Shown here: in pieces, positions 1 to 64,000 of the stretch
Layout of the letters: every line of letters begins with the position of its first letter
How positions within the stretch are numbered: position 1 is the stretch's first letter
NCBI GenBank assembly: GCA_027485815.1
Contig: JAIXQE010000069.1
Coordinates: 1 to 64,000, forward strand
Length of the DNA stretch: 64,000 nucleotides
From: Opitutaceae bacterium
GTDB lineage: Bacteria > Verrucomicrobiota > Verrucomicrobiia > Opitutales > Opitutaceae
Direction of reading: 5' to 3'
The notes under the pieces: generated by a model
The model's database searches: none
Seen by the model: the letters and a program-made list of their open reading frames with translations, nothing else
Told to the model about the DNA's origin: nothing
Program-made: the position numbers and the translations under genes

Positions 1-2
1 GC

Positions 3-1874
<1,872 letters not shown>

Positions 1875-1896
1875 ACCGTCGGCTTAGTCCGAATAA

Positions 1897-1924
1897 AAAA
1901 GCCCCGTCTCAGGACGGGGCTTTT
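1897..1924. terminator. bidirectional intrinsic terminator between katG and the convergent downstream gene
   Basis: aaaagccccgtc-tcag-gacggggctttt; A-tract upstream and T-tract downstream, so U-rich on both strands. Confidence 0.85.
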
Positions 1925-1967
1925 GATTTTGGAGGGGCATCCTTTGGACTGCCCCTCCGGGCAACGT

Positions 1968-2879
1968 TCAGGGCTTGGCGGGCCGGGTCGGCGCGCTGAG
2001 CGGCGGACCGGCGGGGGCGGGCGGCGTGGCGGCGGGGGCCGCGGCCTGCAAGGCGCTGAGCTTCCGATCGATCTCGGCCATCTTGGAGACGAGGGTCTCC
2101 TCGACCTTCTTGCGGTCGCTGCTGCTGACGATGCTCAGGCTCGCGGCATCCTTGACCACGTTGGCGGGCAGGCTGAGCAGGCGCGTGATGATGCCCTGGT
2201 CCTTGAACGAACTCAGGTAGAGCGCCGTGATTTCGTGCGACAGCTTGAGGGCGTCCTGCGCGACCGCCTGCGTCTGCTGGAGGTTGTTGTTCAGCTGCTG
2301 GTTCTTCGCCAGCTCGGCCGTGAGCACGGAGCCGATCTGCTCGGAGACGCGCTCGCTGTAGCGGTTGATCGAGTCGCGGGTCAGGTTCTGGTCGCGCGCC
2401 ATCTCCGCCAGGATGGGCTGGATGCGCTCGGCCATCCGGCCGGAAACCTTGTCGACCTGCTCGGTCTGCTGGCGCTCGGCCTCTTCCGGGGACTTCGGGA
2501 GCGGGTTGAAGGGCATCACCTTCTTGGCGATGGCCTCCGCGAGCGCGTTCATCCGGTCGGTGTTCAACTTCTGGATCTCCTCGTCGGTGCGGAACATGTC
2601 GGCCTCGCGCTTGGCCACCGCGTCCCGCAGCAGCTTGTTGGTGGTCTCGATCTGCCGGCGGTTTTCCTCGGAGGCGGCCTTCAACGCGTCGTTGGCTTCG
2701 CGCAGCGGGGCCAGCTCGGCCTGCTGCTTGAGGGCCATCTGGGCGACGGTCTGCTGATGCAGCCAAAAGGCGGCGCCGATGACGAGGAGGGCGGTCAGGA
2801 TGATCGCCGGGATCTGTTCAGTGAATTTCTGCCACATATTCGAGGACGGTTGAGGTTCGGGAAGGGGATCGGTGTTCAT
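1968..2879 (-). CDS. hypothetical protein, one N-terminal TM segment plus long coiled-coil-like region
   Basis: 303 aa; hydrophobic IPAIILTALLVIGAAFWL then Q/E/A/L-rich heptad-like sequence. Confidence 0.75.
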   Translation of the reverse strand: MNTDPLPEPQPSSNMWQKFTEQIPAIILTALLVIGAAFWLHQQTVAQMALKQQAELAPLREANDALKAASEENRRQIETTNKLLRDAVAKREADMFRTDEEIQKLNTDRMNALAEAIAKKVMPFNPLPKSPEEAERQQTEQVDKVSGRMAERIQPILAEMARDQNLTRDSINRYSERVSEQIGSVLTAELAKNQQLNNNLQQTQAVAQDALKLSHEITALYLSSFKDQGIITRLLSLPANVVKDAASLSIVSSSDRKKVEETLVSKMAEIDRKLSALQAAAPAATPPAPAGPPLSAPTRPAKP

Positions 2880-2933
2880 CGCAGCGGGTGTTTTCCGGTT
2901 GTTTCAGCGGCCATCGGGGCCACGGTGGCGGCG

Positions 2934-3239
2934 ATGAGCCTCAACCGGAGCGAACAGCTGCTTTTTGATCATCTGCAAGCGCATAAGGAGGAAAGACAGC
3001 ACTGGCAGGGAAAGTTGCAGGCCGAGTCAGGAAAAATTTCCGATCCGCACGCGCGCGCCGCACGGCTGGACGCCGAGCTGCGGCGGTACGCCGCGGAACG
3101 CGCCACCCTGCGCCCGGGTGAGTTCCAACTTTCTCCGGGGCAGTCGCTTGGGAAGGTCAGTATGCGTAATTTGGCGGAATTATTGCTGCGGTTGTGGGGA
3201 TCCTCCGTGGCCCCGCGCCGTCCGCCGGCCGAAAATTGA
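2934..3239 (+). CDS. hypothetical protein (101 aa)
   Basis: Internal ATG of the 1923..3239 frame; MSLNRSEQLLFDHLQAHKEERQHWQGKLQAESGKISDPHARAARLDAELRRYAAERATL; divergent from the 1968-2879 gene. Confidence 0.55.
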   Translation: MSLNRSEQLLFDHLQAHKEERQHWQGKLQAESGKISDPHARAARLDAELRRYAAERATLRPGEFQLSPGQSLGKVSMRNLAELLLRLWGSSVAPRRPPAEN

Positions 3240-3286
3240 GGAAAAAATGCGTCCGCCACTGGAACTCCGGCCGTAAAGAGAGTACC

Positions 3287-3392
3287 AAGTCTGGCGCAAG
3301 ACTTCCTCCTCCGCCTAGCGGGGGAGGTTTTGGGGTAAGTAAGAAAGCAATGGGCGGACCGCTTAGGGGTAGGCGGTCCGCCCTCTTTCTTT
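3287..3392 (+). ncRNA. candidate structured small RNA or 3'UTR element (three consecutive hairpins)
   Basis: Stem 1 3287-3292/3299-3304; stem 2 3305-3314/3318-3327 (10 bp, one GU, loop cta); stem 3 3352-3362/3373-3383 (11 bp perfect) followed by tctttctttt. Confidence 0.45.
3352..3392 (+). terminator. intrinsic terminator
   Basis: gggcggaccgc-ttaggggtag-gcggtccgccc then tctttctttt. Confidence 0.75.
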
Positions 3393-3434
3393 TGTAGCGA
3401 AGGCCCCCCCCGCCGCGTGGGAATACGCGCCGCC

Positions 3435-5159
3435 TCAGCGTGCGGCCTTCGCCTCGTGGAAGTCCTGTGGACGGCCTGAGGGGGTCACGTAGCCGGCCCG
3501 CACGGTGAAGTCGCCGAAACGCTCCCCGGGGGTGCGTTCAGCCGCGTAACGGCGGATGATCGGACCGAGCAGCCCCAGCAAGTCGGTTTCCGGAACGTTG
3601 GCCCGGTAGAGGGCGTTCATCCGGGTGCCGTCGAAGGCCGCGCCGAGGTACAGGTTGTACTTGCCGGGCGACTTGCCGACCAGGCCGATCTCCGCGAGGA
3701 AGGGTCGCCCACAGCCGTTCGGGCAACCGGTGATGCGGAGGGTGACGGCGTCCCGCGACAGTCCGGCGGCGGCGAACTCCTGCTCGAGCAGGCTGACCAA
3801 TTCCGGCAGGTAGCGCTCGCTCTCGGCCAACGCGAGGCCGCAGGTCGGGAGGGCCACGCAGGAGAGGGCGTTCAACCGCAGGCCGGAGGCGTCGTTGGCG
3901 GTGGCCAGGCCATGGCGGGCGAGCAGGGCCTCGATGCGCGGTCGATCCTCGGCCGCGACGTTCGCGATGATGAGGTTCTGGTTGGCGGTCAGCCGCAGGT
4001 CGCCCTTGTGGGCGAGGGCGATTTCCCGGAGGGCGGTCTTGAGGCGGTAACCGGGTTCGTCCTTCACGCGGCCGCTAAGGATGAACAGGGTGAAGTGGCT
4101 GCGACCGTCCTGACCGGCCACCCAACCGTACCGATCGCCGGTGTGCGTGAACTGCCAGGGTCGCGGCGCGCCCAAGCGCTCGCCAAGGCGGGCCTCCACC
4201 TGGGTGCGGAACCAATCGAGCCCGCGGTCGGCAATCGTGTACTTCAGGCGCGCGTGCTTGCGATCGGTGCGATCACCGAAGTCCCGCTGCACGGTCACCA
4301 CGTGCTCCGCCACCGCGACGGCCTGCTCGGGGGTGCAGAAGCCAAGGACGTCGCCGAGGCGGGGGAATGTCTCCAGCTGGTTGTGCGACATTCCGAGGCC
4401 GCCGCCGACCGTCACATTGAAGCCGGCCAGCTTGCCGTCTGCTCCCGTGATGGCGATGTAGCCGAGATCCTGGGAGAACACATCCACGTCGTTGCTCGGG
4501 GGGACGGCCACGCCGATCTTGAATTTCCGCGGCAGGTACGTGCGGCCGTAGATGGGTTCCGCTTCCGGTTCGCCCCCGCCGACCAGTTCCTCGCCGACCC
4601 ACAGCTCGTGGTAGGCGCGGGAGCGGGGCAGGAGATGCGCGCTGATCGCGTTGGCGACCTGGTAGACCTGCGCGTGGAGCCCCGACTGCTCCGGGTTGGG
4701 GTTGCACATCACGTTCCGGTTCACGTCGCCGCAGGCGGCGAGGGTATCGAGGAGGGCGCGGTTCATCCCGTTGATCGCCCGCCACAGGTCCCCCTTGACG
4801 ATGCCGTGGAATTGAAAGGCCTGGCGGGTCGTGAGCTTCAGCGTGCCGTTGGCGCGCTCGTCCGCGAGGGTGTCCAAGGCGAGCCACTGGGCGGGGGTGC
4901 AGACGCCGCCCGGGAGCCGCACGCGGGCCATGAAGGAGAAGGCCTTCTCGCGGCCCTCGCGGCGGCGGGCATTGCGCTGGTCGCGATCATCCTGGGCGTA
5001 AATGCCGTGGAACTTGGTGAGCTGGGCGCTCTCCTCCGTGATCCCGCCGGTCGAATGATCCGCAAGGTCGCGGAGGATGTTGCCGCGGAGAAAATTGCTC
5101 TCGGACTTCAGCTGTTCGTTCTTGTGCAGCGGGGCGGAGGGGGCGGACGGAGTGCTCAT
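3435..5159 (-). CDS. cysI: assimilatory sulfite reductase hemoprotein subunit (nitrite/sulfite reductase family)
   Basis: 574 aa; siroheme/4Fe-4S motifs CVALPTCGLALAE and TGCPNGCGRPFLAEIGLVGKSPGKYNLYLGA. Confidence 0.93.
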   Translation of the reverse strand: MSTPSAPSAPLHKNEQLKSESNFLRGNILRDLADHSTGGITEESAQLTKFHGIYAQDDRDQRNARRREGREKAFSFMARVRLPGGVCTPAQWLALDTLADERANGTLKLTTRQAFQFHGIVKGDLWRAINGMNRALLDTLAACGDVNRNVMCNPNPEQSGLHAQVYQVANAISAHLLPRSRAYHELWVGEELVGGGEPEAEPIYGRTYLPRKFKIGVAVPPSNDVDVFSQDLGYIAITGADGKLAGFNVTVGGGLGMSHNQLETFPRLGDVLGFCTPEQAVAVAEHVVTVQRDFGDRTDRKHARLKYTIADRGLDWFRTQVEARLGERLGAPRPWQFTHTGDRYGWVAGQDGRSHFTLFILSGRVKDEPGYRLKTALREIALAHKGDLRLTANQNLIIANVAAEDRPRIEALLARHGLATANDASGLRLNALSCVALPTCGLALAESERYLPELVSLLEQEFAAAGLSRDAVTLRITGCPNGCGRPFLAEIGLVGKSPGKYNLYLGAAFDGTRMNALYRANVPETDLLGLLGPIIRRYAAERTPGERFGDFTVRAGYVTPSGRPQDFHEAKAAR

Positions 5160-5167
5160 GGGCGGTT

Positions 5168-5944
5168 TCAGGAAAGGGAGGAAGGGGAGGGCGGGGGAAG
5201 GGTGGCGGCCAGCGCGGCGAGCGCGAGGGGGTGCGTGCCGATCAGGTCAGTGCAGCGCGTGCGGGCCGGGGAGGCGGCGCAGATTTCCGCAATATCACCG
5301 CCCGGCCCCGCGTGCCGGCCGGGAGAGAGAAACAGCAGCGCCACGACGACGTCGCGGCCCACGTGCGCCGGCTGGGCGAGGACCTCGGCCAACAGCGGGG
5401 GATGCTCCCCCTCCATCGAGGACGCCAAGGGGGGCGGAAAATCCGGGCCCAGTTCCCTCGCTACCTCCGCGGCCAAGCGGTCCCGCAAGGCCGCCGAGGC
5501 CGGGGACGGCCCACCATGGTCGACCAGCACCACGGGTGGCGCAACGAGGTTCGCGGCGAGCGCCGCTTCGCGCACCCGGGCGGCCACGATCCGCGGAATC
5601 ACGCCCAAGTCGGCCAAGCCGGGTCCAAAGTTGAAGGTGAACGGGCCGAGCTCCGCCTGCAGTTGCTCGAGGTCGCGCCGCAAGGCGGAGCCGATCGCCC
5701 CCTGCGGACTGATGAAGAAGGGAACGATCTGGAAGTCACGCCGGCCGCGGGCGATTTGCTGCCGGATGAAGGGGCCGAGTGTGTCGGCCAGCCGCCCCTC
5801 CAGGCGCTCCGCGGGAATGCGGTCGCTGTGCTTCCAGGAAACCGGCGCCACCGCTTGGCCCGCCGCCGCCTCGAGCGCGGCGGCCACCCGGCGCAGGTTC
5901 AACGTGGCGGCGGGTTCCAGGGAACCGTTGTCCACCAGCAGCAT
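5168..5944 (-). CDS. CbiX/SirB-family sirohydrochlorin chelatase
   Basis: MLLVDNGSLEPAATLNLRRVAAAL...; TGATG overlap with the upstream cobA stop sets the start at 5944; duplicated CbiX-like halves. Confidence 0.75.
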   Translation of the reverse strand: MLLVDNGSLEPAATLNLRRVAAALEAAAGQAVAPVSWKHSDRIPAERLEGRLADTLGPFIRQQIARGRRDFQIVPFFISPQGAIGSALRRDLEQLQAELGPFTFNFGPGLADLGVIPRIVAARVREAALAANLVAPPVVLVDHGGPSPASAALRDRLAAEVARELGPDFPPPLASSMEGEHPPLLAEVLAQPAHVGRDVVVALLFLSPGRHAGPGGDIAEICAASPARTRCTDLIGTHPLALAALAATLPPPSPSSLS

Positions 5945-6759
5945 CACGGGAGTGCGAGTTCCGCGGCGCTGCATTGCTGCAGCACGTCCGCCAGGCTGAC
6001 CACTTCGCCGATGATGACGATCGCCGGCGCCGTGAACCCGCCCTCTTCCGCCTCGCGGGCGATCCGGCCCAGGGAGGACGTCCAAAGTCGCTGCGCCGGC
6101 GTCGTGGCCGCCTGGACCACCGCGGCCGGGGTTTCCGCCGCAAGGCCCCCCGCCAGCAGGCGCCGGGTGATGGACTCGAGATTCTTCATCCCCATGTAGA
6201 CGCAAAGCGTCGCGCCGAGCCGGGCATACTCCTCCCAAGGTACCGCGGACTCCGCCTTCCCGGGCTCCTCGTGGCCCGTCAGGAAGATCACCCCGGAGGC
6301 AAGGCGCCGGTGCGTCAACGGAATGCCCGCCTCCGCGGCGGCGCCGAAGGCGGAGGTGACCCCGGGCACGATTGAGCACGGGATGCCCGCCGCGGCCAGG
6401 GCCTCCAGTTCCTCCCCGCCGCGCCCGAAGATGAACGGGTCTCCGCCCTTCAGCCGCACCACGTTCCGCCCTTGGCGGGCGAGGGCGACCAGCGTTTCCT
6501 CGATCCGATGCTGGGGGCAGCAGAATCCGCCCCCCTTCTTGCCGACAAAGACGCGCTCGGTGGTGGCGGGGATCAAGGCCAGGATTCCCTCCGCCACCAG
6601 GTGGTCGTGAACGACCACGTCAGCCTCCTGCAGCAACCGCAACGCCTTGAGGGTGAGAAGGTCCGGGTCGCCGGGTCCCGCGCCGACGAGGTGGACGCGT
6701 CCACGGGCGGGGCGGTCTGGAGCAAGCGAAGGGGCGGGCGGATTCACAGAGTGGCGCAA
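5944..6759 (-). CDS. cobA: uroporphyrinogen-III C-methyltransferase
   Basis: 271 aa; VHLVGAGPGDPDLLTLKALRLLQEADVVVHDHLV, VVRLKGGDPFIFGRGGEE, GVTSAFGAAAEAGIPLTHR. Confidence 0.95.
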   Translation of the reverse strand: MRHSVNPPAPSLAPDRPARGRVHLVGAGPGDPDLLTLKALRLLQEADVVVHDHLVAEGILALIPATTERVFVGKKGGGFCCPQHRIEETLVALARQGRNVVRLKGGDPFIFGRGGEELEALAAAGIPCSIVPGVTSAFGAAAEAGIPLTHRRLASGVIFLTGHEEPGKAESAVPWEEYARLGATLCVYMGMKNLESITRRLLAGGLAAETPAAVVQAATTPAQRLWTSSLGRIAREAEEGGFTAPAIVIIGEVVSLADVLQQCSAAELALP

Positions 6760-6798
6760 CGGGTTGCAGGAAAGGAAGTCGGACGATTGCGGGAAGCT

Positions 6799-6840
6799 TA
6801 AAGGATTAAAGCAGATAAAATGACTAAAGTACTAATATTT
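6799..6840. promoter_or_regulatory. AT-rich island with iterated TAAAR in the divergent sulfur-gene intergenic region
   Basis: taaag at 6799, 6807 and 6825, taaaa at 6816, taata at 6833; 8-9 bp spacing between divergent cobA and cysH. Confidence 0.45.
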
Positions 6841-6887
6841 CGCTTTACCCGGGTGCCAGGGCGCGCCTTTGCTCCTCGCTTCACGCG

Positions 6888-7544
6888 ATGAACCCGTCCG
6901 ATTTGGAACGCTGGAACCAGGAACTCCGCTCGCAAACCCCGAGCGACATTGTGCGCTGGGCGCTGGCCCGGGCGGAAGGCCGGGCGTTGGTGTCGACCAA
7001 CTTTCGCCCCTACGAGGCCGCCCTGCTCCATCTGGTGGTCCGCGAACAGCCGGATCTTCCCGTGCTCTGGGTGGACCACGGCTACAATCGGCCGGCCACG
7101 TACCGGCACGCCGAGGACCTGCGCCTCCGTCTGAATCTCAATCTGAAGGCTTACCTGCCGCGGATGACGGCCGCGCACCGCGATGCGCTGCACGGCGCGG
7201 TGCCCACGCCCGAGGACGAACCCGGCCTGAAGCGCTTCAGCGCGGTGATGAAGCTGGAGCCCTTCCAGCGCGGAATGCGCGAATTGGCCCCGACCGTCTG
7301 GCTCACCGCCCTGCGCAAGGTGCAGAACCCCGGGCGCGCGGAACTCGACATCGTCTCGCGGGACGGGAATTTCGGCACGTTAAAGGTCAGCCCTTTCTTC
7401 CACGCCTCGGACGCCGAAATGGACGCCTACCTCGCGCGCCACGGATTGCCCAATGAATGGGATTACTTCGACCCGGCGAAGGCGGACGAGAAACGGGAGT
7501 GCGGGTTGCACGCGGCGTGGGGCCGCAACGCCGTTTCCGCCTGA
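6888..7544 (+). CDS. cysH: phosphoadenylylsulfate reductase family protein
   Basis: 218 aa; ALVSTNFRPYEAALLHLVVREQPDLPVLWVDHGYNRPATYRHAEDL; C-terminal ECGLH. Confidence 0.9.
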   Translation: MNPSDLERWNQELRSQTPSDIVRWALARAEGRALVSTNFRPYEAALLHLVVREQPDLPVLWVDHGYNRPATYRHAEDLRLRLNLNLKAYLPRMTAAHRDALHGAVPTPEDEPGLKRFSAVMKLEPFQRGMRELAPTVWLTALRKVQNPGRAELDIVSRDGNFGTLKVSPFFHASDAEMDAYLARHGLPNEWDYFDPAKADEKRECGLHAAWGRNAVSA

Positions 7545-7560
7545 GCCCAGGGCGCCGCTC

Positions 7561-8463
7561 ATGAACAGCTACCATCTGGACCACCTCCAACACCTCGAGA
7601 CGGAGGCCATCCACATCCTCCGCGAGGTGGCGGGAGAATTCGAACGGCCGGCCCTCCTGTTCTCCGGGGGCAAGGACTCGATCTGCCTCCTGCGGCTCGC
7701 GGAAAAGGCATTCCGGCCGGCGGAACTGCCGCTGCCCTTCCTGAACGTCGACACCGGGCACCATTTCCCGGAGTTGAACGAGTTCCGCGACCGCCGCGCG
7801 GCGGAGCTGGGGGCCCGCCTCATCGTGCGCACGGTGGAGGACGCCCTGGCGCGCGGGATCGCGCAGGCCGCGCCGGGGGAGGTCAGCCGCAACCGGCTCC
7901 AGATCCCGACGCTGCTGGCCGCCATCGAGGAGTTCCGCTTCGACTGCTGCATCGGCGGCGCGCGCCGCGACGAGGAGAAGGCCCGCGCCAAGGAACGCTT
8001 CTTCAGCTTTCGCGACGCGTTCGGCCAATGGGACCCGAAGAATCAGCGGCCGGAGATCTGGAACCTCTACAACGCCCGCCTGAACTCCGGGGAGAACATG
8101 CGGGTCTTCCCGCTCAGCAACTGGACCGAGATGGATGTGTGGGAATACATCCGCCGCGAGCGGCTGGAGGTGCCCTCGATCTACTTCAGCCACCGTCGCC
8201 GCTGCGTTCGCCGCGGCGGGCAATGGCTGCCGGCGAACGATCTGGTCCCACCCAAGCCCGGCGAGGAGGTGCGGGAACTCACGGTGCGGGTGCGCACCAT
8301 CGGGGACATCATCAGCACGGGTTGCGTGGAGTCCCCGGCGACCACCGTGGACGACATCATCGCGGAGATCGCGGCGGCGCGTGTCACCGAGCGCGGCTCG
8401 CGCGCGGACGATAAGGCCTCCGAGGCCGCGATGGAGGACCGCAAGAAGGCGGGCTATTTCTGA
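7561..8463 (+). CDS. cysD: sulfate adenylyltransferase subunit 2
   Basis: MNSYHLDHLQHLETEAIHILREVAGEFERPALLFSGGKDS; GGARRDEEKARAKERFFSFRDAFGQWDPKNQRPEIWNLYN. Confidence 0.97.
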   Translation: MNSYHLDHLQHLETEAIHILREVAGEFERPALLFSGGKDSICLLRLAEKAFRPAELPLPFLNVDTGHHFPELNEFRDRRAAELGARLIVRTVEDALARGIAQAAPGEVSRNRLQIPTLLAAIEEFRFDCCIGGARRDEEKARAKERFFSFRDAFGQWDPKNQRPEIWNLYNARLNSGENMRVFPLSNWTEMDVWEYIRRERLEVPSIYFSHRRRCVRRGGQWLPANDLVPPKPGEEVRELTVRVRTIGDIISTGCVESPATTVDDIIAEIAAARVTERGSRADDKASEAAMEDRKKAGYF

Positions 8464-8464
8464 G

Positions 8465-9799
8465 ATGCCGTCGATGAACGATTCCCCTTCCACTTCCGTG
8501 CCGGTCGACATCCTGCGCTTCAACACCTGCGGCAGCGTCGACGACGGCAAGTCCACCCTCATCGGCCGCCTCCTCTACGACTCGAAGTCGCTGATGGAGG
8601 ACCAGATTGAGGCCCTCGAGCGCTCCGCCGACATCACTGGCGGCGGGCAGATCAACCTGGCGAATCTCACCGATGGCCTCCGGGCCGAGCGCGAGCAGGG
8701 CATCACGATCGACGTGGCCTACCGCTACTTCGCGACCCCGCGGCGGAAGTTCATCATCGCCGACACCCCGGGACACGTGCAGTACACGCGGAACATGGTC
8801 ACGGGGGCCTCGACGGCCAACCTGTCCATCGTGCTGGTGGACGCCCGGGCTGGCGTGATCGAGCAAAGCCGCCGGCACACCGCAATCGCCTCCCTGCTGC
8901 GCATCCCGCACCTGGTGGTGGCGGTGAACAAGATGGATCTGGTCGGCTGGAGCGAGCAGCGCTTCCGGGAGATCCGGGCGCAGTTCGAGGAATTCCTGCC
9001 CCGCCTCGCGATCCAGGACGTGAAGTTCATTCCCCTGAGCGCGCTCAATGGCGACAACGTCGTCGAGCCGTCGCCGCACACCCCGTGGTATGTCGGCCCG
9101 ACCCTGCTGGGGCACCTCGAGACGGTGCACATCGCCAGCGACTGGAATCTCCGCGGCTTCCGCCTGCCCATCCAGTGGGTTAACCGGCCCAATGCGCCAA
9201 AGGATCCGGCCCTCCACGATTTCCGCGGCTTCAGCGGTCAGATCGCCGGCGGGGTGGTCCGCCGCGGGCAACGCGTGCTCGCCCTCCCGGCCGGCCTGCC
9301 CTCCACGGTGAAGCAGATCTGGACTTACGACGGCGCGGTGGAAGAGGCCTTCTGTCCACAGTCGGTGACGGTGGTGCTGGAGGATGACATCGACGTCAGC
9401 CGAGGTAGCATGCTCGTCGGATTGGAGGAGCGGCCCGGCTTTGGCACCGACCTCCGTGCCAACGTGTGCTGGATGCACGCGCGCCCGCTGCAAGCCGGGC
9501 GCAAGTACCTGCTCAAGCACACGAGCCACACGGTGCAGGCGGTGGTGACCGAGGTTGTCTCGCGGCTCGATATGGGCTCGCTCGAAGTCCAGCCGGCGCC
9601 GGCGCAACTGGCGATGAACGACATTGGAGAAATCCGGGTGCGCACCGCCCGGCCCCTGTTCCATGACGCCTATGGGGTCAACCGGCTCACGGGTTCGTTC
9701 ATTTTGATCGAACCGGGCACCAATGCCACGGTGGCGGCCGGGATGCTGCAGGCCTCCAGCGAGACTGTCCGGCCCGAGGGGGCCGAGTACCAGATCTGA
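8465..9799 (+). CDS. cysN: sulfate adenylyltransferase subunit 1 (GTPase)
   Basis: FNTCGSVDDGKSTLIGRLLYDSK, DTPGHVQYTRNMVTGAS, NKMDL; ends without an APS kinase domain. Confidence 0.96.
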   Translation: MPSMNDSPSTSVPVDILRFNTCGSVDDGKSTLIGRLLYDSKSLMEDQIEALERSADITGGGQINLANLTDGLRAEREQGITIDVAYRYFATPRRKFIIADTPGHVQYTRNMVTGASTANLSIVLVDARAGVIEQSRRHTAIASLLRIPHLVVAVNKMDLVGWSEQRFREIRAQFEEFLPRLAIQDVKFIPLSALNGDNVVEPSPHTPWYVGPTLLGHLETVHIASDWNLRGFRLPIQWVNRPNAPKDPALHDFRGFSGQIAGGVVRRGQRVLALPAGLPSTVKQIWTYDGAVEEAFCPQSVTVVLEDDIDVSRGSMLVGLEERPGFGTDLRANVCWMHARPLQAGRKYLLKHTSHTVQAVVTEVVSRLDMGSLEVQPAPAQLAMNDIGEIRVRTARPLFHDAYGVNRLTGSFILIEPGTNATVAAGMLQASSETVRPEGAEYQI

Positions 9800-9811
9800 A
9801 CCGGGCCCCCG

Positions 9812-10225
9812 ATGAAGATCTCCGCGCAGCTGGATTACGCCTGCCGGGTGCTGGCCGAATTGGGCCGGCTCCACGGCAGCGGCACTCCGGCCCGCGGGGA
9901 ACATTTGGCCGAGGTGGAGGCGGTGCCGCCCCCCTTCCTGGCGCAAATTCTGCAGAAGCTCCGGCACGCCGGCCTCATCGTCAGCCGCCGAGGAATTCAG
10001 GGAGGATATGCGCTCGCCCGCCCGCCGGCTGAAATCTCGGTCCTGGACATCCTGATGGCCGTGGAAGGCCAAGCACTGCAGCTGGGTGGCAGCGCCGAGG
10101 GACGCAGCGGACGGCGCGTGCGCCAGGTATGGATCGACCTGGGGACATTGATGGAGGCGCGGCTGCGCGCCACCACCCTCGACCAACTCGTCGCCCGCGA
10201 GGCGGCCGAGATGTACTACATCTGA
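9812..10225 (+). CDS. Rrf2-family transcriptional regulator
   Basis: 137 aa; MKISAQLDYACRVLAELGRL...LAQILQKLRHAGLIVSRRGIQGGYALARPPAEISVLDIL. Confidence 0.9.
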   Translation: MKISAQLDYACRVLAELGRLHGSGTPARGEHLAEVEAVPPPFLAQILQKLRHAGLIVSRRGIQGGYALARPPAEISVLDILMAVEGQALQLGGSAEGRSGRRVRQVWIDLGTLMEARLRATTLDQLVAREAAEMYYI

Positions 10226-11256
10226 GCGGTTGCGACCGGCTCCACCCGTCCGCTCCGGATGGATCGTTCCTCCGCCTCGCAGATTTCCACGGCGGAGAGC
10301 GCATCCGCCAAGGTGACCCGGGCCGGGGCGCGTCCTTCACGCAGGCAACCCACCAGGTAACTCAGCTCGTGGATGTAACCGTCGCCAGCCTCCAGCGGCA
10401 CGGTCCGGCCCGCTTGGCCGGGCTCGAACAGCCGTAAAGCCTCCGCGCCGCGGCTCAGGTCGAAGTCGGCCGTGGCCCGCTCAAAAATCACGGTGTAGGC
10501 CATGTTGAAGCCGTGGCCTGGGGGCATCATCCAGCTTCCTTCCGCGCTCACCGCCGCCCCCGATGCGACTTCATACTGGGTCACGACGTGATCGATGGCC
10601 CCGCTGAACTGGCTGAAGCCCTGGGAATAGACGGACCGAGGTCGTCCGAACAGGAACTGGACGAAATCGGTGTCGTGAATGTGCAGGTCGAGGAGGGCGC
10701 CCCCGGAGGCCCCGCCGTCAAAGTAAGCGTCCTGGCCCCACGCGGGCGGCTCGCCCACCCGACGGAAGCGGGCCGCACGAATGGCACCGTGACGCCCATC
10801 GGCCACGGCTTCGCGCAGCCAGGACCAGCCCGGCCAGAAGCGAAGGCACATCGCCGGCATGAAGTGCCCTCTGGCCGCCGCGGCGGCCGCCACCAGTTCG
10901 CGCGCCTGCACCGAGGTCCGCGCCAAGGGCTTCTCGCAGAGCACGTGCTTGCCAGCGCGCAGGGCCCGCACGGCCAAGGGAACGTGAGCCGGGGTCGGGA
11001 CGCAGAGATCCACGAGATCGATGCCCGGATCGGACAAGACTTCCTCCAGATCGCGGGCGATGCGGATCCCGTTCATCTCCAGCTTGAAGGGTTGCCACCC
11101 GGGAATGTTGCCCGTGACTCCGGAGAAATCCCCGTCCGCCGGCGGCGGACGACGCCCGCCGCAGAGCGCGGCGATCCGCACCCCAGGGACCTGAAGATAG
11201 GACTTCAAGTGGGTGACCCCCATGAAGCCCAGCCCGATGACCGCGACGTTGATCAT
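10216..11256 (-). CDS. Gfo/Idh/MocA-family oxidoreductase
   Basis: MINVAVIGLGFMGVTHLKSYLQ; AGKHVLCEKPLA; GGALLDLHIHDTDFVQFLFG; 3' end overlaps the convergent rrf2 gene. Confidence 0.92.
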   Translation of the reverse strand: MINVAVIGLGFMGVTHLKSYLQVPGVRIAALCGGRRPPPADGDFSGVTGNIPGWQPFKLEMNGIRIARDLEEVLSDPGIDLVDLCVPTPAHVPLAVRALRAGKHVLCEKPLARTSVQARELVAAAAAARGHFMPAMCLRFWPGWSWLREAVADGRHGAIRAARFRRVGEPPAWGQDAYFDGGASGGALLDLHIHDTDFVQFLFGRPRSVYSQGFSQFSGAIDHVVTQYEVASGAAVSAEGSWMMPPGHGFNMAYTVIFERATADFDLSRGAEALRLFEPGQAGRTVPLEAGDGYIHELSYLVGCLREGRAPARVTLADALSAVEICEAEERSIRSGRVEPVATAQM

Positions 11257-11267
11257 GGCGGAAGTGG

Positions 11268-12101
11268 TCAGGAGGCGAGGCGCTCCAGGTGGATGCGGGC
11301 CGCGCGGATATCCTCGATCCGCTGTTCTCCGGCTTCACGCTCGATGCAGAGGTCGCCTTGGAATCCGAGCGCGGACAGTTGCGCCAGGAAGGCCGGCCAA
11401 TCCACCTCCCCGGTTCCGACGGCGACCTCCTCGCCCCAGGTGCCCGGCACCCGCGTGCGCCGGGCATCCTTGATGTGGCACTGCTTGAGCCACGGACCCA
11501 GCGTGCGCAGCGCGGCGATCGGATCGCCCTTGTCGTAGAGGATCATGTTGGCCGGATCAAAATTCACTCCTACGCGCGGGTTGTTCAGCCGCCGCAGGAA
11601 CGCGGCGAGGGTGTCGGCGGTTTCCTGGCCGGTCTCGAACCCGAGGTGGATCCCGCGGGAGCCGAAGCACGCCGCGATCTGCGCGATCCGGTCCAGCAGC
11701 TTCCGGAAATCCGGGTCGGATTCATCGTGGGGGAGGAAGCCGGCGTGGAAGGTGACGGTCCCCAGGCGGAGCTCCGCCGCAAGGTCGGCGACCGTCTGCA
11801 GGTTGCGCCAATTCTGTTCCCACGTCGCGTCGGGGACCACGCCTCCGGTGCGCCGGATCGTCTCCAGGGTGCTATAGTCCTCGCCGATCGTGCCGAACAT
11901 GCCGGAGACGATCCGGAGTCCGTGGCGCGCCGCGAGGGCGGGAAAGCCACCCCAGAGGGCCGGGTCTTCGCGCAACGGATCGAGTGCGAGCTGCAGGCGG
12001 CTGAGCCCGGTGGCAGCGCAGGCGGCGACGAGATCCTCCGGGGAGCGGGGGCGGAGGGACCACGTGCAGACGGCAAGGCGGGAGTTGAGGGCGGCGGGCA
12101 T
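11268..12101 (-). CDS. sugar phosphate isomerase/epimerase (AP-endonuclease-2-like TIM barrel)
   Basis: MPAALNSRLAVCTWSLRP...; GIHLGFETGQET, VGVNFDPANMILYDKGDPI, QCHIKDARR. Confidence 0.88.
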   Translation of the reverse strand: MPAALNSRLAVCTWSLRPRSPEDLVAACAATGLSRLQLALDPLREDPALWGGFPALAARHGLRIVSGMFGTIGEDYSTLETIRRTGGVVPDATWEQNWRNLQTVADLAAELRLGTVTFHAGFLPHDESDPDFRKLLDRIAQIAACFGSRGIHLGFETGQETADTLAAFLRRLNNPRVGVNFDPANMILYDKGDPIAALRTLGPWLKQCHIKDARRTRVPGTWGEEVAVGTGEVDWPAFLAQLSALGFQGDLCIEREAGEQRIEDIRAARIHLERLAS

Positions 12102-12212
12102 CGGAGGGGGTGGCTGAAGGCAGCGGGGCGTCCGGGAGCTGGCAAGGAGTTTGCGCCCGGCGTTGGGCATTGACGCGCGCGGGAGGCCCGCTTCCGTCGG
12201 GGCCCACTCCCC

Positions 12213-13511
12213 ATGAAGAATCATCGCTTCGCCACCAAGGCCCTGCACGCCGGCCAGACCCCGGACCCCACGACGGGCTCCCGCGCCGTCCCGCTGTACC
12301 AGACGACGAGCTACGTCTTCCGGGACACGGAACACGCGGCGAACCTCTTCGCGCTGAAGGAACTCGGGAACATTTACACGCGGATCATGAATCCGACGAC
12401 GGATGTCTTTGAGCAGCGCCTGGCCGCGCTCGAGGGAGGGGTGGGAGCGCTGGCGCACGCCTCGGGGCAGGCGGCGATCACGGATGCGATCCTCAATCTG
12501 GCGGGGGCTGGGGATCATCTGGTTTCGGTGTCCCAGCTCTACGGCGGCACCTACAACCTGTTCCACCACACCCTGCCGAAACTGGGCATCGAGGTTTCCT
12601 TCGTGGACGCCCAGGATCCGGATGCTTTCCGCCGCGCCCTGAAGCCCAACACGAAGGCGTTCTATGGGGAGGGCTTGGGCAACCCCGCGTTGAACATCTT
12701 CCCGTTTGCGGAGGTGGCGGCGATCGCCCGCGAAGCCGGCGTCCCGCTGATCATCGACAACACCGCCCTCTCGCCCTACCTCAACCGGCCGATCGAATGG
12801 GGCGCGAACGTCGTGGTCCACTCGACCACCAAGTACATCGGCGGCCACGGCACCTCGATCGGCGGCGTGGTGGTGGACGGCGGGAACTTCAACTGGGGCA
12901 ACGGCCGTTTCCCCGGCTTCACCCAGCCCGACCCCAGCTACCACGGCCTCGTGCACTGGGAGGCCTTCAAGGCGTTCCCGCCCGCCGGGGGCGCCAATCT
13001 GGCCTACATCCTGAAGATGCGGCTGCAACTGCTGCGGGACATCGGCGCCTGCATCTCGCCCTTCAATGCGTGGACCGGGATCCAGGGGCTTGAGACCCTC
13101 CACCTGCGGATGGAACGGACCTGCGCGAACGCGCTGCGCACGGCCGAGTATCTGTCCGCCCACGGGAAGGTCGCGTGGGTCAACTATCCCGGCCTCAAGT
13201 CCAGCCCGAATCACGCGGCCGCCTGCAAGTACCTCAAGGGAGGTTTCGGCGGCCTGCTCGGCTTCGGGGTGAAGGGTGGCTACGAGGCGGGCCGCAAGCT
13301 GATCGAGGGGCTGAAGCTCTTCTCGCATCTGGCCAACATCGGTGATGCCAAGTCCCTGGCCATCCATCCGGCCAGCACGACGCACAGCCAGCTCACCGCC
13401 GACGAACAGCGCTCCACCGGGGTGGGCCCGGATTACGTGCGCCTCTCCATCGGCATCGAGGACTTCGCCGACATCCAGGACGATCTGGAGCAGGCGCTCG
13501 CCCGTCTGTGA
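12213..13511 (+). CDS. metY: O-acetylhomoserine aminocarboxypropyltransferase/cysteine synthase (Cys/Met metabolism PLP enzyme)
   Basis: 432 aa; [56 protein letters not shown]. Confidence 0.94.
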
Positions 13512-13518
13512 GCTGGCC

Positions 13519-13548
13519 GGCGCCGGTCCCTCCTGCGGGATCGGCGCC
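13519..13548. terminator. GC-rich hairpin between convergent metY and cysE
   Basis: ggcgccggtccc-tcctgc-gggatcggcgcc, 12 bp stem with one GU; no clear T-tract. Confidence 0.5.
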
Positions 13549-13555
13549 CCCGGCT

Positions 13556-14491
13556 TCAGATCGAGAAGTCAGGGGCGGGGCCTCCCGCCTCGATCCGCCC
13601 CTCGAGAGCCTCGTGCTGACGCCGGGAACGCACCACCAACTGGTCGCCCTTGAAGTAGGCCACCGAGTTCGCGGGCACCGAGCGCAGGAGCCACACGTTG
13701 GACCCGATGATGGCGTGATCGCCGATCCGGGTGTCCCCGCCCAGAATCGTGGCATGCGCGTAGACGGTCACATGATCGCCCAGGTCAGGGTGCCGTTTGA
13801 CGCCCTTGATCGGGTTGCCCTCCTGATCGAGGGTGAAGGATTTGGCCCCGAGCGTCACTCCTTGGTACAGCTTCACGTGGTTACCCACCGTCGCGGTTTC
13901 GCCGATGACGACGCCCGTGGCGTGATCGATGAAGAAATGGGTGCCCAACCGTGCGCCCGGATGAATGTCGCAGCCGGTCCGCTCGTGGGCGTATTCGGTG
14001 AGCATGCGCGGCAGCAGCGGGACCCCGAGTCGGTAAAGCTCGTGCGCGAGGCGCTGGACCGAGATCACGAGGACGCAGGGATAGGCCAGGACGATCTCCT
14101 CGAGGCTGCGGGCGGCCGGATCGCCCGCGTAGGCTGCCTCCACATCGGTGGCCACGATGCGGCGCACCTCGGGTAGACCGGCGAGAAACGTTTCCGTCAG
14201 CGCCGCGGCGGCCGCGGCCGGGGACTCCGTGCGGGCGAACCGCAGGCACTTCTCGACCTCGGCGCTCAGGCGCCGCTGAATGCGGCCCAGCAGGGTCTCA
14301 ACGTGACCGGGCAGGTCGGCTTCAGTAAGGGCCCGTTCCTCGAAAAAGCCCGGGAACAGCAGGTGCATGCAATCCGCGGCCAGCCGGTTCACCGATTCCT
14401 GCGAGGGCAGATGCACCCCATCGAGGTGATTGGTGCCCCCATGGCTGCGATAAGAGGCGAGCAGGGCGGACTTGATGGGTTCCAGGGACAT
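13556..14491 (-). CDS. cysE: serine O-acetyltransferase
   Basis: 311 aa; hexapeptide repeat DIHPGARLGTHFFIDHATGVVIGETATVGNHVKLYQGVTLGA. Confidence 0.93.
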   Translation of the reverse strand: MSLEPIKSALLASYRSHGGTNHLDGVHLPSQESVNRLAADCMHLLFPGFFEERALTEADLPGHVETLLGRIQRRLSAEVEKCLRFARTESPAAAAAALTETFLAGLPEVRRIVATDVEAAYAGDPAARSLEEIVLAYPCVLVISVQRLAHELYRLGVPLLPRMLTEYAHERTGCDIHPGARLGTHFFIDHATGVVIGETATVGNHVKLYQGVTLGAKSFTLDQEGNPIKGVKRHPDLGDHVTVYAHATILGGDTRIGDHAIIGSNVWLLRSVPANSVAYFKGDQLVVRSRRQHEALEGRIEAGGPAPDFSI

Positions 14492-14556
14492 TCGCTGCGA
14501 AGAGTCAGCGCTCGCCGACCGGCGGGGTCAAATCGCGAAAGGACGGCCCCGCCGAC

Positions 14557-15747
14557 TCAACGGGGGCCGCGGCGCAGTGACGCCAACGGCACGCGGTGGC
14601 GCAGGACTTCCTCGCCGTGATCGAGGTGGAGCCCGAGCGTGAGCAGCGGCCCTTCCTTCGCCTCCCAATCCACCGAGATCAGGCCGAAGTGATTGTACGG
14701 GAGCAGGGAGCCGAGCCGATGGCGATTCAGCTCGTGGCGGTAGGTCATCGCCTTGGGGACAGTCGCGGCCAACTGGCCTCCGAAAGTAGTGGGAGTGGAA
14801 CGGGTCAGGGCCGAGCTCGTGAGCTCGAGCAGCGGGTAACGCGGATCCAGCTCCGTTGCCTCCGGCTCCCGCGCGGGATCGAGCTGGCTGAGTTCACCCG
14901 CGTGGCGATCTCCAGACAAAATCACCACGCCGCCTTCGCCCACGTTCGCGAGCAAGCGGAGCAGTCGCCGGCGCTCCCCGGGGAAGTTGCCCCACTTCTC
15001 GAAGCGATGGTCGTCAGGGATCACCTGGATCGAGCTGACCAGCAGCCGAAGGTCCGCCGGCTCGCGCAGGACCGCCTCGAGCCAGGTCCACTGTTCCGCT
15101 CCGAGCACGGTGGCCTGGGGGTCGCGGGAAGGCAGATACGGTCCCCGCCGGCCGTCCACCCAATCGGCCTCACGGCTGTCCCCGCGGATCAGGGGCGAGC
15201 GGAAATAGCGGGTGTCGAGCAGGATCACCTGGATGACGCGCCCCGGCGGACCGAAACGGTAGGCCGCGTACACTCCCGGTCGACGACGGCGCGGGCTGTC
15301 AGCGGGTTCCCCGTAGAAGTCCAGGAAGTGCTGTTGCGCTTCCTCGCGGCCGATCCAGTCGGCGCCCAGATCATTCATTCCGAAATCGTGGTCGTCCCAC
15401 GTGCCCAAGATGCGGGCGCGTTGCCGCAGGAGCGCGTACCCGGGCAGCGCCAGCTGTCGGGCGTAAAGCTGCGGCAGGCGGTCGAGTGCCACCCGGGCGC
15501 GGGCCGCGGGGGTGGCTCCCTCCGGTGCCGGAGAGTCCGCGTACACGGTGTCGCCGAGCCAGATCCACGCGTCCGGACGGCGGTGATTTACCGATTCCCA
15601 GACGGACGTTGAGTCGAGGGGGGAATTGCAGGAGCCGAAGGCGATGCGCCGCAGCAGACGCTCGGGCTCGGGAGGCGCCTGATGGCCGCTGAGCGGGGCC
15701 GCGACGGCCAGGGCGAGGAGGACGAGGCGGAGGGCGGGGAAACGCAT
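14557..15747 (-). CDS. PhoD-like alkaline phosphatase family protein with signal peptide
   Basis: RIAFGSCNSPLDSTSVWESVNHRRPDAWIWLGDTVYAD, ILGTWDDHDFGMNDLG, VILSGDRHAGELS. Confidence 0.87.
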   Translation of the reverse strand: MRFPALRLVLLALAVAAPLSGHQAPPEPERLLRRIAFGSCNSPLDSTSVWESVNHRRPDAWIWLGDTVYADSPAPEGATPAARARVALDRLPQLYARQLALPGYALLRQRARILGTWDDHDFGMNDLGADWIGREEAQQHFLDFYGEPADSPRRRRPGVYAAYRFGPPGRVIQVILLDTRYFRSPLIRGDSREADWVDGRRGPYLPSRDPQATVLGAEQWTWLEAVLREPADLRLLVSSIQVIPDDHRFEKWGNFPGERRRLLRLLANVGEGGVVILSGDRHAGELSQLDPAREPEATELDPRYPLLELTSSALTRSTPTTFGGQLAATVPKAMTYRHELNRHRLGSLLPYNHFGLISVDWEAKEGPLLTLGLHLDHGEEVLRHRVPLASLRRGPR

Positions 15748-15942
15748 CTTGTTCCGAGCCTTGCTCCGGCCAGAGGGATGAGGCGAGCACGGACGACGGC
15801 TAGGCCCGGATCCCGTTGGTCCAAGTCATTGTTGCTGGCGAACGCCGCGCCCGGTCCGGGTTCAGCAACGAAGGGAGGCAGGTGCCGGCCCGCCGCGTCG
15901 CCGGGAAGCTGCCGACGGGATCCACGGCAGACGTCGAGACAC

Positions 15943-15971
15943 AAAAAAGGCGCGGACCCGAGGTCCGCGCC
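15943..15971 (-). terminator. intrinsic terminator downstream of pal
   Basis: Minus strand: ggcgcggacc-tcg-ggtccgcgcc followed by tttttt. Confidence 0.8.
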
Positions 15972-15992
15972 GAGGAAGTTAAGGAGAACGGA

Positions 15993-16577
15993 TCAGAGCG
16001 GCTTGCCCGCCACGCCGCCGGCCGCAGCCGCAGGATTCACGACCACCAGATCCACGCGCCGGTCACGGGCCATCGCCGCCTCGTCGCCATTCTTGGCGGC
16101 ATCGAGGCTACCCTTGGAGAGCGTCTCGAGTCGGGCGGCCGGGACGCCGATCGACTGGAGGTACTTGCGGACCGCGTTGGCGCGGCGATCGCCGAGGCCA
16201 AGGTTGTATTCGGCCGTGCCGCGCCAGTCGCAGTGGCCCTCGAGCAAGAGGCGGTGGGTCGGATTCTTGTCGAGATACTCCTTCGCCGCCTTGAGCTTCT
16301 CCCGTTCGGAGGCGCGCACGTCGGACTTATCGAAGTCGAACAACACGGCCTGCGCCTGCAGCGCGGTCCGATTGTGCCCATTCGGGTCGAAATCCGAGCC
16401 GCGGTCAGTCAGCCCGGTGGTTTCCTGTCCGAAGGAGGCGTCGACCGGGGCGGCGCTTCCTTGCGGTCCGAGGACCGTGGAGGCCGGGCTGGGGCGCATC
16501 GGCTGTTTCGAGCAGCCGGAGAGGAAGGCCGCCGCGGCCGCGGCGACGCAGAGGGAACGGAAGAGCGTGCGGTTCAT
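15993..16577 (-). CDS. pal: OmpA-family peptidoglycan-associated lipoprotein
   Basis: Lipobox FLSGCSKQ; LFDFDKSDVRASEREKLKAAKEYLDKNPTHRLLLEGHCDWRGTAEYNLGLGDRRANAVRKYL. Confidence 0.9.
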   Translation of the reverse strand: MNRTLFRSLCVAAAAAAFLSGCSKQPMRPSPASTVLGPQGSAAPVDASFGQETTGLTDRGSDFDPNGHNRTALQAQAVLFDFDKSDVRASEREKLKAAKEYLDKNPTHRLLLEGHCDWRGTAEYNLGLGDRRANAVRKYLQSIGVPAARLETLSKGSLDAAKNGDEAAMARDRRVDLVVVNPAAAAGGVAGKPL

Positions 16578-16626
16578 GGAAAAAGAGGGAGCCTGCGTTC
16601 GGTAATGACCGAGGGCGGAGGAGGGG

Positions 16627-16638
16627 GGCAAGGCTTTT
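16627..16638 (-). promoter_or_regulatory. AAAAGCCTTGCC motif, candidate -35 region of pal
   Basis: Exact 12-mer, 49 nt upstream of the pal start; same 12-mer upstream of tRNA-Lys and rpmI. Confidence 0.45.
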
Positions 16639-16640
16639 GC

Positions 16641-17288
16641 TCAGACCGTGACCCGGGGCTCGATCAAGCCGACCTCAAAGGCGTAGCGCGTGAGGCTGGC
16701 GACGTCGTGGAGATCGAGCTTGCGCATCAGGTTTGTCCGGTGGTTGTCGACCGTCTTGGCGCTGATGCCGAGCTTCGCGGCGATCTCTTTCGTGCTGTGG
16801 CTTTCGGCGACGAGCTGGAGGATCTCACGCTCCCGATCCGTCAGGAAATCCGGCGCGTTGCTGGAAGCAGGGTTCGCCACGACGTTCCGGAGCAGGGAGG
16901 CGACGGCGGGGCCGAAGTAGTTTCCTCCATTCGCCACCGTGTCGAGTCCCCGCCGGAACTCCGCGAGCCCGGCGGTCTTTTCCACGAAACCGTGGGCGCC
17001 CGCCTCGAGCATCTCGCGCACCAGCACGGGGTTCTCGTGGGCGGAGAACACCAGCACCCGCATCTGCGGCAGGCGGCGGCTGGTGCGGCGCAGGATTTCC
17101 ACCCCGTTCAAGCCAGGGACCTTCGCGTCGAGGATGCAGACGTCCGGCGCCTTGGCCAGGCACAGGTCTACCGCGGACTGGCCGTCCCCAGTCTGGCCCA
17201 CGAGTTCGTAGCCCGGTTCCAGCCGCAGAATCTCCACCAGCATCTCGCGGATGGCGGTCTGGTCTTCAACGATGACGAGGCGTTTCAT
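16641..17288 (-). CDS. NarL/FixJ-family response regulator (receiver + LuxR HTH)
   Basis: MKRLVIVEDQTAIREML...CILDAKVPGLNGVEILRR...FLTDREREILQLVAESHSTKEIAAKLGISAKTVDNHRTNLMRKLDLH. Confidence 0.95.
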   Translation of the reverse strand: MKRLVIVEDQTAIREMLVEILRLEPGYELVGQTGDGQSAVDLCLAKAPDVCILDAKVPGLNGVEILRRTSRRLPQMRVLVFSAHENPVLVREMLEAGAHGFVEKTAGLAEFRRGLDTVANGGNYFGPAVASLLRNVVANPASSNAPDFLTDREREILQLVAESHSTKEIAAKLGISAKTVDNHRTNLMRKLDLHDVASLTRYAFEVGLIEPRVTV

Positions 17289-17313
17289 GGCAGGGTGGGG
17301 AAGGGCGGGCGAC

Positions 17314-17388
17314 TGGTGGGTCGACTGGGATTCGAACCCAGAACCAACGACTTAAAAGGACGCTGCTCTACCATTGAGCTATCGACCC
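17314..17388 (-). tRNA. tRNA-Lys (anticodon TTT), CCA encoded
   Basis: Cloverleaf GGGTCGA-TA-GCTC-AATGGTA-GAGC-A-GCGTC-CTTTTAA-GTCGT-TGGTT-CTGGG-TTCGAAT-CCCAG-TCGACCC-A-CCA. Confidence 0.93.
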
Positions 17389-17430
17389 GGCAGCCGGGGC
17401 CGAGGAACCTGCGGGCCCCGTTCCGGGGGT

Positions 17431-17442
17431 GGCAAGGCTTTT
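17431..17442 (-). promoter_or_regulatory. AAAAGCCTTGCC motif, candidate -35 region of tRNA-Lys
   Basis: Exact 12-mer, 42 nt upstream of the mature tRNA 5' end. Confidence 0.5.
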
Positions 17443-17461
17443 CGCCCCCTCCCTCGCCGGG

Positions 17462-17490
17462 TTGACGCGCCGCCGGCGGACCGATTTACT
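17462..17490 (+). promoter_or_regulatory. possible sigma70-like promoter of the sigma factor gene
   Basis: TTGACG - 17 nt - TTTACT. Confidence 0.35.
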
Positions 17491-17554
17491 TTCCTATTTA
17501 CCGCGACCCGTGGGAACTTTTTCCGAACAGGCGAATCAGAGCGACGCGGAACGC

Positions 17555-18157
17555 ATGACCGCCAAAGCCCAGGAAGTAGCCCTCGACCGCCTGCTGGTCG
17601 ACCGTTTCAAGGGTGGCGACGAAGCCGCCTTCGGGGAGATCGTCTCCCGCTATCGGGACCGCATTTACGCGATGGTGCTCCAGCTGTTGCGCAACCGGGA
17701 GGATGCCGAGGAAGTCACTCAGGACGCCTTCATCCGCGCACACCGCGGATTGGCCCAGTTCCGGGGTGATTCCTCGTTCTCCACGTGGCTCTACCAGATC
17801 GCGACCAATCTGGCCCGAAATCGCTACTGGTACTGGTGGCGGCGGAAGCGGGATTTCTCGGTGTCCTTCGATGCGCCGATCAACGGGGACAGCGACCTGA
17901 CGCTGGCGGACGTCATTCCGGCCGAGGTGCCCGCGCCGGACGATGTGACCGTGAACGAGGAGTTTGTCGGCCGGATCGCCGTGGGAATGGAGCGTCTCTC
18001 CAGCAAGCACCGGGAGGTGCTGGTGTTGCGAAATGTGCGCAACCTCGCGTACGAGGATATCGCGCAGATCCTCGGCATATCGGTGGGCACGGTGAAGAGC
18101 CGCATTGCCCGGGCCCGGGAGGCGCTGCGCGAGCAGCTGGGGGAGGATTTTTCATGA
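17555..18157 (+). CDS. RNA polymerase sigma factor, ECF/sigma-70 family
   Basis: GDEAAFGEIVSRYRDRIYAMVLQLLRNREDAEEVTQDAFIRAHRGLAQFRGDSSFSTWLYQIATNLARNRYW; LAYEDIAQILGISVGTVKSRIARAREALR. Confidence 0.95.
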   Translation: MTAKAQEVALDRLLVDRFKGGDEAAFGEIVSRYRDRIYAMVLQLLRNREDAEEVTQDAFIRAHRGLAQFRGDSSFSTWLYQIATNLARNRYWYWWRRKRDFSVSFDAPINGDSDLTLADVIPAEVPAPDDVTVNEEFVGRIAVGMERLSSKHREVLVLRNVRNLAYEDIAQILGISVGTVKSRIARAREALREQLGEDFS

Positions 18158-18783
18158 GCGAGCGAGAGTTCCTGGAACTGCTGAACCTTTATCTGGATCG
18201 CGAGATCACGCCGGCCGACGCGGACCGCCTCGAACGGGAGATCCGCGCCGATGCGGGGCGCCATCGGACCTACCTGGAATATTGCCGGATGCAGCAGGCG
18301 GTGAGGCTGCTGGGAAGCGCCGACGGCCTGCGCGGAGCGGATTGGTCACGGCCCGCTGCGGCTCCCGTCCGGCGCCAGATCTGGCCTGGCTGGGTGTGGA
18401 CGGGAGCGGTGGCGGCCGCCGCAATCGTGATCCTGGCTGTCGCTTCGCGGTGGTCCGCCGGTTCGGCCACGTCCCCGGAGGCGCGGCTGGCGGCTGAGCC
18501 GGTTCCGCGGGGTGCCAGCGGCGCGGCGCATCCGGCCTCTCTGGCGCTCAGCGGGGACGCCCTCCTGCTCTCCTCGTTCCCGCGCAACGGTTCCGCCCCT
18601 CAGGTTCACGAGGAACAGTTCAATTGGATGCGGCAGTTTCAGCTCGTTTCCCTCGAGTCGCGTATCGGGGCGCCGCCACCGCCTCTTCCTTCCGTCGCGC
18701 CGCAGCCGGCAGCACCAGCGGCCGTGCATCGTCCCGCCGGCGAGGACGCCACGGAAATGGCGGCCTTCAAGTTCGTGAAGTGA
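18154..18783 (+). CDS. putative membrane anti-sigma factor
   Basis: ATGA overlap with the sigma gene; short cytosolic N-terminus, one TM segment (VWTGAVAAAAIVILAVA), periplasmic tail. Confidence 0.7.
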   Translation: MSEREFLELLNLYLDREITPADADRLEREIRADAGRHRTYLEYCRMQQAVRLLGSADGLRGADWSRPAAAPVRRQIWPGWVWTGAVAAAAIVILAVASRWSAGSATSPEARLAAEPVPRGASGAAHPASLALSGDALLLSSFPRNGSAPQVHEEQFNWMRQFQLVSLESRIGAPPPPLPSVAPQPAAPAAVHRPAGEDATEMAAFKFVK

Positions 18784-18793
18784 GGCGGGACGC

Positions 18794-19387
18794 TCAGCCG
18801 GCGAGGGCTTGGCGCACGAGGGCCTCCGTCGCCGCCTCTGGCCCAAGCCGACCAGCGGCACGCGTTACCGCCTTCTCCGCCTCCTCGGCCTTGTAGCCGA
18901 GCGCCAGCAGGGCAGCGACGGCGTCCTGGCGCGGAGGCGCGGCGCTGCCGGCGACCGAAACCGAAACCTCTCCGGGCGAGGAAGGTCCCAGCTTCCCGCG
19001 CAGTTCCAAGACGAGACGCTCCGCGGTCTTCTTGCCGATTCCCTGGCACTTCGCGAGTACCGCCACATCGCCCGTGCGAATGGCAGCCTCCAAGTTGGGC
19101 CGCGGGAGCCGACTGAGAAGGGTCAAAGCCAGCTTGGGTCCGACTCCCGACACCTGTTCGATGAGCAGCCGAAAGAAATCCCGGTCCTCCGCCGCAAGGA
19201 AACCATAGAGCGTTTGGGAGTCCTCCCGGTAAACGACACAGGTGTGGAGTCGGACCTTGGCGCCCGGGACGGGCAGTCGCTCCGCCGTGGTGGTGGGCAC
19301 GAGCGCCTCGTAGGTCACCCCCTGAACTTCGATTTCCGCCCGATGGACGGAGCTGGAGGCGAGCGTGCCCGCGAGGGAGGAGATCAT
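18794..19387 (-). CDS. ruvA: Holliday junction branch migration protein RuvA
   Basis: 197 aa; MISSLAGTLASSSVHRAEIEVQGVTYEALVP...LYGFLAAEDRDFFRLLIEQVSGVGPKLALTLLSR...CQGIGKKTAERLVLELRGKL. Confidence 0.95.
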   Translation of the reverse strand: MISSLAGTLASSSVHRAEIEVQGVTYEALVPTTTAERLPVPGAKVRLHTCVVYREDSQTLYGFLAAEDRDFFRLLIEQVSGVGPKLALTLLSRLPRPNLEAAIRTGDVAVLAKCQGIGKKTAERLVLELRGKLGPSSPGEVSVSVAGSAAPPRQDAVAALLALGYKAEEAEKAVTRAAGRLGPEAATEALVRQALAG

Positions 19388-19391
19388 CGGA

Positions 19392-20123
19392 TCATTTCAA
19401 GCCCAGCACGTCCTGCATGTCGTAAAGTCCCGGTGGCTGTGCGACCACCCACCGGGCGGCGCGGATCGCCCCCCGCGCGAAGATGGCCCGATCGGAGGCC
19501 TTGTGCACGAGCTCCAACCGCTCGCCCAGCGCAGCGAAGATCACCGTGTGGTCGCCCACCACGTCACCGCCGCGGAGCGCGTGCACGCCGACCTCACCGC
19601 GCGGCCGGGCGCCGGTGATGCCGTGCCGGCCGTGCCGGAGCGCGTTTTCGTCGCGCCCCCGCTCCTCCAAGATGATCTCGAGGAGGCGGGCGGCGGTGCC
19701 GCTCGGGGCATCCTGCTTGAAGCGATGGTGCATCTCGACCAGCTCGGCATCGTAGTCCTCGCCCATCACCGCGGCCGCCCGGCGAGTAAGGGCGAACAGG
19801 AGGTTGACCCCGACGGAGAAATTGCCGGCCCAGACGCAAGGTACGCGGGCGGCCAACGCCGCCAACTCCCGCCGCTCGGCGGCGGAGTGCCCGGTGGTGC
19901 CGATCACCAGCGGCCGGCCGGCGCGGACCACCGCTTCGATCACGCCGCGCGTGGCGCCATGCACGCTGAAATCGATGACGGCTCCGACCGCGGGCAACGC
20001 GGCCTCGAGGTCGTCTCCGGCGTCCAGGGCCGCGGCGACCGGAAGTGCCGCCTCCGCCGCCGCGGCCAGCAGCGCCTGGCCCATGCGGCCCCGCGCCCCG
20101 TTGATGAGCAGGGAGGGGTTCAT
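19392..20123 (-). CDS. dapB: 4-hydroxy-tetrahydrodipicolinate reductase
   Basis: MNPSLLINGARGRMGQALLAAA; VIDFSVHGATRGV; EMHHRFKQDAPSGTAARLLEI; ATGA overlap with dapA. Confidence 0.95.
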   Translation of the reverse strand: MNPSLLINGARGRMGQALLAAAAEAALPVAAALDAGDDLEAALPAVGAVIDFSVHGATRGVIEAVVRAGRPLVIGTTGHSAAERRELAALAARVPCVWAGNFSVGVNLLFALTRRAAAVMGEDYDAELVEMHHRFKQDAPSGTAARLLEIILEERGRDENALRHGRHGITGARPRGEVGVHALRGGDVVGDHTVIFAALGERLELVHKASDRAIFARGAIRAARWVVAQPPGLYDMQDVLGLK

Positions 20124-21016
20124 CCGCGGAAACGCAGGAGCCCGCCCAGCGCGCCCTCGACCACCCGGACGGATGCGGCGCTCAGGGAGCACAGGGGGGA
20201 GCGCACCTCGGCCGAGGCAATCCTGCCCGAGCGCTTCAGCACGTGCTTTACCGGGACCGGATTCGGTTCCACAAAGAGGGCCCGGAAAGCCGGGTACAAC
20301 CGCCGGTGGAGCCGACTCGCCGCCGCAAAATCATTCGCGCGCGCCAACTTCACCAAGCGCGAGACCTCCCGGGGGAGCACATTCGAGGCCACCGAGATGA
20401 CCCCCTCGGCTCCGACGGCCATGAAAGGCAGCGTCAGGGAGTCGTCACCGCTGAGCACCGTGAGGTCTCGCCCCATGGCCTGCTTCAGTTGGTCGACGCG
20501 ATCCACCGAGCCACCCGCTTCCTTGATCCACGCGACGTGGCGGTAACGAGCGCGCAATCGTGCCACCACGTCGACCCCGATCTCAATTCCGCATCGACCA
20601 GGGATCGAATAGAGGATGATCGGCCGGTCCGTGGCCTCGGCGACCGCACCGAAATGCTGAAAGAGCCCCTCCTGGCTCGGCTTGTTGTAATAGGGCGCCA
20701 CGACCAGCATCGCATTGGCCCCGGCCTCGTGGGCCTGCCGGGTGAACAGGACGGCCTCGCGCGTGGAATTGGAGCCCGTCCCGGCGACCACCGGGATACG
20801 CCCCCGGGCCGCCTCAATGACGGTCCGGATCACCTCGATGTGCTCATCGTAATCGAGGGTGGGGGATTCGCCCGTGGTTCCGACGGGAACCAGGCCATCG
20901 ACCCCGCCCTTTACCTGAAACTCAACCAGGCGACGGAGATCGTCGTGGCAAACGGCCCCATTATCGAAGGGCGTGGCGAGTGCGGTCAGGGTTCCGGTGA
21001 GCGGTCGGGAGGGCAT
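20120..21016 (-). CDS. dapA: 4-hydroxy-tetrahydrodipicolinate synthase
   Basis: GTLTALATPFDNGAV, VPVGTTGESPTLDYDEH, APYYNKPSQEG, IKEAGGSVDRV, LSGDDSLTLPFMAVGAEGVISVASN. Confidence 0.97.
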   Translation of the reverse strand: MPSRPLTGTLTALATPFDNGAVCHDDLRRLVEFQVKGGVDGLVPVGTTGESPTLDYDEHIEVIRTVIEAARGRIPVVAGTGSNSTREAVLFTRQAHEAGANAMLVVAPYYNKPSQEGLFQHFGAVAEATDRPIILYSIPGRCGIEIGVDVVARLRARYRHVAWIKEAGGSVDRVDQLKQAMGRDLTVLSGDDSLTLPFMAVGAEGVISVASNVLPREVSRLVKLARANDFAAASRLHRRLYPAFRALFVEPNPVPVKHVLKRSGRIASAEVRSPLCSLSAASVRVVEGALGGLLRFRG

Positions 21017-21079
21017 GCGGCGCGAGTAAACCTTGCGAGCAAAGCAGCAGCGCCTAACCTGTCGACTTTCCTTTTCGCG

Positions 21080-22192
21080 ATGCCTGACCCCAGCGCCCTC
21101 CCTGCCGACGCCGTCGGGCTCATCCTTGACCTGTTGCGCCAAGCCGTGTCCGCGGGCGCGAGCGACGTCATCCTCAAATCCGGCCGTGTCGCGTGCGTGC
21201 GGGTGGGGGAGGAGCTTCGGCCCTTTGACATGGAGCCCCTGGCGCCCGCGGAACTGGAGTTTTTCGTCCGGCACGCCGCCCCCCCCGACCTCGCGGCGCG
21301 CTGGGACCAGGAATGGCAGGCCGACTTCGCCTACGCGGCGGGACCGCAACGCTTCCGGGTGAACGCCTTCAAGCAACGAGGCACCACCAGCCTGGTCTTC
21401 CGGCACATCAAGGCCGAGGTGCCCCGGTTGGAGGACCTTGGGCTGGGCCGCGCCGAGGAGGTGCTCCGGGGCTTCGCCGGAGCCCGGGAGGGGATCATCC
21501 TCGTGTGCGGCGCCACGGGCACCGGCAAGAGCACGACCCTGGCCGCGATTATCGATGCCATCAATCGGCAGCGCCCCTGCCACATCGTCACGCTGGAGGA
21601 TCCGATCGAGTACGCCTTTGTGGACGACCGCGCCGTGGTGCAGCAGCGGGAGATCGGGCTCGATGTCTCCTCGTATCGCGCGGGCCTGCAGGCGGTGCTG
21701 CGCCAGAGCCCCGATGTGATCCTCGTCGGCGAGTTGCGCGATCGGGAGACCCTGGAGGTGGCGATGACCGCAGCGGAGACGGGGCATTTGGTCCTCACGA
21801 CCCTTCACGCCGGCACCGCCATCCAAGCGCTGGCGCGGCTCGTGGAATTTTTCCCGTTGGAGGAGGCGGCGACCGCTCGCCGGGCCGTCGCGGCGGCGCT
21901 GCGCGGGGTGTTCTGCCAGAAGTTGGTGCCGCGCAGCGATGGCCGGGGCCGCGTCCCGGCGACGGAAGCGCTCGGCATCGACGCCACCGCCCGCGGACTG
22001 TTGGCGGAGGGACATCTGGACAAGGTCCAGGCGCTGCTCGACGGCGGGGCCGACGCGGCAAACTGGTGCTTCAACCGCGATCTCTACCGCTTGTGGAAGG
22101 AAGGTCTGGTCGCGAAGGCCGACGCGCTCCGGTTCTCGCCCAATTCGCCCCAGTTGGAGATGAACCTGCGCGGCATTTTCGTCCGCGGGTGA
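21080..22192 (+). CDS. PilT/GspE-superfamily secretion ATPase
   Basis: Walker A GATGTGKST; IVTLEDPIEY; LRQSPDVILVGELRDRETLEVAMTAAETGHLVLTTLHAGTA. Confidence 0.9.
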   Translation: MPDPSALPADAVGLILDLLRQAVSAGASDVILKSGRVACVRVGEELRPFDMEPLAPAELEFFVRHAAPPDLAARWDQEWQADFAYAAGPQRFRVNAFKQRGTTSLVFRHIKAEVPRLEDLGLGRAEEVLRGFAGAREGIILVCGATGTGKSTTLAAIIDAINRQRPCHIVTLEDPIEYAFVDDRAVVQQREIGLDVSSYRAGLQAVLRQSPDVILVGELRDRETLEVAMTAAETGHLVLTTLHAGTAIQALARLVEFFPLEEAATARRAVAAALRGVFCQKLVPRSDGRGRVPATEALGIDATARGLLAEGHLDKVQALLDGGADAANWCFNRDLYRLWKEGLVAKADALRFSPNSPQLEMNLRGIFVRG

Positions 22193-22266
22193 CGCTCGCG
22201 GAGCACCGAACCCGCTTTCGGGCTTGGATTCGCGGCGCAGGGGCCTTTGTGTGACCGGCTTCCCTT

Positions 22267-23178
22267 ATGGCACTGGCACTTCTCTTCGCCGGACAGGGAG
22301 CACAGAAGGTCGGCATGGGCCGCTCCCTGCGCTCCGCATCCCCGGCCGCCCGGGCGCTCTACGCCGAGGCGGACGGAATTCTGGGCTGGGACCTGTCGCG
22401 GATCTCCGAGGAGGGACCGGAAGCGGAGTTGACCGAGACCCGGATCTGCCAGCCGGCGCTTTACGTGCACGGCCTGGCGATGCTGGCGGCCCTGCGCGAG
22501 GCCGGGCGGCTGCCCCCGGAGGAGCCCGAGGCCGTGCTCGGCCTCAGCCTCGGGGAACTCACGGCGTGTGCCGCCGCGGGGGTGTTCGATTTCGCCACGG
22601 GGCTGCGGATCGTCGCGGAACGGGGCCGACTGATGCAGGAAGCGTGTGCGGCGAGCGCCGGATCGATGGCGGCGGTAATCGGGGAGGAGCGGGAACGGGT
22701 GATCGAGCTTTGCCGGGAGTGCGGGATTGAGGCGGCGAACTTCAACGCCCCGGGGCAGATCATCATCTCCGGGGAGCGGGACAGGGTGGCCGCGGCCGTG
22801 GAGGCCGGACGCGCGCGGGGAATGAAGCGGGTCCTCCCGCTGAACGTCGCCGGCGCCTACCATTCCCGTCTGATGGAGCCCGCTCGGGAGGCGTTTGCCC
22901 GGTTCCTGGAGCCGCAGGCTTTCGCGGCGCCGCGTTGCACCCTTTACTCCAACACGTCGAGCCGGGCGATTTCCGATCCCGCGGCGATCAAATCGGCCCT
23001 CATCCGTCAGGTGGTCTCGCCGGTGCTCTGGGAGGACTGCGTCCGCGCCGCGGTTGCGGCTGGGTCGACCGAATTGTGGGAGTTGGGACCGGGCGGAGTC
23101 CTGGCGGGCCTCGCCCGCCGGACGGACAAGACCTGGAAGGTCTGCAGCTTTGCCGAATCCGCCGACCTTGCCGCCTGA
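22267..23178 (+). CDS. fabD: malonyl-CoA:ACP S-malonyltransferase
   Basis: LALLFAGQGAQKVGMG; GLSLGELTACAAAGVFDF; LPLNVAGAYHSRLM. Confidence 0.95.
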   Translation: MALALLFAGQGAQKVGMGRSLRSASPAARALYAEADGILGWDLSRISEEGPEAELTETRICQPALYVHGLAMLAALREAGRLPPEEPEAVLGLSLGELTACAAAGVFDFATGLRIVAERGRLMQEACAASAGSMAAVIGEERERVIELCRECGIEAANFNAPGQIIISGERDRVAAAVEAGRARGMKRVLPLNVAGAYHSRLMEPAREAFARFLEPQAFAAPRCTLYSNTSSRAISDPAAIKSALIRQVVSPVLWEDCVRAAVAAGSTELWELGPGGVLAGLARRTDKTWKVCSFAESADLAA

Positions 23179-23179
23179 C

Positions 23180-24979
<1,800 letters not shown>

Positions 24980-24986
24980 CGCCCGT

Positions 24987-26264
24987 ATGTTCGGATTCCT
25001 AAAGTCGGCGGACCGCAAGATGCGCGAGAACGCGGCCGACTGGCTCGAGATCGCCGACAAGGTCTGGCACTACCGCCGCGATGTGCTGGGTGCCACGGAG
25101 CTCGCGGAACTCGAGGCGCGCACCGCCTCGTTGCGGGCGGAGGTCAAGGCCCGGGCCGGGGCGGAGAAGCTGCAGCTGGGGATTGAGCACCTGGAGGAGA
25201 ACCTGCGCCGCACCGGCGGCGCGATCTATCCTAAGACCACGATCGGGGACAACGTGGAGTTCTTCCTCGTGGCGGCCCTGGTCATCCTCGGCCTGCGGAC
25301 CTACGTCGTTCAGCCGTTCAAGATTCCGACGAATTCGATGTGGCCGACCTACAACGGGATGACGCCCGAGGCGTTTACCCGGAGCGAGGACGAGCCGGGC
25401 CTGCTCGCGAAGGCCGCGCGTTTCGTCGCCTTCGGCGCCCAACCCGTGCGGGTGGACGCGCCGGCGAGCGGCGAGGTCCTGATCCCCGTGGCGGGCAACG
25501 GCGGGGGCAGACTCACGCTTCCGTACCGTGAGGTCGCCGGTCGGTCGTGGCTCATCCTGCCGGCGACCCTCAAGGAATACACGTTGGTCGTGGGTGAACG
25601 GCCGGTCACCGTGCGCGTGCCGCAGGATTTCGACTTTGAGTGGGCCGTTCGCGACTGCTTCTTCCCGAACGAGCGCCCCTCGCACGAGCCAGGTGGCGTC
25701 GATCTGGCGCGGGTGCTCGCACGCCAGAGCGCGGCGGATACTGGCCGGGGGCGCTTCCTGCGCACGGGTCGGAACGTGAAGGCGGGCGAGCGGGTGATGG
25801 CGTTCGATATCCTCACCGGTGACCAACTGTTTGTGGACCGGATGAGTTATCATTTCGTGGCCCCGGCGGTCGGCAGTGGCTTTGTGTTCCGGACCGGCAA
25901 CATCGAGGGTCTCGCGAGATCCTACGGGGACCAGTACTACATCAAACGACTGGTGGGTGTTCCGGGGGACACGCTGGAAATCAAGGGATTCGAGCTGCAT
26001 CGGAATGGTGCGCCGATCACGGGTGCACCGGTGTTTGCCGGTAACGCGCGACAGGAGGGAAACCACGTGGGTTACCGCTACGAGGGCCTGATGCGGCCCG
26101 GGAGTCAGGTGAAGGTGGGCGCCGCGGAGTACTTTGCCTTGGGTGATAATTCGGCTAACAGCCTCGATGGCCGGTACTGGGGCACGGTGCCGGCGCGCGA
26201 CGTCGTTGGGCGCCCGATTTTGGTTTATTTCCCGTTCACGCGGCACTGGGGTCCGGCGCAGTGA
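24987..26264 (+). CDS. lepB: signal peptidase I (S26A) with enlarged catalytic domain
   Basis: PFKIPTNSMWPT (Ser box), DQYYIKRLVGVPGDTLEI (Lys box), FALGDNSANSLDGRYWGTVP. Confidence 0.93.
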   Translation: MFGFLKSADRKMRENAADWLEIADKVWHYRRDVLGATELAELEARTASLRAEVKARAGAEKLQLGIEHLEENLRRTGGAIYPKTTIGDNVEFFLVAALVILGLRTYVVQPFKIPTNSMWPTYNGMTPEAFTRSEDEPGLLAKAARFVAFGAQPVRVDAPASGEVLIPVAGNGGGRLTLPYREVAGRSWLILPATLKEYTLVVGERPVTVRVPQDFDFEWAVRDCFFPNERPSHEPGGVDLARVLARQSAADTGRGRFLRTGRNVKAGERVMAFDILTGDQLFVDRMSYHFVAPAVGSGFVFRTGNIEGLARSYGDQYYIKRLVGVPGDTLEIKGFELHRNGAPITGAPVFAGNARQEGNHVGYRYEGLMRPGSQVKVGAAEYFALGDNSANSLDGRYWGTVPARDVVGRPILVYFPFTRHWGPAQ

Positions 26265-26357
26265 GCCCCGTGGCTGACTGCACTCGCGCGCCACAATCCA
26301 TATTATGTTAAGCTAGGATCGGCCGGGATCCGGTCCCCGCCCTCCGTCCTTCCCCCG

Positions 26358-27926
26358 ATGGCTCTCCGTTCCCCGGCTCCCTTGCTTACTTGGCTCGACC
26401 ATCGCGCGGCTGGGCTTCTGCTCCATCCCACCTCGTTGCCCGGGGCCCAAGGGGTCGGTACCCTCGGCGCGTCCGTCGAGGGTTTACTCCGCTTCCTGCA
26501 GGCTTCGGGACTGCGGTACTGGCAGATGTGCCCTCTTGGTCCCACGGGCTTCGGCGACTCGCCCTATCAGTGCTTCAGCTCCTTTGCCGGAAATCCGTAC
26601 CTGATCGATCTGCTGCCCCTTCGTGACGCGGGTTGGCTGTCCGACTCCGAGCTCGAACCGCTGCGCGAGCTCCCCGAAACCGCAGTTGATTTCGGGGCCC
26701 TCTATCAGCGCAAGCTCCCGCTCCTGTTCCAGGTGTTTGAACGCTGGCGCCAACAAGGACGGCCGCCGCTGGCCGGCGGATCCTTTGCGTCCTTCCGGCG
26801 CCAGCAGGCCTCTTGGCTCGAAGCCTACGTCCTGTTCTCGGCGCTGAAGGAGGACCAAGGGGGGCGTCCGTGGTGGGAATGGCCGCGGGACCTCCGCTCC
26901 TTTGCCGCGGCCCAAGAGACCTCCGCCCGCCACCGTCTCGAATCGCGGATGGAGGCGCACGCATTCCTCCAGTACCTCTTCTCCAGCCAATGGCGGCGCG
27001 TCCGCGCGCAGGCGGCGGCGGCGGGCATCGAGATCATCGGGGATATCCCGATCTTCACCGCCCTCGACAGCGCGGACGTCTGGGCCCACCCCGAATTGTT
27101 CCAACTGGACCCGCGTACGTCCCGCCCGACCGCGGTGGCGGGAGTCCCGCCGGACTATTTCTCCGCCGATGGCCAGCTCTGGGGCAACCCACTCTACGAT
27201 TGGCCCGCCCACGCGGCGACCGGCTACGGGTGGTGGCTGGACCGGTTGCGTGCCGCCTTCGCCCTGGCGGACGTGGTGCGGATCGATCACTTCCGCGGCT
27301 TCGAAGCCTATTGGTCCGTTCCCGCCGGCGCGGCCACCGCGCGGACGGGGCGCTGGATCCAAGGGCCAGGACTTCCCTTCTTCTCCGCCGTGCAGGCGGC
27401 CATCCCCGGGGCGCGACTGATCGCCGAGGACCTCGGGCTGCTCACGCCGGAAACCACCGCCCTGCGGGAAGCCACGGGCCTGCCCGGGATGGCGGTGCTA
27501 CAGTTCGCCTTCGGCGGGAGCGCCACGAACCCTTATCTGCCGCATAATCTCCGGCCGAACTGCGTGATCTATCCCGGAACTCACGATAACGACACGGCGC
27601 TCGGCTGGTACCAGACGGCCGATGAATCCGTCCGCGACCACGTGCGACGTTACCTGCGGGTGAGTGGCCGCGAAATCGGCTGGGACCTGATCCGCTCCGC
27701 GTACGCCTCGGTGGCGGGCCTCGTTGTGATTCCTCTGCAGGACTTGCTGAGCCTGGGTTCGGAGGGCCGGTTCAACACGCCCGGCCAGGCGGCGGGCAAC
27801 TGGGGCTGGCGCTACCGGGCGGAGCAACTCGAACGCCTGCAGCGTGATTCCGCGGGATACCTGCGGGAATTGGCCGAGCTCCACGGTCGCTTGCGAGCCG
27901 ACCCCGCAAAAGCGGCCCGCAAATAA
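26358..27926 (+). CDS. malQ: 4-alpha-glucanotransferase (amylomaltase)
   Basis: GLLLHPTSLPGAQGVGTLG; IEIIGDIPIFTALDSADVWAHPELF; VRIDHFRGFEAYWSVPAGA; IAEDLGLLTPE; YPGTHDNDTALGWY. Confidence 0.96.
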   Translation: MALRSPAPLLTWLDHRAAGLLLHPTSLPGAQGVGTLGASVEGLLRFLQASGLRYWQMCPLGPTGFGDSPYQCFSSFAGNPYLIDLLPLRDAGWLSDSELEPLRELPETAVDFGALYQRKLPLLFQVFERWRQQGRPPLAGGSFASFRRQQASWLEAYVLFSALKEDQGGRPWWEWPRDLRSFAAAQETSARHRLESRMEAHAFLQYLFSSQWRRVRAQAAAAGIEIIGDIPIFTALDSADVWAHPELFQLDPRTSRPTAVAGVPPDYFSADGQLWGNPLYDWPAHAATGYGWWLDRLRAAFALADVVRIDHFRGFEAYWSVPAGAATARTGRWIQGPGLPFFSAVQAAIPGARLIAEDLGLLTPETTALREATGLPGMAVLQFAFGGSATNPYLPHNLRPNCVIYPGTHDNDTALGWYQTADESVRDHVRRYLRVSGREIGWDLIRSAYASVAGLVVIPLQDLLSLGSEGRFNTPGQAAGNWGWRYRAEQLERLQRDSAGYLRELAELHGRLRADPAKAARK

Positions 27927-28011
27927 CTCCAGTTCGTTCGCGGGATCCCCGGTCCTCTGCGAGCTTGCCGGTGCCTGCGGTTCGCCCGAGACTCTGGTCC
28001 CCCCCTCCCCG

Positions 28012-29238
28012 ATGCACCGCTCCTCGATGCTTTTGGTCTCGGTCGTCCTCCTCGCTTCCGTCGCGCACTCCATGGCCGGTGACTGGCCCGGGTGGCGGGG
28101 GCCCACTGCCGATGGCCAAGCCGCCGCCGGCCAGAAGCCACCGCTTGAGTGGAGCGAATCCGCCGGGATCCGCTGGAAGACCCCGCTGCGCGGCCGGGGT
28201 CACAGTTCCCCCACCGTGGTGGGAAATCGAATCTACCTGACGACCGCGACCGCGGACGAACAGGCCGTGCTATGCCTGGATCGGGCGACGGGGCTAATCC
28301 TCTGGGACGCGGTGGTGCACCGCGGCCAGGTCGATGCGGGCAATCACCGGCTCTCGAATCCCGCGGCCGGCTCAGTGGCGTGGGATGGCGAGCGGTTGTT
28401 CGTGAATTTTCCAAACGCCAAGGGCATCCATACCTCGGCGCTGAGCCCGGAAGGAAAATTGCTCTGGCAGACCCGGATCGCTGACTTCGTGATGCATCAG
28501 GGCTTCGGTTCCTCTCCGGTGGTATTCGGCAGCACCCTGCTGGTGAGTGCGGACCATCGGGGCGGCGGGAAGGTGCTCGCCCTCGATCGCGGGACCGGCC
28601 GGGTCATCTGGTCACAGGACCGGCCCAAGATCGCCAACTACACCAGCCCGGCGGTGCTTCAGGCCGCAGGACGCACGCAGGTGGTCCTCGGCGGCTGCAA
28701 CCTGGTGTCCGCCTTCGATCCCCAGACCGGTCGCAAACTATGGGAGATCGAGGGGGCGACCGAGGAGTGCGTCACCACCGCGGTGACCGATGGGCGGCGC
28801 GTGTTCGTCAGCGGCGGCTACCCGCGCAACAACGTCACGGCGGTGGAGGCGGATGGTTCCGGCCGGATCGCGTGGCAGAACTCCACGCGCGTTTACGTGC
28901 CTTCGATGCTCGTGAGCGCGGGCCACGTCTACGCGGTGCTGGACGCGGGTCAGGTCGTCTGCTGGCGCTCGGACACCGGTGTGGAGCTCTGGCGCGAGAA
29001 GGTGGACCGCGACTTCTATGGATCACCCGTGATGCTGGAGAACCGGATCTACGTGACGAACCTGCGGGGCGTGACGTTTGTCGTCGAGGTCTCGCCGGGG
29101 GGCGCGAAGGTGCTGGCGCAAAACAAGCTCGGCGATGAGGCACTCGCCTCCCCGGCAATCGCCGGGGGGAGGATTTACCTGCGGAGCGCGAAGACGACCC
29201 CGGAGCGACAGGACTTCCTCTGGTGCATCGGTGAGTAG
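28012..29238 (+). CDS. secreted PQQ-like beta-propeller repeat protein
   Basis: Signal peptide; DWPGWRGPTADG; repeats such as ALDRGTGRVIWSQDRPK. Confidence 0.9.
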   Translation: MHRSSMLLVSVVLLASVAHSMAGDWPGWRGPTADGQAAAGQKPPLEWSESAGIRWKTPLRGRGHSSPTVVGNRIYLTTATADEQAVLCLDRATGLILWDAVVHRGQVDAGNHRLSNPAAGSVAWDGERLFVNFPNAKGIHTSALSPEGKLLWQTRIADFVMHQGFGSSPVVFGSTLLVSADHRGGGKVLALDRGTGRVIWSQDRPKIANYTSPAVLQAAGRTQVVLGGCNLVSAFDPQTGRKLWEIEGATEECVTTAVTDGRRVFVSGGYPRNNVTAVEADGSGRIAWQNSTRVYVPSMLVSAGHVYAVLDAGQVVCWRSDTGVELWREKVDRDFYGSPVMLENRIYVTNLRGVTFVVEVSPGGAKVLAQNKLGDEALASPAIAGGRIYLRSAKTTPERQDFLWCIGE

Positions 29239-29268
29239 GAGCGGGCGCCGCAACCGAAGCGCCCCGCC

Positions 29269-29889
29269 CTACCCCTCCCGGACGAATGCCTCCGGGCGGC
29301 GCGCCGCGTTTTGAGCTTGGTGGAGCAGCCAGCCGAGGCCGGCGCCAAAGCCAAGCCCGTGACCGAGACCCCAGAGGAGTCGTCCATGAACCCCGCCGAC
29401 CAGCGCATGCAGGTCGTCTCCGAGGGTGTAACCCAGGGTGTGTAGCGCGAGCAGCACGAGGGCGGCGGGAACCCAGGGACCGCGGGCGGCGAAGGCGCGC
29501 CAGTGCAGCCAGGCGAGCCAGCCAAGCCCGAGCACTGAGCCGTGGAAATCGGCGTGGTAACGCCCACGCAGGCCGAACCAGCAGAGGCACCAGAGGGCGG
29601 CGTAACCCGCAAATCCAAGGGTGAACAGGCCGAGATAACGGATCCGGCCGGACGGCGGCACGAGCCGGGCCAGGATCGCCCCGCTGGCACCCAGATACAC
29701 CGCTGCGATGGATGCGTAGAGCATCCCCGTTCCGGCGACCAAGCGGAAGGCCCAGACGGAATAGGCGGCTAGGCTGACCACCGCGAAGCCGAGCGCCCCC
29801 CAGAGCACGGAGCGAGCCGCGGAGGGAACGGGGGGCAGCGCACCCTCAGCGGCGCGCAGCCGATCCGGTGTCAGGCCGAAACACTTCAT
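29269..29889 (-). CDS. polytopic membrane protein of unknown function
   Basis: 206 aa, several hydrophobic segments; HADFHGS and GDDLHALVGGVHGRLLWGLGHGLGFGAGLGWLLH. Confidence 0.75.
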   Translation of the reverse strand: MKCFGLTPDRLRAAEGALPPVPSAARSVLWGALGFAVVSLAAYSVWAFRLVAGTGMLYASIAAVYLGASGAILARLVPPSGRIRYLGLFTLGFAGYAALWCLCWFGLRGRYHADFHGSVLGLGWLAWLHWRAFAARGPWVPAALVLLALHTLGYTLGDDLHALVGGVHGRLLWGLGHGLGFGAGLGWLLHQAQNAARRPEAFVREG

Positions 29890-29943
29890 CGGGAGGCAGG
29901 CTGCACGGGGCCCGGCGCCGGCTCAAGGGGATCTTCGCCCTTG

Positions 29944-31461
29944 TCAGCCGCCGGCGAGGAGGCGTCGAAGCGTTTCGTCGACCGCCTTGGGGCTGGCCTT
30001 GCCTTTGGCCGCCTTCATCACGGGGCCCTTCAGCGCGTTGATCGCGCCATCCTTCCCGGAGCGGAACTCCGCAGCCGCCTTCGGGTTGCCCGCGATCGAC
30101 TCACGGCACCAGCCCTCCAGTTCCCCCTGATCCGTCGGGGTCGCGCGCAAGCCGCGCCGATCGGCGATCTTCTCCGGCGAATCCCCGGTCGCGAACATCT
30201 CGATGAAGACCTCCTTGGCCGCCGCGTTCAGGAGCACCCCGGATTCAATCAGGCGCAGCAGCGCGACGAGGTGGCTAGGCGACACGCGGCATTCCGCCGG
30301 GGCCGATCCCGCGGACGCCAACTCCCGCTGGAGGTCGTTGATGATCCAATTTCCGGCGGCCTGCGGGGCCGCCCCCAGACGCACGGCGGCCTCGAAGTAA
30401 TCCGCCAGCGGCCGGTCCCAGACAAGGACCGAAGTCTGGGTGTAGGGCAGATCGTAGGCCGCGATAAAACGTCTCTGGCGGTCGAACGGCAGCTCGGGAC
30501 AGTCCGCGCGAAGCCTTTCGCGCCAGGCTTCGTCGATCACGACCGGCATCAGGTCCGGGTCCGGGAAGTAACGGTAGTCGTGGGCCTCCTCCTTGGAGCG
30601 CAGCGACTGCGAGGTGCCGGTCATCCCGTCGTAATCCCGCGTCTCCTGCGTGATGCGTCCGCCGCGCTCGAGAATCCCGCGCTGGCGCCGGATCTCGTGC
30701 TCGATGCCGTCGCGCACGAAGGAGATCGAATTGAGGTTCTTCAGCTCGACCTTGGTGCCGAGGGTCGTGCTGCCGGCGGGACGCAGCGAGATGTTGGCGT
30801 CGCAGCGGAGCTGGCCCTTCTCCATGTCGCAGTCGGAGATCCCTCCCTGGATCATCGTGGCGCGCAGCGACGTGAGGTAGGCGTAGGCCTCCTCGCCGGA
30901 GTGCAGCGCGGGCTCGGAGACGATTTCCATCAGCGGGGTCCCGGCGCGGTTGTAGTCCACCAGCGATTCGGCCGCGCCGTGGTTCAGCTTCCCGACGTCC
31001 TCCTCCAGGTGAATCCGCGTGAGCGGGATCCGCTTGTGCTCCCCCATCACGTTCCTGGCCGGTCCCGGCAGCTCGATCTCGACCGCACCGCCGCGGCAGA
31101 CGGGGGCGTCGTACTGGGAGATCTGGTAGTTCTTCGGCGAGTCAGGATAAAAGTAGTTCTTGCGGTCCCACTTGCAGACGGGGGCGATCTCGCACCCCAG
31201 GAGCAGGCCCGCCTTGATGATGGCATCGAGGGCGGCGCGATTCATCACGGGCAGGGCGCCGGGCAGCGCCAGCACCACCGGATCCGTGAGCGTGTTCGGT
31301 TCGTGACCGTAGCCCGCGGCAACTCGGGTGAAGATCTTGGAACGAGTGCGGATCTGGACGTGCACCTCCAGGCCGATCACGGCCTCGTAGGCGGGGGATT
31401 GGGGAGCGGGCGAGGACACGGCGGGACCGGGGCTCAGAGATTCGGCGAGCGACGCCCCCAT
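29944..31461 (-). CDS. gatB: Asp-tRNA(Asn)/Glu-tRNA(Gln) amidotransferase subunit B
   Basis: YEAVIGLEVHVQIRTRSKIFTR; CKWDRKNYFYPDSPKNYQISQYD; EAHDYRYFPDPDLMPVVI. Confidence 0.97.
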   Translation of the reverse strand: MGASLAESLSPGPAVSSPAPQSPAYEAVIGLEVHVQIRTRSKIFTRVAAGYGHEPNTLTDPVVLALPGALPVMNRAALDAIIKAGLLLGCEIAPVCKWDRKNYFYPDSPKNYQISQYDAPVCRGGAVEIELPGPARNVMGEHKRIPLTRIHLEEDVGKLNHGAAESLVDYNRAGTPLMEIVSEPALHSGEEAYAYLTSLRATMIQGGISDCDMEKGQLRCDANISLRPAGSTTLGTKVELKNLNSISFVRDGIEHEIRRQRGILERGGRITQETRDYDGMTGTSQSLRSKEEAHDYRYFPDPDLMPVVIDEAWRERLRADCPELPFDRQRRFIAAYDLPYTQTSVLVWDRPLADYFEAAVRLGAAPQAAGNWIINDLQRELASAGSAPAECRVSPSHLVALLRLIESGVLLNAAAKEVFIEMFATGDSPEKIADRRGLRATPTDQGELEGWCRESIAGNPKAAAEFRSGKDGAINALKGPVMKAAKGKASPKAVDETLRRLLAGG

Positions 31462-32906
31462 TGGTGAACCCGATCGTACGCGTGGCCGATCGCGAGCAGC
31501 TCGGACTCGCCCAGGGGCTTGCCGATAAGCTGGAACCCGACCGGGAGGCCGGCGCGAGTGAATCCACAGGGGACACTCATCGCGGGAAGGCCCGCTAGGT
31601 TGGCGCCAATCGTGTAGATGTCGCAGAGGTACATCGCGAGCGGATCTGCCTTCTCGCCGCGTCGGAACGCGGGGATCGGCGAGGTGGGCGTCAACAGGGC
31701 ATCCACCTCCTCGAACGCGCGCAGGAAATCGCGGCGCACCAGCGTGCGGACCTTCTGGGCGCGGAGATAGTAGGCGTCGTAGTAGCCGCTGGAGAGCACG
31801 TAGGTGCCCAGGATGATACGGCGCTTGACCTCGGCACCGAAGCCCTCGGCGCGGGAGCGGCAATAGAGGTCCTGCAGGTCCCGCGGCGCAGCGCAGCGAT
31901 GTCCGTAGCGGACGCCGTCGTACCGCGAGAGGTTCGACGACGCCTCAGCGGTCGCGAGCACGTAATAGGCATCGAGGCAGTACGGGGTGTGCGGCAGGGA
32001 GACCTCCCGAATCTCGCAGCCGAGTCCGCGGTAATGTGCGACGGCCTGCTCCACGGCGGCCGCGACCTCGGGATCCAGGCCTTCCCCGAAGTATTCGCGG
32101 GGCAGGCCCAGTCGCCGCGGGACCGGAGACGCCGTCACCGCCTCGCCAAAGTCCTCCGGGGCGGCCCGAAGCGAGGTGGAATCACGTTCGTCGTGGCCAG
32201 CGATCGCCTGCAGCACCAGCGCGACGTCCGCGACGGTCCGGCCGAAGGGCCCGATCTGGTCGAGGGACGACGCGTAAGCGACGAGCCCGTAACGGGAGAC
32301 GGTACCGTAGGTGGGCTTCAGGCCCACCACGCCGCAGAGCGCGGCCGGCTGGCGGATGGAGCCCCCCGTGTCGGAACCCAGGGTCGCGAGGGCCTCCCCG
32401 GCGGCGAGGGCGGCCGCACTACCACCGGAGGAGCCGCCGGGCACCCGGTCGAGATCCCAAGGGTTACCGGTGGGGTGGAAAGCGGAATTCTCGGTCGATG
32501 AGCCCATCGCGAACTCGTCGCAGTTGTGTCGTCCGTAGAGGACCGCCCCGGACGCCCGAAGCCGCCGCGTCACGGTGGCATCGTAGGGCGAGATGAAATT
32601 GGCCAGCATCCGGCTGCCGGCCGTCAAGGGCTGGTCCTGGACCGCGATTACATCCTTCAGCCCGATCGGAATCCCATCCAGCGGACCGAGACTCTGGCCG
32701 GAGGCGCGGCGGAGGTCCGACGCCCGAGCCTGCGCCCTTGCGGAAGCCGGGTCCGCCGAGAGCAGCGCCCGCAGCCGCGGTTCGACCGCCTCCGCGCGGG
32801 CGATCACTGCTTCCGTGAGCTCCGCGGACGTCAGGCGACCTGCGGAAAGCGCCGCGGCAGCTTCCGTGATCGGGAGGTAATGCAGGGGCGTCGCGGAGGA
32901 AGTCAT
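31434..32906 (-). CDS. gatA: Asp-tRNA(Asn)/Glu-tRNA(Gln) amidotransferase subunit A
   Basis: GPLDGIPIGLKDVI; DRVPGGSSGGSAAALAAGEALATLGSDTGGSIRQPAALCGVVGLKPTYG. Confidence 0.97.
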   Translation of the reverse strand: MTSSATPLHYLPITEAAAALSAGRLTSAELTEAVIARAEAVEPRLRALLSADPASARAQARASDLRRASGQSLGPLDGIPIGLKDVIAVQDQPLTAGSRMLANFISPYDATVTRRLRASGAVLYGRHNCDEFAMGSSTENSAFHPTGNPWDLDRVPGGSSGGSAAALAAGEALATLGSDTGGSIRQPAALCGVVGLKPTYGTVSRYGLVAYASSLDQIGPFGRTVADVALVLQAIAGHDERDSTSLRAAPEDFGEAVTASPVPRRLGLPREYFGEGLDPEVAAAVEQAVAHYRGLGCEIREVSLPHTPYCLDAYYVLATAEASSNLSRYDGVRYGHRCAAPRDLQDLYCRSRAEGFGAEVKRRIILGTYVLSSGYYDAYYLRAQKVRTLVRRDFLRAFEEVDALLTPTSPIPAFRRGEKADPLAMYLCDIYTIGANLAGLPAMSVPCGFTRAGLPVGFQLIGKPLGESELLAIGHAYDRVHQWGRRSPNL

Positions 32907-33190
32907 TCGACGACCTTCGGCACGGCGATCATCTGATCGCGCTGGACCGGCGCATTGCGCAACGCCTCCGCGGGAGTGAGTCCCGGGCGGGGCTCGTCTT
33001 CCTGCCAGACGTTGTGTTGGGGGTGGGCGTGGGCGGAGGGCTCGACGCCGGTGACGTCCACCTCTCCCAAGCGTTCGATGTGCCGGAGCAAATCCGCGAT
33101 CTGCCGCTGGAAGGTGGCCTTCTCCTCCGGGGTGAGCGCGAGCCGCGCCAGGCGCGCGAGCGCATCCAGATCCAGGTCCGCTTGGTTCAT
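32903..33190 (-). CDS. gatC: Asp-tRNA(Asn)/Glu-tRNA(Gln) amidotransferase subunit C
   Basis: DLDALARLARLALTPEEKATFQRQIADLLRHIERLGEVDVTGVEPSAH; overlaps gatA start. Confidence 0.93.
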   Translation of the reverse strand: MNQADLDLDALARLARLALTPEEKATFQRQIADLLRHIERLGEVDVTGVEPSAHAHPQHNVWQEDEPRPGLTPAEALRNAPVQRDQMIAVPKVVE

Positions 33191-33198
33191 CGGGCGGT

Positions 33199-35652
33199 TC
33201 AACGGCGGATTTGCCAAGCGGTGCCCGCCAGCGACTCATCCTGCAGGCGTTGGAACGCCGCGTTCACCTCGTCATCGGTGAGCGTTCGCTCCTTGCCGCG
33301 GAAAACGAGATTGAACGCGAGGCTCTTGTGGCCCTCCGGCACCCCGGGGCCGCGGTACACGTCGAAGACGGTGGTGCCCTCGAAGGTGAAGTTCGCGCCC
33401 GCCGCCTGCCGCGCCGCGCGCTCCACGCGAGCCATCACCTCCCCGGCCGGGGTGGGCTCCGGGACGATGAGCGCCAGATCCCGCAAGGCGGCGGGGAAGA
33501 GGCTGAAGTCCTGGAAGCGACGTGCCCCGGCGCGGGCCGGGAGCAACTCGGGCATCAGCGCGACAAAGCCGGCCTGCACGCGGCCCTCGATGCCGAGGGA
33601 GCGGGTGAGGGCCAGGTCCACGAGGCCTGCGCCCGCCCACCAACCGCGGCGTGAATCCGCCGCCAGCGCGGCGTGTCCTGCCTGCCAGCCGGGGGCTGCG
33701 GCGGGAGCCAAGGGGCCCATCCGCAGCCCGGCCAAGCCCGCGAGGGCGGCGACGTGATGCCGCGCGTTGAAGAAGTCAGCGGACTCCCGCCGCAGCCACG
33801 AGCGCTCGCCCGAGGACTCCGCCACCACGAAGGCGGCAGCGACGCACTCCACGACCTCCCCCTCCCGCGCGAGGAAGACGCGCCCCGTTTCGGCCAAGCG
33901 CGCCACCGGAACGCCCCGGGCCTGATTCAGGCGCAGGGATTCCAGCAGGCCTCCGATCAGCGAGGACCGCAGGTGGGTCTGGTCGTCGACGAAGGGGTTG
34001 GCGAGCGCCAGTCCGGGCAGCTCGGCAGCGGCCGTCCACGTGGACAGCTCCCGGGCCGGGCGCAGGGTGTAATTGACGCACTCGTGGAAATCGTGACCGA
34101 CGAGGTAGTCGGTCGCCTGGCGGTTGAAGCGGACCACCGGGTCGTCTTCTGCGGCGAGGCCGGGGGCAACGACCGTGGCCGGCGGAATCCGCTCGGTGCC
34201 GTGGAGCCGCAGCACCTCCTCCACGAGGTCGATCGGGCGGTCGAGATCATCGCGCCAGCTGGGGATGGCGACGGTCCACGCGGGGCCGCGGGCGGGCTGG
34301 ACCGTCTCGTCCTCGCGCGTGATCCGGAGTTCCAGCGCCTCGAAGGCGGCGCGCATCTCCGCCGCCGGCACCTCGAACCCGAGGCGTTCGGTGATGAAGT
34401 CGTGGGTGACCACGACCTCGCGCGACCATGGGACATCGCCGCCGACCTGGAACGACGGTCCGACGACGCTGCCCCCGGCCGTTTCGAGGATCAGGTCGAT
34501 GGCCCGCCACGCCGCCTCCGGGGCGCCGTGCGGGTCCACGCCGCGCTCATATCGGTAGGACGAATCCGTCGAAAGTCCGAGCCGGCGGGAGGCGGCGCGC
34601 ACCGTCTGGCGCCGGAAGATGGCACATTCCAGGATCAGGTCCGTGGTGTCCGTCGCAACCCCGGAGTCCTGACCACCCATCACTCCGGCGATCACGACCG
34701 CGCGCGCGGCATCCGCGATGACGAGTGTCCTGTCATCCAGCGTGCGCTCCCTGCCATCGAGCGTCACCAGGCGCTCCCCCGCCCCGGCCGGGCGCACGAC
34801 GATGCGGCGCCCCTCGAGCCGGCGCGCGTCGAAGGCGTGCAGCGGCTCGCCGGTCTCCAGCATCACGTAGTTGGTGACGTCGACCACATTGTTGATGGGA
34901 CGCAGGCCGATGGCACGCAGGCGGTCCTGCAGCCACGCCGGGCTGGGGCCGACCTTGATGCCGGCGATCACGTGGGCGGAGTAGTACGGGCAATCCTCCG
35001 GGCTGCGGACTTCCGCGCCGGCGAGCAGGTCCGGACGCCGGGGGGCCGCGGAAACGTCTCCCCGGAAGCGCTCCTGCGGATAGGTGAGCGGGAGCCGGAA
35101 CCAGGCGGCAAGCTCCCGGGCGATCCCGAGGTGGCATTGGCAGTCCGGACGGTTCGGCGTGATCTCGAGGTCGAAGATGGTATCCCCGCCGGGAAGCGCC
35201 TCCTGGATCGACACCCCGAGGGCGGGGCGGTCCGGCAGCAGCAGCAGACCGGCGTGATCCCCCGGCAGGCCGAGTTCGTCGGGCGAGCACATCATTCCGT
35301 CGGAGGCCTGCCCCCTGATCTTGGAGGCCTTGATGGCGAAGTTGCCGGGCAACACGGCACCGGGCAGCGCCACGAGCACGCGGTGTCCGACGTCGCAATT
35401 CGGGGCCCCGCAGACGATCGTCTTGACCCCGCCCGCGGGGCCAACGTCAACCGTGCAAACCGAGAGCTTGTCGGCGTTCGGATGCCGGGCGCGGGTGAGG
35501 ATCTCGCCGACCACGACGTGCTCGAGCCGGGGCGCTCCGGTGGCGTGGATCCCCTCGACCTCGAAGCCGAGGAACGTGATGGCACGCGCAATCTCCTCGG
35601 GGGTCGCCGTGAGGGGGACGTAATCGCGCAGCCAGTTCAGGGAGACTTTCAT
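33199..35652 (-). CDS. pheT: phenylalanine--tRNA ligase subunit beta
   Basis: 817 aa; MKVSLNWLRDYVPL; VVVGEILTRARHPNADKLSVCTVDVG; GVDPHGAPEAAWRAIDLI. Confidence 0.97.
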   Translation of the reverse strand: MKVSLNWLRDYVPLTATPEEIARAITFLGFEVEGIHATGAPRLEHVVVGEILTRARHPNADKLSVCTVDVGPAGGVKTIVCGAPNCDVGHRVLVALPGAVLPGNFAIKASKIRGQASDGMMCSPDELGLPGDHAGLLLLPDRPALGVSIQEALPGGDTIFDLEITPNRPDCQCHLGIARELAAWFRLPLTYPQERFRGDVSAAPRRPDLLAGAEVRSPEDCPYYSAHVIAGIKVGPSPAWLQDRLRAIGLRPINNVVDVTNYVMLETGEPLHAFDARRLEGRRIVVRPAGAGERLVTLDGRERTLDDRTLVIADAARAVVIAGVMGGQDSGVATDTTDLILECAIFRRQTVRAASRRLGLSTDSSYRYERGVDPHGAPEAAWRAIDLILETAGGSVVGPSFQVGGDVPWSREVVVTHDFITERLGFEVPAAEMRAAFEALELRITREDETVQPARGPAWTVAIPSWRDDLDRPIDLVEEVLRLHGTERIPPATVVAPGLAAEDDPVVRFNRQATDYLVGHDFHECVNYTLRPARELSTWTAAAELPGLALANPFVDDQTHLRSSLIGGLLESLRLNQARGVPVARLAETGRVFLAREGEVVECVAAAFVVAESSGERSWLRRESADFFNARHHVAALAGLAGLRMGPLAPAAAPGWQAGHAALAADSRRGWWAGAGLVDLALTRSLGIEGRVQAGFVALMPELLPARAGARRFQDFSLFPAALRDLALIVPEPTPAGEVMARVERAARQAAGANFTFEGTTVFDVYRGPGVPEGHKSLAFNLVFRGKERTLTDDEVNAAFQRLQDESLAGTAWQIRR

Positions 35653-35673
35653 GCCGTGGGAGGAAGGAGGGGC

Positions 35674-36717
35674 TCAGGCGAACTGCCGCAGGAAGCGGGC
35701 GTCGTTCTGGTAAAAGTAGCGGATGTCATCGATCCCGTAGAGCAGCATCGCCAGGCGTTCGAGGCCCATCCCGAACGCATAACCGGTCCAGCGTTCCGGA
35801 TCGTAACCGACCGCGGCGAACACCTCGGGGTCGACCATCCCGCAGCCGCCGATCTCGATCCACGGCTTGTTCACGCGGGGCAGGTGCGCGGCGGCAAGGT
35901 CGACCTCGAAGCTGGGCTCGGTGTACCCGAAGTAGTGGGGGCGAAAGCGGGTGCGCGTGTCCTTTCCGAGCAGCGCGGCGAAGATGTGGTCCAGCAGCGC
36001 CTTCAGGTCCCGCACGGTGACATTACGGTCCACATAAAGACACTCCAGCTGGTGAAAATTCGCGCTGTGGGTGGCGTCGGTCGTGTCCCGCCGGTACACG
36101 CGCCCCGGGGAGACGATGCGGATCGGCGGCTCGCCGCGCAGCATCGTGCGGATCTGAACCGATGAGGTGTGCGTGCGGAGGAGGTAGCGCTCGGCCGGGT
36201 CCTTCTTGCTGACGTTGCCGAAGCGCGCGTCCGCGGGGAGGTAGAACGTGTCCTTCTCGTCGCGAGCGGGATGGTCCGCCGGGGTGCTGAGTGCATCGAA
36301 ACAGTAGTACTCGCTCTCCACCTCGGGGCCGTCGGCGACCGAGAAGCCCACCTTGCGGAGGATGCGGCACATCTCCTCGCGGACGAGGGTGAGCGGGTGC
36401 CGGGTGCCGGGACCGGGATCAGGGGACGGCAGGGTCGGATCGATCGTGGGCCCGAGTTGGGCGGCAAGTTCGGCGGCGGCGATGCGGGCGAGGGCCTCGT
36501 CGAGCAGGACCTGCAGGCGCCCCTTGGCCTCGTTGATAAGCTTACCCACCGCGGGACGCTCCTCCTTGGGCACCGCGCCCATCTGCTTCATCAGGGCGGT
36601 GAACTCCCCATTGGGACCGACATAGCGGGCCTTGGCTGCCTCTAGCTCGGGCCGGAGGAGAACGGCGGGGAGCTCGGCGGCGGCCTTCGCGAGGACGGCT
36701 TGGAGTTGCGCTTGCAT
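35674..36717 (-). CDS. pheS: phenylalanine--tRNA ligase subunit alpha
   Basis: 347 aa; HPLTLVREEMCRILRKVGFSVADGPEVESEYYCFDAL; LLRTHTSSVQIRTM; GMGLERLAMLLYGIDDIRYFYQND. Confidence 0.97.
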   Translation of the reverse strand: MQAQLQAVLAKAAAELPAVLLRPELEAAKARYVGPNGEFTALMKQMGAVPKEERPAVGKLINEAKGRLQVLLDEALARIAAAELAAQLGPTIDPTLPSPDPGPGTRHPLTLVREEMCRILRKVGFSVADGPEVESEYYCFDALSTPADHPARDEKDTFYLPADARFGNVSKKDPAERYLLRTHTSSVQIRTMLRGEPPIRIVSPGRVYRRDTTDATHSANFHQLECLYVDRNVTVRDLKALLDHIFAALLGKDTRTRFRPHYFGYTEPSFEVDLAAAHLPRVNKPWIEIGGCGMVDPEVFAAVGYDPERWTGYAFGMGLERLAMLLYGIDDIRYFYQNDARFLRQFA

Positions 36718-36795
36718 ACGGTGAGGTCGGGAACGGGAGCGTGGCGGATGCGCCGGTTGGAGGGAAGCCTGCGGCGGACGGGAACGGAAAACAAA

Positions 36796-36829
36796 AAGGA
36801 CGGGTCCCGCGGGCGCGGAACCCGTCCTT
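36796..36829 (-). terminator. intrinsic terminator between rplT and pheS
   Basis: Minus strand: aaggacgggt...acccgtcctt followed by tttgtttt. Confidence 0.8.
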
Positions 36830-36867
36830 CAGCGGGTGAGGGAAGCCCGGGGATCCCCGGGGCCGCC

Positions 36868-37251
36868 TCAGGCGGTCTTGGCCACCGCGGCCTTGGCCTT
36901 GAGTGCCTCCTGCGCCTGGCGGACCAAGGCGTTGAAGGCGACTTCATCGCGGATCGCGAGGTCGCTCAGGACCTTGCGGTCGAGGCCGATGTTGGCGGCC
37001 TTGAGCCCCTCGATGAAGCGGCTGTAGCTGATGCCGGCGTTGCGGCACGCCGCGTTGAGGCGCACGATCCAGAGACCGCGGAAGTCGCCCTTCTTTTTGC
37101 GGCGGGCGGCGTAGGCGTATTGCCAAGCGTGCTGGACAGCTTCCTTAGCGTAGCGGAACAGCTTCGATTTATTGCCGAAGTAGCCCTTGGCGTACTTCAG
37201 CACCTTCTTGCGCCGCTTGCGCGACGCGGGACCATTAGTTGCACGAGCCAT
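36868..37251 (-). CDS. rplT: 50S ribosomal protein L20
   Basis: MARATNGPASRKRRKKVLKYAKGYFGNKSKLFRYAKEAVQHAWQYAYAARRKKKGDFRGLWIVRLNAACR. Confidence 0.98.
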   Translation of the reverse strand: MARATNGPASRKRRKKVLKYAKGYFGNKSKLFRYAKEAVQHAWQYAYAARRKKKGDFRGLWIVRLNAACRNAGISYSRFIEGLKAANIGLDRKVLSDLAIRDEVAFNALVRQAQEALKAKAAVAKTA

Positions 37252-37338
37252 GTTGGTGGATTCCTTTTATTTGGGCGCCCGAAGGTCGGCTGGGAGAATC
37301 ACCCCCGGGAGCGGTTGATGGGATGGGTTACGATCCGT

Positions 37339-37533
37339 TCAGAGACCGAACGGGAGGGCGCGCTTGAGCGCCTCGGCATGGCCGTCGGCCACCAGCTTGT
37401 CCCGGGTCGCACGACGCTTCTGCTTCGTGCTCTTCGAGCCAAGCAAGTGACGGAAGCCAGGCGTGCGGCGCACGAGCTTGCCGCGGGCGGTGAGTTTGAA
37501 CCGCTTGGCAACGGACTTCTTGGTCTTTTGCAT
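37339..37533 (-). CDS. rpmI: 50S ribosomal protein L35
   Basis: MQKTKKSVAKRFKLTARGKLVRRTPGFRHLLGSKSTKQKRRA. Confidence 0.96.
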   Translation of the reverse strand: MQKTKKSVAKRFKLTARGKLVRRTPGFRHLLGSKSTKQKRRATRDKLVADGHAEALKRALPFGL

Positions 37534-37569
37534 GGAAAGCGTTCAAACACAGGGAGTCACCCCGGGGTT

Positions 37570-37581
37570 GGCAAGGCTTTT
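37570..37581 (-). promoter_or_regulatory. AAAAGCCTTGCC motif, candidate -35 region of rpmI-rplT
   Basis: Exact 12-mer, 36 nt upstream of the rpmI start. Confidence 0.45.
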
Positions 37582-37589
37582 GTCCGCGC

Positions 37590-39299
37590 TCAGAAGCCGC
37601 GCGCCGCGTTTGTGCGCCGCGGATCGGCCAAACCGCGCAGGGTGCCGTCCGGACGCACCTCGATCGCGTTGACGCCGCCGAAATACTTGCCCGTGCCGGC
37701 GGGCTCGCGGGAAACCACCTTCCAGCCGAGTGCCCGGAGTCGCTCGGCAACGCCTTCCGGCAAGGAGGCCTCCGCCTCGACCTGATCCGGCCCGTCGCCC
37801 TCCGCGGATTGGAAGTGGAAACGGGTGTCGCCGATCGCCTCTTCCAACGGACGTCCGAGGAGCACGTGGTCGGCCAGCACCTGAAGTAGTCCGGTCGGAA
37901 TGCGGGCGGAGCCGGGCAACCCGACCGCGAACGCGACACGTCCATCGCGGACCGCGATCGTTGGTCCGATCGTGCTGCGGGAGCGGCGGCCGGGGGCCAC
38001 GTAGTTCGGGCTGCGCGCGTCCGTGGTCGCGAAGTTGCTCATCGAATTGTTCATCACCACGCCGGTGCCGGGCGGAACGACGCCGGCGCCGAAGTGCAGG
38101 CTTTGGGACTGGGTCGCGCAGACGACGTTGCCCTCCCGGTCCGCGACGAGGAAGTGGGTGGTCGCCGCGTGGGCGCTTTCGGCGAACGGAAAGTCCTCCT
38201 GCCGGGTGGTAGCCCGGGCCACCTTGCGGGCGGGTTTGGCAGGCGCGGGCTGGGCGCGTCCCCGGAGGCCCTCGATCGCATCCGGCGCGAGCAGGCGCTC
38301 CACTTGGAAGCGGGAAGCAGGCACGTCCCCGACCGTGCGGAGGACGTCGGGCAGGGCGGCGCGCCAGAGGCGTCCGAGAACGTCGATGTTCTCGCTGGAG
38401 CGCAAAGGGGCGGGCGCCAACCCACCCGGCTCCAGGGCCTTCAGGATCGGCAGGAAAAGCGTGGCTCCGCTGGTCGGCGGTGGAGCCGCCAAGAGCGTGT
38501 AGCCGCGGACTGTCACCGAAAGCGGCTCGACCACCCGGGCCTCGTAACCGGCGAGGTCCTCCGCCGTGAGCCAGCCGCCGCCAGCCTTGGCCGCAACGAC
38601 CAGCGCTTCGGCCACGCTGCCCCGATAGAACCCGTCACGGCCGTGGCGAGCCAAGCGCTCCATCGTCCGGGCGAGATCCTCGTTGGGCAGGCGGCTGCCG
38701 ACGGCGGGCAGGTGGCCGCCGGGCAGGTAGAGCCGGGCGATCTCCGTGTCGCCCCGGCGCAGCTTGCGCTCCTGCTCCTGGAATTGCTCGCGGGTCTTGG
38801 GCAACACCTCGAAGCCGGTCCGTGCCAGCCGGATCGCGGGATCGATCGTCGCCGCCCACGGGAGCCGGCCCCAGCGCTGATGCGCGGTCCACAGCCCCGC
38901 GGCGAGCCCCGGTACGCAGACCTCCGCGTAGCCGTAGCTGCGCGCCGTGGCGGGACGCTTGAGGTAAGCGGCCACGTCGACCGCCCCAGCGGCGTCCATC
39001 GCGTCGATCGCGTAGGTGCGGCCCGTGCGCGCCTCGTGATACAGGAACATCAGTTTGCCCCCGAGGCCAGAGCCGTAGGGCTCGGCCACTCCGACCGCGA
39101 GGGAGGTGGCCACCGCCGCGTCGATCGCGTTGCCGCCGGCCCGGAGGACCGCCAAGCCGACTTCCGCGGCCTCGGGATGCCCGGCCACGACCATCCCGCC
39201 CCGGCCCTCGACCGGGGCGATCGGCACCGGCAGCGCCCCTGACAGGCGCGCCACCGACAGGGCCACGAAAACGAGCGCGAGGAGCGGGGGAAAACGCAT
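37590..39299 (-). CDS. ggt: gamma-glutamyltransferase
   Basis: 569 aa; GGMVVAGHPEAAEVGLAVLRAGGNAIDAAVAT; ATTHFLVADREGNVVCATQSQSLHFGAGVVPPGTGVVMNNSMSNF. Confidence 0.95.
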   Translation of the reverse strand: MRFPPLLALVFVALSVARLSGALPVPIAPVEGRGGMVVAGHPEAAEVGLAVLRAGGNAIDAAVATSLAVGVAEPYGSGLGGKLMFLYHEARTGRTYAIDAMDAAGAVDVAAYLKRPATARSYGYAEVCVPGLAAGLWTAHQRWGRLPWAATIDPAIRLARTGFEVLPKTREQFQEQERKLRRGDTEIARLYLPGGHLPAVGSRLPNEDLARTMERLARHGRDGFYRGSVAEALVVAAKAGGGWLTAEDLAGYEARVVEPLSVTVRGYTLLAAPPPTSGATLFLPILKALEPGGLAPAPLRSSENIDVLGRLWRAALPDVLRTVGDVPASRFQVERLLAPDAIEGLRGRAQPAPAKPARKVARATTRQEDFPFAESAHAATTHFLVADREGNVVCATQSQSLHFGAGVVPPGTGVVMNNSMSNFATTDARSPNYVAPGRRSRSTIGPTIAVRDGRVAFAVGLPGSARIPTGLLQVLADHVLLGRPLEEAIGDTRFHFQSAEGDGPDQVEAEASLPEGVAERLRALGWKVVSREPAGTGKYFGGVNAIEVRPDGTLRGLADPRRTNAARGF

Positions 39300-39343
39300 C
39301 CCGGAGCGTTATGCGGCGACGAGGCGCGGAATCGAGCGTGGAT

Positions 39344-40615
39344 TCAGACGCCACCGTCCCCCGCCCGGAAGCGGGTCAGGACCTCGCCGAGCAGGTAGAG
39401 CGAACCGGTGACCACCACGACCCCGTCTGGCGGACCCGCGGCGCACCTCCCGGGCGCGGGGAACAGCGCGTCGACGCGGCCGGCGCGAATGGGGCCGGCG
39501 AAGGAGGCCGGAATGAGGCCGCGCAATTCCTCCACCGAGCAGGCGCGGGGCTGATCCGGTGGGACGAGCACGATCTCCGCCGCGTGTTCGGCAATCGCGG
39601 CGAGGAGCGGCCGAGCGCGGACGGCCCCCAGGATGCCCGTGATCACCAGGGGGCGCCGACCCGTTTCCCGGACCAAGCGCGCGAGGTTGGAGGACAGCAC
39701 TGCCGCCCCCTCGGGATTGTGGGAGGAGTCGAGGATGAGGAGCCGCTCGCCTGCCCGGGTCCGCTGCCAGCGTCCCGGCCAGTCCACCGCGTTCAGCCCT
39801 GCGCGGATAACGGCCGGGGAGAGGCGCCAGCGGGCATCGAGCGCCTCGGCGGCAAGGGTGGCCGTCGCGGCGTTCCATCGTTGATAATCTCCCTCGAGGC
39901 TCGTCCGCGGATAATCCGCGAGGTCCTCCCCGTAAACCCGGCGCACCCAGCGCACGGGCGCCCCCCTTTCCGCGGCGATGCGCGCGATCACTTCCTCGGC
40001 TTCCGGGGGCACGCGTCCGACCACCAGGGGCCGACCGGGCTTGATGATGCCCGCCTTCTCGGCCGCGATCCGCCCGAGCGTGTCGCCCAGGATCTCGCAG
40101 TGATCCATCGCGATCGAGGTGATGACGGCGACCTCCGGGTGGACGATCGAGGTCGCATCGAGACGGCCTCCGAGGCCGACCTCGATCACGGAGACGTCGC
40201 AGGCCTGCCGGGCGAACTGGAGGAAGGCCATCGCCGTCATCAATTCGAAGAAGGCCGGCGCGTCCGCCCGGTCCGTGGCCGCGAGGCGATCGGCGATCGG
40301 CTCCAGTTCCGCGGCATAGGCCGCGATCTCCGCCTCCGAAAGCGGGTGACGGTCCACCTGCACCCGCTCCCCGAGGTGAACCAGGTGGGGCGAGGTGTAG
40401 AGCCCGGTGCGCCAGCCGGCCGCCCGCAGGATCGCGTCGAGCATCGCGGAGACGGAGCCCTTGCCGTTCGTGCCGGCGACGTGCAGGCAGGGCACGGCGC
40501 GCTCCGGATGTCCCAGGGCGGCCGCCAGCAGCCGCATCCGGTCGATCCCGAAGCGGGGGCCTTCGGCGCGCCGTGCGAAGAGACGGGCGGCGACCTCCGC
40601 GTAGCCGGGGTTCAC
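39344..40615 (-). CDS. folC: folylpolyglutamate synthase/dihydrofolate synthase
   Basis: FGIDRMRLLAAALGHPERAVPCLHVAGTNGKGSVSAMLDAILRAAG; TSIVHPEVAVITSIAMDHCEILGDTLGRIAAEKAGIIK. Confidence 0.95.
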   Translation of the reverse strand: MNPGYAEVAARLFARRAEGPRFGIDRMRLLAAALGHPERAVPCLHVAGTNGKGSVSAMLDAILRAAGWRTGLYTSPHLVHLGERVQVDRHPLSEAEIAAYAAELEPIADRLAATDRADAPAFFELMTAMAFLQFARQACDVSVIEVGLGGRLDATSIVHPEVAVITSIAMDHCEILGDTLGRIAAEKAGIIKPGRPLVVGRVPPEAEEVIARIAAERGAPVRWVRRVYGEDLADYPRTSLEGDYQRWNAATATLAAEALDARWRLSPAVIRAGLNAVDWPGRWQRTRAGERLLILDSSHNPEGAAVLSSNLARLVRETGRRPLVITGILGAVRARPLLAAIAEHAAEIVLVPPDQPRACSVEELRGLIPASFAGPIRAGRVDALFPAPGRCAAGPPDGVVVVTGSLYLLGEVLTRFRAGDGGV

Positions 40616-41469
40616 CGCACCGTGGGCCGCCGGCGGGCGTGCAGGGCCGTGAGCAGCGAATGGAGCCGGCCGCGCAGTTCAAGGCGGGGCACGATCTGAT
40701 CGATCAGCCCGTGCTTGAGCAGGAATTCCGCCGTCTGGAAACCCGCGGGGAGCGTCTGCTTGGTGGTGTCCTTGATCACCCGGGCCCCGGCGAATCCCAC
40801 CAGCGCCCCGGGCTCGGCGAGGATCACGTCGCCGAGGGTGGCGAAGCTGGCGGTGACACCGCCCATCGTCGGATGCGTCAACACGGAGATGAAGGGCAGG
40901 CCGGACTCGGCGAGCCGACCGAGGGCGGCGCTGGTCTTGGCCATCTGCATCAGGGAATAAATCCCCTCCTGCATCCGGGCCCCCCCGGACGCGCTGAAGA
41001 TGATGCACGGGAGCCCGCGCGTCCGGGCGAGTTCGATCGCCCGCGTGATCTTCTCCCCGGCGGCCGCGCCCATCGCCCCGCCACAGAAGCGGAAGTCCAT
41101 CACCGCAACCGCCACTTCGAGTCCGTGGATGCGGCCCGTGCCGCTCACGACGGCCTCGGTCAGGCCGCTCTCCTTCTCGTAGCGCCGGATGCGGTCCGGA
41201 TACGGCTGCGAGTCGACGAACTTGAGGGGATCGCTGGACCGGATCCCGCCGTCGCATTCAACGAACGTATCCGGATCGAAGAGGTGCGTGATCCGCGCGC
41301 GGGCGCCGAGCGGGAAGTGATGGCCGCTCTTGGGCGACACCATCTGGTTGTCCTCCAACTCCTTGTTGAAGAGGATGTCCCCGGAACTCGGGTCCTTGGT
41401 GTAGAGACCCTTCGGGATGTCCTTCTTCCGGACCTTCCGCACGGTGTACGTCGGTTTGTCGAAGTGCAT
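40612..41469 (-). CDS. accD: acetyl-CoA carboxylase carboxyltransferase subunit beta, zinc-ribbon cysteines absent
   Basis: IIFSASGGARMQEGIYSLMQMAKTSAALGRLAESGLPFISVLTHPTMGGVTASFATLGDVILAEPGALVGFAGARVI. Confidence 0.95.
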   Translation of the reverse strand: MHFDKPTYTVRKVRKKDIPKGLYTKDPSSGDILFNKELEDNQMVSPKSGHHFPLGARARITHLFDPDTFVECDGGIRSSDPLKFVDSQPYPDRIRRYEKESGLTEAVVSGTGRIHGLEVAVAVMDFRFCGGAMGAAAGEKITRAIELARTRGLPCIIFSASGGARMQEGIYSLMQMAKTSAALGRLAESGLPFISVLTHPTMGGVTASFATLGDVILAEPGALVGFAGARVIKDTTKQTLPAGFQTAEFLLKHGLIDQIVPRLELRGRLHSLLTALHARRRPTVR

Positions 41470-41480
41470 GGGCAGGGGGT

Positions 41481-42242
41481 TCAGCCGTGGGCGAGGGTGG
41501 CCACGTCTATCTGTTCCGCTCCGGCGTCGCGGAGCGCGCGGGCGCAGGCGTTGACCGTGGAGCCGGTGGTAAAGACGTCGTCGACCAGGACATATCGGGC
41601 CGCGGACCGTAGCGGGACCCCGGGGGCGAGTGCAAAGGCATTCTGCAGGTTGGCCCGCCGGCGTTCCCGGTCGAAGGCGGTCTGGGTCGCGGTGTCGAGG
41701 CGGCGGACGAGCAGGCATTCGACGCGGGTTTCCCCGCCGGCCACCCGGGCCAGTTCGGCGGCGAGCAGCGCGGATTGGTTGTAGCCGCGTTCGCGCCGCT
41801 TGCGCGGATGGAGGGGCACCGGCACGAGCCGCGCCCCACGCACGTGTTCCAGCAGGTGGGGGGAGCCGCCGAAGAGGGCGGCGCAATCCGCCAGCAGGTG
41901 CAGTCCGTGGTGGTACTTCAGTTCGATCACTAGGGCCCGTACGGGCCCCGCGAACAGGCTCGCGGTGCGCGCTTCCCCGTAGGCCGGAACGAGGCCGGTG
42001 CAGCGGGGGCAATCCCGCTCTCCGTTCACGACCCCATGGAAGGGGTGTCCGCACACCGCGCAGTGGGGCGGGCGGACCCACGTGATGGCGGCCTGGCAAG
42101 CGAGGCAGAGGTGGCGGAAGCCGGCCGGCGTCTCCGCCGGTTCCACGACCCCGCCGCAATGGATGCAACCCGGGGGGAAAACGACCGCGGCGAGCCGGCG
42201 TCCCCACCTTTGGACGCCGGGCGCGAGCACGCTCAGTACCAT
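41481..42242 (-). CDS. comF: ComF-family phosphoribosyltransferase
   Basis: Cys-rich N-terminus CIHCGG/CLAC/CAVCGHPF/CPRC; C-terminal YVLVDDVFTTGSTVNACARAL. Confidence 0.92.
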   Translation of the reverse strand: MVLSVLAPGVQRWGRRLAAVVFPPGCIHCGGVVEPAETPAGFRHLCLACQAAITWVRPPHCAVCGHPFHGVVNGERDCPRCTGLVPAYGEARTASLFAGPVRALVIELKYHHGLHLLADCAALFGGSPHLLEHVRGARLVPVPLHPRKRRERGYNQSALLAAELARVAGGETRVECLLVRRLDTATQTAFDRERRRANLQNAFALAPGVPLRSAARYVLVDDVFTTGSTVNACARALRDAGAEQIDVATLAHG

Positions 42243-42970
42243 ACGCGCTCGAGGAAGAGGCCCTGCGGCGGCGCCGTCTGGACGGCGGGGGTGCGCCGCC
42301 CGGTGGCCAGCATTTCGCCCACGGCGGCGACGGTCAGCCTCCCCTCCCCGACGGCCACCAGGACCCCGGTGAGGCTCCGTACCATCTTGTAGAGGAACCC
42401 CGGCGCCTCGGCGACGAGTTGCACTCGCCGCCCGCGCCGCCGCACGTCCAGCCGCGTCAGCTCGCGCACCGTGTCCTCGCGTGCCGGGCCGTTGAGCGCG
42501 GTGAAGGCGCGGAAGTCGTGGCGCCCGCGCAGCAGTAACGCCGCGGTCCGCATCGCCTCGAGGTCCAGCGGCCGGAAGAGCGGCCAGCAGAACGGACGCG
42601 AGAAGGGGTCGGCATCGCCGAGGTGCAAGTGGTACACGTAGCGCTTGGCGCGAACCGAGAACCGGGCGTGGAAGTCCGGGGCGGCCGGACGGACGGAGCG
42701 GATCTGGATCGCAGGCGGCAACTCGCTGCGGAGCGCCGCCAGCAGGCGCGCGCGGCCGTGGGGCCAGTCCGCGTCGAAATGAAACACCTGGCCGCGGGCG
42801 TGGACCCCCGCGTCGGTCCGGCCGCTACCGTGGATCCGGATGGGCCCCTTGAACACCGCGGCCAGCCGGGCCTCGATCACGTCCTGGATCGCTTTGCCCC
42901 CGGCCTGGCTCTGCCACCCGGAAAAGGGGCCGCCGTCGTACGCGCAGACCGCCTGCCAGCGTGTGCTCAC
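42233..42970 (-). CDS. truA: tRNA pseudouridine(38-40) synthase
   Basis: CAYDGGPFSGWQSQAGGKAIQDVIEARL; GSGRTDAGVHARGQVFHFD. Confidence 0.96.
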   Translation of the reverse strand: MSTRWQAVCAYDGGPFSGWQSQAGGKAIQDVIEARLAAVFKGPIRIHGSGRTDAGVHARGQVFHFDADWPHGRARLLAALRSELPPAIQIRSVRPAAPDFHARFSVRAKRYVYHLHLGDADPFSRPFCWPLFRPLDLEAMRTAALLLRGRHDFRAFTALNGPAREDTVRELTRLDVRRRGRRVQLVAEAPGFLYKMVRSLTGVLVAVGEGRLTVAAVGEMLATGRRTPAVQTAPPQGLFLERVWY

Positions 42971-43407
42971 GCTTCCTCCCCCTGGTCGGCCAGCGGCGGC
43001 GGAAACCTCTGCTCGAGGTAATCCTGCAGGATCAGCGTGGCCGCCCGCGAATCAATGATGCCGCTGGCCCGCACCGCCCGCCGGCGGGAAGCCGGCAGGG
43101 AAGCCTCGGCCTCGTGGCTGGTCAGACGCTCGTCAACCAGGTGAACCGGGCAGCCGAGCTCAGCGGCCAGCCGGGCGGCGAAGGCTTCGGCCTCCTTGGC
43201 CTTCGGCCCCGCGGAGTCGTCCATGTTCAGCGGATGGCCGACGACGAGCTCCTGAATCCGGCGTTGGCGGGCCAGCGCCAGCAGCGCGTCCCAGCGCCGC
43301 GCGGGATCCGCGTCGACGAGGGCCGGCAACGGCGTCGCGACCCCCAGCTCGTCCCCGTAGCTGAGGCCGATCCGGCGGGTCCCATAGTCAATCCCGAGGA
43401 AGCGCAT
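42967..43407 (-). CDS. ruvX: YqgF/RuvX-family Holliday junction resolvase-like protein
   Basis: MRFLGIDYGTRRIGLSYGDELGVATPL; VVGHPLNMDDSAGPKAKEAEAFA; LVDERLTSHEAEASL. Confidence 0.94.
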   Translation of the reverse strand: MRFLGIDYGTRRIGLSYGDELGVATPLPALVDADPARRWDALLALARQRRIQELVVGHPLNMDDSAGPKAKEAEAFAARLAAELGCPVHLVDERLTSHEAEASLPASRRRAVRASGIIDSRAATLILQDYLEQRFPPPLADQGEEA

Positions 43408-43484
43408 CGCCCGGATTCCGGCGCCGGCGCCGCGGCGGCGCAATTTCATTTGCGGCGCGGGCGCATCACCCTTGCGTTGCGCGG

Positions 43485-44654
43485 ATGACACCGCCGCCCG
43501 AGCTCTCCCCAGCCGATCTCGCTCGGTACGGGCGGCACTTGTCGCTGGCCGAGATCGGCCTCGAGGGGCAGCGCAAGCTCTCGGCGGCCCGAATTTTGGT
43601 GGTGGGGGCCGGCGGCCTCGGCAGCCCGGCCGCGCTTTACCTCGCCGCCGCGGGGGTCGGCACGCTCGGGATCGCCGACTTCGACCGGGTGGAGCGCCAT
43701 AATCTCCAGCGCCAGCTCCTCCACGACGATGCGGACGTTGGCGTTCCCAAGGTTGAGTCTGCGCTCCGGCGGCTGCGGACCGTCAACCCAGGCATCCGGT
43801 TCAACGCCCACCCGGAAGGCGTTCAGCCGGGAAACGCGCGCACCCTGTTTTCCGCCTACGACGTGATCGTGGACGGAACGGACACCTTCGCCAGCCGCTA
43901 CCTGAACAACGACGCGGCCGTGCTTACGGGCCGGCCGCTGGTCCACGGGAATGTGTTCCGTTTCGATGGGCAGCTGAGCGTCTTTGATCCGGCGCGGGGA
44001 GGTCCCTGTTACCGCTGCCTGTTCCCGGAACCGCCGCCGGCGGGCGCGGTGCCCTCCTGCGGCGAGGCGGGAGTTCTGGGGGCGCTCTGCGGGGTCATCG
44101 GCAGCCTGCAGGCGCTGGAGGCGATCAAGCTCGTGACTGGAGCCGGAGAGCCGTTGCGCCGCCGACTTCTGGCCTACGATGCCCTCGCCCAGCGCTTCCA
44201 GATCCTGTCGCTCGCACGGGACGCCGCCTGCGCGGTTTGCGGCGATGCGCCCGTCATCCGCAGCCTGCAGCCGGAGCGTTACGCGCCGGCCTGTGCGGTC
44301 CCCTTCCCCGCTTCCGTCATGCCCGAGTCCTTCCCCCTCGAACTCTCCGTCACGGCCGCGCGCGACCTGCTCCGCCAAGACCCGGCCCGCGTCCGCATCA
44401 TCGATGTGCGCGAACCCCACGAGCTGGCGATCTGCCAGCTCGACGGCGCCGAGCACATCCCGATGCGGCGCATCCCCGAGCACCTCGGAGAACTGCCGCG
44501 CGACCAGCACCTGCTGATCCTGTGCCATCACGGCAGCCGCAGCCTGCACGTGACCCGCTACCTCCGGCAGCAGGGCTTCACCGGCGTGAGCAACATCGCC
44601 GGCGGTATCGACGCCTGGGCCGCGGAGGTCGATCCCTCCCTCGCCCGCTACTGA
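43485..44654 (+). CDS. ThiF/MoeB-type E1-like adenylyltransferase fused to a rhodanese domain
   Basis: RILVVGAGGLGSPAALYLAAAGVGTLGIADFDRVERHNLQRQLLH; CYRC...CAVC; rhodanese VRIIDVREPHEL...ILCHHGSRS. Confidence 0.92.
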   Translation: MTPPPELSPADLARYGRHLSLAEIGLEGQRKLSAARILVVGAGGLGSPAALYLAAAGVGTLGIADFDRVERHNLQRQLLHDDADVGVPKVESALRRLRTVNPGIRFNAHPEGVQPGNARTLFSAYDVIVDGTDTFASRYLNNDAAVLTGRPLVHGNVFRFDGQLSVFDPARGGPCYRCLFPEPPPAGAVPSCGEAGVLGALCGVIGSLQALEAIKLVTGAGEPLRRRLLAYDALAQRFQILSLARDAACAVCGDAPVIRSLQPERYAPACAVPFPASVMPESFPLELSVTAARDLLRQDPARVRIIDVREPHELAICQLDGAEHIPMRRIPEHLGELPRDQHLLILCHHGSRSLHVTRYLRQQGFTGVSNIAGGIDAWAAEVDPSLARY

Positions 44655-44667
44655 GCCGCACCGAACT

Positions 44668-45885
44668 TCAGGAACCGTAGAGCAGGAATTCCGCGCGCAG
44701 CGCGGCGAAGGCACGCAGCTCCGGCGTCCACTCCGCCGCGAGAGCGGCCGCGGGCACGTCCGCCGCCAGGCCCTCGCGGACCCGCGGGTGCCCCAGGACG
44801 TGATCGAAGTAATCCGCGTGGAATTCCAGCTGTCCCCCGCTGCTCCGCCGCACTTCCGCGAGCAGCGCGATGGTGGTCAGGACGGGGCGGAAGGCCTCGC
44901 GGTCGCGCACGTGCAACTGGACGCCCCCGCAACGCTGGCCAGCGAACTTGGAAAAGGTGGGCGTGAACCACGCCTCGCGGAACCGCACCCCGGGCAGTTC
45001 GAGGGTGTTCAGATCGCGGGCCAGCACGTGACCGTCCACCCACGGCGCCCCGCACAGCTCGAACGGGCGCGTCGTGCCGCGCCCCTCGGAGAGGTTGGTG
45101 CCCTCCAGCATCACCTGGCCGGGATAAACCACGGCGGCGTCCACCGAGGGCAGGTTTGGCGAGGGCAGGACCCACGGGAGGCCGGTGGACTCGAACCAGT
45201 CCCCACGCCGCCAACCTTCCATCGCCACCACCGTGAGGTCCGCCGGCCGCGGGAGGAAGCGCGCGTTGAAGAGGCGGGCGAGTTCACCGGCGGTCATGCC
45301 GTGGCGCAGCGGCACGGGATAAAGGCCGATGAAGGAGCTGTATTCCGGGAAACGGAGGACCGGTCCCTCCATCGCGGTGCCGGTGATCGGGTTCGGCCGG
45401 TCGAGCACCACAAACGGGATGCCCGCCTCCGCGGCGGCCTGCATCGCGTAGGCCATCGTCGCGACGTAGGTATACACCCGGGTGCCAACGTCCTGCAGGT
45501 CGAAGACCATCACCTCGATCGACTCCAGCATCCGGGGCTCAACCGTCTTGCCCTCGTGGCGGGTGTCGTACTCCCGCATGTAGGCGTCAATGCGGGTGAG
45601 CATGTCGGCGGGCGGCCGCTGGGTTTCGCCGTAGAGGCTGAACACGGGCAGACCGAGGTGCGGATCGCGGTAGAACGGCACGTACTCCCCGGCCTGGGCG
45701 TCCCCGCGCACCCCGTGTTCCGGGCCGTAGAGCGCGACGAGGTCCACCTCCGGGTGCGCGCGCAGGAGTTCAGCGGAGGAGCGCAGGCGCGAGTCAACCG
45801 CGGTGGGGTTGGTGACCAACCCCACCCGGCGGCCCCGCAGGAGATCGAGGCGGGACTCCAGCAGGACCTCGATCCCGGGCTTCAT
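44668..45885 (-). CDS. DUF1343/NamZ-family exo-beta-N-acetylmuramidase-like protein
   Basis: GRRVGLVTNPTAVDS; LVALYGPEHGVRGDAQAGE; PVFSLYGETQRPP; VMVFDLQDVGTRVYTYVATM; VLDRPNPITG. Confidence 0.9.
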   Translation of the reverse strand: MKPGIEVLLESRLDLLRGRRVGLVTNPTAVDSRLRSSAELLRAHPEVDLVALYGPEHGVRGDAQAGEYVPFYRDPHLGLPVFSLYGETQRPPADMLTRIDAYMREYDTRHEGKTVEPRMLESIEVMVFDLQDVGTRVYTYVATMAYAMQAAAEAGIPFVVLDRPNPITGTAMEGPVLRFPEYSSFIGLYPVPLRHGMTAGELARLFNARFLPRPADLTVVAMEGWRRGDWFESTGLPWVLPSPNLPSVDAAVVYPGQVMLEGTNLSEGRGTTRPFELCGAPWVDGHVLARDLNTLELPGVRFREAWFTPTFSKFAGQRCGGVQLHVRDREAFRPVLTTIALLAEVRRSSGGQLEFHADYFDHVLGHPRVREGLAADVPAAALAAEWTPELRAFAALRAEFLLYGS

Positions 45886-45891
45886 GGGCGC

Positions 45892-47445
45892 TTACTTGGC
45901 GGCGGGCTTCGGTGCCGTGGTGAGCGGGAAATCATCCGAGCGGAACGGCGTCGCGGGCAGGCCGTCGGCCGAATACAGGTTGCAAACCGGATTGTCCGCC
46001 CACGCGTAGCGTACCGCGACCGGGGCGGGCACCTGGGCGCTCGAAACCTCGACCCGATCAGAGCCGAGAATCCGGCCGGTGGCCCAGTGCCAGACGCGAT
46101 CCTCGCCGCAGAGGGCGAACCCGCGGACCTCCGCGACGTCGAACGCGCGCAGCGAGCTGCCGAAGGTGTCCAGCGTCACGACCGCCTTGCCGCCCTCGAA
46201 CTGCGCGGCGCGGAACTCCGGGCTCCGGTGAGGCAGCGGCCGCCCGTAGTCCCGCGCGAGGGCGATCCGGGCGAGCCGCACCGCGACCTCCTGCTTGTTC
46301 CGGGGATGGATGTCGCGCCCCTCGCCCACGTCGATGATCACGGCCTGGCCGGTGTGAGGCAGTCGCTGGGCCTTGGTCTGGGCCTCGCGCAGCTCCGCCC
46401 AGTCGCTTTCCCCCGGCCGGGGCTTCTCCTCGCGGTAGTCGGCCAGTTGGACCCAGTAGAACGGGAAATCACCCTGGCCCCATTCCTTGCGCCACTGCTC
46501 GACCATGAAGGGGAACAACGTGGCGTACTCGTGCGCGCGACCGGCGTTGGATTCACCCTGATACCAGATGACGCCCTTCATGCCGTAGCCGAGCGTGGGG
46601 TGCACGACGCCCGCGAAGATGTTGCCCGGACGGGCGTTCCCGGTGAGCCAATCCTGGGGCGCGCGGGGCGCGGCCTTCTTGGCGGCCTTGGCCTTCGCGC
46701 TGTCCTCCCGATGCTTCTGCAGCGAGGCCTCGAACGCCGCGCGGCCCTGCGGCGACAGCAGTTCCCCCTCGCGCTTGCGGGTCGACTCCATCAGCGCGGC
46801 AAAGCGGGGATCGGATTCGATCGTGGAGCGGCGGACCCACGCCTCGGCGGCGGAGCCTCCCCATGCGTTGTCGATCAGCCCGACCGGGACCTTGAGAACC
46901 TGATGCAAGTAGCGCCCGAAGAGCAGTCCGACCGCGCTGAAGGAAGGCGTGCTCGCAGGGGACGCGGCCTCCCACTGGCCCTTGAAGTCCGACCGCAGTT
47001 CCTGCGTGCCAACTTGGGGCACGGAGATCAGGCGCACCAGGGGAAGGTCGGTCGCCAGCGCCTCGAGGTCACCGTGGTACGACTGCGAGAGGGACCACTG
47101 CATGTTGGACTGCCCGGAGCACATCCAGACCTCACCCACCAGCACGTCCTTGAGCGTCCGCTGGCTGGAGCCGGCGATGTTCAGCGCGCGGTTCTCCGCG
47201 CTGGCGTCCAACGGCGCGAGGCGGACGGTCCAACGACCGTCCGCTCCCGCCGTGGCGCGGTGAGTCTGCCCGGCGAAGGTGACCGTCACGGCGGTGCCGG
47301 GGGTGTCCCAGCCCCAGATCGGATTCGCCTGCCGCTGTTGCAGGACCATCCCGTCGCTGATGATCGCGGGGAGTCGCAGTTGGGCCTGGACGGCGGGCGC
47401 GGCCAGCGCCAGCACCGCGAGGAGGAGGGGGAGCGGGGGTCTCAT
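45892..47445 (-). CDS. sialate O-acetylesterase-family protein (SGNH), secreted
   Basis: Signal peptide; LPAIISDGMVLQQRQANPIWGWDTPGTAVTVTF; VWMCSGQSNMQWSL; IWYQGESNAGRA. Confidence 0.93.
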   Translation of the reverse strand: MRPPLPLLLAVLALAAPAVQAQLRLPAIISDGMVLQQRQANPIWGWDTPGTAVTVTFAGQTHRATAGADGRWTVRLAPLDASAENRALNIAGSSQRTLKDVLVGEVWMCSGQSNMQWSLSQSYHGDLEALATDLPLVRLISVPQVGTQELRSDFKGQWEAASPASTPSFSAVGLLFGRYLHQVLKVPVGLIDNAWGGSAAEAWVRRSTIESDPRFAALMESTRKREGELLSPQGRAAFEASLQKHREDSAKAKAAKKAAPRAPQDWLTGNARPGNIFAGVVHPTLGYGMKGVIWYQGESNAGRAHEYATLFPFMVEQWRKEWGQGDFPFYWVQLADYREEKPRPGESDWAELREAQTKAQRLPHTGQAVIIDVGEGRDIHPRNKQEVAVRLARIALARDYGRPLPHRSPEFRAAQFEGGKAVVTLDTFGSSLRAFDVAEVRGFALCGEDRVWHWATGRILGSDRVEVSSAQVPAPVAVRYAWADNPVCNLYSADGLPATPFRSDDFPLTTAPKPAAK

Positions 47446-47511
47446 ATGGGTAAGCGGAAGAGGTGTACGGCGTCTGCCGCGCGGGATGCAATCCCGGGCT
47501 CGTCGGAACGA

Positions 47512-47518
47512 CCTTGCC
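47512..47518 (+). promoter_or_regulatory. CCTTGCC core, candidate -35 region
   Basis: cgaCCTTGCCccccc, 31 nt upstream of ATG 47550. Confidence 0.3.
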
Positions 47519-47549
47519 CCCCCGGGGTCGTCGGGGAGAAAACGCGGGG

Positions 47550-48554
47550 ATGCGCCCTACCCTTTCGCTCCCGCTTTCCCGCCGGGATTTCCTCGCCGGC
47601 GCGGCTTCCGCCGTCGTTGCGGGCTCCTTAGCCTGCGCGGCCGAGGCTCCCGCGCTCCCGCTGGTGGACATCCACCAGCACACCAACTACGGCGGCGGGC
47701 GGGACAAGGTTACCTACGCTCCCGTGCTGCCGCGGCCGAGGCAGGACGGGGACCTCGTCGGCCACCAGCGCGCCCTGGGGGCGACGCAGACGATCCTCCT
47801 GCCCTCGGGCCGTCCGGTGGCGCGCGCCTCCACCCACCAGGGGCGGGCCAACGGCCTCGACAGCACCTGCACGGGCAACGACGACTGCCTGGCGGTCGCC
47901 CGGCGGCATCCGGGTGAGTTCTTCTTCGGGGCCAACGAGGTGAGTGACCTCGACGATGCGCCGGCGGTGATCGAGCGGTACCTCAAGCTCGGCGCGTTGA
48001 TCATCGGCGAGCAGAAGTTCGGGGTGGAGTGCGATTCGCCGGCGATGCGCCGGCTCTACGCGCTGGCGGCCGACTTCGGGGTGCCGATTTTGCTCCATTG
48101 GCAGACCGGCAGCTACAACCACGGCTTCGACCGCTTCCACCGGATGCTGGAGCAGCACCCGCGCACGAACTTCATCGGTCACGCGCAGACGTGGTGGGCG
48201 AACATCGACGCGGGCAACGTGGATGACCCGCGCAACCTCTACCCCCGCGGCAAGGTGAAGCCGGGCGGGCTCACGGACCGCTACCTGCGGGACTACCCCA
48301 ATCTCTTCGGCGACCTCTCCGCCGGCTCGGGCCTGAACGCCTTCGCCCGTGACCCCGAGCACGGGCGGGCGTTCCTGGACCGGCACCAGGACAAGCTGCT
48401 CTACGGCAGCGATTGCACCGATGTGAACGCGGTGCCCGTACAGTGTTCCGGCGCGCGGCAACTGGCCCAGGTCAAGGCCCTCGCCCCTTCCGCCGCGATC
48501 GAGCGGAAGATCCGTTACGAGAACGCCCGCCGGCTCTTCCGCCTCGCCGGCTAG
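47550..48554 (+). CDS. Tat-signal amidohydrolase-family protein
   Basis: SRRDFLAGAASAVVAGSLACAAE; LPLVDIHQHTNYGG; ILLHWQTGSYNHGFDRF; LLYGSDCTDVN. Confidence 0.85.
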   Translation: MRPTLSLPLSRRDFLAGAASAVVAGSLACAAEAPALPLVDIHQHTNYGGGRDKVTYAPVLPRPRQDGDLVGHQRALGATQTILLPSGRPVARASTHQGRANGLDSTCTGNDDCLAVARRHPGEFFFGANEVSDLDDAPAVIERYLKLGALIIGEQKFGVECDSPAMRRLYALAADFGVPILLHWQTGSYNHGFDRFHRMLEQHPRTNFIGHAQTWWANIDAGNVDDPRNLYPRGKVKPGGLTDRYLRDYPNLFGDLSAGSGLNAFARDPEHGRAFLDRHQDKLLYGSDCTDVNAVPVQCSGARQLAQVKALAPSAAIERKIRYENARRLFRLAG

Positions 48555-48561
48555 GCGGCAC

Positions 48562-49938
48562 TCACGCCCGGCCCGCCAGCGCCCGGAGCATCCGCCGGGT
48601 CGTCTCGGTCCCCTTGCGCATCACGTCGAGGTTGAAGCTCTCGTTCGGGGCGTGGAGGTTGTCCTCCGGCAGGAACAGACCCATCATCACCGAATCGAGG
48701 CCCGTGACCCGCTTGATGTCCGAGATGATCGGCACGCTGCCGCCCTCGCGGAGATAAAGCGGGGCGCGTCCCCAGACCTCGCGCACCGCCTGTTCCGTGG
48801 CCTGGAAGGCGCGCGCGAGCACCGGCGACTGGTCCGGGGGCGTGTTGGAGCGGCCGGGCGGCACGACCACGTAGGGGTCGCCCTGGTGCTGATCGACGAA
48901 CTCGAGCTTGATGCCCTTGGGCACGCGCGCGCGGATCGTGTCCATCACGAGGCGCTTGATCTGCTCCGGGCGCTGGTTGGGCACGAGCCGGCAGCTGATC
49001 TTGGCGAACGCCTTGCTGGGGATCACCGTCTTGGTCCCCTCGCCCTGGTAGCCACCGCCGATGCCGTTGAACTCAAGCGTGGGCTGAAACCGCGACGACT
49101 CGAACGGATTGAATCCCGGGGTGGTGTAGAAGGTGTCGATGCCGAGGAACTCGGCGTAGGCGCGCTCGTCCGTGCCGAGGCGGCGCAGTTCCTCCCGCTC
49201 CCAGGGGTGGACGTCGAGGACGTCGTCGTAGAACCCCGGGACGTTGACGCGCCCCTCGGGGGTGTGCAGCGACGCGAGGACCTCGGCGAGCGCCTGGATC
49301 GGGTTGCGCAGCACCCCGCCGTGCAGACCCGAATGCAGGTCGCCCTTGGCGCCGGTGAGGTGGACGTCGAGGAGCGCGAGCCCGCGCAGGCCGCAGGTGA
49401 GGACCACCTGGTCGGGGGTGGGCAGCGCCGTGTCGGAAAGGAACACGAAGTCCGCCTGCCGCAGGCGGTCGGCGTAGCGCTCGAGGAACTTCGGGAAGCT
49501 GGGGCTGCCCATCTCCTCCTCGCCCTCGATCAGGAAGGTGATGCGGAGCGGGAGCCCGGGATCCGCCTCGAGCGCCTGGGCGACGGCAGCGACGTTCGTC
49601 AGGAGCGGGCCCTTGTTGTCCGCGGCCCCGCGGCCGTAGATCCGGTTGCCGATGATCGTGGGCTCGAAGGCGGGCGTCCGCCAGAGCTCGAGCGGATCCG
49701 CGGGCTGCACGTCGTAGTGGCCATAGATCACGACGTGGGGCCACCGGGGATCGCCGCCGCGGTGGGCCAGCACGATGGGATGGAGGTCGGTGCGGACCAC
49801 CTCCACCTCGAAGCCGATGGAGCCGAGCAGGCCGGCGATGAACTCCTGCGCGCCCTGCATCCCGGCGCGGAAGCGGGAGTCGGCGGAGACGCTCGGATGG
49901 CGGATGAATTCCTGCAGTTTGGCGACGGGATCGAACAT
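48562..49938 (-). CDS. M20-family dipeptidase/peptidase
   Basis: [57 protein letters not shown]. Confidence 0.94.
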
Positions 49939-50023
49939 GGGGGGAAGGGTTTCGCGGAGCGGGGACGGTGGGCAGGTTCCCGCGGGAGGCAAGAACGGGA
50001 GCCCGAAGGGCGGTGCGGCGGAC

Positions 50024-51583
50024 TCAGTGCTTAAAGTGCCGGCACCCGGTGAACACCATCGCCATCCCGCGCGCGTCGGCGGCCGCGATGACCTCGGCGT
50101 CCCGCAGCGCGCCCCCCGGCTGGATGGCCGCGGTGGCGCCGGCGTCGGCGGCCGCGAGCAGGCCATCGGGGAACGGGAAGAGCGCCTCGCTGGCGACCAC
50201 GGAGCCCTGCAGCGAAAGCCCGGCCTCGCCCGCCTTCCACACCGCGATGCGGGAACTGTCGACGCGGGCCATCTGCCCGGCCCCCACGCCCAGCGTGCGC
50301 TCGCCCTGGCAGTAGACGATCGCGTTGGACTTCACGTGCTTGCACACCTTCCAGGCGAAGAGCAGCGACGCCATCTCCACGGGCGAGGGCGCGCGGCGGG
50401 TCACGACCTTGAACTCTTCCACCTTGCCCAAGGTGCGGTTCGTGTCCTGCAGCAGCACGCCGCCGATCACGGAGCGCACCTCCTGCAGGGCGTCCGCCTG
50501 GAGCCCCTCCCTGGCGACCATCAGGCGCAGGTTCTTCTTCCGCCCGAGGATCGCGAGGGCCTCCTCGCTGAAGCGCGGCGCGATGATCACCTCCGTGAAG
50601 ATCTCGGCGATCGCCCCGGCGAGGGCGCCGTCGAGGGTCTGGTTCACGATGACGATCCCCCCGAAGGGCGCCTGCCGGTCGGTCGCGTACGCCTGCTCCC
50701 AGGCGGCCACGAGCGAATCCGCGCTGGCGACGCCGCACGGATTGGTGTGCTTGAGGATCGCGACCGTGGGCCGGGTGAATTCCCCGATCAGCTGCGTCGC
50801 CGCGGTGATGTCCAGAAGGTTGTTGTAGGAAAGTTCCTTCCCCTGCAGCTGCTGGAAGTGCTCGTGGAAGGAGCCGTAGAGGGCGGCCCGCTGGTGCGGG
50901 TTTTCCCCGTAGCGCAGCGTCTGGGCGCGCGGCCAGGAGAGCGTGAGCCGGGCGGGGAAGCCGGCCAGCGCATCCAGATCCGGGGCCTCCGCCTGGCTTT
51001 CGAGGTAACGGGCGATCGCGGCATCGTAGGCGGCCGTCCGCTGGAAGACCTTGCGCGCCAGCGTGCGGCGCAACCGGGCCAGCTCCTCCGGGGCCGAAGC
51101 TTCCGCCGCCAGCGCGGCCAGCACCGGCGCGTAGTCGTCGGGATCGCAGACCACCGTGACGCTCTCGTGATTCTTGGCGGCGCTGCGCAGCATCGAGGGC
51201 CCCCCGATGTCGATATTCTCGATCGCCTCCTCGAAGGCGACGTCCGGCTTGGCCACCGTCTGCTCGAAGGGGTACAGGTTCACCACCACGAGGTCGATGA
51301 GGTCGATGCCGTTGGCCGCGGCCTGCGCGAGGTGCTCCGCCTTGTCGCGCCGGCAGAGCAGGCCGCCGTGCACCTTGGGGTGCAGCGTCTTCACGCGCCC
51401 CTCCATGATCTCCGGGAAGCCGGTGTGCCGGCCGACCTCGGTGACCGGCAGGCCGGCCTCCGCGAGGAGCCGGGCGGTGCCGCCGGTCGACAGCAGGGTG
51501 AAGCCGTGCCGGTCCGCGAGTTCGCGGGCGAAGGCGACCAGCCCGCGTTTGTCGGAGACGGAAAGGAGCGCGAGTTTAGCCAT
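50024..51583 (-). CDS. purH: bifunctional AICAR formyltransferase/IMP cyclohydrolase
   Basis: [64 protein letters not shown]. Confidence 0.97.
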
Positions 51584-51642
51584 GCGCGGCAGTTCTTTCC
51601 CGGCCCTCCCGCGCGCAGCAAGCGTGAAAGCCATGCGGCCGC

Positions 51643-52080
51643 TTGCGACGCGGGGCGCGGGCGTCCATTGATTGGCTCGTGTCCCCGCCGCGAGAACTTC
51701 CCGGGCTCAGCGCCCACCTCGACCGCCTGTGCCACCACCATGGCGGGGTGAGTCTGCCCGCGGACAAGCCGCACGCCTTCGTCTACTTCGTGACCATCCG
51801 GAACGCCTCGGAGCGCACGGTGACGCTGCTCGGGCGCAAATGGGTGATCGAGAACGCGGACGGCACCCGCGCGGTGATTGAGGGGGACCGCATCGTCGGC
51901 GAGACCCCGCGGCTCGCCCCGGGCGAGCAATTCTCCTACAATAGCTTCCACGTGACGGGCGCGGACGCCCGCGTGCACGGAAGCTTTTACGGGCTCGACG
52001 ACCGCGGGAACCGCGTGTGCGTGCTGCTCGCGCCGTTCGACCTCAAGGTGCCGTCCGGGAAGAACGAGCCGGCCGGCTGA
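51643..52080 (+). CDS. apaG: ApaG-domain (DUF525) protein; start uncertain
   Basis: [61 protein letters not shown]. Confidence 0.85.
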
Positions 52081-52157
52081 CGCCGCGGAGCGCGAAATGC
52101 GGGGCGGACGCGTTTCGTTCTCGTTTCCGCCGGCCGATTGCCTTCTGCTGGCCCAAA

Positions 52158-53516
52158 ATGAAGCTCATTGACCTGAACCGCGAGGGCGGCATCGGCGCCA
52201 ACGCGTTGTTCGTCCAGCTCGGCGACCTGAAGATCCTGATCGACTGCGGGCTGAACCCCAAGGCGGTGGGCCGGAAGGCGACCCCGGACTTCTCGCCGCT
52301 GCGCGGGATCGAGCTGGATCTCATCATCATCACCCACTGCCACCTCGACCACATCGGCAGCCTTCCGGTGCTGCTCCGCGAGCAGCGCCAGGCGCCGGTG
52401 GTGATGACGACCTCCAGCCGGATGCTGATCGAGCGGATGCTCCACAACTCCGCCAACGTGATGCTCCGGCAGAAGGAGGAGGAGAACATCCCGGACTACC
52501 CGCTGTTCACCCACGATGAGATCGACCGCCACGCGCGCCGGCTGACCGGCCTGCCCTACGGTCACGCGAAGCGTTTCCGGAGCAACCGCGACGAGGTCGA
52601 GATCATCTTTCATCCCGCGGGCCACGTGGCCGGCGCCGCCGGGGTGGAGCTGCACCACAAGCACCGCAGCATCTTCTTCACCGGGGACGTCCTCTTCGAG
52701 AACCAGCGCACGCTCGCCGGCGCGAAGTTCCCGGCGGGCCATTTCGACACCGTGGTGACCGAGACCACCCGCGGCGCGACCGAGCGGCCGGCGGGCAAGG
52801 AGCGGGTGCACGAGGTGGCCCGGCTGGTTGCGACGGCCAACGACACCCTCCACCGCGGGGGCTCGTTGCTGCTCCCGGTGTTCGCGCTGGGCCGGATGCA
52901 GGAGCTCTTCGCGATCCTGCACGATGCCCGCAAGTTCGGCCGCCTCGCCGACTGCACGATTTACACCGGCGGGCTGGGCGTGGACCTCGCGGACTACTTC
53001 GACGAGATCGCCCGGAAGACCAAGCACGTGCAGTTCAACCGGAACATCCTCAAGGACCTGAAGGTGAAGCCGCTGCCCCGGCAGTTGAAACCTGGCGTGG
53101 AACCGGCGCCCCGCTCCATCTACGTGGTGAGCTCGGGGATGATGGTCGAAAAGACGCCGAGCTATGTCCTCGCCTCGGGGATGCTCGGGCAGGCGCGGCA
53201 CACCATCGGCTTCGTGGGGTACTGCGACCCCGACACGCCCGGCGGCCAGCTGCTTGCGGCGAAGCCCGGCGAGGACTTCCTCTTCGCCGCGGCCAACGTG
53301 AAGTCGAAGGTGCGCGCCCACGTCGAGCGCTTCGAACTCAGCGGCCACGCGGACCGCGAGGAACTCCTTGAGTTCGTGCTGCAGACGCAGGCGCGTAAAA
53401 TCGTTCTCACCCACGGCGATCCGCCGGCGCGGGCTTGGTTCGCTGAGCAGCTCACGCGGCAGCTGGGCCCCGACCGCGTGCTCGATCCCCGGCCGCTGCA
53501 GGCCTACCAGGTCTGA
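52158..53516 (+). CDS. MBL-fold beta-CASP RNA metallohydrolase
   Basis: IIITHCHLDHIGSLPVLL; SIFFTGDVLFENQRTL; ELSGHADREELLEFV; KIVLTHGDPPARAWF. Confidence 0.93.
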   Translation: MKLIDLNREGGIGANALFVQLGDLKILIDCGLNPKAVGRKATPDFSPLRGIELDLIIITHCHLDHIGSLPVLLREQRQAPVVMTTSSRMLIERMLHNSANVMLRQKEEENIPDYPLFTHDEIDRHARRLTGLPYGHAKRFRSNRDEVEIIFHPAGHVAGAAGVELHHKHRSIFFTGDVLFENQRTLAGAKFPAGHFDTVVTETTRGATERPAGKERVHEVARLVATANDTLHRGGSLLLPVFALGRMQELFAILHDARKFGRLADCTIYTGGLGVDLADYFDEIARKTKHVQFNRNILKDLKVKPLPRQLKPGVEPAPRSIYVVSSGMMVEKTPSYVLASGMLGQARHTIGFVGYCDPDTPGGQLLAAKPGEDFLFAAANVKSKVRAHVERFELSGHADREELLEFVLQTQARKIVLTHGDPPARAWFAEQLTRQLGPDRVLDPRPLQAYQV

Positions 53517-53531
53517 GTTCGGGCGCGGGTC

Positions 53532-54938
<1,407 letters not shown>

Positions 54939-55046
54939 GCAGCGATCAATCCGGCGCCAGCGCCGGGGGTCAACGGCAATCCGGGCGCGCACGGCGCCTT
55001 TGACTCCCGCGGGCGCCGGCCGCACGGTCAGGCCGCCGGAGCCCCG

Positions 55047-56513
55047 ATGATCGCCCTTTCCACCCTCACCTTCTGCGCGCTGGGCGGATTGGCGGCGCCC
55101 CTGCAGGCCTGGCTGGCGGGCGCATTACTGACGATCGCCCTTGCGACGTCGGCGCACGCGCTCCTCTACAAGCGTGACCCTCGTTCCTCCGCCATCTGGG
55201 TCATCCTCATCTGGATTCTCCCCGTGGCGGGTCCCCTGCTCTACCTCCTGCTCGGCATCAACCGGGTCGAGCGTCGGGCGGGGCGGCTGCGCCGGCGGCA
55301 CCGGCGGCGCGACGGCGTCCCCGCGGCGGCGGCGCTCCACCCCGCCCGCCTCCCGGAGGGCGCACCGTGGGACGGACTCCAGCGGTTGCTCGACCGGGTG
55401 GCGGGACGGCCGCTCACCGCGGGAAACTCCCTTGAGGTGCTGGACGGGGGCGCCGCGGCCTATCCGGCGATGCTGGCGGCGATCGAGGGAGCGGAACGCT
55501 CGATCGGGCTGGCGTCGTACATCTTCGACGGCGAGGGCATCGGGCGGGAGTTCATCGCCGCGCTGGCCCGGGCCCGACGGAGGGGCGTGGCCGTGCGGGT
55601 GCTGATTGATGATTTCGACGTGCGCTTCACCCGCGGCGGGGCCGCGCCGGCGCTCCGCGCCGCGGGCGTGACCGTCGGCGTCTTCAATCCCCCGTTGCTC
55701 CCGGCGCGCTGGAGCGCGATCCACCTGCGAAACCACCGCAAGATTCTGGTCGTGGACGGAGCCCTCGGTTTCACCGGCGGCCTCAACATCGACGCGCGCT
55801 ACTGGCGGCCGGACGATCCGGTTCGCGCCGGTGGCGACCTGCACTCCCGGATCCGCGGTCCGGCGGTCGCGCAGTTGGCGGAGGTGTTCGCGGACGACTG
55901 GCATTTCGCGACCGGCGAAAATCTCCGGGGGGAGGCGTGGTTTCCGGCTCCGCGCACCTCCGGCACGACGCCCCTGCGCGGCATCGCGGCCGGTCCGGAC
56001 GAGCGGGGCGATCGGCTCCGCTGGGTGCTGCAGGGCGCCCTCAACGCCGCGCAGCGCCGGGTGCGCGTCGTCACCCCCTACTTCCTTCCCGACGCCCCGC
56101 TCCTGGCGGCCCTGAACGCCGCCGCGCTGCGCGGCGTTGAGGTCGACGTGATCCTGCCGGCCCGCGGAGACCTTCCCCACGTGGACTGGGCGGTGCGGGC
56201 CAACCTGTGGCAGGTCCTCGAGGGTGGCTGCCGCGTGTGGCTGCAGCCGGAGCCCTTCGACCACACCAAGCTGCTCGTCGTGGACGACGCGTGGTTCCTG
56301 CTCGGATCGGCCAACTGGGACGCCCGGAGCCTGCGGCTCAATTTCGAATTCGTGCTCGAGGGTTTCGATCCCGGACTCGGCGCGAAGCTCGCCGGTGCGG
56401 CCGAGGCCCGCCGGCAACGCGCGCATGCGGTCACCCGGGAGGAATTGGCCGCCCGCTCCTTGCCGGTGAAGCTTCGTGACGGCTTCGCCCGGCTGTTCCT
56501 GCCTTACCTGTGA
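55047..56513 (+). CDS. cls: cardiolipin synthase (two-HKD phospholipase D family)
   Basis: Two N-terminal TM segments; HLRNHRKILVVDGALGFTGGLNI and FDHTKLLVVDDAWFLLGSANWD. Confidence 0.93.
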   Translation: MIALSTLTFCALGGLAAPLQAWLAGALLTIALATSAHALLYKRDPRSSAIWVILIWILPVAGPLLYLLLGINRVERRAGRLRRRHRRRDGVPAAAALHPARLPEGAPWDGLQRLLDRVAGRPLTAGNSLEVLDGGAAAYPAMLAAIEGAERSIGLASYIFDGEGIGREFIAALARARRRGVAVRVLIDDFDVRFTRGGAAPALRAAGVTVGVFNPPLLPARWSAIHLRNHRKILVVDGALGFTGGLNIDARYWRPDDPVRAGGDLHSRIRGPAVAQLAEVFADDWHFATGENLRGEAWFPAPRTSGTTPLRGIAAGPDERGDRLRWVLQGALNAAQRRVRVVTPYFLPDAPLLAALNAAALRGVEVDVILPARGDLPHVDWAVRANLWQVLEGGCRVWLQPEPFDHTKLLVVDDAWFLLGSANWDARSLRLNFEFVLEGFDPGLGAKLAGAAEARRQRAHAVTREELAARSLPVKLRDGFARLFLPYL

Positions 56514-56570
56514 GCCGCGCGACCCAGGCTTGGGGAGGAGCCGAATTTATGCTTCAAGCGGGGCCACCGG

Positions 56571-58352
56571 ATGAAGCCTTACCTCACCCTCGCCCTGCTT
56601 TGCCTCCTCCCCTCGCTGCTGTCCGCGGCCCAGCGCCCCGCCGCACCGGAAGGCTTTGACGGCTGGGTCAACCGCCTGTCCGCCGACTGGATCCGGGACC
56701 CCGCCGGCGCGGCGGACGCGGCGGCCGGCAATGGCGATGACGAAGAGGCCGGGGCGCTCTGGAGTGAGGGGCTGCAAGCGCGGCGGGATCGCCGCCTGCG
56801 CCTCGCCCAGGAGGGCCTCGCCGGTTTGCCCCAATGGCCGGAGGCTGCTCTGACCCCGTCGCAGCGGATTTCCGCCGCGATGTTGCGCTGGCAGCTGGAG
56901 CGGGTCGGGGAGGGCGCCGCCTTCGCCGATCACCAGAATCTCTCGCTGTTCGAGCAGCGGCGCGGGTTGCACGTGGCGCTCGTCGAGTCGCTGACCGAGC
57001 GCGCCAGTTGGCGCCGACCCTCCGACGTGACCCGGTACCTCGCTCGTCTCGAGCGCTTCGCTCCGCGGCTCGAGGAGGGACTGGAGCTGGCGCGTGGTTC
57101 CACCGGGCGCGGCTTCGTGCCCCCGCAGTTCATCCTGGAGCGGGTGCAGACCCAGTTGCGGATGTTCCTCGACCACGCGCCGGCGTCCAATCCCCTGGTC
57201 GCGACGCTCTCGGAGCGGATGAAGGGGATCGAAGGGCTTTCGGTGGAGGAGCAGGCCGCGGCGCTCGCGAAGGCGCGCGCCGTGGTGGCCGACGAGATCC
57301 GGCCCTCGTACCAACGGGTGCTGGCGTGGGTGGAGGAGGTGCTGCCTCGGGCGGCGCAGGACGCGGGTTGGAACCGACTGCCGCGCGGCGAAGAGGCCTA
57401 CGCGGCGGCGCTGCGGGGCTTCACGACGACGGACCTCGGTGCGGCGGAGATCCACGCGATCGGCCTCCGGGAAGTGGCCCGCCTGGAGGCGGAGGCGGAA
57501 GTGATCCTGCGCCAGCTGGGTCACACCGAAGGCACCTTCAATGAGCGGATGGCAAGGGCGACGCAGGGGCCCTTGGTCGAGGCAGTCGATCCGCGCGCGG
57601 CGCTGATCGCGCGCTATACCGAATACATCCGTGACGCCGAGCGCCGGAGCGATGCGCTATTCAAGCGCCGACCGAAGGCTCCGGTGGAAGTGCGGCGGGT
57701 ACCCCCGCTCACCGAGCGGGTGGCGTCAGCCTACTACTCCGTGCCGCCGCCGGATGGAAGCCGGCCCGGGATCTTCTGGGTACCCTTGCCGGGGAACGCC
57801 TTCTTCTACGGGGCCCGGATGCGGAGCCTCGCTTACCACGAGGCCGTGCCCGGCCATCACTTCCAGCTCGCGCTGCAGCAGGAGCAGCGGGACCTCCCGC
57901 GCTTCCGCGCGCGCCGGACGTTCGGCGGCATCAGCGCGCACAGCGAGGGCTGGGGTCTCTACGCGGAACGCCTCGCGGTGGAACAGGGCTGGTACGAGGG
58001 CGATCCCGCCGGGAAGCTGGGCGCGATCGGCTCGGAACTCTTCCGCGCCCGCCGCCTCGTGGTCGACACGGGGCTCCACACCCTGGGTTGGTCGCGCGAA
58101 CGGGCGATCGCCTACGGTATCAGCGCGTCCGAGGTCGAGCGCTACATCACCAACCCGGGCCAGGCCTGCTCGTACATGATTGGCATGCTGCGGATCCTGG
58201 AAATGCGGGAGCGCGCCCGCGCCGCCCTCGGCCCGCGCTTCTCGCTCCCCGATTTCCACGACATCGTCCTGACGACGGGCTCCGTGCCGCTGGCGGTGCT
58301 GGAGCGCGTGGTGGCGGATTGGACCGCGGCGCAGTTGAGGCCCGCGCCCTGA
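56571..58352 (+). CDS. DUF885-family protein, secreted, metallopeptidase-like
   Basis: Signal peptide; SLAYHEAVPGHHFQLALQQEQ; AHSEGWGLYAERLAVE. Confidence 0.87.
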   Translation: MKPYLTLALLCLLPSLLSAAQRPAAPEGFDGWVNRLSADWIRDPAGAADAAAGNGDDEEAGALWSEGLQARRDRRLRLAQEGLAGLPQWPEAALTPSQRISAAMLRWQLERVGEGAAFADHQNLSLFEQRRGLHVALVESLTERASWRRPSDVTRYLARLERFAPRLEEGLELARGSTGRGFVPPQFILERVQTQLRMFLDHAPASNPLVATLSERMKGIEGLSVEEQAAALAKARAVVADEIRPSYQRVLAWVEEVLPRAAQDAGWNRLPRGEEAYAAALRGFTTTDLGAAEIHAIGLREVARLEAEAEVILRQLGHTEGTFNERMARATQGPLVEAVDPRAALIARYTEYIRDAERRSDALFKRRPKAPVEVRRVPPLTERVASAYYSVPPPDGSRPGIFWVPLPGNAFFYGARMRSLAYHEAVPGHHFQLALQQEQRDLPRFRARRTFGGISAHSEGWGLYAERLAVEQGWYEGDPAGKLGAIGSELFRARRLVVDTGLHTLGWSRERAIAYGISASEVERYITNPGQACSYMIGMLRILEMRERARAALGPRFSLPDFHDIVLTTGSVPLAVLERVVADWTAAQLRPAP

Positions 58353-58362
58353 GGCGCCCGGC

Positions 58363-61326
58363 TCAGAACCGGCCGTTGATGCCGAAGGTCAGCGTCGTGC
58401 CCGGATAGTTGTAGTATTCCATATTGTCGCGCACTCCGCGGTAGCGGCGCTGCGGCACGTTGGTCAGGTTGTCGATGTCGACGGTGACGTTCAGCGTCGG
58501 ACGCAGCTGGTAGGCGAGACCGAGGTTCACCAGCGTGCGTTCCATCCGGTAGAGGTTCCGGGCGGCGGAGGCGGCGCTGTAGGCCTGCAGGTGCTCGCCC
58601 CCGTAGTTGACCAGCAGCCGCGTGCTGAAGCCGCGGTAGCGCCAGCTGAGGCTGGCGTTGGCGGTGCGAGGCACGAATCCGGCGACCTGCCCCGTCCCGC
58701 GCCGCGCCGTCCCGCCGTAGTTGCCGTGGGTATCCAGCAGCGTGTAGTTGATCATCCCGCTCAGGCCCTTCAGCGCCCCGGGCAGGAAGGTGAACTGCTG
58801 CTGGTAGCTGAACTCCCAGCCCTGCACGATCGCGGTGCCCGCATTGGCCGAGCTCAAAATCGTCCAGCCGGCATACTCGCCGTTGTAGCCGTTGTCCGCG
58901 CCGGTGCCAATCGTGCCCGAATCGATGCCGCTGACGATGTAGTCGCGGATCTCCTTGTGGAACCAGCCCACGGTGAGGTTACCCACCGGTTCAAAGTAAT
59001 ACTCCAGCGTCGCGTCCCAGTTCTTCGCGGTCTGGGGGAGGAGCGCGGGATTGTTGATCGTGATCGAACGCTGGTTCTCGTTGGGCGTCTCGGCGGGGGA
59101 CAGGTTGCCGAAGGCGGGCCGCCCGAAGCTCGAGGACCAGCTGAGGCGCGTCTTCAGGTTGGCGCTCCAGTCGTGCCACGCGTGGATGCTGGGGAACGCC
59201 TTCGTGTAGTCGCCCGTGATCTGGCGGCGGTTGTTGGCGTAGTCGCGCTGGGCGGAGCCGGCGGGGTCCGCGGTCTGCTGCGCGGCGGTGCTGAGGACGC
59301 GCGCGCGCACCCAGCCGTCCGCCTCGTTCTCGGTCTTCTCCCAGCGCACACCGCCGAGGAAGCCGGTGCGGCCGGCCCAGCCCTCGCGCCCGAGCTTGCC
59401 CTGCGTCATCACGTAGGGGGCGGTGACCGTCTCCACGACGTCGCGGTAGCTGGTGTAGGCGGTGGTGTTGCGGAAATAGAGGTCCTCGCGCCAGAGCGAC
59501 GGATCGGCGACCTCGCGCGAACGCATGAACCAGGAGGCCTCCCACTGCGGGATCGCCCGGCCGGTCATCCGCCGGTCCATCGTCAGCAGGTTGGGATCGT
59601 GGGGGAGCGGACCGGCGCCGGTGTAGCTCCAGCGGCGGGAGGCGCTGCGGACGCCGACGTGCTGCTCGCGCCAGTGCACGCCCGCCTTGGCGAACACGGG
59701 AGCCGCGAGCGGCAGCGTGTAGCGCGCATCCACCCGGGCCTCGGCGACTTCGTGGATCTGGCGGTCATTCTGGTTCGAGAGACCGTTCGCAGTCGGCCGG
59801 TAGTTCGCGGGGTTTGTGAAATCCAGCCCGCCATTGGCGAGGAACTGCGGGTAGAGGTCCGAGCGGGTGCGGTCGATGATCCAGCCCGTGCCGCTGATCC
59901 GGTTGGTGAGCACCGCCCCCTCGCCGTTGCCGATGTTGATGTGGGTCTGCGTGTAGCGGGCATTCGCCTCCAGCAGGAGCCGGCCCTGCTCGTGCTCCAC
60001 GCCGAGGTCCAGGCGCCGGAGCCGGTTGAAGAAGTTGTTCGGCCCCGTCATGGTGACGTCGATGACGGAGGAGGCCACCGGCCGCACGGTCGTGACCCGG
60101 GACGTGTAACCCGGGACGATGCTGGTGGTGGCGCTCGGCACGGTGTCCTGCGCCTGGCCGTTGGTGAAGGCGCGGACCGCGTACTGGCGCCGGTAAACCT
60201 CCGAGTGGTCGATGTACGTGGTGAGGAAGGAGAGCTTCGTCGTGGGTGTGAGGCGGTAGTCCGCCTTCAGGGTCACGTTCTTCTGCCGGCGGTGGTTGTA
60301 CAGGTCGTCCCACCGGTAGTCCCACAGGAAGGCCGGCTGGGAGAGGGTGTTCTGGTAGTCGCGCGTGGTGAAGAAGGAGCCGATCGCAGTCTCGCTGTTG
60401 AAGAGGGTAAGCGAAACGCCGAGGTTCCGGCTGCCACCCAGGACATCGAAGACCTCCTGGTAACCGAGGGTGAAGAGGCCGTGGAGGCGACGATCCTCCC
60501 GGATGGGGATCTGCTGGGTGAAGGACGGGGCGAGGCGGCCCGTCAGGGTGTAGGTGATCCGGCGCTTTTCGCGCATCGACAGCGGCGAGCGGCTCTTGAA
60601 GTTGATCGTGCCGCCGAGGGAGTCCGCGCCCTTGTCCGGGGTGTGCCCCTTGACCAGCTCCACCTGCTCGAACATCGCGCCGGTGATGTTGTTGACGAAG
60701 ATCGAGCGTCCCATCCCCCCCTGTCCCGTCATCAGGCCGCCGTCCATCGTCACGCTGTTCAGCCCCGGCCCCATCCCGCGGACGTTGAAGCCCGACAGGT
60801 TGCCGCCGGCATCGAGCTCCCCGTAGATGCCGGGCAGGCGGATCGCGACCTCCCCGGCATTCAGGTTGGGCAGATTCCCGAACGAATCCGTGGCCGCGAT
60901 GTTCTTCAGGTTCTCCGAGTTGCGGTAGGCGGTGATCGCGGCGGCATCCCCCTCCCGCTCGCCGACCACCTTGAACTGCTCCAGCTTGTAGATGCCGGTC
61001 GTGAGGTCGAAGTCCTGCGACACCCGCTGGCCCGCCGCGACGGTCACCGGGCGCCGGACGGCATCGAGTCCGATGTACGCCACGACCAGCTCGTGACTGC
61101 CCGCCGGCACCCCGGACAGGACGTAACGACCAGTGTCGTCGGTGAGCGCGGACAGCCCGAGCGGGACGATCTCCACGCGGGCGCCGGGGAGCAGATTGCG
61201 GGTGGCGGCGTTGCTGACGGTGCCGGTGACGCTGCCGGGTTCCGCCGCCATCACGGGCAGGGCGAACAGCAGGGCAACGAGAACAAGGCGATGGAATCTT
61301 GAGGCGGGACGGGCCGGGGTAGTCAT
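58363..61326 (-). CDS. TonB-dependent receptor with N-terminal carboxypeptidase-regulatory-like domain
   Basis: 988 aa; GSVTGTVSNAATRNLLPGARVEIVPLGLSALTDDTGRYVLSGVPAGSHEL; plug ...GLNSVTMDGG; C-terminal Phe (TFGINGRF). Confidence 0.95.
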   Translation of the reverse strand: MTTPARPASRFHRLVLVALLFALPVMAAEPGSVTGTVSNAATRNLLPGARVEIVPLGLSALTDDTGRYVLSGVPAGSHELVVAYIGLDAVRRPVTVAAGQRVSQDFDLTTGIYKLEQFKVVGEREGDAAAITAYRNSENLKNIAATDSFGNLPNLNAGEVAIRLPGIYGELDAGGNLSGFNVRGMGPGLNSVTMDGGLMTGQGGMGRSIFVNNITGAMFEQVELVKGHTPDKGADSLGGTINFKSRSPLSMREKRRITYTLTGRLAPSFTQQIPIREDRRLHGLFTLGYQEVFDVLGGSRNLGVSLTLFNSETAIGSFFTTRDYQNTLSQPAFLWDYRWDDLYNHRRQKNVTLKADYRLTPTTKLSFLTTYIDHSEVYRRQYAVRAFTNGQAQDTVPSATTSIVPGYTSRVTTVRPVASSVIDVTMTGPNNFFNRLRRLDLGVEHEQGRLLLEANARYTQTHINIGNGEGAVLTNRISGTGWIIDRTRSDLYPQFLANGGLDFTNPANYRPTANGLSNQNDRQIHEVAEARVDARYTLPLAAPVFAKAGVHWREQHVGVRSASRRWSYTGAGPLPHDPNLLTMDRRMTGRAIPQWEASWFMRSREVADPSLWREDLYFRNTTAYTSYRDVVETVTAPYVMTQGKLGREGWAGRTGFLGGVRWEKTENEADGWVRARVLSTAAQQTADPAGSAQRDYANNRRQITGDYTKAFPSIHAWHDWSANLKTRLSWSSSFGRPAFGNLSPAETPNENQRSITINNPALLPQTAKNWDATLEYYFEPVGNLTVGWFHKEIRDYIVSGIDSGTIGTGADNGYNGEYAGWTILSSANAGTAIVQGWEFSYQQQFTFLPGALKGLSGMINYTLLDTHGNYGGTARRGTGQVAGFVPRTANASLSWRYRGFSTRLLVNYGGEHLQAYSAASAARNLYRMERTLVNLGLAYQLRPTLNVTVDIDNLTNVPQRRYRGVRDNMEYYNYPGTTLTFGINGRF

Positions 61327-61522
61327 GAGGTTGGGGCGAAGCGGCGACACGGGGGGATAGCCCGCGCGACGCTTGCGACGCCCGCGAAGAGAACGAGGAC
61401 CAATGACGGGAACAAGGCGATTTCCTCCCGCCGGCGTGCGGGCCCGGTTCGCCCTCGGGCGTCCGCGACCTTGACCGCGGCGGAACCGTCGGGTCACCTC
61501 CTTCGCAGCACCCTAACCCCTG

Positions 61523-64000
61523 ATGAACCCTGCCCTGCGTCTCCTCCTGCGTCGCGCGCTCGCGCTCCTCATCGGTTCCCTGCCCGCCGTTTTGTCGGCC
61601 CAGCCGGCCCCGGGCACGATCACCGGGCGCATCTTCAATCCCGCGACCGGAGAATACGTGCGCAACGCGAAGGTCCTCGCCCGGGAGTCCGGCGTCACCG
61701 CGGTCTCCGAAGGCGGCGGGGAATACCGGCTGTATCCCGTCGCGCCCGGCCGCGTGACGCTCGTCGTCTCCTACACCGGCTACCAGGAGGCGAGCGCCAC
61801 CGTGGACGTCGCCGCCGGCGCGACCGTGACGCAGGACTTCCGCCTCACCAGCACCCTCGCCGCGCCCGGCGAGGCGCTGAAGCTGGACGCGTTCGTCGTC
61901 TCCACCGAGCGGGAGGGCGCCGCCAAGGCGATCATGGATCAGCGCAACTCGATGAACATCACCAACACGGTGGCCTCGGACTCCTTCGGCGACAATGCCG
62001 AGGGCAACGTGGGCGAGTTCCTCAAGCACCTGCCCGGCGTCGAACTGGACCTCTTCTACGGGGAGGTGCGCACCGTCCGGCTCGGCGGGCTCGGCTCGGA
62101 ATACACCTCGGTGACGATGGATGGCATCGCCCTCGCCAGCGTGGACGCGAACAACAGCGGGTCGGGGGCGGCCCGGTCGTTCACGATGGAGATGGCCTCG
62201 CTGAACTCGATGGAATCGATCGAGGTGTCCAAGACGATCAGCGCGGATGTCGACGCCAACGCGCCGGCCGGCACGATCAATCTGCGCACGAAGCGGGCAT
62301 TCGACCGCGCGGGCCGGCGGGTCTCGTGGCAGGCGAACGTCACCGCCCACTCCGAGGAGATGGATTTCCGCGCCAAGCTGGGGCCGGACGAGGATCGGCC
62401 CACCCGGAAGTGGCGGCCGGGCGGGATCCTGGAGTATTCGGACGTCTTCCTGAACCGCTCGCTCGGCATTGTCCTGAACCTCAGCGAGTCCAACGTTTAC
62501 CAGGAGGCGCTGATCACCTCGCAGGCGTACAACGCGACCCCCACGGCGACCGACCCGCGGCCGCTCGTGCCCACGACCCTGAACTTCCAGTGGGCGCCCC
62601 GCTTCAACAAGCGCTTCGCCACCACGCTGACCGCCGACTACCGGATCAGCCCCGAGTTCAACGTCGGCATCGGGGTCGTCTACAATTACGCCGACCTGTG
62701 GACGCCGCAGCGGACCACGATCTTCAACGCGGGAACCCGGGTGAACGTGGTCGGGGCCGATCCGCTGCTGAGCTTCGTCTCCGCGCCGACCGGCTCTGTT
62801 CAGGTCAACCCGGTCGCGGTGTCCAAGATGGGCGAGACGCTCACGCTGCTGCCCCGCTTCGGCTACAAGCGGGGCAACCTCGAGGTGGAGGGCAAGTTCG
62901 CCTACACCGACTCGACCAGCTGGTACGATCCCCTCGGCCGCCGCCAGTCGATCCGCGACAGCAACTCGCCGACGGCGGCGAACGTCACCTTCCGCGCCGA
63001 ACGCTCGTCGCCGCTGTCGACGGACTGGCGCTTCACGCAGGTCGCCGGACCGGACATCGGCAACGGCGCGAGCTTCACGAGCCCCTCGTTTACCCTCAAC
63101 GACGGCCGCTTCGGCCGCACCACCTTCTTCAGCGGCGAGGTCAACGCGATCCTCAAGACCGCGCGCATCCTGCCGGTGGTCTGGAAGTCCGGGCTCAAGT
63201 CCCGCCAGCAGTTCCAGAAGTTCGAGGACGACCAGCTGGCCAAGCGGTTCGATTACCTGCCGGGCGGCGGCAGCGGCGGCTGGGCTAACTACCGTTCCCC
63301 GTGGGAGTACGACCTCGGGATGAACGGCGGTTCGATCCAGTCCCTTTCCGGCGGCAACGTCTTCATGCCCAACCTCCGCGCGATCGCCGACCTCTACCGC
63401 GCGAATCCGGACGCGTTCCGGCAGAACTGGGGCACGAACGGCGACAATTTCTACGAATCCTACGTCGCGCGCCGGCGCCGCTACTACGAGCGGGTGGACT
63501 CCGGCTTCCTCATGGGCACCGGAAGCCTCCGCGGGCTCACGCTGCGGGCGGGGCTGCGCTGGGAGGGCACCAGCACCGAGGCGAGCGAGGCGGACACCCG
63601 GCCTCCCGCGGAACTCCGGGCGGCGGGTTTCCCGGTGAACGCCGCCGGCCGCGCCACGACGATCCCGGGGATCCAGTACCAGTTCCTCTCCCTGCCCCGC
63701 GTGAAGCGCACCGGCTCCTACGACAACCTCTTCCCGAGCGCCTCCGTGAAGTACGGCCTGCTGCGCAACTTGGACTTCCACTTCGGCTACAGCTCGACCA
63801 TCCGACGCCCCTCCTACGTCAACCTCGCCGGCGTCTGGATCGTGAACGACACCGCGCTCACCGTCACCTCACCGAACCCGCGCCTGAAGCCGGAGACGGC
63901 GGACAACTACGCCGCGCGGCTCGCGTATTACTTCGAGCCGGTGGGCCAGCTGGCCGTCACGCTCACCGAACGAAAGGTGCGCAACCTGTTCATCACCGAC
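61523..64000 (+). CDS. TonB-dependent receptor, 3'-truncated by window edge
   Basis: Open frame from ATG 61523: MNPALRLLLRRALALLIGSLPAVLSAQPAPGTITGRIFNPATGEYVRNAKV...RNSMNITNTVASDSFGDNAEGNVGEFLKHLPGVELD...SVTMDGIALASVD. No stop before the edge, so absent from the ORF track. Confidence 0.93.
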   Translation, partial: MNPALRLLLRRALALLIGSLPAVLSAQPAPGTITGRIFNPATGEYVRNAKVLARESGVTAVSEGGGEYRLYPVAPGRVTLVVSYTGYQEASATVDVAAGATVTQDFRLTSTLAAPGEALKLDAFVVSTEREGAAKAIMDQRNSMNITNTVASDSFGDNAEGNVGEFLKHLPGVELDLFYGEVRTVRLGGLGSEYTSVTMDGIALASVDANNSGSGAARSFTMEMASLNSMESIEVSKTISADVDANAPAGTINLRTKRAFDRAGRRVSWQANVTAHSEEMDFRAKLGPDEDRPTRKWRPGGILEYSDVFLNRSLGIVLNLSESNVYQEALITSQAYNATPTATDPRPLVPTTLNFQWAPRFNKRFATTLTADYRISPEFNVGIGVVYNYADLWTPQRTTIFNAGTRVNVVGADPLLSFVSAPTGSVQVNPVAVSKMGETLTLLPRFGYKRGNLEVEGKFAYTDSTSWYDPLGRRQSIRDSNSPTAANVTFRAERSSPLSTDWRFTQVAGPDIGNGASFTSPSFTLNDGRFGRTTFFSGEVNAILKTARILPVVWKSGLKSRQQFQKFEDDQLAKRFDYLPGGGSGGWANYRSPWEYDLGMNGGSIQSLSGGNVFMPNLRAIADLYRANPDAFRQNWGTNGDNFYESYVARRRRYYERVDSGFLMGTGSLRGLTLRAGLRWEGTSTEASEADTRPPAELRAAGFPVNAAGRATTIPGIQYQFLSLPRVKRTGSYDNLFPSASVKYGLLRNLDFHFGYSSTIRRPSYVNLAGVWIVNDTALTVTSPNPRLKPETADNYAARLAYYFEPVGQLAVTLTERKVRNLFITD

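Follow-up and report, generated by a model that had tools for sequence, protein, structure and literature searches.

The three copies of the 12-mer AAAAGCCTTGCC found in the 64,000-nt stretch of DNA analysed here (the window, 64 kb) are very probably, at roughly 0.9 as judged from the sequence, the upstream halves of ordinary housekeeping σ70 promoters, i.e., an UP-like A/T tract followed by a -35 hexamer. The sites constitute no new regulatory element and are conserved as promoters in relatives. This reading is based on position, orientation, spacing, enrichment and conservation, and on the canonical appearance of the sigma and alpha subunits; from these, we infer the actual start sites, binding by the C-terminal domain of the RNA polymerase alpha subunit (alpha-CTD), and promoter strength. 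The host was placed in the Opitutaceae (Verrucomicrobiota) by the relatives of its rplT. All three copies lie on the minus strand, at 16638-16627, 17442-17431 and 37581-37570, exactly where the original prediction had located them. As it had also claimed, they are always intergenic, 49, 42 and 36 nt upstream of pal (start at 16577), tRNA-Lys (17388) and rpmI (37533), respectively. The features of the three sites are:

15993 to 16577, minus strand: pal-like lipoprotein gene, with an OmpA C-terminal domain
16602 to 16608, minus strand: putative pal -10 region, TCATTA (spacer 17) or CATTAC (spacer 18), assigned from position and conservation
16626 to 16638, minus strand: pal promoter, upstream half; AAAA at 16638-16635 (about -42 to -39), -35 hexamer TTGCCC at 16631-16626
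17314 to 17388, minus strand: tRNA-Lys (anticodon TTT)
17406 to 17411, minus strand: tRNA-Lys -10 candidate CAGGTT (spacer 18), a weak match
17430 to 17442, minus strand: tRNA-Lys(TTT) promoter, upstream half; AAAA at 17442-17439, -35 hexamer TTGCCA at 17435-17430
37339 to 37533, minus strand: rpmI (ribosomal protein L35), followed by rplT (L20)
37546 to 37551, minus strand: rpmI -10 candidate TGTGTT, conserved in position, without the usual A at -11
37569 to 37581, minus strand: rpmI promoter, upstream half; AAAA at 37581-37578, -35 hexamer TTGCCA at 37574-37569

In the proposed arrangement, sigma region 4.2 would bind TTGCC(A/C) as the -35 hexamer, while the alpha-CTD would touch the minor groove of the AAAA (about -42 to -39), which would thus act as an UP-like element. 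A GC-degraded -10 element would follow 17-18 nt downstream of the -35. Transcription would start roughly 7 nt past the -10, so that the predicted starts are some 10 nt away from the mature tRNA-Lys, about 5-7 nt from the start codon of rpmI, and about 18-20 nt from pal, in each case on the upstream side. The promoter interpretation had been offered from the outset and is supported by position, enrichment and conservation, the -35 core being TTGCC and the adjacent A-tract contributing to function. The observation that TCATTA is located 17 nt after TTGCCC at pal was likewise confirmed.

The Opitutaceae set examined in front of rpmI comprised 79 sequences, namely the window and 78 further loci (or one fewer, if a locus lacking a gene call is left aside), and 77 of them have a -35/-10 pair. 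Among these 77, the hexamer is TTGCCA in 49 and TTTACA in 25, with other forms in the remaining three. TTGCCA and TTTACA are each one step away from TTGACA, and their alternation is what would be expected of recognition by sigma region 4, unlike that by a separate regulator. Positions -7 to -5 before the TTG are 100% A/T, alternating between AAA and TTT among sequences, and the spacer to the TGT of TGTTTT or TGTGTT measures 17 nt in 68 of the 77. One of these two -10 forms is found in most Opitutaceae (37546-37551 on the minus strand of the window), TGTTTT being the majority form, and it is strongly conserved although it lacks the near-universal A at -11. At the tRNA-Lys site, most genus members carry GAGAAATTTCTTGCAA, then CATTTT 18 nt on, while GAAAAGCCTTGCC occurs before tRNA-Lys only in the closest clade. 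At the corresponding position before pal, relatives have CTAAAA or CAAAA and then [GA]CCTTGC. The -10 there reads CATTAC or CATTTC in close relatives and CATAG[CG] or AATAGG in more distant ones, and CTAAAAGCCTTGC[CG] is retained in relatives with CATAGC or AATAGG at the -10.

The three sites belong to a looser class, in which the centre of an A/T tract lies 5-7 nt ahead of TTG[AC]C. This class was scanned as A/T3-N2-6-TTG[AC]C in a 0.9 Mb sample of the genome, taken in stretches and comprising 647 genes, with starts called by a simple codon-usage gene finder. Its density is 1.03 per kb in intergenic DNA facing a gene, as compared to 0.16 per kb in other intergenic DNA and 0.079 per kb in coding DNA, i.e., the class is 13 times denser in gene-facing intergenic than in coding DNA, with a peak 34-50 nt before starts. 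The original prediction had proposed to count the motif in intergenic versus coding DNA and to determine its distance to starts; the looser class turned out to be both enriched and positioned, whereas the exact 12-mer has only three copies. An A/T tract together with a -35-like hexamer is found in 20 of 33 tRNA upstream regions (2.9 expected, 2 in antisense), the TTG being mostly 37-49 nt from the tRNA. Moreover, an A/T tract precedes 26% of upstream TTGs versus 6% of those in coding DNA (p=5e-15), and yAnnnT follows at a spacing of 16-18 in 21% versus 1.5% of coding TTG[AC] (p=1e-25), with no such enrichment at spacings 14, 15, 19 and 20 in the 0.9 Mb sample. With positions counted from the TTG, A/T bases are over-represented at -9, at -7 to -5, at +23 to +25 and at +27 to +28, which are the places of the proximal UP element and the -10 hexamer. 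Individual -10s are weak (CATTAC for pal, CAGGTT for tRNA-Lys, TGTGTT without the -11 A for rpmI), and a two-block EM search for a sharp -10 yielded only a W-NNN-T pattern. A scan with the strict E. coli consensus returned no promoter near pal or tRNA-Lys because the -10 is degenerate.

The σ70 (RpoD) promoter consists of a -35 TTGACA and a -10 TATAAT, separated by 17 ± 1 nt. The promoters described here are similar in their hexamers (TTGCCA, TTTACA, TTGAC), their spacers of 16-18 nt, the enrichment of A at -11 and T at -7, their position before tRNA and protein genes, and the canonical-looking regions 2.4 and 4.2 of RpoD. They deviate from the consensus in that the fourth base of the -35 is more often C than A, and in their very degenerate -10 (yAnnnT), which resembles TAnnnT, a form described from other bacteria of high GC content (PMC3160421). 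As in the UP element with its proximal alpha-CTD site, an A/T-rich stretch lies directly upstream of the -35, and the C-terminal residues of RpoA are conserved. Unlike in the UP element, this stretch comprises only 3-5 A/T bases, placed strictly at -5 to -7 before the TTG (about -42 to -40), and no distal subsite was seen upstream of the class motifs. In a comparison by eye with the E. coli sequences, RpoD regions 2.4 and 4.2 look canonical, as does the alpha-CTD of RpoA (VRAANC, GKKSLNEIK), in which R265- and K298-type residues are present. With RpoD and RpoA both looking canonical, the "lineage-specific" promoter of the original prediction is unproven. Contacts of the alpha-CTD through R265 and K298 have been described (PMC7822876).

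Alternatively, the sites could bind a specific activator or repressor common to pal, tRNA-Lys and rpmI, which would define a small growth-related regulon. The occurrence of the exact 12-mer at three unrelated genes of one genome and its conservation before rpmI and pal might suggest such a protein, but we regard it as improbable, since the same architecture is found before most tRNAs and many unrelated genes, the general class coincides with the -35, and the motif keeps core-promoter spacing to the -10. In addition, orthologues switch the hexamer from TTGCCA to TTTACA and the A-tract to TTT, which fits sigma and alpha better than a single protein, so that the shared activator site initially considered is not needed. 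Recognition by an alternative sigma factor with a AAAAGCCTTGCC -35 motif appears less probable still. A candidate would be the ECF-type sigma factor encoded at 17510-18157, whose gene adjoins tRNA-Lys in divergent orientation, and ECF promoters often have well-defined -35 motifs. However, tRNA and L35 are housekeeping products expressed constitutively, there is a continuous gradation from the class to TTGACA and TTTACA, and the associated yAnnnT is σ70-like. Given ordinary housekeeping σ70 promoters, both a regulon-specific activator and an ECF sigma factor are unnecessary.

The exact 12-mer is the overlap of three members of a common, degenerate class, and its 12-nt identity is coincidence: footprints differ among orthologues, the exact tRNA-Lys form being confined to the close clade, which implies that each of the three promoters arrived at these 12 letters on its own. 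The only exact copies of AAAAGCCTTGCC in the 4.08 Mb genome are the three in the window, as compared to 0.16 expected genome-wide from base composition; shuffles gave 0.13 expected matches with one mismatch allowed. There are 9 additional one-mismatch forms in the genome versus 4 for the reversed control, and the intergenic ones precede rplU, tRNA-Tyr and other genes. The original argument that a 12-mer is not expected three times by chance holds only in part. The window, with 69% GC, contains 109 distinct 12-mers with at least 3 copies, 4 of which have at most 6 G/C, and for this reason recurrence alone is weak evidence. Likewise, the nominal chance near 1e-4 of finding all three copies within one 21-kb stretch refers to a 12-mer that was picked because it recurs in that very window. 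Exact copies in 27 genus genomes, summed by hand and then matched to promoter coordinates, total 27 versus 25 for the reversed control, and 21 of the 27 sit in rpmI, pal or tRNA-Lys promoters. The evidential strength of the sites is their position and conservation, and the original treatment of the exact 12-mer as the unit did not hold up. As a genome-wide element, exact AAAAGCCTTGCC is ruled out by its three copies and by genus counts equal to those of the control.

Least probable of all is a chance recurrence in which the copies have no function in common, or their origin from a duplicated or mobile repeat. This would accord with the confinement of all exact copies to 21 kb, with the more than 100 other 12-mers that recur at least three times in the window and with the genus-wide counts, but is contradicted by the footprint before rpmI (77 sequences), by the strong enrichment of the position class, by flanks that are unrelated beyond 12-16 nt, and by the retention of the sites at orthologous positions while the flanks diverge. 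A duplicated or mobile repeat was rejected in view of the differing flanks. The genes upstream of the three sites are also all different: the pal copy begins 2 nt past the stop codon of a gene for a LuxR-type response regulator, while at rpmI the 12-mer starts 8 nt past the stop of a gamma-glutamyltranspeptidase gene. A search for structured RNA found the tRNA alone. Other 12-mers and 11-mers recur 3-5 times in the window (at 7460, 30392 and 44804, and at five GATGATCTCGA sites), apparently in coding DNA.

In the 0.9 Mb sample, the distance from the -35 box to the start codon has its peak at exactly 35 nt. TTG[AC] is found at 34, 35, 36 and 37 nt before starts at 13, 23, 13 and 15 sites (64), respectively, versus 1.7 expected per position, and the excess amounts to some 57 of the 432 upstream regions in the sample (13%). 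With σ70 geometry, a TTG 35 nt before a start codon would place the start site on the start codon itself. Many leaderless mRNAs, from about 13% of genes, are accordingly predicted in this SD-poor genome, with its 45 SD-like tetramers as compared to 152 of the complementary ones. Genes in the 34-37-nt peak use ATG in 56 of 64 cases, as compared to 274 of 368 for the others (p=0.025). In the window, a TTG at 43450 on the plus strand, 35 nt before a start at 43485, is an example. The TTG[AC] peak is weaker in a sample of the single-contig family member G029 and weak in G064, an SD-rich member of the order with 47% GC. No such peak before starts was seen in a 400 kb sample of the genus member G008, whose rpmI and tRNA-Lys promoters nevertheless carry the motif.

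Leaderless genes exceed 20% in Actinobacteria and Deinococcus-Thermus and are common in high-GC groups (PMC3160421), and SD-scarcity has been reported for a few Verrucomicrobia (PMC10783764). The predicted mRNAs resemble the leaderless genes of high-GC bacteria in that the promoter spacing makes the transcription start coincide with the start codon in an SD-poor context. They differ from them in having been detected via the -35 box, in about 13% of sampled upstream regions, and the pal, tRNA-Lys and rpmI sites have predicted short leaders instead of none. A more far-reaching and rather doubtful possibility is that in some Opitutaceae, the strictly placed A/T triplet at -42 to -40 and TTG(C/A)C carry most of the recognition, with the -10 nearly lost (at rpmI down to the missing -11 A), many starts on the start codon, and leaderless, SD-free initiation as one of the main expression routes. 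In the open literature searched, nothing direct was found on mapped promoters or transcription starts for Opitutaceae or Verrucomicrobia. With the σ70 reading, a core-promoter model becomes available for Opitutaceae, a group in which most of the relatives encountered are uncultured, and it can serve to predict start codons, operon starts and promoters from genome sequence. Through the connection with leaderless transcripts, a question of translation would become testable in cultured relatives.

With regard to the surroundings of the first two sites, pal and tRNA-Lys adjoin, about 0.8 kb apart (15993-18157), in most genus members, so that the arrangement is conserved, and in the source genome the response regulator gene sits between them. 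Directly 3' of pal, a strong intrinsic terminator-like hairpin with a T run is located at 15949-15971 on the minus strand.
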